Source of the DNA: Hypoxylon rubiginosum
Lineage: Eukaryota; Ascomycota; Sordariomycetes; Xylariales; Hypoxylaceae
Direction of reading: 5' to 3'
Length of the DNA stretch: 64,000 bases
Assembly (NCBI GenBank): GCA_902806565.1
Contig: CADCXA010000006.1
Location: 1,178,001 to 1,242,000, forward strand
The notes under the pieces were generated by a model, which had not been told where the DNA came from, searched no databases, and was given only the letters and a program-made list of their open reading frames with translations. Position numbers and translations under genes: made by a program. Positions 1 through 64,000 of this stretch are shown in pieces (the stretch's first letter is position 1; each line of letters opens with the position of its first letter).

Positions 1-757
1 AACGTCTAGAGAGAGCGAAGAGAGAGACGGATCCAATTCTTTTTTCCCTCCAGAGGCGGCGCGGGCCTCGAGAGGTTATTTCAACCGCTCACATGCCTGG
101 ATAGCTGAATCGATGATGAACACAGGGGAAGAAAAGAAATTTGCCAAGCCCCTTAGCTCAGGATTTGTCTGGCTCACGGCTGAATCCAGACTCTTTGATT
201 TGACCGTGCAGCATGCGCCAACGCTGTAAGACGTCAAGACCTCGCTAAGCGATGCTTTATTTGCTTTGTTCAGCTGGTCCGGATACCGGCACAAGATTCA
301 TCGTAGAGATTGGGTGCAAACAACTAAGACTCCTGATTGTCCAATTTCGCCAATAAACCCAGATTATGCCCATACGTCCGTAATTATCAACAAGTCCGAT
401 CCTTCGGCAGGCCTGCGTAAGGTAATACATGCACGAAATTGAAAGAGTTTCCTTGTCTGTACACTTGGTTTGTGTAGAGATGATTGAGAAGTTTGTCAAT
501 TGCGGCGCATGCACATCATCAAATAGCCCGGTCATTAATGACTCTGAAACATCAATGTTGGAGATTATAAGACACCAAATATACTGGCGAAAACAGCTCC
601 TTTTTTTTTCTTGTCTTGTTTTAAACAGCTAGATAGACTCCTCCCCCCCTCCCTTCCCTTAACTCCATATAGCATGAGTAAAACTCACTTTGGAAAGGAC
701 ATAATAGAACTACCGTCATCAAGCGTCAAAGCCCCCCTGCCTGCTTGTCAAGACGGA
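1..757. other. intergenic, no gene recognised
   Basis: No reading frame here has convincing composition or a recognisable domain. There is an (A)GAGAG-rich start, a T-run near 600 and a C/T-rich stretch near 640-660. The last part probably holds the 3' UTR of the minus-strand gene that ends at 758. Confidence 0.5.
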
Positions 758-1222
758 TCAGTATCGCGGAACATAACGCACCTGCTGGATCGACTCATCC
801 CTAACTTCGTCGACGAAGCGGATCTTGCGGTTTGCCATCTCCTCGGACTCCCGGTCCTCGAGGAGCTGCCCGACGTGCACGGCTCGGAGGGCGTCGACCA
901 GGTGCTCGCCCTTGTCGACCTCGAAGACCTTGCCGCAGCGCTTGGGACTGGGCTCCACCCTCGACGCCGTCTTCTCGTAGACGAACTTCTCGTACGCCTC
1001 CGTCTTGGAGTACGAGCGCCGCAGGATACAATGGCAGGCGATCTGCAGGTCCCTACACTCGCCAATCATCTCGCGGCATTTGGCGTCGACTGCGAGCTCT
1101 GCGGCCGCATCAGCCAACTCGAGAGCGTCAGCGTACTCGGCGCGCGTGGGACTCGGAGCCTCGATGATTTCCTTGGCCTTGACGAGGAGCGCATTGATCT
1201 GGGACAGGGCTGATTCGGACAT
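758..1222 (-). CDS. small acidic hypothetical protein (154 aa)
   Basis: Single-exon frame starting MSESALSQINALL. The protein is helix-rich and acidic. An Ala/Glu-rich N-terminal half (residues about 5-50, LELADAAAELA) is followed by a Cys-containing segment (CREMIGECRDLQIACHC, about residues 49-65) and a charged C-terminal half. There is no signal peptide or membrane span. The frame is GC-rich with preferred third-position C/G, unlike its AT-richer flanks, which supports real coding. The competing plus-strand frame in the same bases is Pro/Arg-rich and looks like a shadow. I do not recognise the family. The cysteines could bind metal or form disulfides, but this is only a possibility. Confidence 0.65.
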   Translation of the reverse strand: MSESALSQINALLVKAKEIIEAPSPTRAEYADALELADAAAELAVDAKCREMIGECRDLQIACHCILRRSYSKTEAYEKFVYEKTASRVEPSPKRCGKVFEVDKGEHLVDALRAVHVGQLLEDRESEEMANRKIRFVDEVRDESIQQVRYVPRY

Positions 1223-1675
1223 GATGTTCTTGCTGTGCTGTGTGACGATTGTTATATATATTCCTTACCTACTTTACCTATGTCCCAGTTCGTGAGTGTC
1301 TATGTAGCTGTTCTGAGGGACACGATAAATTGAATTGTCTCGACACTGGTATATATGTCCTCATGTCTTTCTCAATCGCCGTTGTCTCTCTGCGCTCAAC
1401 ATTGAATGATCCCCCCTTAAAGAGAAATTCAATCGCATTGTCCGAAGGAAGAAACAAAGTCAAAGCTACAACAAAGGCACTCAAAACTCTTGACATTCTT
1501 TGCTTCGCCATAGTAGTGGTCTAGGTGTAAATCGATAATAAGGGAGTGTACCTGGGTAACTAGGGCTTGTCCCATGCAATTTATTAGACAATGCGACCTT
1601 TCTTCTCTCCCTCGAAGTGCATCTCCCTCCTCTTTCCACAAGCGCAAACTACTACTCACTTCCTTGTGAGCTCTT
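1223..1675. other. intergenic between two minus-strand genes
   Basis: About 450 bp containing the promoter and leader of the small gene ending at 758 and the 3' flank of the amidase. TATATATA-like sequence occurs near 1250, about 30 bp upstream of the downstream gene's start. Nothing else is supported. Confidence 0.45.
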
Positions 1676-3413
1676 TTATCGGATAGTATTATGTGCAAGA
1701 TAATCCTTTAAATCCACCGTCGGTGATTTATACGGCTTCAGCGACTTGCGAGTTTGCATGAATTTGTCCACGATGTGTGCCACGAGGAGAAGACCCTCAT
1801 CGTCAAATCTTCTGGCGTAAAGGTAAAGAGAGAAGCTAATAATTGATCAGTGCCTTATTAATTGATACATCATAAGCTGGTCCTCTTACGGAATGCCAGG
1901 CGCGACAGTAACGAGCGTACCTGTCTTGTCGTGTTCTATTGGCGTGCCCTCCGGATAAACCCCTATAGGAACACTGATAACAGGACTTCCACCCATAGCT
2001 GCGAATCTCTGAAATGTCAGTGAAGCTGCCGGTGAGATCAATACCCTGCATTCTGAGTTATCCAGTGCTCCCTCTAGGCCTCCAGGACCGCCGAAATATT
2101 CCTCTTTCCTCAACATCGATAAGTAGTCCGGGTCCCGAGTGCTTGTTCTAGAGGCGGACTCCATGATGGCAATGTTCCTCTCTGGGTATTTCTCCTGAGG
2201 ATCGTTTTTTATTGCTTCCATAAGATCATTCAAGTTCGTGAGCCGGTTTGGATTCGAAGCGAGTGATTGGAGGTAAGCTTCCATGCTTATCTTGAAATCT
2301 GTTTCCATAACCAAGGTTTTCAGTCTTTCTGGAAGGTTCAAATACTCTTCCAGCCCGGGCAGTTGAACGCCATCCGTGATATTTGTCCCAGATGACTGCA
2401 GTACCTTCACCACATGCTTAAAGGCAGCCATCTTCTGTACGTTGGCTGGTTGTTCAGGATCATAAATCACACCAACTTGGATTCCACGAAGGGGTGCACC
2501 GTCTAGCAAAGGGCTCAGAAATGCCCTGTCCAGCTCCACGACATCCATAATCAGTGCGATATCCTTCACTGTCTTGGCCATAGGACCAACGACATCCAAA
2601 TTCGCGGAGACAGGGATGAGACCGTAAGATACGGCCTCGTGTCTGGTAGGTTTAAAACCTACAATGCCAGCTTTCTCAGCTGGACTAACGATGCTTGATA
2701 TAGTCTGGCTCGCGCAATCAGTGGCCAAAGAAAACAGTTGCGGTCGAAAGAATTGACAGATATGTAATGCGAACCTCTGTCCCAAAAGCTGCGGCTGCCA
2801 ACCCAAGCCCGACGCTGATAGCAGAGCCGGTACTGCTCCCAGATGGCTTTTGACCTGGCCAGAAAATCCCGGTTGCCTGGCCACCTCGAGCACTCCAGCC
2901 CGTGTCAGCGTTAGTATGCCTGAAGCCTGCAAATTCCGACATATTAGATTTTCCAAGAATCACGACGCCAGCTTTCCTCAGCATGTTAACAATAGCGGCT
3001 TCCGATGAAGACCTCGAGCCAAGGAGTACGCTGGAGCCGCCGGTGGTCTCGGTCGCATCGGACGTCACGATATTATCCTTCAATAATATAGGAACGCCAT
3101 GTAAAATACTTCTCGGTTAATCATTAGTACGCTCAATTTATGATTTAAAAGCGTGAATATCCAATACGAAATGAGAAACTCACCTTCTTCTCCCTTGCTC
3201 CTTTCTCTCCAAATCTAAGGCCTCAGCAATAGCTTCGGCTTCGGGATTGAGTTGAATGACCGCATGGAAGTGATCATTGGTCTCCAGAACTCTAGCCTGG
3301 TATGCTCGTACTAATTGTGTCGAGGTAAAGACAGCTTTATCAAGGCCTTCTGAAATGTCTTCAATGGTGGCATCGAGTAGCATAGGCACTCGAAGCGCGC
3401 AGACAGCAGTCAT
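1676..3413 (-). CDS. amidase (amidase-signature family), 512 aa
   Basis: Four exons: 3413-3184, 3108-2775, 2704-1890 and 1835-1676. They total 1,539 nt with phases that close exactly. Amidase-signature enzymes hydrolyse carboxamides with a Ser-cisSer-Lys triad. Visible parts are ILLKDN with the catalytic Lys near residue 87, PSGSSTGSA near 165-173 with the cis-Ser, and GTE-TISSIVSP near 186-196 with the likely nucleophile Ser192. The C-terminal APGIPFSLYLYARRFDD matches the family's usual end. Length is normal. Oddly, the usual TDGS or TGGS motif reads TISS across the exon 2/3 junction, whose donor is GTTCGC, so this join is the least certain. Introns are 75, 70 and 54 nt. No signal peptide is visible from this start; an upstream 5' exon cannot be excluded. 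Substrate unknown. Confidence 0.88.
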
Positions 3414-4424
3414 GATTCCTAAGTTTCGACAATATCTCGTTACACATGAAACAGGGGTAATTTATGGGGTAGAAATTAGTAGTGATGCGAGAGAAGAAAT
3501 TGCTTTGACAAGAAAAGGCGGCTTTATAATAAGAGAAAGTCATCTGATGAATTAGATAGCTCTCCCCATGGGAACCTACTAGGCTGTCCAGGAGAGCAAA
3601 TACGGTGGTAAATGTGCCGGACACATTGAGAGATTGTTATTACATCGTAGTCATGCTGGAAACTATTGTCATGATAGTAGTACCTATAATCTGACTGGGG
3701 CAGGCGGTCAATAGAGAATAGGTCGCTATCAGGAATCTGATAGACGTGATGTAGATCTGGCAGCTCTTCGATATATTCAGACGGAATGCAGATGCTAATT
3801 CTCATCATGCATGCATCTGATGACGTGTTCCATGATGTAGAAACTCATGCAATCTCGTCATGTAGAAGTTTTATGACTCTAGTAATTCATCTATATTATT
3901 GACAGTGAACATACCTAGAACTCACAGATGTGCGGTTAGGATTGCTAAAACACGATCGACGGAAGGGCAATGTTTCCAGATATAGCTCCTTAAAGAGATA
4001 GGAATATAGTGCTTGTGTGGCTCCGGATTCAAGAAATCGGTGTGACCTTGTAGGAATAATCAGTAGATGCAGTCCTAAGGGACCCTTTTTGTTAAAGCTT
4101 CTCAAAAAAGAAATGAAAAAAAGGAGACGGCCAATTAGGACACCTAAGCTCACCGGGAAGCTGAAAACTACCTACTCAGCCGCAACGGCAGCACGGATTA
4201 CGCCTCGATTTTCATGCAGTACAACGTGCTTTGCATATGTCCAAGCCCAATTGGCAGGAAGGCTGGCATGGCAGCCATGAACGCGACCTCTCCGACCATA
4301 GGACGAGACCTGCGAGTCATCAACGCGATCAGCGAATTTTCTCGAACTCTAACCAATACTCTGTACCCTAGCCGCGAAATTAGTAAAGCTCTTGCTATTC
4401 CGAGTATAGTACAATCACCTTTCA
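3414..4424. other. intergenic, AT-rich, divergent promoter region
   Basis: About 1 kb between the minus-strand amidase and the plus-strand membrane protein. Repeated GATGATG/CATGAT-type words lie near 3780-3850. No coding frame with family resemblance was seen. The frame at 4214-4489 has no good join to the following gene. Confidence 0.45.
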
Positions 4425-5504
4425 ATGGGTATGAGCATGAAGTCAAAACGAAAGACCACCCTTTACAGTGGTCAGGGGTGGACAAGTAAGTCAATTGCCT
4501 TCCACAATTGTAAGCATAACGACCAAGTTAACCGACTCTGTCTTTCACGCGTAGATAATTATCGAAACACCCAATCGCTATCCGATGCTTGCCATTCGAA
4601 TCTAATATCGATCGCCAAGGCTACTCACGATGCGAACAAAGAGTACCAGTCTGTCGTCGAGATCTACCTTCGGGACCGCGCGCGAAAACGATTTTCGTCT
4701 AGCCAGCCAAGGTTCACCCAGGATGACCTCGATACAATGAAAGCCTTAGTTAAAGGGGGGCCGCCAACGGACACAACTTCCACATCGGAGCTTCTAGAAA
4801 GCTTGAAAGATGTGACGTATACCGATATATGGGACCGGGCCGCTGATAATATGGCATTCCTGAAGGGGCTTAGGAAGCATCAGACATCACAGAAGCACCA
4901 GGATAACGGGAGGAAACGCGCCATCAACTTGAGAAGCTGCCGGATCACGATTGAGACCGGCTTCAATCAAGTTCGGAAGGAGGTGCAAGACTCTAACCTC
5001 GATCTCGATCTCGTCTGCGTTGGAATCCAGGAAAAGATAGAAATGCTCCAAAAGTACGAAAAAGCATATCCCATATCCGTGGATTCCCATCCAGCCACTC
5101 CAATCAAGTCCCAGACGTCCATTCTCATTCTTGTTGTCCTGACGCTCATCATCATCTCGGTCATCCTGATCAGCGTCGCTTGGATCAAATCGACCAGCGA
5201 ACAGGGTTCCGTCGAGGATTCTGACTTCTGGATGCTGATCCCGAACACCATGTACCAGATTCTCGGACTTCTCACGTCGGTCTACACGATACACCGTAGA
5301 GCGCCGGACGACTCTACTGCTTGGAAATGTGCGCTTTGGTTCATGGGCGGTGGTATCTTATGTGGCATCGTATCCGTACCACTGTACCTTCTCGTACCCA
5401 CCATATGGAGCTCGACTGTGTCTCTCTGTGCATCCATAGCGCAATTCGGCGTGATGCTTGAAATTGCTATCATGACGGAGCACCCCAAGCCAAAGCAGGA
5501 TTGA
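4425..5504 (+). CDS. hypothetical four-helix membrane protein (336 aa if spliced)
   Basis: The frame begins MGMSMKSKRK after an in-frame TAG at 4407. A GTAAGT donor at 4486 and a TAG acceptor at 4554 define a 69-nt intron that is in frame and stop-free. Splicing gives 336 aa, retention 359 aa. The N-terminal 200 residues are soluble, basic and helical (KATHDANKEYQ, RDRARKRF, EKIEMLQKYEKA). Four hydrophobic segments follow at about 209-231, 246-268, 279-301 and 305-328, then a short charged tail. No enzyme motif is seen. The layout suits an integral membrane protein with a large cytosolic helical N-terminus. Such fungal proteins are common and uncharacterised; the family is not recognised. Confidence 0.72.
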   Translation: MGMSMKSKRKTTLYSGQGWTSKSIAFHNCKHNDQVNRLCLSRVDNYRNTQSLSDACHSNLISIAKATHDANKEYQSVVEIYLRDRARKRFSSSQPRFTQDDLDTMKALVKGGPPTDTTSTSELLESLKDVTYTDIWDRAADNMAFLKGLRKHQTSQKHQDNGRKRAINLRSCRITIETGFNQVRKEVQDSNLDLDLVCVGIQEKIEMLQKYEKAYPISVDSHPATPIKSQTSILILVVLTLIIISVILISVAWIKSTSEQGSVEDSDFWMLIPNTMYQILGLLTSVYTIHRRAPDDSTAWKCALWFMGGGILCGIVSVPLYLLVPTIWSSTVSLCASIAQFGVMLEIAIMTEHPKPKQD

Positions 5505-5830
5505 AAGAAATCTCAATAACAAACCTGCAATAGTTCAGGACATGTTAATATCTACTTACTGGTTTCGATCACAGCCGTTGATTCAACCACCTAGGTATGT
5601 TTATTTCCCAAACTCTGAGGTAGTGGAAGAAAAGGGGGAATGAAAGCGAAAAGGAGAATCTTGTCATTAGCTACAATCACGTACAGATAGGATGATAACG
5701 AAGATGGTATAGCAAAAGTGAAAGCGTTTTATTGTATGTGGTCTATGGATTCGTCAGGGGCTCAGGGTCAGGGGTTAAGGGTCAATATTCCTGGAGATCG
5801 ATTGTCATAGGAGGCAATTAAATACCCTAC
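5505..5830. other. intergenic between convergent genes
   Basis: About 325 bp shared by the 3' flanks of the membrane protein gene and the amine oxidase gene. It contains a GGGGCTCAGGGTCAGGGGTTAAGGGTC-like purine stretch near 5758. No gene is visible. Confidence 0.5.
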
Positions 5831-8212
5831 CTAGATTACCTGCCCAACAATCGGCTCTTGCAGCGAAACCATGCACTGCGGCAACTCGATCCCGTACGTC
5901 TCGCTCACGAGCGCCGCCACGTTGCCGTCCTCCTCGGTCGCCGCCGGCACGGTGTACCACCTCCGGTTCCGGAGGTCGCCGTCCTGGGCGTTGTCGAAGA
6001 AGTTCTGCGGCGCGAACATGACGCTGCTGACGGCCTCGGAGTACAGGGTGACGGGCACGTCCTCGGCGCGGGTGAAGTGGTGCATGCCGAGGTTGAGCCA
6101 GACGACGAGGTCCTCGTCCTCGACGCCCTCGCCGTCGAACATCTTGGCGAAGTCCTGCTGCGGCTTCCAGGGCATGTTGAGGTTCTGCACGCTGTTGCCC
6201 CACGGCTCCGTGTCGTGCTGCCGCGTCACGGCCAGGTGCGTCTTGGACAGCGCCGTGTTGCGCCGCGAGAAGGGCGAGTTCAGCGTGCTCAGCCGGATGT
6301 TGGACTTGCCCGGCACGATCCGGTACCCCCGCGGCGACCCCCACCGGTTCGTCGCCGTCGCGTGGTTCACCGTGTAGAAGGTCTGCCCGTTTTCCGCCCA
6401 CTGCAGCTCGCGCTCCGTCTCCACGTTGTAGCTCTCCAGCTGCAGCTGCTCGAACTCGCCGAGCTCCGGCCACCACGGCTGCGTCGTGTTCACCGCCTTG
6501 AGCTCCGTCACCTTCAGGCTGTTGGCCGTGCCGAGGATGTCGAAGTCGGCCTTCCACGTCAGCACGTGGTCGTGCAGCGACCCCTGGGTCGCCTCCTGGA
6601 TGCGGGGGCCCCACGCGCCCTGGTCCCGGTAGAAGAAGGACGACTGCAGGTACCCCGAGGCACGCACGGTTATCTCGAGAGAGCCGTCGACGTGGAACGC
6701 GTAGTCGAACAGGTAGTCGTAGTTCCCCACCGTCGCAATCGAACGTAAAGTCAGAAGCGACGCCTTGACGACACCCAGGTTGGAAAATCCGTAGTCGTTT
6801 GAGCCTCCCCCGGCACGGTGTCGCGACAAGGGAAAGCCGGCGTCAGTCTCGAAGATGCAGATAGAATTGACGTTAGTCGTTGTCGAGTTTTTGGTCGGGA
6901 CAGTCACGTTCCAGAACGTAGAGCCGAACGGGCAGTCGAAGCCCTCGACGAGCTGGAACAGATCGGCGCCTAGCTGGAAGTGGGTATCGTGATACAGCGT
7001 CGTGGCAGACTTGGGTTGGAATCCGCCGTACTGCGCGGCAGCCTCTTGCATGGAAAGCTCATATAAAATGCGTTCTCCCTTGAACCGTATGTCGAAGAGC
7101 ATGATACCTAGAGTGCGGGTGTGGGAAACGTAGAACGACCAACCCATATACTCGACGTATTTCTGTTCCGAGTCCAGCTTGTACCGCTTACCACCAACCT
7201 CGAGACTTTGCGGCGCGAATTTCTCTTCTAGTTCGCGGACACCCATCTCGGGATTATACTTCACCAAAGCCCAGTCATCGTCAGACGGCTGGTAGAACTC
7301 CTCCACCAGCTCGCCAGCTTCAAATGCAGCGCGCAGGTCTGCGACGGTGGGAAAGAACCGCGTGTTCGTCACGAGACCCTTGAGTTTGTATAGCGAAGCA
7401 TCAGTGCCAGTAGAGTCGAGTATGACGAAGAAGTCTAGCGGCCTTAGATAACTGGTGGAACCTGGGACCTTGAACATAATGATTTGGAATGCTTGGTTGC
7501 CATCGAGCGACGTCGGCGTCGTAGTAGTCGCAGTCAGGGTCGAATTGGCATTGCTAGACCCATAGTAGACACCATCCAGGAGCGCGGTAGTAATGTCAGT
7601 GATATTGGACATCACTGACACCAGAAGAGGTTCCGACGCAGCACTACGCTTTGAGTCGAAGTACCGTCCGTTGAAAGGAACAGAACCTCCCGTTCCGCCA
7701 TTGTAGGGGTAATCCAGCTTCTGGATAGTAGTCTCGCCGCATACGGGCAAAGGTCCAATCATGTATTCCTGAGAAACGGGCTCCAGCTTACCACCCTCAA
7801 AGATGATGGCTCGAGCCCAAGAGCTAGGCTTCAGCCCTGATCCATCCAGATACGGGAGGGCGTTGGACTTGTTGACGTGTACCGTATCAACATACCAAAC
7901 GTAGTTGTCGTTGACAACTGCCACGTCCGGGTCAGTAAGGTTTAGTCCGGATGCAGGGTCATGGAGCAAATTCCAGACAGCCAAGCTATCCTCGGGCGTT
8001 ATTGGGGCCCATATGTTAGTCTTCGGTGCCGTTACAGACTCGGCTGCCTCGTATATCGAGCAGTCGGAGCACGTCGCATTCCCATAGAATTTACTGCCAG
8101 CGAATTTGGATAGTAATGTCTGTCTCTCGTGTCCTAGTGGTGGCGATGCTACGGCTGCGGCATTCGCGGATGTGGCCACTATCAGAGCTGCAGATACAAG
8201 TCGTTGAATCAT
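5831..8212 (-). CDS. secreted copper amine oxidase (793 aa)
   Basis: One uninterrupted exon. Copper amine oxidases deaminate primary amines to aldehyde, ammonia and peroxide using a topaquinone made from a Tyr. The TPQ site is clear: T-V-G-N-Y-D-Y with Tyr498 as precursor. The catalytic base is probably Asp409 in YHDTHFQLG, 89 residues upstream, as expected for the family. Copper ligands fit His547/His549 (HDHVLTW) and a His at 711-712 (GMHHFTRAEDVPV). The N-terminus (MIQRLVSAALIVATSANAA) is a signal peptide, so the enzyme is probably secreted. Several NxS/T sites fit glycosylation. Length and domain order are those of complete fungal enzymes and no break is seen. GC content rises sharply toward the 3' end (5850-6660). 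Confidence 0.95.
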   Translation of the reverse strand: MIQRLVSAALIVATSANAAAVASPPLGHERQTLLSKFAGSKFYGNATCSDCSIYEAAESVTAPKTNIWAPITPEDSLAVWNLLHDPASGLNLTDPDVAVVNDNYVWYVDTVHVNKSNALPYLDGSGLKPSSWARAIIFEGGKLEPVSQEYMIGPLPVCGETTIQKLDYPYNGGTGGSVPFNGRYFDSKRSAASEPLLVSVMSNITDITTALLDGVYYGSSNANSTLTATTTTPTSLDGNQAFQIIMFKVPGSTSYLRPLDFFVILDSTGTDASLYKLKGLVTNTRFFPTVADLRAAFEAGELVEEFYQPSDDDWALVKYNPEMGVRELEEKFAPQSLEVGGKRYKLDSEQKYVEYMGWSFYVSHTRTLGIMLFDIRFKGERILYELSMQEAAAQYGGFQPKSATTLYHDTHFQLGADLFQLVEGFDCPFGSTFWNVTVPTKNSTTTNVNSICIFETDAGFPLSRHRAGGGSNDYGFSNLGVVKASLLTLRSIATVGNYDYLFDYAFHVDGSLEITVRASGYLQSSFFYRDQGAWGPRIQEATQGSLHDHVLTWKADFDILGTANSLKVTELKAVNTTQPWWPELGEFEQLQLESYNVETERELQWAENGQTFYTVNHATATNRWGSPRGYRIVPGKSNIRLSTLNSPFSRRNTALSKTHLAVTRQHDTEPWGNSVQNLNMPWKPQQDFAKMFDGEGVEDEDLVVWLNLGMHHFTRAEDVPVTLYSEAVSSVMFAPQNFFDNAQDGDLRNRRWYTVPAATEEDGNVAALVSETYGIELPQCMVSLQEPIVGQVI

Positions 8213-9423
8213 ATTTCGTGTATCTCAGGAACGGTGATGAACATATTCAACCAAAGAGACCTATCTATTGGCTATCAATATTTCTAGGAATGGAACATAG
8301 GATACCTTACTTATACCCCTCCGTGACTCAATGGTGGTGCTTTCAGATCTTTCTATACCCCAGCCATCCACCCACCAATGAGATTAGATCTATGTGACTA
8401 ATGCTGAGGGGTGAAATGACTATCAAGAGTGATATCTCGGGCATGGCAACGAAGCCGTGCCGGGGCTGAGCCGACTTCACGTCTTCCTATCCGAATAGGC
8501 AACCCTATCGGCTAAGGCGGGCGGTTTCCGGCCTCCGCCATCGGGAAATGGATAGGTAGCACGCAATACTAAATATGTAGGTAACCAAGAATGGGGGTTG
8601 CGCTGCTGCAACCTAGGTCCTCTCCGGCTTGGCGAGGAGATAAGAATTGTCGTGGTTGAGATAAGACGATATGGTGGGCAGAAATGGACAAGTTCTTCTG
8701 GGCCGGGCTATTCCTATCAATTACGGCATGTACAGTGGAAAGATAATAAACGTTTTGTCGGCTTAATGAATACCGGAAGCTCGAATTACAACTTACTTCG
8801 ATCACTCACCTACGGGACTAACCCGCCGGCGGCCCGAAAAAGATAATAGAAGTGTTTTTTTACTTAGATAATATGTATTCATGGGTTTGTGATATTTTAC
8901 AAAGTCTCACCAGGCAGATAGAATTCTGACTAGCACACCGACACATATAGCTGGCAGTCTAGCCTAGGAGTCGATCTTTAAAAGGATAAGTAAAATGAAT
9001 GAAATGTTTCGTTTTGTGTGGGAGAATTACTAGAATGGCCATTACAAGCTACCATATCTTAATATCGACGTAGGTAATATATTAGGTACCTACCTAGGTA
9101 GGTATATATCGTATTAATCACCTAGGAGGATAGTGATAATTTCATTTATTAAGCGACATTCATCGGGGAGCCCGAGCTGCAGTATATGGGATGCTATTCA
9201 AGGATATGACATGGTATTTTTTATATAGGAAGAAATCATTAAGTATCTCAGTATATAAGATAGTTTACCAATCATCGAATGTAAAGGGTTGTTTATAGGC
9301 TCGGAGTTGATTGCGAATAATGTAATTAAAAAGAAAAGAAGACAAAGGTTCACAGCTAATACTTAAATGTCTATAAAAAAACATCGATAAACAATGAAGT
9401 AGTCCTTTAGTTTCAGTCAACCT
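8213..9423. other. intergenic, AT-rich with TACCTAGGTA motifs
   Basis: About 1.2 kb. The first part is the amine-oxidase promoter. Around 9070-9125 the palindromic words TAGGTACCTA and ACCTAGGT occur back to back. No credible gene. Confidence 0.5.
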
Positions 9424-9957
9424 TTAAAAGAAGGATAGACGGGTGCGCTGTAGATAAGTAGGGTTCCCGGCCGGCATAATGAACATGAAGTAAACATAGA
9501 AGAGAGTGATACATAATCCTAATATCACTCCCCAAAACTCACAAGTGTTCCCATTCACCATGATGGTATTGGCGTAGACTAAGACAGTAGAATCGATCAT
9601 TCCGTACCACATCACCGTGACAAATTCGCTCCAAGTGGCTCCCCACAAACTCCTGTGTGGAAAAAGCCTCATGCGGATGTTAACAAATATGGTACTGATT
9701 ACCCAAATCCAGAAGAGTTGATGGATGAGAACCTCGGTTGAAAAGTTGATGGTCGAACTGATGACTGAATTCTCCTTATTTAAGTCATAATCTATCTTCC
9801 ATGTAATCAAAGGTGCCAAGCGCCAGAAGCTTAATGAGTTTTGAGAAGGAAGACGAAAGATTTTACCGGGCAATGACGAAAACTCGGCTGGGAGGTCGAA
9901 CACTGGGGACTCGGCCCCAGGGGGGCTGTCGGTAAGAACAGGGTATGTTGAAGACAT
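9424..9957 (-). CDS. hypothetical small membrane protein (177 aa)
   Basis: Single frame starting MSSTYPVLTDSPPG. A polar, Pro-rich N-terminus (about 40 residues) precedes several hydrophobic segments: about residues 77-95 (LIHQLFWIWVISTIFVNI), 110-128 (FVTVMWYGMIDSTVLVY) and 140-162 (FWGVILGLCITLFYVYFMF). It ends in a short basic tail. It could be a three- or four-helix protein or a fragment of a larger one. AT-rich composition and isolation lower confidence. Family not recognised. Confidence 0.45.
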   Translation of the reverse strand: MSSTYPVLTDSPPGAESPVFDLPAEFSSLPGKIFRLPSQNSLSFWRLAPLITWKIDYDLNKENSVISSTINFSTEVLIHQLFWIWVISTIFVNIRMRLFPHRSLWGATWSEFVTVMWYGMIDSTVLVYANTIMVNGNTCEFWGVILGLCITLFYVYFMFIMPAGNPTYLQRTRLSFF

Positions 9958-11346
9958 TGCGAATCAATTGATTGATTGATTTTGCGAGAATTCTGTTAGT
10001 CCAGAAGCTAGGCTGAATGTGCCTTTGATATAGCTTGTCGTTGTAGGACAGTTGCGTCATGGAACTGAAGGAGAACCCTCGAAATATATAGATATGGGTT
10101 TTCGAAACAACTAGACTTCTTGTAAAGGGACAACACCCATATGTTTGAACAAGTCAACTAGGGGTGCTTTGTGTTTTGCTTAGGTACCTAGGTATCTTAC
10201 TTACCTAGGTGGGCAGGCTGTATTATATGTAACAGTTTCTTTCATGATTAAGAGGTTATTTCACGAGACGTTTCTCGACACAATACTTGCATCGAACAGT
10301 GGAGGGAGCTTCAAATTATTCAGAGTCCAAATTTGAACAAATACCTGTCTAAAACAACAACATACTAGATAAATTCAAGCTGTGTATGATTTACATCCTA
10401 GAGACCCAGCATTCCAAAAGCAAGAATCTCATGTTGCTTCTTGAGTAGGCTCGTGATACGTCTGTCGACGTCGCTGCACTTGCAATCCAAACTCGCGGGG
10501 TGATAGACAACCCCGTCATGGCAAATCATGGTCGGTTCTTCCGTCTCTCAATGCTCGTGGCACCGATAACGTCCGTCAATATTGACGTCAGCGTACCGCC
10601 AGCGCGGATTCGAGTGCGGATTCATGCTTCGCAGCAATCGGGGCCCTCGTGTGGGCGAAGCAAGCTGTTTCACGGCAGCGCATAAGCAAATCAGGCCTCC
10701 GCAGCGGGCCGGACCCTCTCCACGAAATGCATCTCGACGGCCTCGAGTCAGGAGAGAGGACATCGGATTATGCGGGATGGGATCACGGGGGAAATATTCG
10801 AGGGAAGAGAGAGTAGTCTGTGCGTGATGGCTAATAAAATTGCCCTACAGGATTTGGTTTGGGGTTGGTGGGCGCCAAATGGCGGTGACGATGTGGTCGA
10901 ACGTCGCTGGCTCGCTGAGGCGGTTTCAGCTCCACTTTGCCCGCCTCAATCCCCCGGCGGCCGAGAGCCCCCTGGTGGTCTGGGCTGACAACTGGACCGT
11001 AAGACTAGGATATCGGCGCGGTGTGGAACCTCATCAAGTGGTCGCGACCATTGGCAACCGCAGAAGATGCATATCCAGGTGGAGTGGATGGAGTGGAATG
11101 GAGTTGGGCAGCATCACCGACTGGGCAAAGACCCGACAAATAATAAGGGGTCGATTTAATCAACCAACACATGCTGGGACTAGCCGAAATGTTCCCTCCT
11201 CCTTCTAATTCAGCCACTGGAGGACGAGTGTCTCTCTCTCCTTCATGCCCAAATATAAACTCCGAACGAAATCGGCGCAACCTCTTTTGATGTTCCCTTT
11301 TTCCCTCTTTTCTCCCCCTCCTAGCTATTCTTCTGTCCCGTCAGAG
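9958..11346. other. intergenic
   Basis: About 1.4 kb. TACCTAGGTA-type palindromes occur at 10180-10215. A GC-rich block at 10480-11050 gives several overlapping frames in all phases with no domain resemblance. A pyrimidine-rich tract ending CCTAG at 11294-11323 just before the next gene could be the 3' end of a 5' UTR intron. Confidence 0.45.
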
Positions 11347-12656
11347 ATGGGACTCCGCGATCAAGCAACTATTAGAAGTGACTCAGGTTATGGGGACGAT
11401 GCGTCCGAAGCGGCGCACGATGGCTCTGATGTTCATCCATTAAGTGAGTTACGGATTTATCATGTTGGTTCGGGTCTTTTGGGCGTTTATTGCTTGCGGT
11501 GGCTGACACGGGACTCTACAGCTCTCAAGGGATACGAGGTCGGGCCAGCATCTAAATTGCAAGTTGGTGACGTGAGTCTCACTAGTTCCGAAAAAGCATA
11601 TATGAAGCGAAGATGGGCGTAGCTAAATGAAGGCGACATCTAGGTCTTCGAGTTTCTCTGGGCCGACGCTCCCGAATTCGAGTGGGAATGGAAATGCCTC
11701 GGATACACTCGCTTTATCGTCCTACGCCATAGCGATACCTTCCCGCACCACTGCGCATGCATGTAAGTATATATTCCGGCCCAATGAAACACTGTTTTTG
11801 CGTGCCCCCAGGTTTACCAGCATCACCATGAACTTCCTTGAACCTCCTCTCGGATACCTCGGCATCTGCATAGCATGGGAAGGCGAGCAACTCTGTTTCA
11901 CGAGAAAGTCGGGTTCGTCCATCATTGACTGACCGTGGCCCCCAAACCAGACCCATATCCGTGGGCGGCAAGCACGATTTCGCCAAGCCCGGGATCGACC
12001 ATTTCCAACAAGGATTCGTCTTCGCTAACGGCGACCCGACGCCGGTCAACGAGCAGCCCGGCGGAGGATCACGCCTGCCCTACTCGCCCGTGGGAATCGA
12101 GCTGCGCCCCGGCAAGCTCCGCGTGAAAGAAGACTCCCGGGCCAACTACGCCGACATCGTCGACATCGACCACGATGCCCAGGTCATGGTTGTAGGCGAC
12201 GTGGTGCGCTACTTCGACCGGGTCCGGAGGAACGTCAACAAGGCCTTCATGCGTCAGATCCTGAGAAGAGCGCTGGAGGAGTACAAGGCCGGAAGGGTGA
12301 ACGGGAACCAGCCGGAGGACAGCCAGATATCTAAGATGCCCCAGTCGGCGACGGAGGAGGGCGATGAAGCTCAGCTGAGCGCTACGGAGAGCATGCAACA
12401 AGTCGAAACGGCGAGTATTCTCGGGGAAAAGAAATACGACAAGGAAGAAAAAAGGCCGAGGAGGCACTCGGGCTCCAGTGCACGTAGCGCTCGGTCTCGG
12501 AAGCATAGGACCGAATCGCAAGCCAGCGCCAGGCCGCCTCGAGAGGAAGTTCGAGAAGGAACCCGAGACGCTCCCCGAGAGAGCCACCGAGAGGGCCGGG
12601 AGCCGGAATACGACCTACGATCCATGCACAACGTTGCTATGGCCGGATTGAAATAG
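11347..12656 (+). CDS. DUF6590-like protein (323 aa)
   Basis: Four exons: 11347-11443, 11522-11571, 11644-11762 and 11951-12656, totalling 972 nt with consistent phase. Joining them gives a core around residues 45-150. It includes VGDVFEFLW, FIVLRHSD, HHCACIPI, KHDFAKPGID and a later VMVVGDVVRYFDRV segment. This matches the layout I know for fungal DUF6590 proteins (VFxVLW, RRFVVxR, HCxCxPI, KxGxD). The C-terminal 90 residues are low-complexity and Arg/Ser/Glu-rich, probably disordered. Function is unknown. The last intron is 188 nt, longer than usual here. The frame also allows an upstream start at 11245; 11347 is preferred because the DNA just before it looks like a pyrimidine tract. Confidence 0.78.
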
Positions 12657-14169
12657 AAAGGAAACGGATTATTATTGACATTTTTTATTATTCTTGAAAC
12701 GACAACGACCAGCATGGATTTGGCGTACGGCGAGGAGTTAACTACAGGAATATGGACTCGAGCATTTCCAGTGCGAAGATAGACAGACTACAGGTCCGAA
12801 ACGTGTATATTATGATTCTTACGACTCTTGGAAGTCAGGTACAGTTACTAGAGGACAACACTTATGACGATTTATGCCAGATAACCCTAGTTTTCGAAGT
12901 CGTATAAGACTATTTGTCATTATTTTAGGTAGTATACATATGAAATACCTACCTCAGAACACGCTTAGCTGGAACTCCTTTACCATATACTGACGACATA
13001 TAGGGGAATGATTTATACCCCTTTTTCAGGTGCAAGCTAGGTAAAATTTTAATGACTAATAGAGAAGGTACTAATCAATAGGATACTCGTCTATCTAGTA
13101 CCTAGCTAGTAGTTAGCTGAAAGTCGTCGTCCTGCAACGCATCTGTCTATTCAGAATGTATCCAGTATAAGGCGGCCACGTATTGTCATGATATTGGAAG
13201 AGTAATACGTAACAAGTAGCAGCTCTATTAGAAACTATAATAGGCAGGCTATCCAGTTCGAACCCGATATCTTTCGCCTCTCTTCCCGTCTTGCGCAAGC
13301 TTCCCCATCTGCCTTGCGACCCTGATTTGACGAAAAGATGATGACCCCAAAAGCCAAAAAGTGGAATTCCCCGATATGTTTTACATTGTGGCTATCGGGA
13401 GGATGGCCTGCCCCCGAGAGAAAATCCCTGATGGAGAACCGAGACGAACCGAGACAACCGCCGAGGATCGAGGGTGAAGAGAATCAAAAGTCGCCAGCAA
13501 AAACAATGCAAATACCTTCTGGGAAAAGATTAGGGGCATGTCCCCCTTTTTCAAGACGAAAGTTTTCCGGGTCCTTCGCGCGTGGTTGGAGGACGCGAGG
13601 AGGTCGCCAGATCGCGCACCTGTCTATTTGGGGTACAGTATATGGAAACGGGCCGATATACCGGGTGGTCAGAAGCAGTACGACCACCGGGTATCGACTC
13701 ATTGGCTCGGCGCAATTATCATAATTCCGGGAAACGGCGTTATACCAGGTGCCGTCATCGATGCAACCTGGAGGGGGGTCTTATTGCTTACCTCCTTTAA
13801 CCTACACCTACATACACAACAGATATCATGCCCAACAATGACGCCTTTCTGCCGTCCAGCAGGGCGGGCAGATGGATGGGCAATAAATCGTTTAGCTCCT
13901 GCTAGTAGCGGGAGGACCTGTTGATCTTCGCCCGTAATTAAATACCGGCATGCAGAGCAGGACAGTCTTCATGATGCGCGGCCAATAGGCGGCGCCTTGG
14001 AGTCGCAGCTTATGATAGTGGATACCATGTACTAGTTGTCGCTCTATCGCCTACCTATATATCAACAATACACATCCCAGCCTAGGGATGTTCTCGAGCG
14101 ATTTGGGTAATTATTATGACGTGAACCTTAGGTAGTCGATCAAGTCCTCGATCGTCCGGCCTCATCAAC
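12657..14169. other. intergenic
   Basis: About 1.5 kb, AT-rich to 13300, then GC-richer with overlapping unsupported frames at 13338-13924. A TATATAT near 14056 and CT-rich DNA precede the next gene. No gene is supported. Confidence 0.45.
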
Positions 14170-15325
14170 ATGGCCCTCGTAGCAGAGCTCTGGAAGAAGC
14201 TCCCCCTGGAGCTGGTCGAGCGGATCATCGACTTGCTAGTGGACGATCACGACCAGGACCCTGCATATCAATGGACCACGTTGCGGCAGACGTCTAGGCG
14301 ACAGATGCGCCGCATAGAGCGCCACTTCTTGCGTCACTGGGTGCCTCAGCTGACTATCACGCTATACTCGGGACCGCGGTGCCAGATAGACTACAGGCTA
14401 TCGAACCATACGAGCGAGGATAGTTTCGAGTCCGGCCGGGCTCGGTTCCAGACGCTAGGAGCTGGCGTCTCGGATACCCACACCCTGAATAACGAGGACA
14501 TCCGGTCCTTGTGGGGCCAATACAGCTTCGAGAACCGGGTCGCGCATCTGAGGCTGGGAGAGGGCGTCCTAAACCAGGGCATGACCGGCGGCTACATCGT
14601 CAACGACACCGACATCGTCGGCCTGGAAGTAGAGAGCGACGGGCTGGACATCGTGTTCGACTGGCGGGGGACCCTCAACGCACTGCTCCGCGAGGAGGCC
14701 ATGATGCGTAAGTTGCAGACACAGATGGTACGCGACCTCTACTCCTACCTTACCCAGTGCCTCGTGGACACCTCCGCTTACGGCCGCGCAGACTTCCGAT
14801 AGGAGGGCGGAGCTGGCGGCGGAGCGCCGGTGGCCGCCGTTCCCCCGGATCCAGCGGATCGTCCTCGTCAGGCAGTTCGTGCTGGACGTGCAGATGGCCA
14901 AGAGGGTCGCGGCGCAGAGGCACCGGGCAAAGCGTCACGATCCCTCCGGCCGGACCCGGTTGGGGAGCCTGACGCACGAGTCGCGGCACCTGCACAAGCA
15001 GCCCGTGCCCCCGTCGCCGCCGCCGACGACGTCGCAGCCGAGCAGGGCGTGCTGCGTCATCTGCTCCCGGCGCACGGGGCCGTCCATCTTCGAGGTGGTC
15101 TCCTGCGAGGAGAGCGTGGTGCTGAGCCTGGAGGGCTGGCAGCAGCTCTCGAAAGAGGAGCTGCTCGACCTGTACGCCGAAGCGTACGGCTGGAACTGCT
15201 ATCGGTCCCTCGGACAGGAAACGAACTTCGAGTGGCAGAAGACGAGCAAGAACGACTGGCTCACGGTATGCAGCAGCAGCGCCGAGAAGCTGTACAGCGT
15301 ACGCAGGTGGAATCCCTGGTTCTAA
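14170..15325 (+). CDS. F-box-like hypothetical protein (363 aa)
   Basis: Two exons: 14170-14727 and 14792-15325. The GTACGC donor and GCAG acceptor enclose a 64-nt intron. The join is chosen because it is in phase and gives the continuous helix MMRKLQTQM-TSDRRAELAAERR. A nearby GTAAGT at 14708 has no in-phase acceptor. N-terminal residues 9-25 (KKLPLELVERIIDLLVD) look like a short F-box, which in fungi docks substrate receptors to Skp1 of SCF ubiquitin ligases. The middle has Arg-rich and beta-rich segments with no recognised repeats. The C-terminal part contains CCVICSRR (possible metal site) and an acidic stretch. Such F-box-like proteins are abundant and diverse in ascomycetes; the substrate cannot be guessed. 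Confidence 0.68.
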
Positions 15326-17329
15326 GGGGCTGAATGCGAAGGCGCCCATTAGAATGCTTCTCTTTTTGCCTGAGTCGACAGCTCATCACTCATCACTTCA
15401 CAAATGGAATTATCAAGTGTGCAATTTACGAAGGGGACTCACAGTCGAATTCATTGAGCCTTTTGTCGGAGTGACTCAATGGGGTCATTGCGGAAGTTGT
15501 CGTTTATCTAGACGGGGACCCTATTTACCTTGGTATCAGTATACTTGATGCCTAAGTGTGATAATAGGATAGCATATATATGTGTAGGTTAGATTTGAAT
15601 TTAAATTCAAGGGCTGGTCCACTTCAGTGACAACCTACAATGCTCGATATAGAAATCAAGCCCAATAATTCAAGACTAGGCCGCTAAGGATAGGGGTTCG
15701 CTCTACTACAAGTAAGGAACGTGAATTGGTGCAGATTTTTAGATAATTGCAAGGAATATATGCACTTAGTCCAAAGCATAAGTAAATATAATCGGAGGCA
15801 TTCATATATCTTTATATTGTGACTATTTGGGTGCGTAGTACGGGGAATATTCTTAGGTACCTAACATATGTGAGGTTCAGAAATTAGCTGCTGTTTCTCA
15901 AAAGGAGGCTGGTATACAGCAACGAGGAAAACTATTGGGAAAATGATATATACCTCTAGGTTAACTTTATAAACTGCCTATATTTGTGTAATGGAGGCAG
16001 GACACAGTTCGTTGGTACGTGTAAAATAGGACGAGAGGCTATACTTAACATAAACAAAATAATTTAATTGTAATCAAGTAGGCAGAGACGAGATAATGGG
16101 ACGCAGAATGTGTTAGCAAAAAGACAAAAAAGCTCACAGCCCAGGTTTGAACCGACGCATTTGTCCTGAATAGTGGCCGCTACCGCCCTGCCCCAGGTTC
16201 GAACCTAAGCTGCTACGAAAAACCCCCCGTGGGATTTTTCTGGCCCCCTGCTTCTCCCATTGAGCCAACGGCCGCTTTGGCTCGCCGGGAGACATAGGGT
16301 AAGGTTAATGTAAGGTGCTGTCAATGGGCTATTTAAGTCACTCGTCGGTAGGTGGCGGTTAGTGCTCAGTTACCCAGCAACGACAGCATGGAATGGTACA
16401 CAGGTACTAAGATGACGCATTTGTACCTAGGGGAGATGCACCAACCTTCCACTTAAGAACGATCTCTACAGGTATCTATTGTAAAGGTATATTGGAAAAT
16501 ATGTACCGCTTTATATGTGTATAAGGTATATAATTGTATCCCAAGTTAGGATTTGCAGGTTCACAGATTTACTATTTTATAGTAGTATTCAGAATTGGAA
16601 GATAAAATATAGCAATCCTAGGGATGTGATCTGCGCAAGGTAATCGTTATGATATATGCTGAATTTAGTCCCCTATCTGTTGGAAATCTTTGTCGAGAGA
16701 TGTGGCTCTTGATGACTTAAAAACTTAAGATAGGGGGGATGACAAGCACTTCCAACCTCATTTTCTCGCAACAATGTAGATCAGGTAATTTGCTCTAACT
16801 TAGCCGCCAATTTCCTTGTTATCATTAAGTGCCAGAACCAATCAATAAGCTTACGACTTCTCAATAGCCTCGATGGACTACGCAGCCTGTGAATGCATGG
16901 GGTTCGAATGTAGAGTCGCCCTATGATATAACTGGTAGCTTCCCCTGTGCTAGGTTGGAGTGAACCGGCATGTTCTTGCTAGGTACCTAGTCGTACGAAC
17001 TTACTATCGATCGAATGTGAGTGTATGAGCTAGGCTAGGTAACCCCTGAGAATACTTCGGGAGTTCGTGTTGAACAATGCATGTAATGGTGGGACGTCGT
17101 TCAAGTAAACAAACACACGTGTGAGACAATGTAGGGACGTAAGAAGGTGGAAAAGACGCTTCGTATTTGAAAAAGGGGGTATATTCTCCATCTCCAATCC
17201 TCGCAACTGTATGCATACACTGTTAGCTTAAGGTTTGGTGGGTAACTCTAGCAGAATCGTGGCGATTCGCAGTGTGTACCTAATTCGCGATATCCAGCGT
17301 ACAGATTAATAATGTTGATACTTGCAGCT
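15326..17329. other. intergenic, AT-rich
   Basis: Two kilobases without a supported gene. It is strongly AT-rich with few long frames. A tRNA-like box pair lies at 16141-16275 (separate entry), and TACCTAGG words occur near 15857, 16424 and 16981. Confidence 0.5.
16141..16275 (-). repeat. tRNA-like / SINE-like relic with pol III boxes
   Basis: Read on the minus strand, TTGGCTCAATGGGAG (16268-16254) resembles an A box and AGGTTCGAACCT (16206-16195) a B box. A second B-like GGTTCAAACCTGG lies at 16153-16141 after a GGTAGCGGCC segment. The implied T-stems pair poorly and spacing is long, so this is not an intact tRNA gene. A degraded tRNA-derived repeat fits better. Confidence 0.35.
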
Positions 17330-18294
17330 CTAGCTCTTAGGACCCCAGCATCTTTGCAGTATTCTGTCTCTATGCTGGACTAAATTCGGAAACTCTTTGA
17401 CGATATCTGCAAGGGTTCGGTCTTGCCATGCTAGGCTGCTGTCAAGTAAGAGATGGGTGTAAGAGAACAATGCCGCATCGAATAGGCCCGGCGATGGACT
17501 CTCGAAAAACCAGTCCTGAGAGCCAAGCACCGAAGATAGAGCCCCAAAAGCATCTCTCGCTCCTTTGTATAACGCTGCGGAATCTACCACTGGCGTGCCT
17601 ATAGACTTCAATATCTCTGCTTCTGCAGCATGTCGCAACTGGTATAGTGTAGCCGTCCTCACGACATGTGACGCAGAAATTGGTGTGATATAAAGCTGCG
17701 AAAGAAAATCGGAATTTCGCCGTGATAGGTAAAGCGCATAGAGCCACGCATGGCGTATCTGGTAGCTGAGGAAAGACTCGTAGGTTTCCTGCCTGAATCC
17801 TGGCGCGACGGGGGCGTTGGATGTGCCATGTATGGTAGCGTACTCCTCGAGTTTATTGGAAGGTATAGGCGTATGCACAGAAGGAGTGTTTGGGCTTGAC
17901 GCAGGAATGAGGAAGGGCAATGCGCCTGTAGGCGAGGCGTGATTATTAGAGGATACGATCCGGAAGTCGACACCTGATAGCTTAAGAAAGGCCTATATTG
18001 ACAGTTAAATCACGGAAGTCTGAAGAGAAATCATTTGATAGACTTGTCACATACCTGCCATTTTAAACAAGAAGGGTTGAAGCTCGGAAGGCTTTTCAGA
18101 GCATCTTGATCCGATACGAAAACGTATAGTGTTGCCACGTCTCTAGCACTAGGAGATCGAGCAGGTAATTCGTTAGGAGGATACGTCAGGAGTGGAAATC
18201 TCTTGAATAGTCGAGCCAGGGGAGCTGGTATAGCTAACCAGCCAGGCGTACTGGGTAGCCTCGTATTTGGTGCTCTGGGTGTTTCTGAAGACAT
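17330..18294 (-). CDS. SAM35: mitochondrial outer membrane Sam35 (metaxin-like)
   Basis: Two exons: 18294-18055 and 17992-17330, 300 aa, with a 62-nt intron (GTATGT donor). Sam35 is a peripheral subunit of the sorting and assembly machinery that inserts beta-barrel proteins into the mitochondrial outer membrane. The N-terminal part (APLARLFKRFPLLTYPPNELP, then TLYVF, then FNPSCLKWQ-AFLKLSG) is the metaxin/GST-like first domain. NNHASPTGALPFLIP follows, then an all-helical second half with FDAALFSYTHLLLD. This order is typical of filamentous-fungal Sam35. Sam37/metaxin-1 is the main alternative, but the short length favours Sam35. No break is seen. Confidence 0.78.
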
Positions 18295-20274
18295 CTTGAT
18301 TTATATCTTTCACATCTGCAGACTGGAGCTTTTGACTTTTGACTGCTGGAGTTCTACGGGAGCTAAGAAATCGCAACTCGACAACCCACCATTTGAGCTT
18401 ATCTACTATCGATAAGCTGATAAGATATGTAGATAAGATTTTAACTGATAATCCACCGAAGATTTAGCGAGTTTCCGATAAATTCGCGTCTCCCGAAGCT
18501 AGAGGGTGCGCTAGGATCCACCATCCTGAGTAGCTTCGGGCGATTTATGGGGGTTGCACCATTTTCAGGGTCCCCGTCGTCTTTGACACCCTGCACGCCC
18601 CAGAGGGGATCCGAGGTACCTCTACAGAAGCAGAGAAGCTGCCGATGTTGGACTGAAAGAATTCGACGGCGCGATGTATACATCTTCGGGGTGTACAAAC
18701 TTGGTAGCACAACATTCCATCTTCAGCACCGATGCATATATCCTTGGCATTGTCGATCTCAGGCACGAACCCACGATGCGCACGCGCAGGATGGCGCAAA
18801 GGGAGGGCGCTGTCGCGGAAGCAGGAAGAGCGCCGATCACAAGCTAATTCCGACAGACGCCAAACATCTAGAAGTCTGGGGAGCATTGCGGGGTGGGATT
18901 CCCTACCATAGTAGCTGCACTTCCCTCCGTGGGGGGCATTTGGGGGGCGAGCCAGTACCTACAGTACCTACTGGCCTAAGTGGGACAGACAGGGACGGAC
19001 AGGAGCGCATTTCCGGAGTATATGTACGTATTAACGTACGGTCTACAAGTTCTTGCATCAAGTCGGCCGGTCCATTGTCCAGTTTGCAGAGTTGGGCATC
19101 AACATGATTCTACTCTTTTACTTCGCATCCCATCCCATCCGGAGAGCCGTCCACGCGTAAGCTGATGCTGTTCTATGCGTCTTATTGTCCCCTCGATAAG
19201 ACGGCCGTTGTGGCCCATGAGCGTCGAAGCCGAGGCTCGTCCGCAAAAATCCTTCGAGGAGGGAACGTCGCCTAAAGCCAAAGCCACCCATTATTCCGCC
19301 GCCAAGAGATATACGTACACGGGAAAGGTAGGCGAGGAGCTAGAACAGTCGAGTCGACGACACTCCTCCGCTGCCCGGTGGAAAGATATCTCGAACGGAG
19401 CGGGGGATTTGTCAGGTTGGACTGGAAACGCCACAGCATTGAGCCGCTTCGTTGGCGGTAGTAAGGGGTAGGTAGGGCATTGGAGCCGGTGCGCGAGCCG
19501 TTCAGCCGACTCTGCTAGATTACCGAGGACACTAGTAGGTCTAGAGCAAATTGGGGGGGAGATCGGGCGGTTATATACGCTCGATAGATAAAGATCCGCC
19601 TTAAAACTTCTCACCCACTATGTACATCATGGACGGTATTGGAATAGATATTGGATATCGAGCGGAGGGTTGCTTTTATACTGTTTTACTGTTTCTGGAC
19701 ATAGTCGACGAGATCGACAGGCGACCTTGCGCTGCTAAGTTCCAAGCTGGGGATGTACGATGATGTAGGTCCTGAGTAATGGGATCTGAGATCACTGAGG
19801 GGGATCGAGGCCCAGGAACGCGATGCTCCTGTTCCAGCGGCAAGGTTGCATTTGCGATCTCCCTGGCCGCGTGGTAATCATGCGACGATGCTGGGTGGGA
19901 TTGGGCTACTCACCTTCTCGTGGGATGTCGGTAACGGGTTCCAGGTGCCCTTCACCGAATAAATTAAACATGTGTGTGTACATGTAAGTACGGTAAGGCA
20001 CGTATATTGCTTGAATATAGAATCCCATATATCGCAGCATTTAAGCAAACGAGCCAAGCTGTAGGTAGCCTCCCGCCCCGAAGCGGAAGTTGTTTGACCG
20101 GGATATGGGAAATGGAATATGAATGTGAATGTGAATGTGAATAGAAATATGATATATCTGTTGTGATATATCCATTGTACCAGCGGCATACCTAATTCGT
20201 GAAGTGGAAGCGCATAGGTAGAATCGATCCAATAGCCGATTTTTGACTTGTCGTCACATATCCGCCGATCTATC
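18295..20274. other. intergenic, up to the transposon
   Basis: Two kilobases. Several overlapping frames (18547-19471) have compositions typical of noncoding GC-rich DNA and no domain resemblance. A GAATGTGAATGTGAATGTG microrepeat lies near 20120-20140. The target site of the transposon is at the end. Confidence 0.45.
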
Positions 20275-20283
20275 CTTTGAGAC
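20275..20283. repeat. target-site duplication, left copy
   Basis: CTTTGAGAC, identical to the nine bases directly after the right terminal repeat. Nine bases is the usual duplication length of Mutator-like elements. Confidence 0.9.
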
Positions 20284-20496
20284 GGGGATACAGCTCAGCC
20301 GACCATTGACCCGCTTTGGACCTGACCATAGCCCCATTTATTTGTATGTGGCGGGGTGCCGACCACTGACCATTGGGATCTGACCTGACCATGGCCCCAT
20401 GGTCAATCTTGGCATTTATTAATAGAGTACTCAATAACCCCTCCATATCCAATTAACCACTTTCACTCTAGTGGCTCCATTTATATAAGCCAATTA
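20284..20496 (+). repeat. left terminal inverted repeat (213 bp)
   Basis: Matches the reverse complement of 27064-27276 without gaps. I see six mismatches, four of them clustered at 20330-20340. It contains repeated TGACCAT/TGACC words in the outer 120 bp and one AGTACT unit at 20426. Confidence 0.92.
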
Positions 20497-20513
20497 CGTA
20501 GCTAGGTGAGCAT

Positions 20514-20567
20514 TTATTAGAATATCACCACCACAAATCTATTAGAATACCACCACCACATATCACG
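20514..20567 (+). repeat. subterminal direct duplication in the transposon
   Basis: TATTAGAATAYCACCACCACA occurs twice about 24 bp apart, just inside the left terminal repeat. It has no counterpart that I noticed at the right end. Confidence 0.7.
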
Positions 20568-20709
20568 AAATTTACCTCCTTTTACCTACCTACTTAACAA
20601 AACGTTTTGCTTATATCGATCTGCTTGATGAGCACTCATCGACTACTTATTAGGCTTTGCGGTGAGTTCACCGATGGCAGGACCAAGTAAGATGTAGTGA
20701 TGGGTACGA

Positions 20710-20742
20710 TTGACCGCCGACTTGACCGCCGATTTGACCGCC
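20710..20742 (+). promoter_or_regulatory. three 12-bp repeats upstream of the transposase
   Basis: TTGACCGCC occurs at 20710, 20722 and 20734 with a period of exactly 12 bp (TTGACCGCCGAY). It lies 120-150 bp before the transposase start codon. Position and periodicity suggest a protein-binding or promoter element. The TGACC core echoes words in the terminal repeats. Confidence 0.55.
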
Positions 20743-20861
20743 AAAGCGCAGGAGTTTACTATGGAATAGTTAATGAGTACTCAATAAGCAATCAATTATT
20801 AAACCAGCGTGAGTCCTCACATTTACCTATACATCGCGCTCATCAATACGAGAATCTAACA

Positions 20862-23800
20862 ATGGCTCAACCCCACCAGATTATTCGACCTAACTATGCT
20901 GAAGACATACCAGATGGTAAGCTTCAACTTAGATACTGGCGACGAGTTGAGGTATACTCATTAATTGTTTATAGATTATCGAGTTGAGGCACCTGCTCTC
21001 CCAAAACCATGGACAGATGCCTTACTCGATCTCACGACTCGGGCTGATATTGGTCGGCGTGAGTACTCGATGACTAACTCAACAACTATTCGGAATCAAG
21101 CAATGCCGACGAATAGTGAGGATATGAACAACCCGATAGGGCACCCCGATTCCATCGAGCTCTCCTTAAGCACTCCGCGATTAGTGTCAAGTGGTAGACG
21201 ATTAATTGACGGTACATTGGTGCATCAAAATACTGCCACCTACGTTCGTCACGTTTATGCAGTTTCAACGCTTCCGGCCTATCCAAGGACTGACCCAGAT
21301 GGAGTGCTTTATATATGCCCTATTGGAGTACTCAATGAAGCCGTTCAAAATGCGCCCTGGGAGGACGTAAGTGATCCTGTATAGTGGTTAAGAAGTACTC
21401 ATTGAGTACTCAGCTAATTTCCGTCTTCTAGATGCAATATTCGACATACCAGAAACACCCAGCGAAGGCTGGGACAACCGACCTATTAAACGATGCCGCC
21501 GTGATACGTTATACACGTCAATGTAGTGGTATTAAGATCTGTCCACATCTACACCCAAACATTCGCGATCTCCATCACACACGTATCCCCGAAGATGACT
21601 CCTTTTGGAGTATGCCTGCGAGGATTAATCGAGCACGCGAGAAGCACTCGGCTTTGTTCGAGGCAGTTGCCTTTGCACGGGGAGCACTCAAAGCTTTCGA
21701 TGTGCCTAAGCCATGTCACAGGACCTTGAAGCCTGAATTCTTTCCTGGTGACAGGTGGAATGAAATGACAATGCAAGGGTATGTCGAGTGTGTGTTGGGT
21801 CACGGGCAAATGGCGGGCGACAATGTAAGTACTCGCAAACTACCTATTGAGTACTTATTAACCTCTTCACTAGTATCCTGACGGATCGCCGAGGAAATTC
21901 TTGCAATGCGCGAATCATGGGATGGAAGAGTATGCGCACTTTTCTCGACATGTCCCTGCCCGTTTAATGGAACACTGGACTGTGATTAAGCGCATAGTTG
22001 AGCAATGGGACTGGGAGGATATCATCCAAGATAATCCCGAACTTCGAGAGTTTGCTCGGGATATGGGTGAGTATTGTGGGACAATTGCTGGGACGTCTGG
22101 GAGGGGTAAACTGTGCAGTAAGTTTAGGGAGTACTTCATGAGTACTCTTTAAGGACTCACTAACATCTCGTCAGACACATTTCACACCGTTGATACTCCT
22201 CCGCAACTAATACCTCTCAAATGTGATGTGATATTCAAATGGCATATCCCATGCGACCGCAAGAAATACCCATGGTTTTTTCTTTCGATCCATGGTGAGC
22301 ATAAACACCCCCCGCCCACTCCAAATCGTGAACCTAAGAGCTTGGTACGGCGGTTTATTCAGTATATTCGCAAGTCGGGCGATCGTGATGGATCCCTCGG
22401 TAGGTCACGAAGCTCTAAACAACTACTTTTTGAGTACATATTAATTGTATTAGGGACTTTTCTCAGGAGCGAGGCGTGTCAGGAGTTCCTGAGAGAGTTT
22501 AATAGTCAAACGTTCGCCGAGATTCACCCCTATTTTACTAACGATGATGCCTTACGTCGTATCATTCGCCAGGAACGGGCTATACATTATCCTCTAGGTT
22601 CTTCGCGCCTCGCCTTGCGGTATGAATGGGAATTGAATCACAAGGACAGCGAAAACAAGGTAAGTACTCGATGAACTCTCGGTTAGTACTCTATTGCTAA
22701 GTTGATTATTTGCTCCGCAGTATATTCAATTCTTCCACGATGATAACACGAATTTCATGGTTATTTTGTTCTATGTCGAGCAACTTTTACTCTTGTTTCA
22801 GACTCCAGATATCTCACTCCAAGTAGATATGAATTTCAAGCACCTCATAGGTGGCCAGTTCGAGATAATTTGGGCTTTTTACGATGAAGTATCGCGAAGA
22901 TGTGAGTTCCCCATTTGCCCCTCCACGAGTAGTCTCTGAGTACTCAATGAGTACTTATCAAAGATTAACCGTTCTATAGCCGAGGTAACACTCCGAGTAA
23001 TCACAAACTCGCAGAGCCCTGATATGTACTTCTTCATGTTTCAGAATGTCTTTTCAACTGTTCACTCTGCCACTGGTAGAGAGATTCAATTAAAGCATCT
23101 CCACGGAACTGGTATTCTCGGGTTTACGTTCGATATGGAATGGGGCATTTTTCAAGGTCAGTTGCGACTAGCTACTCTATAAGTACTCATTGAGTACTTA
23201 ATAAGTACTAATTGTATATAGCATGGGGACACTTCGTATCGCAGCATCTGGACCCAGAACGCCGTGGATGGCTCTATCATCACAAACGCTCCGTTCGTTT
23301 CTGCAGAGTTCATTACGAGAGAAATGTGAGAAAGCTGCTAGGGGAGTATACGCCGAGATTCCAGAATTCCATATACGATATCCTCATCCACTTACCTGAA
23401 GCCAAGACGGAGTCTGATTATCACGGTACTTGCGAAAAGATAATTTGTGAGTACTCATAGAGTTCTTAATAAGTACTAAGCATACACTAATACTACTTCA
23501 GCTGAGGACACATTAACCAGTAACTACCCTGGGATAATCCCCTGGGTTAAACATAAGAGAATTCCTGAAATCGCATCAGGGCTCGCGAGGTGTTGTTCCG
23601 ATATCGACGAAGCCGACTGGCATGCGATGTCTAGAAGTACGAACGCGGTAGAATCGCTCCATCATGCTAGTTATCATGCTAGTGGCAGGTATAAGCCGGT
23701 ATTTGTAGTTGTTCAGGTTAACGCCGAATATGATGCTCGTCGTATCCAACAAGCCGATATATATCAGCGGTACGGCATTCGGTACGGTCAAAGGAATCAT

Positions 23801-24328
23801 TCATTGGATACACGATGGAGCAATGCCATTAAAGCGCAAAGTAAGTGCCCCTAATTTTGATGGAATACTCCATAAGTATTGAATAAGTACTTGCAGAGTA
23901 CTAATTTGCAGTACAGTGAAAAGAACTACCCGTCAGCGACAATCAAGTGACGAACGAAAAGCCAGGAAGCAAATAATTAGATCCTCGCCGCTTTCCGATG
24001 CCTCTGGGAGTACTCAACGATCCCTTAGTGTCCCGAGGACGCCCACTCCACGTCGAACATTGAGTCCTGTCCATAGCACGCCTGGGTCCGGGCGTAGAGG
24101 AGGTCGAAGTCGCAGGTAAGTTATTATGAGTACTTAATGAGTACTCGAAGAGTATATATCGAGCACTTACTGATACCTCTCAGTTCCATGGCAAGAGACG
24201 CGACAAGCAATGCCTATGATGAAGTCCTTGCTCGTCAAGAGCGGGAGCTTGAGCTTGAGGAGAGGAGACTGCGGCTGGATCAGGCTAGGTATGATCTTGA
24301 ACAGAGACGGAGGGCGGAGGGTATTTGA
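20862..24328 (+). CDS. Mutator-like transposase candidate (944 aa, 11 exons)
   Basis: Exons: 20862-20916, 20975-21366, 21432-21824, 21874-22117, 22175-22659, 22721-22901, 22980-23156, 23222-23446, 23502-23840, 23917-24115 and 24184-24328. The total of 2,835 nt closes in phase. A further in-frame intron from 21059 (GTGAGTACTC donor) is possible. Such enzymes cut and paste the element by DDE catalysis. A Cys/His cluster (C378, C388, H401, H404, H406; CDVIFKWHIPC and HGEHKHPPP) precedes the core. Candidate catalytic residues are D559 (QVDMNFKHL), D635 (FTFDMEWG) and E768 (STNAVESLHH). The NAVES and DMxFK contexts are typical of fungal Mutator-like proteins as I remember them. A basic Ser/Pro/Arg-rich linker and a short Glu/Arg coiled coil (ERELELEERRLRLDQ) end the protein. 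Assignment to this superfamily is inference; intactness is directly visible. Confidence 0.85.
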
Positions 24329-24812
24329 CTATTTTTTGTTATAGAATACTCATTAACTACTCATAGAGTACTCTATGAGTACTTAACGAGTATTTAGTTA
24401 TAATGTATTGGATGCTTTATTCCGTGAACTTCCATTTTGCAAATAGGCATAGAAGTAATTAACTATATATGTTGAATTTGGAATTTTATTGCAATCCCTT
24501 TTATTGCTTAATTATTATGGTAATTCAATTGTAAATGCGTCAGCAAAGATAAATGAGAGTGCTTCATATGGAAACTGGTTTTATATTCCATGAGTACTCA
24601 TCAAGTACTCATCAAGTACTCGAAAGGTATTGGTCAAATTAGACTATCATAGCAATGGGTATCGTTGAACGCGTTAAAACTGCCCTACTACCTGGATATC
24701 GTCCGTTTACTCGTAATGAAAAGAACGCCACATAAACACTTTTAAGTACTTATTGAATACTCCATGATTAGCACATGGAGCACTCAAAACCCACTCTCCC
24801 TATTCTAGCCAC
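24329..24812. other. spacer between the convergent transposon genes
   Basis: About 480 bp of AT-rich 3' flanking DNA. It holds two dense 11-bp-unit clusters: 24347-24400, around the first stop codon's downstream region, and 24593-24620, with three exact units in a row. A single unit lies at 24745. No reading frame of note. Confidence 0.75.
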
Positions 24813-26872
24813 TTATACGTTATCCTGAAGCTGTCGCGCGGCTGCATCGTCATCGTTAGCTCCCTCCGGCGTCGTGAAACACTCGGTGGTTTCCCGTGAA
24901 GCATTTGATAAGGACTCTTCAAGTTCTCTCTTAGTAGCAGAACGAGTTTTCCTCGGCTCAGTGGACAACGTTTTTTTCTCTACACGTCTTATTTTCATTG
25001 GGCGCGTATCGGGCTCCTGTTGTTTTTCTCCATTTAACTCGTTATTCTCGTGAGTCTCGCGATTCTCCTGCTCGTTTAGGCGCTCCTGCTCTTGTTGTAA
25101 GCGCTCTTGTTCTTGCTGTTGCCGCAGGCGCTCCTGCTCTTGTTGTAAGCGCTCTTGTTCTTGCTGTTGCCGCAGGCGCTCCTGCTCTTCTTGTTGTAAG
25201 CGCTCCTGCTCTTCTTGTTGTAAGCGCTCCTGCTCTTCTCGTTGCAGGCGTTCGTTCTCTTCTCGTTGCAGGCGTTCGTTCTCTTCTCGTTGCAGGCGTT
25301 CGTGCTCTTCTCGCTGCAGACGTTCTTGATCTTCTTGTTGCAGGCGAGTTTGTTCCTCTCGCTGCAGGCGTTCCTGCTCTTGCTGCTGCTGCTGCAGGCG
25401 CTCTTGTTCCTGCTGCTCCTGCTGCAGCAGATACTCTCGTTCTTGCTGCAGCAGGCGTTCCTGCTCCTGCTGCTGCTGCAGGCGCTCTTGTTCCTGCTGC
25501 TGGAACTCTCGTTCCTGCTGCAGCAGGGGATCATCCTCAAATAGGAACTCTTGATTTACCTCATCTTGAAGCTCAGGATGGGATATCATCTCTTGGAAGG
25601 ATTGCAGCTGCATCATTCCATGACGTTCAGTCTCTGCTTCCGTAGCTTGCTGACGTTCCGCGGCCTCGATATCCGCAATAGAGTCAAAAATCCGGGCAGA
25701 ACCATCAGACAGCAGGACAGTCTTGCTGCCAGCCCGTTGGTGACCCTGTTGAGTACTCATTGAGACACTCATTGAGGGCTCTCTTGGAAGAGTTGGCTGG
25801 TGCTCGGGTATAGATTTACTCTCCGCATCCTTGCTATCGATGGTATGGGCATGATTTGAATCGTCGTCGCTTACGTCGGTTTCATCGGGGCGGGCACGTC
25901 TCTCTCGCCTCGTCTCTAAGAACTGCATCCAAAGATGGCAGTCCGGTTTGCGTACCTCTGGACAAGCTAAACACCAGTTAGTTATTCATTGAGTACTTAT
26001 CGAGTGATCACTTACAACTCCTTCCGGCCTCGATACAGCCCTCGCAGGCCTTTTTCTTTTGTCCCGCCAGAAGCTTCATAGATTTCAGGTTAGGCTATAA
26101 TAGATTAGCTCAATTTGTACTCGAAAAGTCCTTGATATATCTTACATGAGCTGCGCAGTTTTTGCGAGCCTTCGTGAAAGGAACTGACTTGAGATCCTTC
26201 TGCTTTGGGGCTTGGAGAGGCCGCGTATCAGGCCGGAATGGTGTCTTTCCCACCGAACTAGCCGCGGTGTTCGGGTTGAACTCGTCGATGTCCTTCTTCA
26301 CCGAGTCCCAGTATGCTATATTGGTTCATTAGCTGATACGAGTTCTATACTGCTCGATGAGTACTTACTAATTAATACAGCATGATCATGCAGTGTCAAT
26401 CCGCCATTGCGATTCTTCGCCAGTCGAATCTCCACATCATTCCCGTCGACGATGACACGATGTGACTCAACATGGCGCTTAAGGTTACTCCAATGTAATA
26501 TCTTGTCCTGTTCAAAGTTAATGAGCACTTATTGAGTACCCCATAAGTGTTCATATATGACTCACCGTGCGATAGCATAACTGAATATCAGCGTCGGTGT
26601 TGTGATTCATGTTGAATCGACAGAAGCATTCACCATTAGGAATAACGACTTGATCCGCACCCTGATATATAATGAGTACTCATCGAGTTATCAAAAAGAA
26701 ATATAGAACTTACGATCATATCGAATGGCGATACATTATCTGGTCGTGTTTCGTGAGCCTGATACCACTTGTATCCTTCCTATAAAACATAATGAGTACT
26801 CATATAGTACTTATGAAATGAATAAAAACTTACAGATTTGTGTTTGTAGGATGTAGAAGGTAATGGTGCCAT
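24813..26872 (-). CDS. transposon accessory protein: Cys/His-rich plus coiled coil (580 aa)
   Basis: Seven exons: 26872-26834, 26779-26714, 26661-26566, 26507-26369, 26315-26146, 26094-26016 and 25966-24813, 1,743 nt in phase. N-terminal residues 1-190 hold conserved-looking Cys/His groups: ECFCRF, then LCYRTDKILHWSNLKRHVESH (zinc-finger-like spacing), KNCAAH, and CEGC followed by SSCPEVRKPDCHLW. The middle is acidic and Ser/Thr-rich. About residues 320-490 are a long Gln/Glu/Arg/Leu coiled coil built from QERLQQE-type repeats. The C-terminus has basic clusters (KIRRVEKK) fit for nuclear import. It is probably DNA-binding and oligomeric, perhaps binding the element's own repeats. Its placement matches mudrB of MuDR, but I see no sequence kinship. 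Family not recognised. Confidence 0.82.
25076..25545 (-). repeat. tandem coding repeats for the Gln/Glu coiled coil
   Basis: Head-to-tail units of about 24-27 bp (CGCTCCTGCTCTTCTTGTTG and variants on the plus strand) encode QERLQQE/QERLQRE heptad-like repeats. Near-identical adjacent copies suggest recent slippage or unequal exchange, so the copy number may vary between strains. Confidence 0.85.
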
Positions 26873-27063
26873 ATTAGTGAATAGGGCTGTGTAACTTTAG
26901 TAATTACCCAATAGAATAAATTTTATATTAAATGCTCAATGAGTACTTATTGAGTAGTTAGTCAAATTATGGTAAAAGTATGTGTAAAGGAAAGTTTGGT
27001 ATCATTTTAATTTGGGCATAGCAATTACTTTTATTGACTATTGGTCTATGCTTTTCTTGTGTA
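26873..27063 (-). promoter_or_regulatory. upstream region of the accessory gene
   Basis: AT-rich 190 bp between the start codon and the right terminal repeat, with 11-bp units at 26942 and a degenerate neighbour (TTGAGTAG) at 26950. It probably holds the core promoter; no clear TATA assignment was made. Confidence 0.45.
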
Positions 27064-27276
27064 TAATTGGCTTATATAAATGGAGCCACTAGAGTGAAAG
27101 TGGTTAATAGGATATGGAGGGGTTATTGAGTACTCTATTAATAAATGCCAAGACTGACCATGGGGCCATGGTCAGGTCAGATCCCAATGGTCAGTGGTCG
27201 GCACCCCGCCACATACAAATAAGCGGGTCAATGGTCAGGTCCAAAGCGGGTCAATGGTCGGCTGAGCTGTATCCCC
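27064..27276 (-). repeat. right terminal inverted repeat (213 bp)
   Basis: Inverted copy of 20284-20496, ending GAGCTGTATCCCC. Near 27220-27235 it differs from the left copy in a way that duplicates the neighbouring TTGACCCGCTT word. This suggests local gene conversion or slippage. Confidence 0.92.
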
Positions 27277-27285
27277 CTTTGAGAC
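27277..27285. repeat. target-site duplication, right copy
   Basis: CTTTGAGAC, identical to 20275-20283. Confidence 0.9.
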
Positions 27286-28971
27286 CTGCTATTTTCTTTG
27301 TCTTTTTTCTTACTCACCTTATCTAATATTAACTAGTATGTAATCATCTTACTTGAAGACTCAGAAACCGAAAGGTAAGAAAGCCTCGCTCTTTATTCCC
27401 CCGGTCATCATCTCCACCTCTGGTTGGTGCCAATGGATGCAGCCGTGCGTAGCTCAGCCGGTGCGATATGTGATGGGATACGCGCGACGGCTGGATGGGT
27501 ACGGGTATGGGTATGATGGGTATGGGTATGGGTATGGGCACGGGAAACCTGGGTATGGCATGCTCCTTTTCTACCGAGTTGCAACCTCGTCACCGACTTC
27601 TCAAATACCTCGTCGTAATAAGACGAGACGTTGTAGACACGGTCTGATACTACGCGGATAGCCTACCGACTCACCTACTTTTACTTTTACCCCTTTGCAT
27701 CCTCTGCATACAATATTACATGCCATTCCATACGGATATATCTCGTTCGGAATTCGCCTGACGGATGCTACTGCGCTGTACTCTGTAGTGTAGTCTCCTC
27801 TTTTCCCATTAGTATCAATTATTGCTCTACTTTAGACTTGACGATTCACTCCGATCCAGCCCAGTCGAAAACAATCTGCATAGATTCCCAACTTGCTCCA
27901 CCAGAAAGATTAAGGCTGCTCGGGGGATCCCAGGTCTTGAATCTATTTGATCTAGGAATATTGGGGGTCAATACAGTAATAGTCATCCACACTTTTAATT
28001 GCCATCAGGCGACAGGCGACGAAAGACAAAGTAACCTCGAGACACAGCCTTGATCACGATACATTGGATACCTCGGGTTGCTTCACTAGCAGGTAGAAAG
28101 ACACAAGTATCCACGCTAGCTCCCCTTATCTTAGGTACATGTAGGTAATTTTTCGCCCTCCTTTTTTTATATGTACTCGACCAACGAAATAAAAGAAGGG
28201 TAGAAAAAATCGATAATCCTTCTTTCATCTTTCTCCAAGTCCCCCATATCCCCACGTTTCCTCTTGTCCACAAAAGGGAAATTCGACAGCTGGATATACA
28301 TAGTCTTCGCTCCCGCAGGTTTTCATCACGTACCAACTTGCATACAACAACCTTGCGTTGCATCTTGATCGACGGCCAGGTGAACAGCTAGTCCCTAATA
28401 AGTACATCCGCCAATCCATGAAAACCACTCATCCTTCCTCTTACTTTCTCTCTCTGCACATCCGATTCTCTTCGTAAACATCCCTCGACCCCGCGAAGAT
28501 AAATTCACCGCAGGCGCCTCACGTCTGTCCCTTGTCTCTTCCCATAAGCCTCTCATACATCCATCCATACCTCATACATACACCAGCAGGAAACCCACTG
28601 TCGTACAACATCGCACCATCTCGTGCCTCACTATAAAGCTGCACACAATCTTTGTACGCATTTGCCTCTGCATACAATACAGTGCCTACCTGCGGGTCAC
28701 CGAGGGGATAGTATATCAGCCTACGTACGTCTACACCGGGCTTCGAGAGAGTTTGCCTTCGCGAACCCATTCTTTTCGAGCAGTCGCCGCGCACCCCGTT
28801 TTCGACCGAGGCATCGCACGAGGGCAGCAAACTTTGCCAAGGTGTCTTGTCTTCTATATATTCACATCTCCGCAATACCCTTTGCTACGTTTTAGCGGGA
28901 GGGTAAAAACTTCTGCACCGTCAAAGAGAAATACACTACTACTACGTAAAACGAGAAACACATATAACATC
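27286..28971. other. intergenic and probable long leader
   Basis: About 1.7 kb without a supported gene. A GGGTAT hexanucleotide stretch lies at 27498-27555. The last 700 bp are pyrimidine-rich (many TCTC, CTCTTCC) as in fungal promoters or long 5' leaders of strongly expressed genes. Several short upstream ATGs occur. Confidence 0.5.
27498..27555 (+). repeat. GGGTAT microsatellite
   Basis: Imperfect run of GGGTAT units (with GATGGGTAT and GGGCACGGG variants), giving closely spaced G3 tracts. It lies 210 bp beyond the transposon. Confidence 0.8.
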
Positions 28972-29202
28972 ATGGACGCCCCGATCTCCTCGCCCACCAT
29001 GGCGCACCGCCAGCTCCAGTCCTCGTCGGCATCCTCGTCGTCGATGGCCTCGGCGCAGAGCTACGCGCCGCCGGCCCCCGCCGTGCAGAAGGCGCCGAGC
29101 ACAGACGCCTTCATCCGCGACCTGAACCTGGTGGCGGAAGCCGCCAAGAGGGCGCAGATGGCCGTGCTGATGCGAGACCTCGACAACATAGCGCTCTCCT
29201 AG
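28972..29202 (+). CDS. small Ser/Ala-rich conserved-looking protein (76 aa)
   Basis: The frame starts MDAPISSPTMAHRQ after a pyrimidine-rich, in-frame-stopped leader. The first 45 residues are Ser/Ala/Pro-rich and probably disordered. The last 30 (TDAFIRDLNLVAEAAKRAQ then AVLMRDLDNIALS) form an amphipathic helix. Codon choice is strongly C/G-ending, unlike the AT-rich flanks, which is good evidence of coding. There is no signal peptide or membrane span. I believe similar short proteins occur across Pezizomycotina but cannot name a function. The helix could serve as a binding peptide. Confidence 0.75.
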   Translation: MDAPISSPTMAHRQLQSSSASSSSMASAQSYAPPAPAVQKAPSTDAFIRDLNLVAEAAKRAQMAVLMRDLDNIALS

Positions 29203-29734
29203 GAGGGGGCTATATGCTTACCTATATGCTTACCTTGCTTGCTACCTACATACATAGGTCAAGTGCTTTGTTGTAAAAAAGAAAAAAAACGTCTTCCTCG
29301 TATTCCAATCAACCAGCCAACCGACCAACCGACCGCTCCCCTCTAAAGACGAAATTCTACTTTCGGCGCAACTAATACCTAACCTAACCCAAACCTACCG
29401 TTCAATCCCAACTCCAACCATTATTTTTTCCCTCTGAGCCTCGGCTGTTCCCACGCGGCCGGCTAGGGACGTTCTACGGTTTGGCGAGGTGGCTCCCTTC
29501 CGCCCACTATCACATGGGGACGGTGGGGTGGAAAGAATCGGATTATTTTCTTGCTTCTGCTCTTTGTGCGACCTTTATACGGATCTGGACATCGGGGTTT
29601 CGGGTGGGCATATCTCTCTCGGGGTGCATTCCGGCGTTGTGTTCTACCTGTGTGTTTTTTGTTTTCTAGGGGGGAGGGGGGTGAATTTTCCATCAAAGAA
29701 CCATAATGACGTTTTAGACGTTTTAAGCGTTTCT

Positions 29735-29845
29735 CTCTTTTTTTCCCTCCCTTCCCCTCCTCCTCTCTCCTCTCCGTACTAAAACCTCCCCTCACCTCGT
29801 TCTCGGGTCCCTCCCCCCCCTTTTCCCCCCCCTTTTCCCCCACGC
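29735..29845 (+). repeat. polypyrimidine mirror tract
   Basis: Long C/T-only run including alternating C-run and TTTT blocks (CCCCCCCTTTTCCCCCCC pattern), almost mirror symmetric. Confidence 0.8.
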
Positions 29846-30365
29846 AAACGAAATATCCCGGAAAGGGACCAGCCAATTCGTCGGCTATAAACCGGGATCG
29901 GCCGGGCGGGTTATGCTGTTAAAAGCACCTGAGATTCGACCGATGAAAAAAAAGAATCAAACAAACGAGCAACGAGGACGAAGCCGAGGCAAAGGCGAAA
30001 GAAAGAATACGTACAGGGGCGGAGAGAGGAGGAAGGGAAAAATACTCCAACGAATTGGAGAAATCAGTTAATATCTATTGACTTAATTTGCGGCTGGTGG
30101 ACGGACGTTGCCGTTTGCTGCTGCTGCTGCTGCTACTGCTACACTTCAGGGGCCGCGTTGGGGAAAAAAATTAAGGGTAGCGGAGGGTTGCAGATCTCCA
30201 GCGAAGAAGAATGCGGGCGGTCATGGGGGGAAGTTAGAACGGGGGAGGGACCCTTGGAACGGGAGGGTTGCAGTTCCGGCACGATTCGATTCGCGAAGGC
30301 GGGAAGCGAAAAAAAGCCAACGCGATGCAATGCGAGGCTGCGACGCACATGACGATGGGTTAGTT

Positions 30366-30425
30366 TGGGGGGAGGGGGAGGGGGAGGGGGAGGGGGGCAG
30401 TGTGTGTGCGCGCGTGTGTGTGCCC
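30366..30425 (+). repeat. GGGGGA repeat followed by GT repeat
   Basis: Four to five GGGGGA units, then TGTGTGTGCGCGCGTGTGTG. Both are simple-sequence tracts. Confidence 0.85.
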
Positions 30426-31770
30426 GTCGTCGGGCAGGGTCCTCGGAAGGGTTGCAGTGAGAACTGATTTTCTTTTGCTTCTATTCACGAATGCATGCGG
30501 ATTTCCTTTCCGGATAGAACGGGTAAGGTGCCTAAGGGCAAGGGCAAGGCAGGGCAAAGACCAAAGGTGAGAACGGCAAAGCCGTTGACACCCTTCCGAA
30601 TAGATCGAATGATATCTCGATATAAGACTCGGCCCCTGAGCCGCGCGCAATGCGAATTTTTTTATTGCTCTCCTCGTCCCATCGTGGTTGGCATTGACAT
30701 GTGCATATGGGAGGGTTTGGTGGGTGGTTGTGGTCGCATCCTGGATATGTTCCTTTATTCTTCCGGACTAAAAACAGTAGGAGACCAATGAATCGATCGA
30801 TTCCATATAATGGCTGCTGTCCCTCCACTACACCTACCTATACACACGCGCACCGGTTCTCTCCGCGCGAGAAGTATTTTCCAAGGCCGGCGGGAAGCTA
30901 CTTTAAGATCATATAACATTCATATCGAAGGAGAACAATGTCGGCTCGCCGTCGAACCTCTCCGCCGGCCACCACCTCCATCTGGTCGTAGAACATGCTC
31001 TATATTATTCGTAGAGACGGCTTAATTTACTAGTTCGTAACCAACTCTATCCGCTTATGGACAACGTTAGGTAGCTCAATGCTATTTGTACAATCAGTGG
31101 ATTCCCTAACCACCTGGATATTATCTACCTAATTCACTTATTCGTGGCAGCAATGAAACCATCAGGCCCCTGATTTAAGGGCCGCTTGACATGATCTGTC
31201 TGTCTCGCAGGAGAAGGGTGCAGAAAAAAGGAGACAAACTTGCGCAACGCATGCAAAACGATCTCTACAGCAAAAATCGGTCCGCCTACCTCGTTATAAC
31301 CTATCCATGTCACCAATGCTATCCCTCCAGTCTAGGTACGTATGAGATAACTCTTCTCCCTCCAGATGGCATGTATTACTATCTAGAGGGAATCTGAGGT
31401 TGCGGGGGCGGAAAAGTCGCACGCCGAGGATTCGTCTAACGACTTCTCTGCTGGGCTGTGAAAAAAAGGGGCGTGGGACCAGCCAATTTCAGGTAGAAGT
31501 AATGACGATACCGACGACGCCCCTGAACTGCAAACCCTAGCCTAAGTAAGATGACCGCGAAATTATGGGGGGTCATCATAGGCCTGGGATTAAGCGGCTG
31601 GAAAACTCCAGCCTGAGCGCCATGACATTAAGTATATGACTCGGGTGGTCGAGTGTAAACATCAAATGTGTCTCATGAACCCCTTAATTCTTAACTAGGG
31701 GAGAATTATGATGTCTCACTACCAACTTCATTCTCCGTCAAACCAAGACTGTTCTCGGTGAATAAGCACG

Positions 31771-34274
31771 TCAAAGGGGTAGCTCCTTTGGGATCTCGTC
31801 GATGACCGATTGGATGGTTATAAGTGAACCCGGCCCACCATCCTCGCGTAGATAGTCTAACAACACGCTTGTCTGTCCGTAGAGATTTTCTAATGCCGAT
31901 CGCGATGATTTACCCAAGGACGCTAGGAAACAGTTAGCTGCGTCTCGGAAAGAGAAAAATACCTATAGGAGGTAGACTCACAAAGGATAGCTGAATTGAG
32001 CTCCTCAGCTACAGCCACTCTGCCCTTTCGATCAAGGAGAGGTGCGACCTCCTTGACCTGGAGCGGATTGGAGTAAGCTAGGAGAGAGAAGACTTCGTTG
32101 AGCGTCCTCCTAACCTGTCTCCTCGTGTCGTCCTTGAATTCTGCCTGTAGCTTTTGTCCGTACTCAATGGTTTTCGCTAGCAGGTCGTCTTGTTCTGTCT
32201 GGGCCTCCAGACCATCTTCCTCCATCTTATCTGAGGAACCATTCTCATCGACATCCATCTTATTAGGAACTTCGTCGATAGAATGGCCGTTGCTCTTCTT
32301 GGAACTCTGGGTGCCAAGTTCGGCGGATTTCCGCACCATTTCAATGAACGTTCGGCAGCGCAACTTGAAGTATACGTCGTCATTGTCCTCTAATACACGA
32401 GGATAATAGGTATAGGTGTACTTAACGGCCTTTTCGATATCGCCCTCGAGAATGGCTCTTCTGATGCCTAGGTTCTGTTAGTAGAAAGCATACCGTTGGT
32501 AAGAGTCTACACGTACGTTGCCTGTGGTGAGCATCTTCATCATCTTTGATATTGATGCCTGGAACAGGTGTTCGTGGGTCGATTTGTAATGCCTTCTTCT
32601 CATCGTGAATCTCTTCGGCAAACGCCCGTGCCGTCTCAACGTATCCGTCGTGTTGCAAAAATTGCAATACCTACAACAGCCATGTTAATTAAATCAATGT
32701 CATCTCAACGCCATCTTCGGCGGGATATCTAGTGGCTTACAAGTTGTTGAATTAGCTCCGTCTCACCCATTTGAGGTGATACCAATCTTTCGACACTACA
32801 TTTCCTAAGTCAGTATTTGCAATTGGACTTGTTGGGCATTAATTATATCTTACCTCGTCTCGCTGATTGCAACCTTAATTCTTGCTTGTTCCCTCTGTAC
32901 AGTACAGTTGTTAACTATAACGTGCCCCTCTCTGAGAGCTGAGAGAGCCCGGCCTGAATTGAGTAAACTTACCTTGACCATGGTATCAATACTGAAAATG
33001 AAGGGTTCCTGGCCAAAGTTGACTCGGATGTGCTCTCCCGGTTTCTTCATACCCACAGTAGGGTAAAGATCCCCCTTTAAGTCTCGAAATGCAGTTTCTA
33101 TGTCAAAAGGTTAGAGTGTCGAGCAAAAGAATGGCCGCTGATATGTTGAAATCCACTAACTATAATTCTTCCCATTTTTAGTGAAGAACGCCTCACGAGT
33201 TCGGAAGTTCACTCCACAGCCGACAGTATCCTGGGGACCGAAGGTGGCGCCTTCGTAGGCCTTGCCATCTTTATGTCCAGAGTAGATGTCACCATCATCG
33301 CCGTGGTAACCCCACGAATCAGGCTCCCAACCAGGCGGTCTTGTTAACGCAACGTTCTTGCCCGAGAAACCGATACAGACCGTCGTCCTACGTTTGTCCC
33401 GTTAGATCCTATTAACCAAAAGAGGACTCTTCACATACTCATCTCGCCTCGGACTCCTCGATAAAAGTGTCACCTCAAAATAGTATATCCCGGCTTGCCA
33501 TGGCATCGGATGGTCCGCGCGGATCGAGCAGGTCTCGTGATCCGCCTCTCTTGAAGTGCGGCTTGCTGCGTACTTAACTTCTCGGCCGTCTGCTAGAATC
33601 TCCAGCGCACCATGCTTATCATCCTTGTTCCACTTCGCAGGTAAAGGAGCCACTGACTCATCGTACTCGACAGTCGGGGCCCGTTCGATCAAATCGTATG
33701 TCATTCCTAGATGAGACGCCGGCGTCTTATTCGCTAACGAAGCTGCCGTTGCGATACCCGCTGGTAAACTACCACTCGGCTGCTGCTGGATATCTTTTTG
33801 TGCGCGCTTTGCCCTGTGCGAATCCTCGAGCTTTTGGATGTAATTCGAACCACTGAGGTACGATGGCGTGAAAAAGCCATTCCCATGTCCGTTCGCTGCT
33901 CTTGCGTTGTCTGCCCCTCCACTATGCATTAACCCCTCGAAAGCTCTTGAGAAGTGTGGTAGCTGCGGGGGTCGAGGTTGGAAGGTGTCGGCGCCTCCAT
34001 CCGAGCCGCTGCTCGCCATGTCTGCGTCTGGGTTGTGGCTATGGCTTTGGTAGGAGGGATTTGTTGCATAAAGATCCGATGGCGATTCGTATGTGGGGTT
34101 TAGGAGGTAGGAGAGGCGATTGAGCGGCGAATGCGACGTGGACGGAAGCCCAGGGCCGGATCCGGGTACTACGGGGGTATATGAGGAGTTCCTGTATCTA
34201 GGAAGGAAGTTTGTAAGCGACATATCTGGGTTGAAGCCAGAAGGGCCATGGTGGAAAGGATTCGCCATAGCCAA
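31771..34274 (-). CDS. VID30: Vid30/RanBPM, GID ubiquitin-ligase scaffold (691 aa)
   Basis: Eight exons: 34274-33439, 33387-33161, 33097-32973, 32894-32854, 32795-32741, 32670-32517, 32467-31982 and 31922-31771, 2,076 nt exactly in phase. Vid30 (Gid1, RanBPM) binds substrate receptors in the GID/CTLH E3 complex that destroys gluconeogenic enzymes in yeast. Domains in order: a disordered N-terminus rich in Ser/Pro/Asn (1-200); SPRY (about 205-395; MPWQAGIYYFEVT, TTVCIGFSG, PDSWGYHGDDGDIYSG, VGCGVNF); LisH (about 422-450; LIQQLVLQFLQHDGYVETARAFAEE); CTLH (IRRAILEGDIEKA, near 480); and a C-terminal CRA helical region interrupted by an acidic Ser/Asp/Glu insert. The family's order and length are complete. 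Confidence 0.93.
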
Positions 34275-36104
34275 CCCGAGTTCAGGGCAAGAGACTATGA
34301 GCTCGCCGAAGATGCTGTTGCCCTAGACGCACCAAGTGGATGATGCAGGACAGGTTGCCGAGGCAGGGAGGGTAGTAACGGCGGTGGCGGACGGGAAGAC
34401 GATATTGTACGTGGTATTGTATAAGGTATGCGAACGATGCCTTTTCCTAAAGAGATGCCCCTGGGTTTCTTCTTTCGAAGCCACCTTATGAAGAGGTGAC
34501 GAGGGTACGTATCATGACCTGCATTTATAACTTCAACGAAGCAGACGATGGCTCGGAGAAGTTTGTCTGATGGTAGTAGAGACCCGGTTATTAAATGGGC
34601 ATCAATGATGTTGAGATATGGCGTGTGATGATAGGTTCATAGTTCGTCGCTGTCGTGGTTCGTGGTTGGTTGCGGAGATGGGAAGATGGTACAGAGAGGT
34701 ACGGAGGGTGTATTGGAAGTATTGGAAGTACGTACAGGTATCAAGGTACGTACAATGCGATGTATAATCAACGAGGTCACGCCGTCACGGAAGTTGTTGC
34801 TTTACTTGATCCGACCAAGACTTGCCTACAATGCACCAGGGCATGCATTAGGTGGCATGTACCTTAAGCGTTTAAGTGAGTGAAGATAACGCAGAAGGTA
34901 CTTTACACTTGCTCTTATCAAATGCATAGGTACCTCCAATCGATAGGTGGTGTAATAAGAATGTGGGTACAATATTAATAACTTAGTACCAGTTTTGCAA
35001 TAGCTGATGCGCTAAAAGCTAATTTTGGTCACATCATCTCATCGCTGTCTCATCATCAACGCCTTCATAAGTTTTTTAATTCTTGATATTACCATTCCTG
35101 AGGTACATGTACGCTACCAGAACCGAAACCTTCTACGCAAGACCTATCAGTTACACAACATGATGCAATTTTAACATGAATAGGCACCTGCCTGGGTACT
35201 TAGTTTTCCAACAAGTAGGCAGAATATCTACGGTAAGGCGATAGGCATATTTCACAAGTATCACCAAGCCAACAATGCAAAGATAGCCCCGTATTGTACC
35301 TTTCGTACCTATGAGTTGTGCGGTAGTAGTGTGATACAAAGATGTGAGTTGGCAGGTAGGTAGGCAGCGGCCTGGTTCACCATCCGGACAAATATACGAC
35401 AGTCATGCATTGTAAAGGAGAGTACCAATAGGTCGAACATAATTCCACCAGATACCTCTGGAATCCTGATATTTGTCCTATGACAAATCATTAGTATCTG
35501 TCTTCTTTAACAGCATGCGTATTATAAAACCAAAAGGATATATGTATTTTATATCAAAGGGCAAGCTCATAAAACGCCCAACAGATGTTCTTCAAAGGGG
35601 TTCTGGCATTACAACCACATTGGATCGGATCTCCTAACACCCAATGGCCTACTGAGTATCAAGAAGCCTATGGTCATGTTGGGTGAAAGCTGACCATTGC
35701 TACACGACATCGAGGTGAAATAAGAGCACTTCAAAGTCATGGCCAGCTATATGGTAATGAACACACGATGTATATTTGCCTCGAAGCAGACCTAAGACAA
35801 CCTTCCCATATTCTAGTCGTAGCGCCGCCGCGTAGCTTATAGTACAATCCATTTCCGTTTCCCTAACGCCAAGCGCTGAAGTGATACCAAGGTCCCTCTG
35901 CGGACGGAGAGATATGGTTGCGGCTTGACCTAATGCCTCACAACCCCCCTAAGGCCGAAGTATGGCCTATTGCCGACTCGACTTGAGTGGCAAAACAAAG
36001 TCCGGAACGCCGTGCTTTTTCTCGACCTGGCACCGTAAATCCATATCTAATACAGTAAACTACTAATAAGGTCATCTCGAATTAAAATCATAGTTGAATA
36101 AGAC
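34275..36104. other. intergenic
   Basis: About 1.8 kb, AT-rich, with no supported gene. The first 400 bp are the probable Vid30 promoter and leader. Confidence 0.5.
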
Positions 36105-37059
36105 TTATGAGGCAGCGGCAATGGGTGTAGGAACTGGCGAGCTGGCGTTAATACTCGGCGGTATGCTACGCTGCTCGCCGCCGTCGGCGTGGCTGTTGCT
36201 GTTGCTGTTGCTGTTGCTTTTCTCGCTCTTCATCTGACTGCCCTCCTTATTCTCCTTATTGCTGCTCTCAGCGGAGGCGGCAGGTTCCTCGGGGGTAGCC
36301 TGAGGCTGGGGCTTGGGGGGAGCGGTCCAGCGAGGGATCTCCCAGACAGTGCCAGTGAAGCTCTTCACTCGGAAGCCTCCTCTAGCCCATTTGCGGCAGG
36401 GCGCGCCTGATCGATCGAGGGCTCGGAGTCCAGCATTGATGGCACCTTGGTTGGCCTTGGGGCCAAGCTTGTGATATGTGCCACCATTGGCTCGTCCGGT
36501 AGGGTCGATAGTACCGTCGTCTCTGATACCCGTAATTAGTACAAATACATATTCATTGACACAAGCCCACTAGGGGCGGGTGCTGTAGGCAAGGTAGCGA
36601 AATGGGATGTACTTACAGCCGGGGCTTCTTCTTGGGGCCAGGCTTGCCTCGAACCTTGGCTGTCGGGTCGGATCCATTTGCTCCGGCAGCGCTTCTCTTG
36701 ACGCCCTTCTTCTTAGGTGCCTCGGTCGGCGGCCCCATCGGGGCTTGCGATGGTGTTCCTACAGCGGCGGGAGTACCTGGGGTGGACTCGGAGGCGTTGT
36801 CGCCATTGGACGCGGCTGGGGGTTGGTCGTTAGGAAGGGATGACGAGGCCGAGGGAGACTCCTTCACGGGCGACTCTTCCTTGACGGACGACGGGTCGAC
36901 AATCTTTCGCAGCTTAAGAGAAGTCACACGTAACGTGACGAGAGCCGACGATTTGCTCGAGGATTTTCGGCGGTCCTTCTCCTTGGTGGAGGTGGCCGAC
37001 TTGCTGGGGGTAGGCATTGCGAGAATGGGTGATGTCGATACTGGGGATGGTGCTGACAA
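36105..37059 (-). CDS. IES4: INO80 complex subunit Ies4 (286 aa)
   Basis: Two exons: 37059-36617 and 36522-36105, separated by a 94-nt intron (GTAAGT donor). Ies4 is a small subunit of the INO80 chromatin remodeller and in yeast a checkpoint kinase target. The N-terminal part has Ser/Thr/Lys-rich stretches, a short LVTLRVTSLKLRKIV strand and many SP/TP sites. A basic GVKRS and KVRGKPGPKKKPRL segment precedes the conserved block. That block (HKLGPKANQGAINAGLRALDR, CRKWARGGF, VKSFTGTVWEIPRW) is the family hallmark. A low-complexity tail includes an SNSNSNSNS run encoded by CAGCAA-type repeats. The start at 37059 is chosen over the internal Met at 37017; either is possible. Nuclear. Confidence 0.85.
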
Positions 37060-40000
37060 TTAAGTTGGTACGGGTGAGGGCGGTAGCAAGGGCGAGGAGG
37101 ATTCGGTGAGGCAGACAGAAAGTGTGCGGGTGCGGGTTGATTGTGAGATGTTTTAATCTTGGGTTGGATTGTGCACTTTTGGTATTTTGTCAAGTGTCAA
37201 GGTTAGGGTGAAGTTTCGTGTCAGGTCATCTGGATGGAATGGACGAATAGGTGTGGTGAAGGAAGGAAAGAATTTATAAATGGGGGGCGCGCCATGGTGC
37301 CGTTCGGATTGGCAACTCTTTGGGCCGCCGCTACAATAAACTCATGTTTTTGCTCGTTGAACCTCGTCTCCGTCGCAAAGGGACGGGACCTGGTGCTGGT
37401 GTGTGTAGGCGTGTGTGTACTTTGATACCTTACCATTTCTTACCTGGTAAGATCACGTGAGATCTACAGAATAATGAAAGCCTATATGTATCCATCTAAG
37501 GAGGCACTAGTCCATAAACTGCCATAATTCTCATATCCTCATACATAATTCTCCTAATTCTCCAGCTTATTCTCCTACACAGTTCTCTCATAATGTACTT
37601 TGTAAATTTGCATAAATTATTTCTACCTACCGTTTGCGCGCAGTCTGAAGCTGACGACACCCCCTTTTCTGCGAAATTTCTTCCATGCTTAGCTCGTGAT
37701 GAACTTATCAGCTGTCAAGTCACAAACCGGATAGCCCATACAGTCCATACTACATACTACATATATCACATAGCCCATACATAACCCATGCCACTCTACA
37801 CTCTACGCCGCCATGGGACCGCAGCTGGGCAACTGGTTCACGGCTGAGTCGTTTTCCCAAAACCACCAACAACTTCTTCAAGGTTCCACTGCACAAGCCT
37901 ACTTATCCTAGCCGTTTGCCCTTCTGTCATCTTTTGTCATGCGACGATTTAGATTGGATAGTATCATGAACCCCAACTTAGTAATGATCAGAAGCCCTTC
38001 ATCCTGAGTCCTACCCTCTTTCATCTTTCTATCCTCCTCTGCCCTCTAGCCTCTAGCCTCTAGCCTCTAGCTTCTTTTCCCCCAGTGCCCTGTGCATAGG
38101 AGGAATCTAACTTTGGCCGCCAGCGCGCCAGTACCGGAAGGACATGACAGATGAAAAACCTCAAGAGTTATTAGCGTCCTAAATGTCCTTTGAATTTCGT
38201 CACCTCTGCCGATTTTTCTCCCATCGAGGCTTGGGGTTTGGGACTCGAACTCAACCTTACCATGCGTCCGCATCCCTTGAGAATGTTCCAGTATGGGAAT
38301 ACCAGGTCGGAACACCGGACTGGTTCAAAATGCCGCAAGGGGTGCTTCGTTTGGCCAAGCCAATGGCTCAGTCAGCTTGAAATCCAATAGTACAACCCCA
38401 TATCCGCACCCATCTAAGAAGCTTTTCTTCTCCTTTCACTACTTATCACTTGTATGAAACACAGGTTTGGAGAAATTCCGAACTCAGGTCCTCTCAACCA
38501 GAGGAGCCCCTAAAAGCATAAACATCCCGATCATCGCCGCCTCCGCTGTGATACCCTATGTACAGAACTTGTCTACACAATTAAACCCTACCCTACCAGA
38601 TGATTACTTTCTCTGCACATCATTCACGATATTTCAGTTAGCGCATATGCTTATCCATCGGGTAGGTACTTTCAAATATAGTCGAAGCCAAACCGTCTTT
38701 GTTATCCATCCTGCCATCATTGTCCTTTAGCCTAGACTCAATCGCGAAGTGATATTGGGAGGCTACAAGCGACATGGTCCGGCGTTCCGTGAACAGCGAT
38801 GCCCACATACAAACTGAATAGAGCGCCGACTTTTCATCACCGTCAGATCATTACCTAATTCAGTACAGCATGCCGTCAAATTATGTATCTTTCACGTAGT
38901 ATCACTTCAGAACGATGAGCTAATAATCTACTCTAGTGTGAAATTCAATCGTCTTCATCAATTCCAAACCATGACCAGTGGATTTCAAGAACTCCTCACC
39001 AGTAAACTTAGAACCACAGCAAAAATCTTGATTCGGACTTAGCTGTCTGGATGCCAACAATCAACAAGGACGACCCCTAGTGCAATCCGCATTGATCCTT
39101 TTGAATGTGGGCTACTCCAAACCCTCTACTCTGGGTATAGTGCACAGATCTCCGAAGCCGTGGTGCCACGGAATTGGGCTTTCTGTCGAGAATGCCCTTT
39201 GATCTAAGGAACAAATTCCGTATATTCCCCGAGATCGCCACCAATACTCCGAGCTACCAATTTTGCATCGCAGTTCTGATTTATCTGTATTGTACTATCT
39301 ACGAATACGACTGGACCGTGTTTTACTGCATGGCGAATAACAAGTTCTACCACAACATTTCCAGCTAACCTCCACAGCTATGAGCGCGCCCTCACTGCGG
39401 ATAGCCGACTAAGGTCTAATACTAGCTTTGTGCTATCTTAGATGGGAACGGACATCGGCGATGAAGTCACAGAAGGAACAAAGACTAAGAGAGCGAGCGC
39501 GGTCTAGTAGAACAGGACACAGGGAGCTCATCCTTCATACCGTCAAGTGAGACCCGCGCCGATTGGAATAGGAGACGGAACACGTGCACGGATAGCTCTT
39601 ATGAGGTGTCCATATTCCAATCTACTGGACCACCGTTACTTACTCTCGCAGTCTATAGCTGCTATAGACTCTGAGAATTTTACTTAATCGCTAATAGCGA
39701 CACCGCTAATGCTTTCTTTCGTTAGTCCTTCACTTACAACTCGAGTCACAACGAAAAGGAGATCCCGTGCCTCAATGCTACGAACCCATATAGGCACCAG
39801 CATTTATGATAGACACATTGCCTTGGATCAACATGGAAGGGATGCCGTGATGTCAGCTTAATGCCATACCGACTGTGAGGTTTATTCATTCGTTTTTTGG
39901 ACAACTTGTTACGAAAATCACCAAGAGCGCTGTTCTTATAGCGCGCTACTGAAAGGTCTTCAATACCACTCAAGACGCAGCCTCGTGCTTTGGGATATTC

Positions 40001-40833
40001 GGCAATGAGTCTTATGTCTTGGCCTTCGTGTGGTTCATAGGTGAGTTACGTACCCGAGATGTTAGGGATGGGCAAATATGAAGTTGAAATGGGATCTCAA
40101 AAGGTAAGGCGTGAATAATTTCATGGCTCAAACATCGGTAGACCAGGTACTTGAGATACCTAAATCACATGAATGCTGCAAATCAGTTGTCCTAGCGTTG
40201 GTAAATTCGTAATTAGAAGTATGTAGGACACGGAAAGTTGCTTGACTTGAATGTCAAATTAAAACGTTCGTACTATTCACAACCTCTCTTCACAATGTGT
40301 ATGGTATAGAAATGACTAATTAACCCACGTTTCCCCACGGAGAATTTCAGCGGAATTCCCGCCTTGGAGAAGCCGGTGGGCGCCCATAGGACATCGCACA
40401 TACATGACATGGCATCGCATTTAATGTATAGTCGCGGCTTCTGTAGGGCTATAGACTATTGTGTCGACTATTGTTGTCTTGGCCATCTGCAATTCGTGCC
40501 TACCCGCGCACTGCTACTACCCTGACCCCCACAGACTGAGATGCGTGGCTCTTGTGACCTGATCATGACCGGGGCCTGGCCATTGCCGGGAGTGACTTCA
40601 TCCTTATCGTCGTCGGGTACGGGCGAGAAGCGAGGCCCAAAACTCTAAGGTCTAAGGTCAAACTATTACCTTACCGACGTCTAGCCCCCGAGGACACTGA
40701 TATCACTACTGGCTTACAGATTCTCTCTACTAGATACTCTACTATAGCCCTCTCACTTGAAGTTGGGATCAAGGTGGTGTGAACACAACACTTTGAATTG
40801 ACATTCGATAACACGCTGCATTCGTCGCCAATC
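37060..40833. other. long intergenic region, no gene seen
   Basis: Nearly 3.8 kb. Only short frames (under 90 codons) occur, none with family resemblance. CCTCTAGCCTCTAGCCTCTAG microrepeats lie near 38043-38070. A GC-richer block (40480-40720) precedes the hydrolase gene and probably contains its promoter. Relics of mobile DNA could be present but I cannot identify any. Confidence 0.45.
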
Positions 40834-41990
40834 ATGGGTTCCGACGATGTTCCATCTCTAGTAAATCCGTTGCATTCTTCGGTAGTCGAGAGGCTCGACC
40901 CGGTATTTGCCGAGATCTACATGAAATACCAAGGTATTATTCATGTTCAACTACTTCTCCTCCTCCATGCTCCCACTCGCTAACAGGCGAGGTCGTAGCA
41001 TCTAAGCTCCGGGCAGACCAGGTTCCTTACGAGGTCTACAACCTCGACCGGGAGAAATACACCTTTCCAACGGCCAAGGTCACCGGACTGGCACCACGCG
41101 TAAGCAGCAGCGAGAAATACTACGTCCCCGTCTCGAACCCGCCCGGTAGGATAGCCGTGCAAGTGTACGTGCCTACACCGGACGCTATCGCCAAAGCCGG
41201 GCTGGAGCGAGACGGGCTGCTTCCGGCGCTCGTGAATTTCCACGGCGGCGGGTTCGTCATCGGGGGCCTGGACTCGGACGAGCCGCTGTGCCGAAAGATC
41301 TGCCAGCGGGTCGGCTGTATCGTGGTCAACGTCGACTACCGACTTGCCCCTGAATACGCGCATCCCATCCCCTTCGCAGATAGCTGGGAGGCGCTGCGGT
41401 GGACTTTCGAATCCGCGCAGATGCTCAAGATAGACACGTCGCGCGTAGGGGTCGGCGGACTCTCCGCCGGCGCGTGTATCGCGGCGGCCCTTGCGCTGAT
41501 GGCGCGGGACGAGCCGAGCCTGCCCCGTCTGGCCGTGCAGCTGCTCATCGTGCCGGTGATCGACGCGAGATACGTCCCGACGGAGGGCTCGTGCGACCCC
41601 GCGAAGACGCCGTACAAGAGCTACGTCGACTTCGAGTTCGCCCCCATGCTCCCCCTCCACCGCCTCGTCTGGTTCTACAACCTGTGGCTGGGCACGGACG
41701 AAGGCCGCGCGGAGAAGGCCCGGGACTTTCGGGCCTCGCCGATCGTCGCGTCGTCGCACGCCGACCTGCCCCCGGCGATCGTCTTCTGCGCCGAGATAGA
41801 CCCGCTCCAGTGCGAGGGCGCCGCCTACCACGCGAAATTGCAGGCGGCGGGCGTCCCCAGCAGGCTCAAGATTTATAAAGGGCAGGGACACCCGTTCAAC
41901 CAGTGGGACGGAGCGAGTCCTACGGCCAAGGAGTTTGTCGATGATTGTATTGCGGAGTTGACGGTTGCATTCTTGGGCGAGTTCCCATAG
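40834..41990 (+). CDS. alpha/beta hydrolase, HSL-type esterase (367 aa)
   Basis: Two exons: 40834-40933 and 40987-41990, with a 53-nt intron ending CTAACAG. Enzymes of the hormone-sensitive-lipase group hydrolyse esters or lactones. The oxyanion motif HGGGFVIGG lies near residues 115-123. The nucleophile elbow G-L-S-A-G gives Ser193. Asp305 (EIDPLQ) and His335 (GQGHPF) complete the triad. DYRLAPE is another family signature. Length is normal and no signal peptide is visible, so it is probably intracellular. It lies tail-to-tail with the Zn2Cys6 regulator, which is divergent from an MFS carrier, so the three may act on one compound. Substrate unknown. Confidence 0.92.
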
Positions 41991-42352
41991 AAAGATGAAT
42001 TTACCCCTTAGAATGAATCGACAGGAAATAGGTTCTGGTGCTTTGATAGATGTACATTGCGCCTTCGCTTGTTGGACGAGGCTTGGTCGATAACGCATGC
42101 CTCAATGCATGTGGACTCTAGGTACCTCTTATAAAGACGAACCCAGTAGACATACTGTGTTAATGTTGACCGTATGTTGAGCTTGAATGACAAGACTGGA
42201 GTTGATAATGGAAAGGTAAATTATACATTTATCAGTTCGAAAAAGCTTATTAGTAGAAGTCACCGCACTGTCAATATCGCAAATTATCGAAGACACAATT
42301 CGCAACGCGGTTATACTCTGTCAGGAAGGTATCGTTATTAGACGCCGTCGAC
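41991..42352. other. intergenic between convergent genes
   Basis: About 360 bp of AT-rich 3' flanks with one TAGGTACC word near 42120. Nothing else is seen. Confidence 0.5.
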
Positions 42353-44682
42353 TTAAGCGAAGCCGCTTTGCCCTGAAACCAGTTGCTCCCACTGTACCCA
42401 TTCGTTCGGGTCCATCTCGAAAGACAGGAGATCTGGAAAGTCGTAGGATTCGAGCGGTTCGAGCGCCAGCAGGTCTCCGTCGTACCGCTCGGGCTGGAAT
42501 CTGGCCTGGCCGAGCGATTTCCGCGTAGCCGGTCTAGCAGCCGCTATCTGGCCTTGGGGTCCGGACAGCGACGCCGGGGGCGGCGGCTTCTGGTGGCGGC
42601 GGCGGATCGTGTCGATGTACCCGGGCGTCGGCGGCTCCGGCAGGCCCTCGGCCATGGAGGCCGCGACGTGGTGGTCCCAGACCTCGAGCGTCCACTTGCC
42701 CAGCGCCGCGTAGACGGCGCCGGCGGGCTCCTCGAGCACGCGGTGGTAGTGCGAGAACATGGTGCCGACCAGCTGCCACAGCCGGTCGACCTTGGGGCCC
42801 GTCCCGCGGCGGCGGGCCTCGATGAGCACGTACAGCATCGTGTTCCACAGGTAGCTCGTGCCGACCTGCCACATGTACTTCTCGAGCCCGTGGCCTCCCT
42901 CGTACACGAGCGTGGCGTACTCGAGGAGCTTGGTCGCGTTCTCGAACACGATGTCACGCTCGCTCCGCGGCACCCGGACGACGGCGGCGGCGGCGGGGGC
43001 TGCGGCGGGGGGTCGGCTCGAAGTCGCGAACCGCCGCGGGCTGTGCGCGAAGAGCTTCATCTTGCAGATCGACGACCGCACCATGAGCGACACGAACGTG
43101 TGGAACGGCTCCGACGGGTCGCAGTATCGCATGTACCTGCGCTCCCACCGGTCCTGCACCTCGCGGATCGCGCCGTCCTTCTTGGCGAGCGAGACGTCCG
43201 GCGTGTACAGCGCCTCCCAGCGCACGTCCCCGGGACGCGTCGAGAACTTGCGCAGGAGTTCTACGATGTCGCACTTGAGCAGGCACGGCGCCATCGGGGT
43301 GATGCTGTCGCGCTCCGCCGGCGGGTCCGCCATGTCCGGGTACAGGTCCTCGTCGTCGACGTTCAGGGGCGGCTTGGTGTCCCCGCAGGACAGGTCCAGA
43401 GACGGTCTCGTGCCTAGCACCTCGGCCAGCCGGAAATCCATGTGCGCGAGATGCCACCAGAGTCGCCTCCGCATTTCCGTCTCGAATGGAGATAGCCCAA
43501 GCGATGTGCCGTCACGGTGGAGCCCCATCTTGCGGGCGAGTCGTATGGCAACCCCTGAGAAGATGTATAAGGTATCGCCCCCGTGGCTCTTTCGCAAACA
43601 CATCTTTCTTCTCGTTAGCTTATAATTCAAGGTGCATATGATGAGGACAGCCTTACGATAAATATTCCGTACGCTCGAAGAGTCGTTGGGCTTGAAGTTG
43701 ACAGCAATCCTGCATTCACCAAGGCCTGGCGAGTTGCAAGTTTGTAACGGGAATATAGGACCGGCTGCGGTATCCCAAAAAGACTCTGGCATTCCTTCTC
43801 TTCCAGAGAGCATATTGTTGCGAGACAGAAGGCAAATATCTCCGCCTCCAGGCTTCTGGACAGCTTATGAGAATTCCGTAGCCCGCTGGTTAGCGCGGCC
43901 CAGAACGTAGGAAGATGCAAGACTTTCATCATAGGGTCAACTCGATCGGCGTAGATGTCCCTCAGTTTCGGCAGTATCTGGAAAGACGGGTGGAGGCTTC
44001 TGAGATCCTCAACTCTATAATGTTCTTCAGTTTCAAGAAGCATCCCGCCTTCGTGATCATCCGACTCATCCAACGGCTCACCAAGGCTAGTGGTTTCCGG
44101 ATGCTGAAACTGCGAAGTCGATTAGCAAGAATAATAGGCGATTAGATGCAAGGAAAGAGAAAGTGACCGCCTACCTGATCTCCTAAACTGGACCAGAGAG
44201 CACTAAGACGAATTAGAAGCCGTTACTTAGGACATAAATAATGAGATAAATACCTGTCATAGTATCTCGAGGTTCCCTCTTTCGTTACGAGCTGTGGTTT
44301 AGAGTCTCCAAGCCCAAAAGGGTCGCCCCGACTCTTACTTCGAGGCTCGGGCACTTCATCCATCTCAACATCCGGCCGAGATGCTGTCTCCGGATCGGAG
44401 TCGAAGTCGTCGAAATCGTCAGACGGCTCAACGTTTGCGCCATATGATTTCAGCAGTTCCTCGTATCGTTTCAGTTTGCCGTGAAGGCTTTCCCGGGGAG
44501 GCTTTGTCCTTTTTCGCTTCCCGCGCACCGGAGGGACGAACACACACTGCTTCGAAGTCTTGGTACAATTGGAGCAATTGGGTCGCCGGTCGCACTTGAT
44601 TTTTCGCTGCCGACAGGCCAAGCAAGAGTAGGCGAAAACGCCGTCTCGCCCAAGCAGCTCTCCTCCCAATGATTGAGGCATA
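42353..44682 (-). CDS. Zn2Cys6 transcription factor (719 aa)
   Basis: Four exons: 44682-44255, 44202-44175, 44109-43657 and 43603-42353, 2,160 nt in phase. The N-terminal binuclear zinc cluster is perfect (Cys20, 23, 30, 36, 39, 46; C-x2-C-x6-C-x5-C-x2-C-x6-C). A basic linker (GKRKRTKPP) and short dimerisation helix (LHGKLKRYEELLKSYG) follow. An acidic linker leads to the fungal transcription factor middle domain (about 210-520; LHLPTFWAAL, GVAIRLARKMGLHRDGT, EMRRRLWWHLAHMD). The C-terminus is GC-rich with Ala/Pro runs. Such proteins bind CGG triplets, often to activate adjacent genes. It shares a 346-bp promoter with the MFS gene, its likely target. A Met at 44747 would add 22 residues; the start at 44682 is preferred. 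Confidence 0.92.
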
Positions 44683-45028
44683 TTCCGATTAATTTCTCTC
44701 CTAGATAATATGATAAATATGAAGAAAATAAAACCGGAAGCGAGCAAAACAGCGCGGATGGTGTAGTTCGCTGACGTACAGCGAGAAGACCGGGGTTGAT
44801 TAGCGGCGCTCCTCGGCGTTCGGATGCAAAAAATACAACTTTTGAGCCCCGAGCAGCGGATCGGCCCCTTTAATATCGGTATGAGACTTACGTTCTGCCA
44901 CGTTCGCCCCCGAGAAAATCAAGTCCGGCCTTGATCTTATAAATAGTAGTTTATCAGGTAGCGTAGGGAATATGTAAGTAAACTTTCCATCAATCAAGTC
45001 AAGTCGACCTTCATTCAACCTCACCATC
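44683..45028. promoter_or_regulatory. shared promoter of regulator and MFS transporter
   Basis: 346 bp between divergent start codons. It is unusually rich in CGG/CCG triplets: ACCGGGGTTGATTAGCGGCG near 44790, CCTCGGCGTTCGG near 44812 and AGCAGCGGATCGGCCCC near 44853. These are plausible sites for a Zn2Cys6 factor, including autoregulation. A TATAAATAG at 44938-44946 could serve the transporter. Confidence 0.5.
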
Positions 45029-46758
45029 ATGTCCGGACCTTCATCAGATGGCGGCGAGAAGCCCCCAGTGAGCGTTAACAAAACGAGTAACAATGCGGAG
45101 GCCCCCCAATATCCAAGCAGCCATAAGCGAATTATTATTATGCTGGCGCTCTACCTGGCTCTTTTCTTAGTAAATCTTGTACGATAGTTTCCCTTTCACG
45201 AAGCAATCTCCCGAGTTTGAGGTTCAACTGCTAACTCCTCGCTAAACTATAGGACCAAAACATTGTATCAACAGCGATCCCACGCATCACGGACGAGTTC
45301 AACTCCTTGGACGATGTCAGCTGGTATGGCACGGCATATCTGCTTACCATGTGTAGCTTCCAGCTGCTCATGGGCAAAGTCTACAAATTCTACCCTACGA
45401 AGCCTGTATTCCTCTCCGGCGTAGTCCTATTCGAGGTCGGTTCGGCTGTCTGCGGTTCGGCTCCCAGTTCAACAGCGTTTATCATCGGTCGAGCCATCTC
45501 TGGGTTAGGTGCGGCCGGAATGTTTTCGGGATTCATGGTCATCATGTTCCATATCATTCCCCTTTCACAGCGGCCCATATACCAAGGCGCGTTCTCGGCG
45601 GTCTTCGCGATCGCATCTGTTATTGGGCCTTTGGTTGGGGGTGTCTTCGTCGATAAAGTGACCTGGAGGTGGTGCTTCTACATCAACCTTCCCGTCGGCG
45701 CGGTGTCTATCATCGTCACTATGTTGATCTTACACTTACCCAACCAGAAGCTTGACGCCCAAGCTGAAGGATTGGTCGAGAAACTGAAGCAGCTCGACCC
45801 CATCGGCAATCTTGTCTTCTTCCCGGGCGTCATTTGTCTAGTTCTGGCTCTTCAATGGGGAGGGGTGGTATATCCATGGAAGGACGCCCGCATCATCGTC
45901 CTATTCGTCCTCTGCGGTGTCCTCTGCCTCGCTTTCGTGGGCGTCCAGGTTTGGAAGAAGGAAAATGCCACGATACCTCCTCGCATTTTCAAGAACCGCA
46001 GTATCGCAGCTTCGAACTGGTTCGGTTTCTTCATTGGCGGCGGGATGATAGTGGTAACGTACTATCTTCCGATCTGGTTCCAGGCAGTAAAGGGGGTCAG
46101 TGCCTTTGAGTCTGGAATCATGCTGCTTCCCATGATCCTCTCAGCAGTTGTTGGCTCTATACTGTCCGGTGTCATCATCTCTAAGGTCGGTTACTACACT
46201 CCGTTCTTCTACCTCGGCTCCATCATCACGCCGATCGGAGCTGGCCTTATGACAACCTTTACCCCATCAACTGGCAGCGGCAAATGGATCGGCTACCAAA
46301 TCATCGTCGGGATTGGTCTTGGCTTCGGCTCGACGATGCCATTAAACGTTGTTCAGACCGTCCTGGAGAGGTCCGACATCGCCACCGGATCTGCCCTCAT
46401 CATGTTTATGCGCTTCCTCGGGTCAGCTATATTTCTGTCGGTCGCGCAGACCGTCTTCCTTAGCAGCCTGGTCTCAAACGTCGCCAACCTTCCTAGCATT
46501 GACCCTAACGCCGTCGCCAACGGTGGTGCCACTGAGTTGAGGAATTTAGTTTCCGCAGACGACCTCGGAACACTTCTTTCTGATTATAACGACGCTATCA
46601 TCAATGTGTTTTACCTAGTTGTAGCAACTGTTGCGGTAACTATCTTTGGGAGTGTTTTCGTCGAATGGCGCAGTTTGAAAGCTCGTGCTGCTGAGCAGGG
46701 GGGTAAAACTGCGAACCCTGGTTCCACTGAAACCACGAAGACTCAAGAATCCGTATAA
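45029..46758 (+). CDS. MFS transporter, 14-helix drug:H+ antiporter type (551 aa)
   Basis: Two exons: 45029-45178 and 45253-46758, with a 74-nt intron inside the first membrane helix. Carriers of this type export toxins, drugs or fungal metabolites through the plasma membrane by proton antiport. A polar N-terminus (about 35 residues) is followed by helix 1 (IIIMLALYLALFLVNL) and the subfamily motif DQNIVSTAIPRITDEF. WYGTAYLLT follows, then GRAISGLGAAGMFSG (motif C region) and GPLVGGVFVDKVTWRWCFYINLPVG. Hydrophobic segments continue to near residue 525, giving about 14 helices. The tail is soluble. It shares its promoter with a Zn2Cys6 regulator, its probable controller. Confidence 0.94.
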
Positions 46759-47365
46759 TATGACTCTAAACTCGGATGAGATATATCGATTTCTGTATTA
46801 TAGACTACCCAGGTACCTAATTTGAAATACTCCGCTTCTGTAGTTCTATTGGAACTTGGATGTGGCTTCAATGCTGAAAGCATAGATCTTACCTAGTGAA
46901 AATCCAAGCCATTGAAGTTAATGGATGTCAACTTTGCAATGTAACACTTGCAAGAAATTATCTTCCAAGCTGTTCTACGTTATCTGGCGTGTTAGCAGTA
47001 CAGAAGCCTTCGAGTGAGAGACAGGTAAGTAGACTATCGTTGAGATCGCAAGTACTCCTAGGCCATGCGAAGTTTTGAAAACCCACTTGAATTTGATGAA
47101 GTGTTACGGAGAGACCGGATAGTGGCGTCGCACAGAACCCTTTACCCCTGTACGTGGCGCTCGAAGCGTCGATCTCGGCCATCGAACAGCGAAAACATAA
47201 GCGTAGGAAAGAACTTTACCTACTCGCAGAATGGCTCGCGGGGACGGAATTGTTATGTTAACATCGAATTCCAAAATGGTATGAATCAAGCCCGTATGTC
47301 TTGAATCCATTACCACGAACCCTCTAACGCCTTGCATATTATGGTGATTTTAGCTGACTAGTGAA
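46759..47365. other. intergenic
   Basis: About 600 bp, AT-rich, with no supported gene. Confidence 0.5.
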
Positions 47366-47944
47366 TTGTATCTAGGGAGACGTGATCGTTCAATCGAAGA
47401 TTGCGGCAAACGTAAACGAAGGCGTCGAGACCACTACTCATCTCTCAAGGTAATCAATCTGATTAGCTCGGACGACGAATGCGACACATCCAATAACCCT
47501 CAATCGGTAGATGTCGCCTCACCGCCTACGAGTTATGAAGATAGGCAGGTATTGTCTGCCACACTGGACGAGGACGAGAGCGATGAAGATATCATTGACG
47601 TATATTGTAATGGGAGGCTCATAACATCAGCTCCTGAAGACGGTTCCGAGAACGATTTTGAGGTTGATTCCGAGCATGACATCGACGATGGACCACCCTT
47701 GTGTCCGGAACAAGCCGAAGTGGTTGATATCATCACGCAAAGAAGGAATGTCTTCTACACGGGCCCCGCGGGTTCGGGCAAGTCTAGATTTCTAAAGGCC
47801 TTCACAGCTCGGTTGTAAGCGGTATGAAGGCGGGTGCACATCGTTGCGCCGACCGGACCTATACGTGTCGTATCTGCCGGGAAGTACCCAGCGCCTTCAT
47901 CGACCATCAACTATCACCAGCATCTACTGTCGAGTCCCAAATGA
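47366..47944 (+). pseudogene. Pif1-like helicase, 5' remnant
   Basis: The frame opens with an acidic N-terminal region (LISSDDE, DEDESDEDIID). It reaches the classical Pif1 start PLCPEQAEVVDIITQRRNVFYTGPAGSGKSRFLKAFTARL, holding the Walker A motif GPAGSGKS. Two in-frame stops follow (TAA at 47816, TGA at 47828), after which the same frame resumes with VHIVAPTG, the next Pif1 block, and then stops at 47942. Both stops could come from C-to-T changes (CAA, CGA). The Walker B and later motifs are missing here. Pif1 helicases unwind DNA in genome maintenance, and extra copies are common in fungi. This one cannot make an active enzyme. Confidence 0.82.
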
Positions 47945-48083
47945 GATGAACTACAGCCTGTGGGATCCTTACATCATGGACGAAGATTTCTGGATTGAGA
48001 TCAATTGCCATACGGGTGAAGGGGTTGGAAAATGGAAGATGGTACTCCAGCCCAGATCCGCTCACCGCTACCCACATTACACA

Positions 48084-49896
48084 TTACGTCTGGCTCTGCC
48101 CAACGAACACCACCAGCACAGCGGCATACGCAGCCGTCGCACCTAGTAGCTCGACATTCTTAGCCTTGCTCGTTGCCACCACGCTAAAGGCAAAAAACAG
48201 GACCCAGAGCACGACCGAGATGATCTGCCACTTCTTAGATTCCACGTACGCCAGCTCGCACATGGGTGCTATCAGGAACGCCCCGCCTATAAATGCCACG
48301 AGGAACCCAGCCAGCTTATCCGCCGTTGGGCTGATGCCCAATCGTCGAGGTTGGCTGAGACTCGAGCTGGCGACGAGTCGCGTCTGCCGACGCTCCCAGG
48401 AAGCTCCGATAGTTCCTGGGACGCCCACGCCTAGCACGCCGATCTCTGCTTCGATTAGCTATCTGGTAAAATATGCAGTGGGGTTGGAAATACCTGGTTC
48501 TATTTTCGCAGTTGTAACGATTTCCTCCGTACGGTCTTTCTGTCCCCAGGATTGCAGGTGGTTGAGTCGTTTTTGAACCCATCCCCGCACGTCGTCCTTC
48601 GTCGGCTCGCCTAAAATATCGATCATGGATAAGTCACTGTCCCACGAGTAATTCTCGTCATTCAGCTTATTTCGCATTTCAACGGTCGTATTTATAGCTG
48701 TCTGACCATCGAGTCCTTCATATACCGAGAGCTCTTTGAAAGCTTTCAGTGCCTCATCTATATAGAACAACACGCTCGCGTCAGGCACGGAACTAAAGTG
48801 GAGTGGTGAAGTACTTACGATATTCCCGTAGTAACCTGGCAAGGTTATCCGCCTCCGCGTCATCTATCTCGACTCGATCGCGAATTTTCTTCTTAAGCTC
48901 CCTCTCAAGCTTGACAAGACGGTGTTGGTATAAGTAAAGATTAAGACTACTAATTGTGTGGAAAGAGTTGAACTGGAATGATGAATCATATTCGCCTCTG
49001 GCAAACCCCAGGAGGATTTGATCTCTCGTCTCGCCTTCTTTCCATTCGTCACTTGAAACTGGAGGGCCGTCCTCGAGAGACTGCTCCGGTCCAGGGAAAT
49101 CTTCAGATGAGTCAAGCGACAAGAATTGGGCGTGAAGTTCTAGGTAGGCAAAAGACTTCAAATCTGCCGCCCCTAAATTCTCCGACTCGACAACTCCAAG
49201 TTTGCCACCCGTTAGATCTATAGGCGAGTCCGTCTTTGGGTTGAAAATAACTGGGTCGTCCCTTGGACCTTCTGGAAGGTGTGTCCCTTGGAAAAGAATA
49301 CCCGAGATAGTCGTTTTCACCGTAACCTTGGCTTGGAACGGGTCCGAATCCGTCCTAGCAAGAAGCACCGCGCAGCGAAGCTTGCATGTGAGTCCCTCTT
49401 TGGTAGTATCGTTTTCTTCGAGGAACCATTGTGCTGTATTCGGCTCGCCTCTACTACGCCCCTTCAATGCCACTCCACCGCGAAGAAGCGTGGCCGAATA
49501 GTTGACCCTCGTTGTCTCCCGGTCCCATCCTATTCCGCCTATGCCCGCTGTGCCTCCAACTCCAACACTAGCATTGAAGCCCGTACGACGAATCTCGTCT
49601 CTGGCGCGAGGGAAGAGTCTCATCGAGCCTTGCGGCGCAAGATCAACAACGCCGGGGCCATGATTGGAATCATCAGTCTGTCCCGTGAATTTGATCGAGA
49701 TGGATGCCGATTTGATACGATTCCGCATTGTCTGGCTGCCGAACTGGAAGTCAAAGACAACCAGAGACCCAGGCACACCAGGCTCGACATGCCCATGACG
49801 AACGCCACGAACGTGGGCGGTGACAATAGCCTGTGAATTTGTTTGGCATATTACGAGTGTTTTCGGCGAGTGCCCGCCAAAATTATTCCGCGACAT
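48084..49896 (-). CDS. DUF6594-type membrane protein with N-terminal extension (567 aa)
   Basis: Three exons: 49896-48819, 48757-48494 and 48445-48084, 1,704 nt in phase, with introns of 61 and 48 nt. The first 200 residues are beta-rich with no recognised family (SLVVFDFQFGS, SASISIKFTG, VGGTAGIGGIGWDRETTRVNYSATLLRG). From about 300, SLNLYLYQHRLVKLERELKKKI and helical segments resemble DUF6594. The C-terminus has the usual hydrophobic helices (LAGFLVAFIGGAFLIAPM, IISVVLWVLFFAFSVVAT) and the terminal ATAAYAAVLVVFVG signature. It is probably anchored with the N-terminal domain in the cytosol. DUF6594 proteins are expanded in ascomycetes and uncharacterised. This gene sits between two halves of a dead helicase. 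Confidence 0.8.
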
Positions 49897-50238
49897 CTTG
49901 GCCGGTTAACTAACATACCCACCTACCTTCTATGGCATTCGCTTTAACAAGAAACGTTGAAATTCATGAAACTAGATGATTATTGAGGAGACGAGGCTCT
50001 GGAGTCCCCAAGTAACAAGTGAGCAGCATATGCATTCAGCTTTCAGCTAGCACGTGATTGAGTGCCCGAGCTTTTAAAGAGGAGGGGTTAAAAGGCGTTT
50101 TTAACCGACTCGAGTAAAGATTAGCGCGCTGGCCGTCCTGTTCGTCAACTCAGACTTGGACAGCAAATTCTGTAATGGAAGTCAAGGTGTTATCTGCGGA
50201 TTTGAAGAGCCCGACATAAAAAGCGAGTTGTTGACCTG

Positions 50239-50577
50239 TTGACGGTCATCCGCGGCGAACACGCCCTCTTGAAAGAGACACAAATCCGTAACTTCATCGA
50301 GACGGCTGAGAAGAAAGTCTGTCCCCAGATCCAGTTTCATCTACGCGCATTGCTCGATACTATGCTCGGCCGGACACAGACCCCTCTGGTAGCCGCGTGG
50401 GCTATGAGCATCCACGAGAGCCAGAGTCTGACGATGGATCGAGTTATAGTGGATCTATCTAGAGCCTGGGAGAATGGCCAGGTGTATGTCACCCTGTCGA
50501 GAGCGACCTCACTAGAAGGCCTCAAGATCGAAGGCAGCCGAAGAGAGTTCTATATGAAAGAGTTGGGAATGGTATAG
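50239..50577 (+). pseudogene. Pif1-like helicase, 3' remnant
   Basis: The frame encodes the C-terminal Pif1 block: LRALLDTMLGRTQTPLVAAWAMSIHESQSLTMDRVIVDLSRAWENGQVYVTLSRATSLEGLKIEG, containing the motif V and VI regions (usual form SIHKSQG, here SIHESQS). The upstream half is absent. The Lys-to-Glu and Gly-to-Ser changes in a normally invariant motif add to the view that it is inactive. It lies 2.3 kb from the 5' remnant in the same orientation. Confidence 0.8.
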
Positions 50578-51802
50578 TAGCCATGGTTACTTGGTCTACC
50601 TAAGGTATCTTTATGGCCGAGCATATGACAGCATGTCCGGCGGCCTGGATCCTTTAGCTACTATATAATCGGGACTTTGAGGTATCCATGCACATCTACC
50701 ACCGAACACCGAAACACTGCTTCCCAGGTATAGATTCTCGGAGACATACTCGGTTCTTATGGCGCACTAATAGCTCCATCTGTCTTATTGATATTTCGTA
50801 ACAGAATTCGGCTACGAAGACGGGCCGAAGTCTCTTGGTGCTAATATTAACCTCAGCCAAGCAAAACTCCATGACGATGGCGTGTTACTTTATCAGATTT
50901 GGAATTCGTACCCTGAAGCAGTCCGGCCAGCGATAACCGAGCGAGGACTAAGTATGCGTACCTAATACATTTAGCCGGAAGAATAAAGCGCCCCATATAG
51001 GTGCGCAACCAGGATATATAAGCCTTCATTTTCACTGCCGGTGCTACGTATACCCAGTGGGCGGCCTATATACAGTACCAAATACCATTTCGCCAAAATT
51101 AGACACTAGGTAGGTATGTCTTATTATCGTCTGACCATCAATTCTGGTCTAAGAACGTTCCATATAACGTCTTGGGGAAGTTTATCTGATCTTGGCAAAT
51201 CTACATAGTTCCGTGAAGACATATTAGCTTTAGTCTCTCCTAGCTAGTATCATTACTACTATAATCGTGAGGATATATATCTTTGGGTCCTTACTAACTC
51301 CAGAGAGTCATAATTAGCGTATTAAAGTCAAGTCCCATGTTTAACTGCATCGCAGTATTTCAACGTTGCCATCGTGGACCCCCAACGACGTTTTCAAGAC
51401 TCGAAGTGAACTGATCCGAGCTAGCGACAACGTTCATAATGCTCCGATACCATACACAACGTGACAGTTCCCCCTGCACATCTCCAATAGAAATCCCTGT
51501 CGTGAGCTATTCGCGGCTCGAACTTCCCACGGCAGACAGGGGTCAAGATGATCTCGGCTATATTGGCTATATTAACCGCTGATCTTCTATACGGCGACGC
51601 CCTCGGACGGTACGGCAGCGGCATGCAGATGAGGAAGGAAGACAAATCTGGGGGAAGTCTGGGGAAGATGTGCTCAACCGGCCGCGGGTTTAAATAGGTG
51701 GCAGTCCCGCGTTCTGAAAGCGGAAGCGAGTCTTCTGGTGAAGTTCCCATTTCGCCGTGGTAACCATCGCAACAGCGCGCTCTCTCTTCTTAGCTTCGCA
51801 AG
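50578..51802. other. intergenic, AT-rich
   Basis: About 1.2 kb. The last 100 bp are CT-rich with TTTAAATAGG at 51688-51697, about 110 bp before the DUF1996 start. No other gene. Confidence 0.5.
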
Positions 51803-53192
51803 ATGCAGCTGACATTGAACTCTGCCGTCGCCGGCCTGGCGCTCCTTGCGCCCGGAGCCCAAGCGCTACTCCGCTTCTCGTGCTCGCAGCTTGTCGTCGA
51901 GCGTCTTGATCCGCTCGTTAACCCGGGCCTCACAGGAACGCCTCACGTCCACCAGATCATTGGTGGCAACGCCTTCAACGCTTCCATGGAATACCCCAGA
52001 GTGGATATCCCCAGCGAGGCTACGTGCACGACTTGCACGTTCGCTGACGACACTTCCAACTACTGGACTGCCGTCCTGTACTTCCGCGCCCGCAACGGCA
52101 CCTTCAAGAGGGTCCCGCAGATGGCCAACTCCGGTTTTGAAGGTGCTAAAGGAGGCATGACTGTGTATTATACCCCTTCCTACAATAATGCCAAGGTTAC
52201 TGCTTTCCAGCCTGTAAGTTGACTCTCCCTTTTAGTAGATGAAGAGGTAGAGAACTCTAGAAACTCACAACATTTAGGGCTTCCGAATGATCGTCGGTAA
52301 CCCGACGTACCGAACTGCTGAGCAGGCTTCCAAGTACCGACAGCTTACCTACACCTGTTTGGAGACCATCCTGACCCGAACCGGCGAGACCGTGGATATG
52401 CCCAAGAAGGCTTGCAAAGCAGGCATTATGGCTAACATCCGATTCCCGACGTAAGTGCATTTGCATCTTGAAAATGAAAATATAAATAAATAAATAAAAC
52501 TTGGGGAAAGCCTTCTTAACGGTTAATCCAGCTGCTGGGATGGGAAGAACTTGGACACCGCCGACCACTCGAGTCACGTAGCGTACCCGGCATCAGGCAC
52601 GTTCGAAAGCGGCGGCGCTTGCCCCTCGACGCACCCAGTGAAGATCCCCCAGCTCTTCTACGAGGTTATTTGGGACACGGTATGTAATATCTAGAGTTTA
52701 TTTCCTCCTTTCTGTATAATTTCTGCTCACTTGGGAGTAATCACTCTCGAGACATACATTAAATACGCCAATCCCCTTCCTAAACAAGCAATTACTAACT
52801 TCTGTTGTTATAGCGGGCCTTCAACAACCCCAACGACTGGCCCACGGACGGCTCGCAGCCCTTCGTCTGGTCCTTCGGCGACCCAACGGGATTTGGAAAT
52901 CACGGAGATTATATGTTTGGGTGGAGGGGGAATGCCCTCCAGACTGCGATGGACAGCAACTGCAACATCAACTGCCCGCAGCTGAAGACTCAGTCCATTT
53001 CCCAAGGCAACCAGTGCACCAAGAGCGTCTCAGTCAACGAGGACATCGACGGATGTAAGTTGCACCCTAAACCCCTTTGATTCTTACGTGCCTAGGTAGT
53101 TAGGTAATGGCTCTAACACTCATCTTATAGGGCTCACTGAACTTCCGGGTGGCATGCCCGTCACTGACGCAACTGGCAAGGTCATCGGTTAA
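51803..53192 (+). CDS. secreted DUF1996 protein (344 aa)
   Basis: Five exons: 51803-52213, 52278-52450, 52532-52679, 52814-53054 and 53131-53192, 1,035 nt in phase. The N-terminus (MQLTLNSAVAGLALLAPGAQA) is a signal peptide. DUF1996 hallmarks follow: FSCSQLVVERLDPLVNPG, HVHQIIGGNAF, CTTCTFADDTSNYWTAVLYF, NGTFKRVPQM, a CWDGKNLDTADHSSHVAYP block and HPVKIPQLFYEVIWDT. The C-terminal part reads FGDPTGFGNHGDYMFGW with several Cys for disulfides. The family is secreted by many fungi and reported in cell-wall or mycoparasite contexts, but its activity is unknown. The length of 344 is ordinary and no break is seen. No cellulose-binding domain is appended. Confidence 0.93.
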
Positions 53193-53431
53193 GCAGATAA
53201 TGTACGAATGAGGTCACAGAGAAACGGGTTTATGTCAATAGCAACAGTAATGATACCAGTAGAGCATAATCCAGAATAGATGCATCTTGCCATCATAATA
53301 ATTCATTCGCGAGACGAGCACCTAGCGCCTCTAAGAGATCTAATCATCATTTTCCTGATTATCCTATCCCTAAATCATCGCACTTATCCATCTTCCCAGC
53401 TGACCCGGGGCACAAATCATAAGTTCAAGCT

Positions 53432-54366
53432 TTACTGGATTGATACTTCGTGCTCGGGACCAAGTTGCTCCGCAGCACCGGTGTCTCTCATGTTCACGAC
53501 GAGCCAGGGGTCTGGAATAAATGGTACGTTAGTAAGAAGGCAATATCCAATATGAAGTTATGAACTTACGGGTGAAGTCTTTGTCGCAAACCTTCAAAAG
53601 CAAGATGTCCCACTTGCGTGTCGCAATTCTCTGGACGTTGTGGAAAGCTCCGGGGCTGACCACGCAGTCATACAGGATCATGGCATCCCACGGATCTTCC
53701 TTGCAGGTTTGGCTCGGTCCTCTGAAGATACGGGTTTTGGCCGGCACGCAGGAGAGGAAGCCCCAATCGAAAGGGGTGCCTGATCCGGGGAGGAAGTTGA
53801 TTTGCACTTGGACTAGACGAGACTGTTAGTTAGCTACCTTAGATAGAACTATAGGGGGTGTGATACATACGTTTCTCCCCCACGCACAAATTGAACTCAT
53901 CGGAGTCTTCCTTTTGAGGATGGATTGTCCCGCCGCCCTGCAAAACCGCCGCCTCGCAAGATCCGTCGCTTTCTCGCGTCCAACCCAGCTACCCAAAGTG
54001 TTAGAATACAGGCAGCACCTAAGGTAACATATTAATGGAATAGCCAATTTACATACGACAACAGAAGTGTTCTCCTCGTCTCGCTTTTTGTATACCTTGA
54101 GCAAGCATTAGCTGGATCGTTAGTGAAAATTGGATCTACCTGAGGTGGTTTCTCACGAGGTTTCGAAGATGAGAGAATCGCTCCTTTTGAGACTTGTCTA
54201 GAAACTCGACGGGCTGGGCGTGGATGAGCTGCAGATCCCGCGGGAAAATCTGGCTTGATCCAAGCCAGAGACCCGGGTTATGACCCATAAGCATCTGGGC
54301 GTAGCCCAACTGACGTCGGATTCCTTCAGCGTGCCCCCAAACTAAGGAGGTAAGATTCGTCGCCAT
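53432..54366 (-). CDS. hypothetical protein (229 aa, five exons)
   Basis: Exons: 54366-54157, 54095-54057, 53988-53871, 53812-53570 and 53511-53432, 690 nt in phase. The first donor is GTGAGA; a nearby AG|GTAGAT is not in phase. The N-terminal 70 residues are helical (VWGHAEGIRRQLGYAQMLMG). The rest is beta-rich with several Cys (LGWTRESDGSCEAAVLQGGG, FNLCVGEK, GFLSCVPAK, QTCKEDPWDAMILYDCVVS, WDILLLKVCDKDF). The C-terminal PWLVVNMRDTGAAEQLGPEHEV is short and polar. No signal peptide is visible and the family is not recognised. It lies tail-to-tail with the DUF1996 gene, 239 bp away. Confidence 0.62.
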
Positions 54367-55342
54367 GGTTAGAAGAAGGTCGTTCTCGTGAGATTACGTC
54401 TGGAAGAGGGCATGAATGGTTAGGTTTAAGGAATAAAAAGAATGAAATGCTGATACTTGTAAAATCACATCCAGTAAAAGATTATATATATATTTCTTGT
54501 TTGTTCGTCTAGTTTCCTCAGGCAGAACTTCCCTCTGCGCAACTTCTCTCTGTGTGATTGCCATACGGGGGCAGGCTTCGATGAGCGATTTCCCATCGTA
54601 ACTTCCTCAAAGCTCATATATCACCTAGGTACCCATACTGTTTGCCTTGTTTGCCTCGTGAATTTGTCTTCATGCCATATTACTCATAAAGTCCGCCGCC
54701 TTCCAACTATCCCGACATCTTCAAAGGCAAGGCACATATCCAGCGTTATAAACTAAGGGATACTACCGACCTATCTATACGATACGTTAAGGCATCTTCC
54801 AGGCCTATTTAGCAAACCTTGTCGATAGATGTAAGGCAGGCAATTTTGCTAGCGTTTCAAAATCGTGTAAATGGCTTGGGTTACACAAGCATCTTCTATA
54901 CGTTAGCTGTCAGGGGACCTAATGCTCTGTTCTCAGCGGCTGTCTGTTCTGTACCTTACAATCAACAGCGCTGCCACCACTATAGAAACAACTGATGTCA
55001 GCGGCACCAGGGCAAAGTCCGCCCCTCAACGCCATTTTGATTACACTGCCCAGAAAGGCGTCAATCTAAGCCGGTTTGCGATACGCAAGTGCGAATAGCG
55101 ACCAGTAACACAGTACCACACATACCAAACATGCCAACTTAAAGCTGACTTCTTGTCCCCGCAAAAGAATAACAACAACGCCCATACCACAGCCTTTTTC
55201 ATAACTTCAATTGCGGCAGCTAACCAAATACTATACGCACCACGTCCGACGCATGGTTCTCTAACAAGTTTGCACCTGGCGGTGACGCCGAGGATGGCTG
55301 CCGTCCTGACGAAGCAGAGGCGCTGAAGAAGTACCTTCGCCA
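54367..55342. other. intergenic
   Basis: About 1 kb, AT-rich, with a TATATATAT run near 54483 and an ACCTAGGTACC word at 54624. No gene is supported. Confidence 0.5.
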
Positions 55343-55348
55343 AGAATA

Positions 55349-55974
55349 GTGGCTGAAGAAGCCACTCAAGCCATGTCGCAACCTATAGCGAACGTTAGCA
55401 ATCCAGGCGAAAACTTAGCACGTCTTTCGGATATTCTTATTGATGCTCTGATCGAGCTGCCATCAGATAAGATCAAGTCATTAATCACACTTGTTAAAGC
55501 CATATATAATCTACCAGAACCTGATATGGCAGATAGAGAAGAGAGCAAGTGGCCGGCTCATGGCAAGCTCTGGCGCGGGCTGCCGGATTTTGGCCATCTT
55601 TACGCAGACATCCATCAGTCAATCAATCAACTAGCGAGGCTCTCAAAGCGGACGCCCCCGAACGCAGTCGACTATGGGAATATCACGTTAGGAAGGAGGG
55701 GGAGACAATGACAGTTCAACGTTACTCATACTGGCGCAATCGTCTGGAGGAATATTCAAACGCAATCCCAGGCAGTTTTCACCTTAGCAAGACTGCCTAT
55801 ATCAATTATTCGAGCTTGACCAAAGCGGGCCAGCTATCCGACATATCATTGCCATCTACATGCTCTACGATCCACTCCACTGATTCCTCAGCACTGTCGC
55901 CATCATCGACGCTATACATCCCAGCCGCCTTATGGTCTTATTTTCGTGCCCTTAAGGCACTGCAATTTAAATAG
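55349..55974 (+). pseudogene. frameshifted hypothetical gene (DUF3632-like at best)
   Basis: One frame begins MAEEATQAMSQPIAN and runs through a helix-rich part (LARLSDILIDALIELPSDKIKSLITLVKAIYNLPEPD) to WRGLPDFGHLYADIHQ, ending at 55711. Its sense appears to continue in a different frame with EALKADAPERSRLWEYHVRKEGE and YWRNRLEEYS up to 55974. The switch lies near 55620-55650, with no intron signals visible there. The W-LP-FG and R-R-HV spacing vaguely resembles DUF3632-type fungal proteins. A frameshift mutation or an unusual intron are both possible. Confidence 0.45.
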
Positions 55975-56323
55975 TACAATAGGTAAGATTAAGAAAACTG
56001 AGCGCGCACCACGGAGGTGCCTGCTGACTCATTAGGTTCCTGCGCACGGCATACAAGACACCGTTTTCGGATTTTAAAAGAACTTTGCTAGTCTTGAATA
56101 GGTAGCTATGTAGATACTTACAATACATTGCCATCTAGTTCAGGTCCTAGTGTTCATTGTTTGGGACAAAGAAGATTCCGGTTTATTGAAACACCGGCCT
56201 CTTTGATCGATACAGCCGCAATACGACTGCCACCGGAGTCAACTTGTTATTAACGTATACATCCACATATCAACCTATCTAGGTAGGAATTGATAACATA
56301 TTAATTACCTATAAACATAAAAA
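55975..56323. other. intergenic
   Basis: About 350 bp, AT-rich, presumed promoter of the kinase-like gene. Confidence 0.5.
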
Positions 56324-57910
56324 ATGAACTCGGGACACGATAACGCCGCAGAAATTGACGCGGAACTCAGAAGGGATGCCGAAGCCCTCCAACACTTTTT
56401 CTCGTGGGACAGCCGATTCACTTTCCGCGGGCCGGTCGCCGAAGGGGGCTTCGGCAGCACACATCGCGTGCAGTATATATACCAAGAAAATAATCAACCC
56501 AATGTGATAGATTTCTGTGTCAAAAAGGCTCACAACGATGAGGAGTCAAGGAGAACGCTAAGGGATGAAAGGCGACAACTTCAGGTAGGTATATGCTCTT
56601 CGAAGGCACTATGAAGACAAAAGACTAAACTAGGTATTCAAGCTAACGTTATGAAAACAAAAACATATAGATGTTGCAAGGTGGGTTGCATATAGTACGA
56701 CTCATCAACATTCCGGATAATCCTCTAGAACGATATAACTATGACGAAGAATGGCTTTTATTAGAATGGCTACCAAATGGCACGTTCCAGGATTTCATCT
56801 GGAAAGCACAAAACCATGGATTACAGAGGCTACCGAACCGTTTACTCTGGAGGTTCTTTTTATGCCGTAAGTAACTAGATACCTACCTGTCAGCAACTTG
56901 TATAGACTTTATCCCGCCCGTGTTGCTTCATGGGGATATTACAAGAACCACATATCTCTCGATCAAGCTAACAGGCGTATAGTTATAAGAGGAGCCTGTG
57001 GCCTGGCCGTAAGTAACACCCCTGATTACTATATTCTTGAATTTTTGTTTCTCTACTCGACCCCCCCTGTCCTTCTTACTCTTTTGAGTCTATATTCTCT
57101 CTTTTCCTTTTGAAGAGTTCAGGTTAACCTCCTCAAAAAGTCTTCTTTTTTCATTCTTTTGACCTCATAATCTCGTGGCTGGTACTAACTCTTCGCCGGA
57201 CTCAGTGGCCTAAAAATCGCCAGGACGGCTTACTAGAACTCGAACTTCCGGAACCAGGCGTCCCACCTGCGGGTATAGCGCATAATGATCTTCATGGTGG
57301 GAATGGTATGTGGACAACCCAAAAATGCATTATTGAGCTAAATGATAGCTAATTTTACTTGAACCAAGTCCTCCTTGGGGATTTTTCCCTCGGGGAGCAT
57401 GCAATTACACCAATCCTAAAGCTCATTGACTTTGGTAGCAGCGGCTCAACGAACACTGTATCGGATAGTGCGCCCATGGATTCCAATCTCTGGGACATTG
57501 GAGTGGTATACTTCTCCCTACAAGGCTGATTTATATTCTATATCACATGCTAATCAGTACTATAGCTTATGATGCAGTTGATTAGTTTGGATTACATGAC
57601 GGAGCCGGCTGACGAACCTGGCGTATTTGAGTATCTCGGTCAGACCGTAGGGACGGTGGCCGATAAAATCGTTGCACCCTACATAGGCGGGCCCCGTCCG
57701 TTCCCGTGGCTTGATCGATGGTTGGAGACACTCGTAGCTCTGTGTTTGACGATAGAGGATGGCCGGTTACCGCCCATACAGGATTTCAGCATTTACGTAC
57801 CATATGCCGTAGTAGAGCGAAACGCAGAATTTTACGGTGATCCCGCCGAAACCGACAGCGCGATAGAAGAACTCTGTAAACGAATCATCCTTCACGCACC
57901 GGTATCGTAG
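56324..57910 (+). CDS. protein-kinase-like protein with HND motif (354 aa)
   Basis: Six exons: 56324-56584, 56671-56866, 56983-57008, 57206-57305, 57369-57505 and 57566-57910, 1,065 nt in phase, including a 26-nt micro-exon. The kinase fold is recognisable: glycine loop GPVAEGGFGSTHRV (36-49), ATP Lys at 67/68 (FCVKKAHND), hinge LLLEWLPNGTF, catalytic loop HNDLHGGN (His187, Asn188, Asp189) and DFG at 215-217 (LIDFGSSG). The usual HRD Arg is Asn, and there is no recognisable activation-segment APE. LWRFFLC-LIRGACGLAW is typical of a fungal-expanded kinase-like group. Asp and Lys are kept, so phosphotransfer remains possible. The C-terminal lobe is short. Confidence 0.78.
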
Positions 57911-60183
57911 GTTATATTCGAGATTTCACCAATGTTGCCGAACCAGCATTATCACATAGCGATCTTCTTCGTTTCATCTGAGGGAAGAAGATTCAAGGGC
58001 ATGTGTAGGAATAATGGAAAGTCTCCTTGTACACATATTTACTTTTTTTGTGTACACCCTGAATCTGATGGCGAGGAGAATATGGCATCGACCACTAGAT
58101 CGGAATCTAACCTAATTATGGGCCCAATAAAACGCTAGAGCTTGTTAAAAGGAACTTGATAGTAACTCTATGTTCGGAACGAAAGGGGAATTCCCTCAAG
58201 TTACGTTGGGAGAACCCGTGAAAGAATACAGCAAAAAAGGCCGACTCTACAGGCGACTTCGCGCCAAATTTGGCGGGCTAGATGAGTACCTAGGTACCTA
58301 GGCAAGAGGCGGTGCCTAGATCTTTCGGGTAGGGGAGTGTGGAAGGAGTTTACGAGCAGATGGAATCTTGAATAATGTATAATATGTAAATTATTACCTA
58401 TCGTCGGAAAGAGGAAGAAAATGTTATGAAATCAAATCCCCCTTTTCACCCTAATATAAGCTTTTGGATTTCAGATAGGGGTCTTGAGTATACGTTCTGC
58501 GGCGTTTCGAGGTAGTCTCACAGCCCTCACGGACATTTTCGGGGCTACAAACAAACGATACCTATCCGTGAAGAATAAAACTTCCCCGTTCAAGGAATTG
58601 TTTGGAATTGTCACGGAGATACAAACCAAAAGGCGCAGAAACAACGACATTACTAGGCACTGAGGCCCATTATCCTCCCGCCCCGGCCCCTATTCGGGTC
58701 CACAAGCCTACTCCTCGTCCAAGGAGCCTGAAGAAAGTAGGACCCTAACATGAACATTGTAAGACATTGGGGCAAACGCCTCTCTCTCTCTCTCGTTGCT
58801 TTACTTGTCCCTCGTCAGGATGGGACTAGAAAACATCAAACGTGGTAGATAAGAAGATAGTCGCATTTACCGAGGACCCAGGCGTAGGGAATCGCTTATC
58901 TGTATAGCTAGGCGGCGGCGGTGCGACATGGCGCATAAGCGAGAGAAAGTACCTAGCGAGGAGCGGCGCACAGAAACAGCTGTAAACAGAGCTGCTAGCC
59001 GAGTGCTGAAGGCGATCGCGAGGACGGGGCCCGATACCAAATAAGGTAAAAGACGGCGAGTATTATTTCGCATGCCTTTCATGTAATGTGATGGGAGTAA
59101 GCGTGAGGGTGGAGTGTAAGTGATAGGTACCTAATATGTCGGGTGGTATACGACGTTAGAATTGTTAGGCCGAGGAGGAAAAAGGGGGCGGGGTACTCGG
59201 GAGGATTGTGAGAGCTTGTACGACATCAAACCATACCGAGATGTAGTGTTGAGGTTGAAAATACTATTTATAGGAAGGGCTAGTGGTTTACTTAAGCTAA
59301 GTACATACATATAGTGGTATAAAGTAGCAAAACGGTGTTTTTATTAAGGGTCTATCACTTGAAAACAGAAGGGCTCAGTCGACCCAGTGCTGCGGTATCG
59401 TCACAACGTCAGCTTGTGTGAGGCTACACAAGAAGCGGGAATTGTGGCGTCGTCGCTGGAGCTCCTCAAGTGGGTTCGGGAGCAACCACACGTGGAGAAG
59501 ATGAATGCTCGACACGACCACTTGTCGAATACTCGAACCGACGCTCTTTATCCCCCAGCAGCCCCCATCTCGGTGAAGTAAATCATGGAAGCTAACTGGA
59601 AGCGGAGGGGCAGTGGAGATTTAAACAAAGGGAGGTTCAGATGCCTCGGCTCTTGAATCAACCCTGCCGCCTTTTTTCTCCGCAGGGTTTCCCCCAAAGT
59701 TGCATTTTCGAGCGCTTTCGAGCATTATTCTGCGGGGATAACGCCTCGGAGAGACCAACTTGGGATGCAAGATTTCCACCGCTTATTCGCTGCCCTGCCT
59801 CGATAGCCGATCTGGAACCAATAGTAAGGCATACATAGCGAAAAAAGGGATCATGATCTGTTTGGAGTACGCATCACGGCACTGCATTGGCTCGCGCCAC
59901 ATTTCGCTACCGTCACCTTCTGTGTCAAGCTCCGTTATCCTAGCTTAGGTATTCATATTTCCGGACTTTCATTCTTCTCCAAAGCCACCTAACGCTCTTC
60001 GATCTTTTTTCTTCCTTGCTCCATAAGGCGCTTCGGCAGTGCACTGGACTAACTAGGTTCCGACTGGTTTAGTTAAAATCGCAACGGCTTTGCTTCCATC
60101 TCCCGTGCTCTAACTATACATGATTTGATATTAGAAGCATACGTACCTAATATAGGATAACTTCTACGGGATAGGCTCTTACG
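57911..60183. other. intergenic
   Basis: About 2.3 kb without a supported gene. TACCTAGGTACCTAGG occurs at 58287-58302 and a CTCTCTCTCTCTC run near 58780. The last 200 bp are the presumed promoter of the ligase gene. Confidence 0.5.
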
Positions 60184-61960
60184 ATGGTGATTGAATCCAG
60201 GTGGACAGTTCCGATACCGAACTGCTCGTTGCAGAAATGGGTGTTCGAATCCTCATTCGGACCTCTCCCGGAGACCCCTCAGTTCATCGACCCCGATCGG
60301 CCGGAGACGCACGTTATCACAAAGTCCGGTTACCGACTATGGTCGAAGCGATTCGCGCTAGGGCTTATTCGAGCAGGACTGAAGCCCGGTGATCGCGTTC
60401 TGCTCTATTCCGGCAACAACATATTCTTCCCCGCCGTCTTCATGGGCGTTTTGATGGCGGGAGGAATCTTCAGCGGTGCCAACCCTAGTTTTGTCGCCCG
60501 AGAGCTTGCCTATCAACTAAAAGACAGTGGTGCTACCTTCTTGATAGCATCCGATGCTAGCATGGAGATCGCGGTAGATGCCGCTGCTCAGGCGGGTCTG
60601 CCGACGAGCCGGATATTCAGCTTCGATGCAACGGCCCTGGATGCAAGACCGGGCACGGCGCGACTGGGAAGCCGGCACTGGACGTCTCTCCTCGCCTCCG
60701 AGGACGAAGGGGCAAAATTCGATTGGATCGAACCCGCAGATGCCAGCACGACGCTATGCGCTCTCAACTACAGCTCGGGGACGACGGGCGTGCCCAAGGG
60801 GGTCGAGATAACACATTACGCCTATGTGGCCAACGGCATTGGCGTCAACTACATCGACCGGCTAAATCCCGAATTCGACGAAAAGAAGAAGCGAGCCCGG
60901 CGGATCGGCTTCCTCCCCATGTATCACGCATACGGCCAGACCTATTTCATCTGCAACTACCCGAGGGAGAACTTCCCGGTCTACATCATGCCGGCCTTCA
61001 ACTTCGAGAAGATGCTCCAGGTCATCGAGAAGTTCCGCATCGACTTCATCATCGCCGTGCCGCCGATCATAGTCCTGCTGGCCAAGAGCCCCCTGAGCCG
61101 CAAGTACGACCTGAGCAGCCTCGAGACCATCGGCTGCGGCGCGGCGCCGCTGGGGGCCGAAGTCAGCGACGAGGTGGAGAAGCTGTGGCCGCCCGGCGCC
61201 GTAGCCGTGAGGCAGGGCTGGGGCATGACGGAGGCTACGTGTGGAGTGACGTCGACTGATCCTACACGGGTAGGTAAACCGGCAGACGTCGGCGAGATGT
61301 CGCCGAACTGTAAGATGCGTCTCATGAAGATCGACGGTTCGGGCGAGATCACCAGCGCGAATGAGCCGGGCGAGTTATGGGTCGCCGGGCCTGTGTTACT
61401 GAAAGCTTACTGGAAAAAGCCCGAAGCCACGGCAGCTACTGTTCATGTTGATCCAGACGGCACCCGTTGGTTGAAGACGGGAGATATTGGTTACGTGGAG
61501 GAGTATGGGCCAGGCGGGCTGATCCACGTTATCGACCGCATCAAGGAACTCATCAAGGTGAAGGGCAACCAGGTAGCCCCCGCGGAACTCGAGGGCGTGC
61601 TCCTGGAGAACAAGGGCGTCCGCGACGTGGCCGTAGTCGGCGTGACGATCAACGGCGAGGAATATCCGAGGGCATACGTTGTGCCGGTCCCCGAGGCGAA
61701 GCAGACGGAACAAGAAATCGCCAAGTGGATGGAGCCCAGAGTCGTGTACTATAAGCGACTACGGGGCGGGGTCAAGTTCGTCGAAGCTATTCCCAAGAAC
61801 CCGGTAAGTCTGACCTGACAGCCCCAGCACGATCGTGGGGGGGGGGGTACTAGACTAATGATGGGCTTAATAGTCTGGTAAACTCCTTCGCAAGGTACTC
61901 CGAGACCAGGCAGCCAAAGAAGTCGGCGATAGGAAGCCAGCTCTAGCGAGACTGGCTTAA
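60184..61960 (+). CDS. 4-coumarate-CoA-ligase-like acyl-CoA synthetase (568 aa)
   Basis: Two exons: 60184-61803 and 61874-61960, 1,707 nt in phase. ANL-superfamily ligases activate a carboxylic acid with ATP to an acyl-adenylate and then a CoA thioester. The P-loop-like motif LNYSSGTTGVPKGVEITH lies near residues 193-210. IGFLPMYHAYGQ, GCGAAPLGAEV, QGWGMTEATCGV, GELWVAGP, LKTGDIGYVE and the hinge IDRIKELIKVKGNQVAPAELE follow in the normal order. Exon 2 supplies the C-terminal catalytic Lys in SGKLLRKVLRD. The end ALARLA is not a clear peroxisomal PTS1. The intron contains a run of ten G. Substrate (aromatic, fatty or secondary-metabolite acid) cannot be told. Confidence 0.94.
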
Positions 61961-62250
61961 GAGCAAGTCTAGACGGAAACAATTAAGGGGAAACGGTTCG
62001 ATCCTTTGCTCCAAGTTCGGTCTCATGGTTCTTATGATTTGAAGTGAAATCTTGTCAGCCACTTATACAATGTATGTTTAAGCGGAAAATGCAAGATACC
62101 TATATGAAGGACGATATCTAGAGAGGATACCTTTATTAGCAGTCGCTTTAACTAGAATTGCCCGAGTGCCCGAGTTTTAGGAGGCAGGGTGGCTGAAGTC
62201 GTCTCTTGACAGGGCCATTTTCCTGAGCACTACGCAGCTTGATACCGATG
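61961..62250. other. intergenic
   Basis: About 290 bp of AT-rich flank; nothing seen. Confidence 0.5.
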
Positions 62251-62251
62251 C

Positions 62252-62615
62252 AATGGTCATATTGAACCCTGATAGCATTGATACAGAAAACATACCCGAT
62301 GTTGAAATTATGATTGTACCGGTGAATACCAAACCTGAGACTTACCCCAATTCCTCCATCACCCTCCAGATAGTCCTCAACTAGCCTTTCTCTTCAGGGA
62401 ACGTGGAAGTAAACTCACCTGACTCGACAGCAAACCCCACCATATCTCTAGGGATGCTATCCGATCCAAGAGACAGACAAGTTGCACGAAATGCTCTGCG
62501 GTTCTCACTTCATCTCGCCAACCACTTTATTAGACACTCGGGATATTCGTACGCATCCCGTGTGATGGGACCTGGCCCTACAGGAAACTCGCTTAATTGG
62601 AGACATCTCAGATGA
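62252..62615 (+). pseudogene. GMC oxidoreductase C-terminal relic
   Basis: One frame (62252-62386) reads PDVEIMIVPVNTKPETYPNSSITLQIVLN then stops. After a TTCAG-like junction, GNVEVNSPDSTANPTISLGMLSDPRDRQVARNALRFSLHLA (62398-62520) follows in another frame. Together they match the substrate-domain end of glucose-methanol-choline oxidoreductases, where a G-x-V-x-x-S-x-D block precedes a P-x-I block and an L-x-x-P-x-D-R block. The FAD domain and catalytic His are absent here. Only about 120 residues survive, so it is non-functional. Family assignment is by motif memory. Confidence 0.55.
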
Positions 62616-63703
62616 GGATAACTAAAGGCCAATTGGACGCCGCCGTGTTTGGAGGAAAAGGAGGTGTAAATGAGGCTTTATGAGGGCGAGCCGAAGTAGG
62701 GTCTAACTAATAGTCCGAATTTCCATTTATTTGGTCTCTTAAGTATTCCATGAGGTCCTTTACGCAACGACAAAATGTGCTGGACAAGCCTCAGTGCCTT
62801 CTTATCTACTTCGTTTCCAGTTTCTGCTTTTATATAAAGTTGTAAAGTCATGAAGCATGAGGATTTAGGGGGATTTGGTAATTCTTGTACTTGTACCAGG
62901 GCATTCCCCCCGCTAACAGGTTTGTATGGGTTGCACCCCTTTAATTGTTAGTGCGGGGGAAAAATGCCCTAACTGGGTATTGCGTAAATAAAATCGCGAC
63001 ATAGCTACGCAATACTCCTAAGGTAAGCAGCACAGCCCAGCCACCTTTTCTGCACCGTGCAACCAACGGAAAACTTCGCGATGCCGACGCGGCCGCGGCC
63101 CCTTTTTGTATCGTGTTGACGCACGTTAATTCGTATAGGACCGGCAACCTGCAGCACCCTTTGCATAAAGGGATTGACAGCATGGCGTCTGATTGAGCCG
63201 GACAATTGGCTTCGCAGATCGATCGGCGTATCAAAGAAAGGAGATGGAAAAAATTCGCGGGGGGTCAAGGGACGCGTCTGTTGTTCGTCAGCCCACCGAT
63301 TTAATTGTTTTCTTGTTTTTCGGTTTTGGATTTTTTTTTTGCTGCTCCCCCGAAAAAGGAGGCTGGTCCAGTTAGTGGGGACCGATCGATCGCAACCCAG
63401 CCTCCCGTTGTTTAAGGGGTTTCTCCAGAAATACGAAGTTCCGGCTGTCATATATCAAGTAAATTGTTCAATTGAATCGAGTTTTCCCTCCCAATTTCAA
63501 ATTTCTTTATTTCGTTTGCTCATTTTCCCGTCATTCCCCATCATCCCCTAGGATTTGTTCCCGTCCCGCTTATCTTAGGTGCAATACCTCCTAATCCTAA
63601 CCCGCCCGGTTGGGTCTTGTTCTGCTGTGGCGCACTAAAAGTGACATACGATAAAATACACCGCCAGGTCCCAGCTACAAACAGCTAAACGATCCCGCCC
63701 GCT
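62616..63703. other. intergenic, promoter of the last gene
   Basis: About 1.1 kb. Pyrimidine tracts lie at 63300-63350 and 63480-63560, and a CT-rich leader precedes the last start codon. No other gene. Confidence 0.5.
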
Positions 63704-64000
63704 ATGAATTCACCTTCAAGACCACGTCCACGCCAGGCTCAAGCGCCACGTGACTACGACGACTTACCAGCGGTTTACCACAATAGCGGGAGTAGTGGAA
63801 AGGGACGCTTCGACAGCCACGACGACTTTTACGAATTTCTAGATAGCAACCGAGGTCCCCCAGCGCCTCCTTCCAGCGGCGGCCACTCCGGCCCCACTGG
63901 CAGCAGCAGCACAAACGCCAACGTCGCGCTTCCCGTACAGCCACCCCAGATGACTTCGCCGCAGCAGCAGCGCTTCAGGCAGGACGGTGGCCAGCCAAGC
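63704..64000 (+). CDS. N-terminal part of a gene cut by the window end
   Basis: An open frame of 99 codons runs off the edge. It starts MNSPSRPRPRQAQAPRDYDD and continues with LPAVYHNSGSSGKGRFDSHDDFYEFLDSNRG, then Pro/Ser/Gly- and Gln-rich stretches. It is low-complexity and probably a disordered N-terminus of a larger protein. The pyrimidine-rich leader and C/G-ending codons support it. The family cannot be recognised from this part. Confidence 0.6.
   Translation, partial: MNSPSRPRPRQAQAPRDYDDLPAVYHNSGSSGKGRFDSHDDFYEFLDSNRGPPAPPSSGGHSGPTGSSSTNANVALPVQPPQMTSPQQQRFRQDGGQPS

What the first reader, a model, noticed from the sequence alone, without database searches (positions are those of the whole stretch)
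20426..27134. Helically phased 11-bp repeat arrays in nearly every intron of both transposon genes
I count 37 exact AGTACT hexamers in the 7-kb element. All ten transposase introns and all six accessory-gene introns carry the unit AGTACTYAWTR, 13 of the 16 with an exact hexamer and the rest with a degenerate form. Only three copies fall in predicted exons. Pairs are 11 bp apart (21394/21405, 22130/22141, 22939/22950, 23182/23193/23204, 23886/23897, 24129/24140, 24367/24378, 24593/24604/24615, 26795/26806) or 22 bp apart with a decayed unit between. One-turn spacing means sites on the same DNA face, as for cooperative protein binding. They may be internal binding sites for the transposase or accessory protein (compare subterminal motifs of En/Spm), a spreading repeat, or an RNA-level signal. 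I know of no described element with such intron-borne arrays.
Basis: seen in the sequence. Interest (0 to 1): 0.93.

Follow-up and report, generated by a model that had tools for sequence, protein, structure and literature searches.

The report
Transposon's protein-binding arrays hidden in introns
A fungal jumping gene carries short, evenly spaced, mirror-image DNA repeats in its introns and other non-coding parts, most likely docking sites for its own helper protein, much like an arrangement described in plant transposons that fight silencing.

Summary
The 6,993-bp fungal element (window 20284-27276; 213-bp inverted repeats, 8-9-bp target duplications) has 38 AGTACT hexamers, 33 of them non-coding; 13 of 17 predicted introns have one exactly, the other four a decayed unit. 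The unit is a palindrome, TGAGTACTCA, repeated every 11 bp (29 pairs against 0.09 in shuffles). Genome-wide, 88 of 91 AGTACT-N5-AGTACT pairs lie in this family; 101.9 kb of host sequence has no TGAGTACTCA site with up to one mismatch, the element 26.

The key new evidence is gene-less ~1-kb derivatives. Inside the ~120-bp ends, the one tested matches the full element only through the 11-bp arrays; one array differs by exactly one unit between copies. The arrays are therefore probably DNA-level cis sites, not splicing signals. They cover the whole element: 5 of 48 sites lie in the outer 350 bp.

Best reading: docking arrays for the element's zinc-finger/coiled-coil accessory protein, working like the VANC-binding arrays of Arabidopsis VANDAL21 (introns, intergenic, terminal regions). 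Function is untested; copies destroyed by RIP mutation show no protection by the arrays.

The parts
20284..27276 (.). Whole autonomous element, 6,993 bp
   Evidence: 213-nt inverted repeats 97% complementary; seven full copies in the genome; TSD CTTTGAGAC on both sides
20284..20496 (+). Left terminal inverted repeat, containing one motif at 20426
27064..27276 (-). Right terminal inverted repeat, containing one motif at 27129
20275..20283 (.). Target-site duplication CTTTGAGAC (left copy)
27277..27285 (.). Target-site duplication CTTTGAGAC (right copy)
20862..24328 (+). Transposase gene, 12 exons, 932 aa; 11 introns at 20917-20974, 21367-21431, 21825-21873, 22118-22174, 22400-22453, 22660-22720, 22902-22979, 23157-23221, 23447-23501, 23841-23898 (uncertain acceptor), 24116-24183
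   Evidence: open spliced frame; 51% identity to P0001 of Hypoxylon sp. FL0890; 10 of 11 junctions align with no gap or one gap, intron 10 does not
24813..26872 (-). Accessory gene, 7 exons, 580 aa: C2H2-like finger, second Cys cluster, long Q/E repeat; introns 26780-26833, 26662-26713, 26508-26565, 26316-26368, 26095-26145, 25967-26015
   Evidence: 5 of 6 junctions without gap; homologue P0003 51%; conserved Cys/His
20629..20649 (.). two units at 11 bp (at most 3 mismatches), 5' region
20774..20794 (.). two units at 11 bp, 5' region; exact hexamer at 20776
20951..20960 (.). decayed unit (3 mismatches), intron 1
21062..21067 (.). exact hexamer in exon 2
21327..21332 (.). exact hexamer in exon 2
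21392..21412 (.). 11-bp array, two units, intron 2
21826..21857 (.). 22-bp-spaced pair, intron 3
22128..22159 (.). 11-bp array, three units, intron 4
22431..22440 (.). decayed unit, intron 5
22661..22692 (.). 22-bp-spaced pair, intron 6
22926..22957 (.). 11-bp array, three units, intron 7
23180..23211 (.). 11-bp array, three units, intron 8
23448..23479 (.). 11-bp array with decayed middle unit, intron 9
23862..23904 (.). 11-bp array, four units, intron 10; the last one straddles the predicted acceptor
24009..24014 (.). exact hexamer in exon 11
24127..24147 (.). 11-bp array, two units, intron 11
24343..24396 (.). 11-bp array, five units, downstream of the transposase stop codon
24591..24622 (.). 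11-bp array, three units, between the convergent genes
24743..24763 (.). two units at 11 bp between the genes
25752..25757 (.). exact hexamer inside the accessory coding exon
25990..26010 (.). two units at 11 bp, accessory intron 6
26114..26123 (.). decayed unit (3 mismatches), accessory intron 5
26358..26367 (.). single unit, accessory intron 4
26522..26553 (.). three decayed units at 11 bp, accessory intron 3
26673..26693 (.). two units at 11 bp, accessory intron 2
26793..26813 (.). 11-bp array, two units, accessory intron 1
26929..26960 (.). three units at 11 bp upstream of the accessory gene

Best explanation
The arrays are DNA-level docking sites. The site is a 10-bp palindrome, TGAGTACTCA, repeated about every helical turn (11 bp), so a dimeric or multimeric protein can bind cooperatively on one face of the DNA. 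The binder is most likely the accessory protein, which has a C2H2-like finger, a second cysteine cluster and a long Q/E repeat that looks like a coiled coil. Sites are spread over the non-coding part of the element; introns are non-coding space cut out of the mRNA, so an element packed with two genes can keep docking arrays along its body without spoiling its proteins. By analogy with VANC/VANDAL21, the bound protein most likely keeps the element in an open, expressed state; a transposition role is the main alternative. Shown: the motif, palindrome, phasing, element-specificity, presence in gene-less derivatives, a one-unit length difference. Inferred: that a protein binds, that it is the accessory protein, and the anti-silencing outcome.
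For: Palindromic consensus and phasing: 29 pairs at 11 bp vs 0.09 expected. Family-specific: 88 of 91 genomic 11-bp pairs; 0 sites with at most 1 mismatch in 101,855 bp of host sequence vs 26 in the element. Gene-less ~1-kb derivatives: in the one compared (C37), all BLAST matches of the inner region to the element vanish when the arrays are masked; C21 and C37 copies differ by exactly 11 bp in the main array. Body-wide placement: 29 clusters, median spacing 216 bp. Accessory protein with Cys/His pattern FC..LC..H..NLxRHVxSHR conserved in three homologues. Precedent with the same layout: VANC21 (PMC5735166, PMC10398659; passages seen).
Against: No binding data. No Pfam family reaches its cut-off for the accessory protein or its homologues; the model of homologue P0003 is unusable (mean pLDDT 39). 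Three full-length copies with the same arrays were destroyed by RIP, with CpA inside sites mutated at 98%, so the arrays give no visible protection in cis there. Intron density (23 per 985 bp) exceeds other non-coding (8 per 1,040 bp; p=0.006), which a pure 'any non-coding space' model does not predict. Exons still hold 4 hexamers plus one at an edge.
Confidence: 0.55

Rival explanations
1. Cis sites for transposition: the transposase or accessory protein binds the arrays to bring the ends together, as TnpA does on subterminal repeats of En/Spm.
For: Sites occur in both inverted repeats and in mobile gene-less derivatives, where a three-unit array lies about 160-190 bp from the right end and a six-unit array about 330-400 bp from it.
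Against: Only 5 of 48 sites lie within 350 bp of an end; the rest cover the body. The left half of the derivatives has only isolated sites at 3 mismatches, no array.
Confidence: 0.25
2. Spreading minisatellite: an 11-bp unit multiplies by slippage and gene conversion wherever coding sequence does not forbid it, with no function.
For: One-unit length difference between derivative copies; sites rarer in exons, 5 in 4,542 bp (edge case included) vs 33 in 2,451 bp.
Against: The element holds many separate runs of 2-5 diverged units of the same palindrome rather than one long array; two otherwise unmatched inner sequences carry it; host DNA hardly does.
Confidence: 0.12
3. RNA-level signal: paired palindromes fold into hairpins or act as splice donor/branch-point enhancers.
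For: GTRAGTACT fuses donor and motif in 4 of 17 introns (sequences); 5 of 17 introns, all in the transposase gene (5 of 11), fold better than shuffles with z below -2.
Against: None of the 6 accessory-gene introns has z below -2, and tandem palindromes give hairpins automatically; gene-less derivatives and intergenic DNA carry the longest arrays; adjacent units do not covary (p=1, only 10 usable pairs).
Confidence: 0.05
4. Binding sites for a host transcription factor exploited by the element.
For: Palindromic site; sites upstream of both genes.
Against: Sites with at most one mismatch are absent from 101.9 kb of host DNA and 11-bp pairs are almost absent from the genome outside the family; body-wide placement is unlike a promoter.
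Confidence: 0.08

Closest known systems
VANDAL21 (Hiun) MULE of Arabidopsis and its VANC21 anti-silencing protein (PMC5735166, PMC10398659; passages seen)
   Same: Multi-gene DNA transposon; short motif at high density in introns, intergenic and terminal non-coding parts; motifs in tandem repeats that change length; high motif density found only in the family
   Different: VANC21 motif is YAGTATTAY, not a palindrome, arrayed in one orientation; here a 10-bp palindrome at a fixed 11 bp with a unit, exact or decayed, in all 17 predicted introns; fungal host with RIP; no Pfam relation found for the accessory protein; binding and loss of silencing marks not shown here
En/Spm (CACTA) TnpA and its subterminal repeats (passages of PMC2613891)
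   Same: Element-encoded DNA-binding accessory protein and short repeated motif that non-autonomous copies must keep
   Different: There the repeats are subterminal (12-bp motif in En-1); here they run through the body and introns; TSD 8-9 bp, not 3
Mutator-like elements (MULEs), including fungal Hop/Mutyl groups (passages of PMC6446971)
   Same: TSD of 8-11 bp, long TIRs, extra ORFs in several MULEs
   Different: Transposase matches no Pfam model, and profile comparison with three of the host's own MULEs is not significant

Membership tests
MULE (Mutator-like) superfamily | target-site duplication of 8-11 bp | tested here: met
   13 insertions read (7 full copies, 6 derivatives): 8 with an exact 9-bp repeat, 3 with an exact 8-bp repeat, 2 derivatives with 8 bp and one mismatch
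MULE (Mutator-like) superfamily | long terminal inverted repeats | tested here: met
   213 nt, 97%
MULE (Mutator-like) superfamily | MULE transposase domain | tested here: not met
   no Pfam hit; PF10551 finds 6 matches in the genome, none in this family; hhalign P-value 0.12, probability 0.5% against three host MULEs. A D..D..C-H..E-like pattern is seen by eye only
VANDAL/VANC system | motif arrays in introns, intergenic and terminal non-coding DNA | tested here: met
VANDAL/VANC system | arrays vary by tandem unit gain or loss | tested here: met
   one 11-bp gap between the C21 and C37 derivatives, a single event; the seven full copies do not vary in their arrays
VANDAL/VANC system | non-palindromic motif arrayed in one orientation (as for VANC21) | tested here: not met
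   the unit here is a palindrome
VANDAL/VANC system | VANC-homologous protein | tested here: inconclusive
   accessory protein hits no Pfam family; no direct comparison with a VANC sequence was made
VANDAL/VANC system | encoded protein binds the motif and removes silencing marks | not testable with these tools
   needs EMSA/ChIP and methylation data
En/Spm TnpA-type subterminal sites | sites concentrated near both ends | tested here: not met
   5 of 48 sites in the outer 350 bp

The most novel reading that the evidence does not exclude
This is a fungal, independently evolved, sequence-specific anti-silencing system: a transposon of an undescribed transposase group encodes a zinc-finger/coiled-coil protein that coats the element through 11-bp-phased palindromes placed in its introns, keeping it expressed (and perhaps less exposed to RIP before the sexual cycle) in a genome that otherwise destroys repeats.
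Probability: 0.28. Interest if true: 0.85.

Novelty: new variant of a known kind. Interest (0 to 1): 0.62.

Why it matters
If the accessory protein binds these arrays, introns would be doing a second job as DNA docking space in a transposon, and the VANC/VANDAL strategy would have arisen separately in fungi. The genome holds seven near-identical intact copies beside colinear copies destroyed by RIP, which gives a natural setting to ask how a DNA transposon stays active in a RIP-competent fungus. The motif, its phasing and the gene-less derivatives make the idea directly testable with one purified protein.

Tried and rejected
Host-intron explanation: of 41 intron-like segments from host sequence, 0 have a site with at most 1 mismatch, 1 with at most 2, 13 with at most 3; of 11 in the element, 8, 9 and 10 (pattern-based, not annotated introns, from the window and the flanks of copies). 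RNA hairpins as the common cause: rejected for lack of consistency, 5 of 17 introns (an earlier notebook entry says 6, which was a miscount). Cis protection from RIP: tested on the three RIP-destroyed copies fetched; sites are mutated as much as elsewhere. RIP-destroyed copies as independent evolutionary evidence: rejected, they differ from the intact element almost only by C>T and G>A. The 11/12-bp periodicity of RIP homology recognition (PMC4858203, passages seen) may be a coincidence; arrays of 2-5 units are far shorter than the several hundred bp it integrates, so I do not build on it. A homologue of the accessory N-terminus at C50:151923 was examined in a 5-kb stretch (L065) for arrays of its own: no AGTACT, no 11-bp tandem repeat, only a chance-level transposase match (E 0.61). 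A second weak homologue (C53) was not read. Structure of the accessory homologue P0003: unusable. Search of viral contigs with the transposase alignment: no relative. Literature, in an open-access library: 'transposase binding sites' with introns, subterminal, tandem gave 0 papers; Mutator-like with fungal, RIP, introns, tandem repeats gave 2, neither opened; anti-silencing with fungi, at least 4 of 5 terms, gave 28 papers of which 8 were listed and none opened; Hypoxylon/MULE/RIP, at least 3 of 4 terms, gave 30 of which 10 were listed and none opened. The statement that this form was not found in print rests on these and only.
Full report
WHAT IS THERE. The window lies in a 48.27-Mb genome (contig C6). 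The nearest protein relatives are from the fungi Hypoxylon sp. FL0890 (transposase, 51%) and Rostrohypoxylon terebratum (accessory protein, 51%); the host itself was not identified. The element is 20284-27276, wider than the finding: 213-nt inverted repeats and a 9-bp duplication CTTTGAGAC. Seven full copies were found. Three are identical to the window copy over its whole length; the other three lack 48 bp around 25126-25141, in the Q/E-repeat part of the accessory gene, and are otherwise identical.

GENES. The transposase gene has 11 introns and yields 932 aa; the accessory gene on the other strand has 6 introns and yields 580 aa. Against the homologues, 15 of 17 junctions align with no gap or one gap; intron 10 and accessory intron 5 fall in gapped stretches. 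No RNA evidence was available. Neither protein matches Pfam.

THE MOTIF. 38 AGTACT occur in the element: 23 intron, 8 other non-coding, 2 inverted repeat, 4 exon, 1 across an exon/intron edge. Flanks of the 33 non-coding hexamers give TGAGTACTCA, a perfect palindrome; the two outer positions next to the hexamer are G or A in 31 and C or T in 31. With up to 3 mismatches there are 78 sites (shuffle mean 28) and 29 pairs at 11 bp (shuffle mean 0.09), 15 at 22 bp (0.09). The element has 17 runs of 2 to 5 units at exactly 11 bp. Of 17 introns, 13 have an exact hexamer, 14 a site with at most 2 mismatches, 17 one with at most 3; the last criterion is loose. Intron density exceeds other non-coding density (23 in 985 bp vs 8 in 1,040 bp; p=0.006), and all non-coding exceeds exon (33 in 2,451 vs 5 in 4,542, edge case counted as exon).

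GENOME CONTROL. AGTACT occurs 8,121 times (0.17 per kb), the reversed control 11,802. The 11-bp pair occurs 91 times, control 2: 11 in each of the seven copies, 2 in the C21 derivative, 3 in each of two on C37, 3 in a derivative fragment at C19, 2 singletons elsewhere (C32, C34) and 1 not listed. The 22-bp pair occurs 44 times, control 6: 42 in the family, 2 elsewhere. In 101,855 bp of host sequence (window and flanks of copies) there are 0 sites with at most 1 mismatch and 21 with at most 2, no two of these within 25 bp.

GENE-LESS DERIVATIVES. About 1-kb elements share the terminal ~120 bp with the full element. Three undamaged ones (C21, and two on C37 with identical inner parts) and a fragment (C19) carry a main array of six units and, in the whole ones, a second of three, at up to 3 mismatches. 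Of the 11 loci fetched, nine are A+T-rich (10-28% G+C); exact AGTACT survives in 2 of those nine. I aligned three of them (C66, C15, C51) and they show the same array layout in decayed form; the others were not aligned. The two remaining loci are not clean derivatives: C10 has one 84-bp end match and no AGTACT nearby, C25 an end fragment beside a RIP-damaged copy. Inside the terminal repeats, the C37 derivative matches the full element only through the arrays: with the arrays masked, no match remains at E 0.01. C21 and C37 differ by exactly 11 bp in the main array. These elements carry none of the two genes, so the arrays work, if they work, as DNA.

RIP. The transposase search also found six loci (and one more piece on C19) with protein-level similarity and many TAA codons. 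I fetched three (C8, C18, C6). They are colinear with the intact element, 5-6% G+C, and differ from it almost only by C>T and G>A; transversions are 0.05-0.1% in exons outside the Q/E repeat. So RIP acts on this family, and the full-length copies that I read are either untouched or saturated; the short derivatives show more graded damage. Sites in the destroyed copies are mutated as fully as other sequence (98% of CpA). This counts against a simple protective effect of the arrays in cis. The intact copies may simply postdate the last sexual cycle.

WHO BINDS. The accessory protein has FC..LC..H..NLxRHVxSHR, conserved in P0003 and in a short host ORF at C50, and a second Cys cluster shared with P0003, followed by a long Q/E repeat. 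This looks like a DNA-binding, multimerising protein, but that is inference; the structure attempt failed. The transposase is a candidate too.

HOW IT LIKELY WORKS. Sites with at most 2 mismatches lie in 29 clusters with median spacing 216 bp across the body, 5 of 48 in the outer 350 bp; the largest gap, 992 bp, is the accessory coding exon. That layout suits a protein that coats or marks the whole element better than one that only pairs the ends. The published parallel is VANC21: it binds YAGTATTAY, in tandem repeats located in introns, intergenic and terminal non-coding parts of VANDAL21, and induces loss of silencing marks (PMC5735166 and PMC10398659; passages seen). I take the fungal element to work like that, with the binding step more secure than the silencing step. 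I do not file it as a VANDAL: the motif is a palindrome, and homology of the accessory protein to VANC is not shown. Filing under MULE is also incomplete: TSD and TIR fit, the transposase profile does not.

LIMITS. No divergent relative's DNA was available, so conservation of arrays at orthologous introns is untested; the derivatives are the only independent sequence context. Host introns were judged by pattern, not annotation. Binding, splicing and chromatin effects are unmeasured.

Noticed in passing
20284-27276 and copies on C3, C31, C37, C55, C56, C67; L045, L046, L047: Seven near-identical intact copies coexist with RIP-destroyed copies of the same element (three read, three more suggested by protein matches), with no intermediate among the full-length copies read.
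   Followed up: partly
25000-25560: Q/E-rich coding repeat of the accessory gene changes length: three other intact copies lack 48 bp here and the three RIP-damaged copies read lack 96 bp.
   Followed up: partly
L065 2409-2780 (G000:C50:151923): Short, open host ORF related to the N-terminal finger region of the accessory protein (about 40% identity), without AGTACT in the 5 kb read; possible solo or domesticated copy.
   Followed up: partly
20862-24328: Transposase with no Pfam family and only two homologues returned by a word-based search of 5.8 billion proteins; possibly an undescribed branch near MULEs.
   Followed up: partly
motif flanks throughout the element: Variable positions of the palindrome are almost all CpA/TpA and TpG/TpA alternatives, the change that RIP makes, though the element as a whole shows no RIP index shift against the rest of the window.
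   Followed up: no
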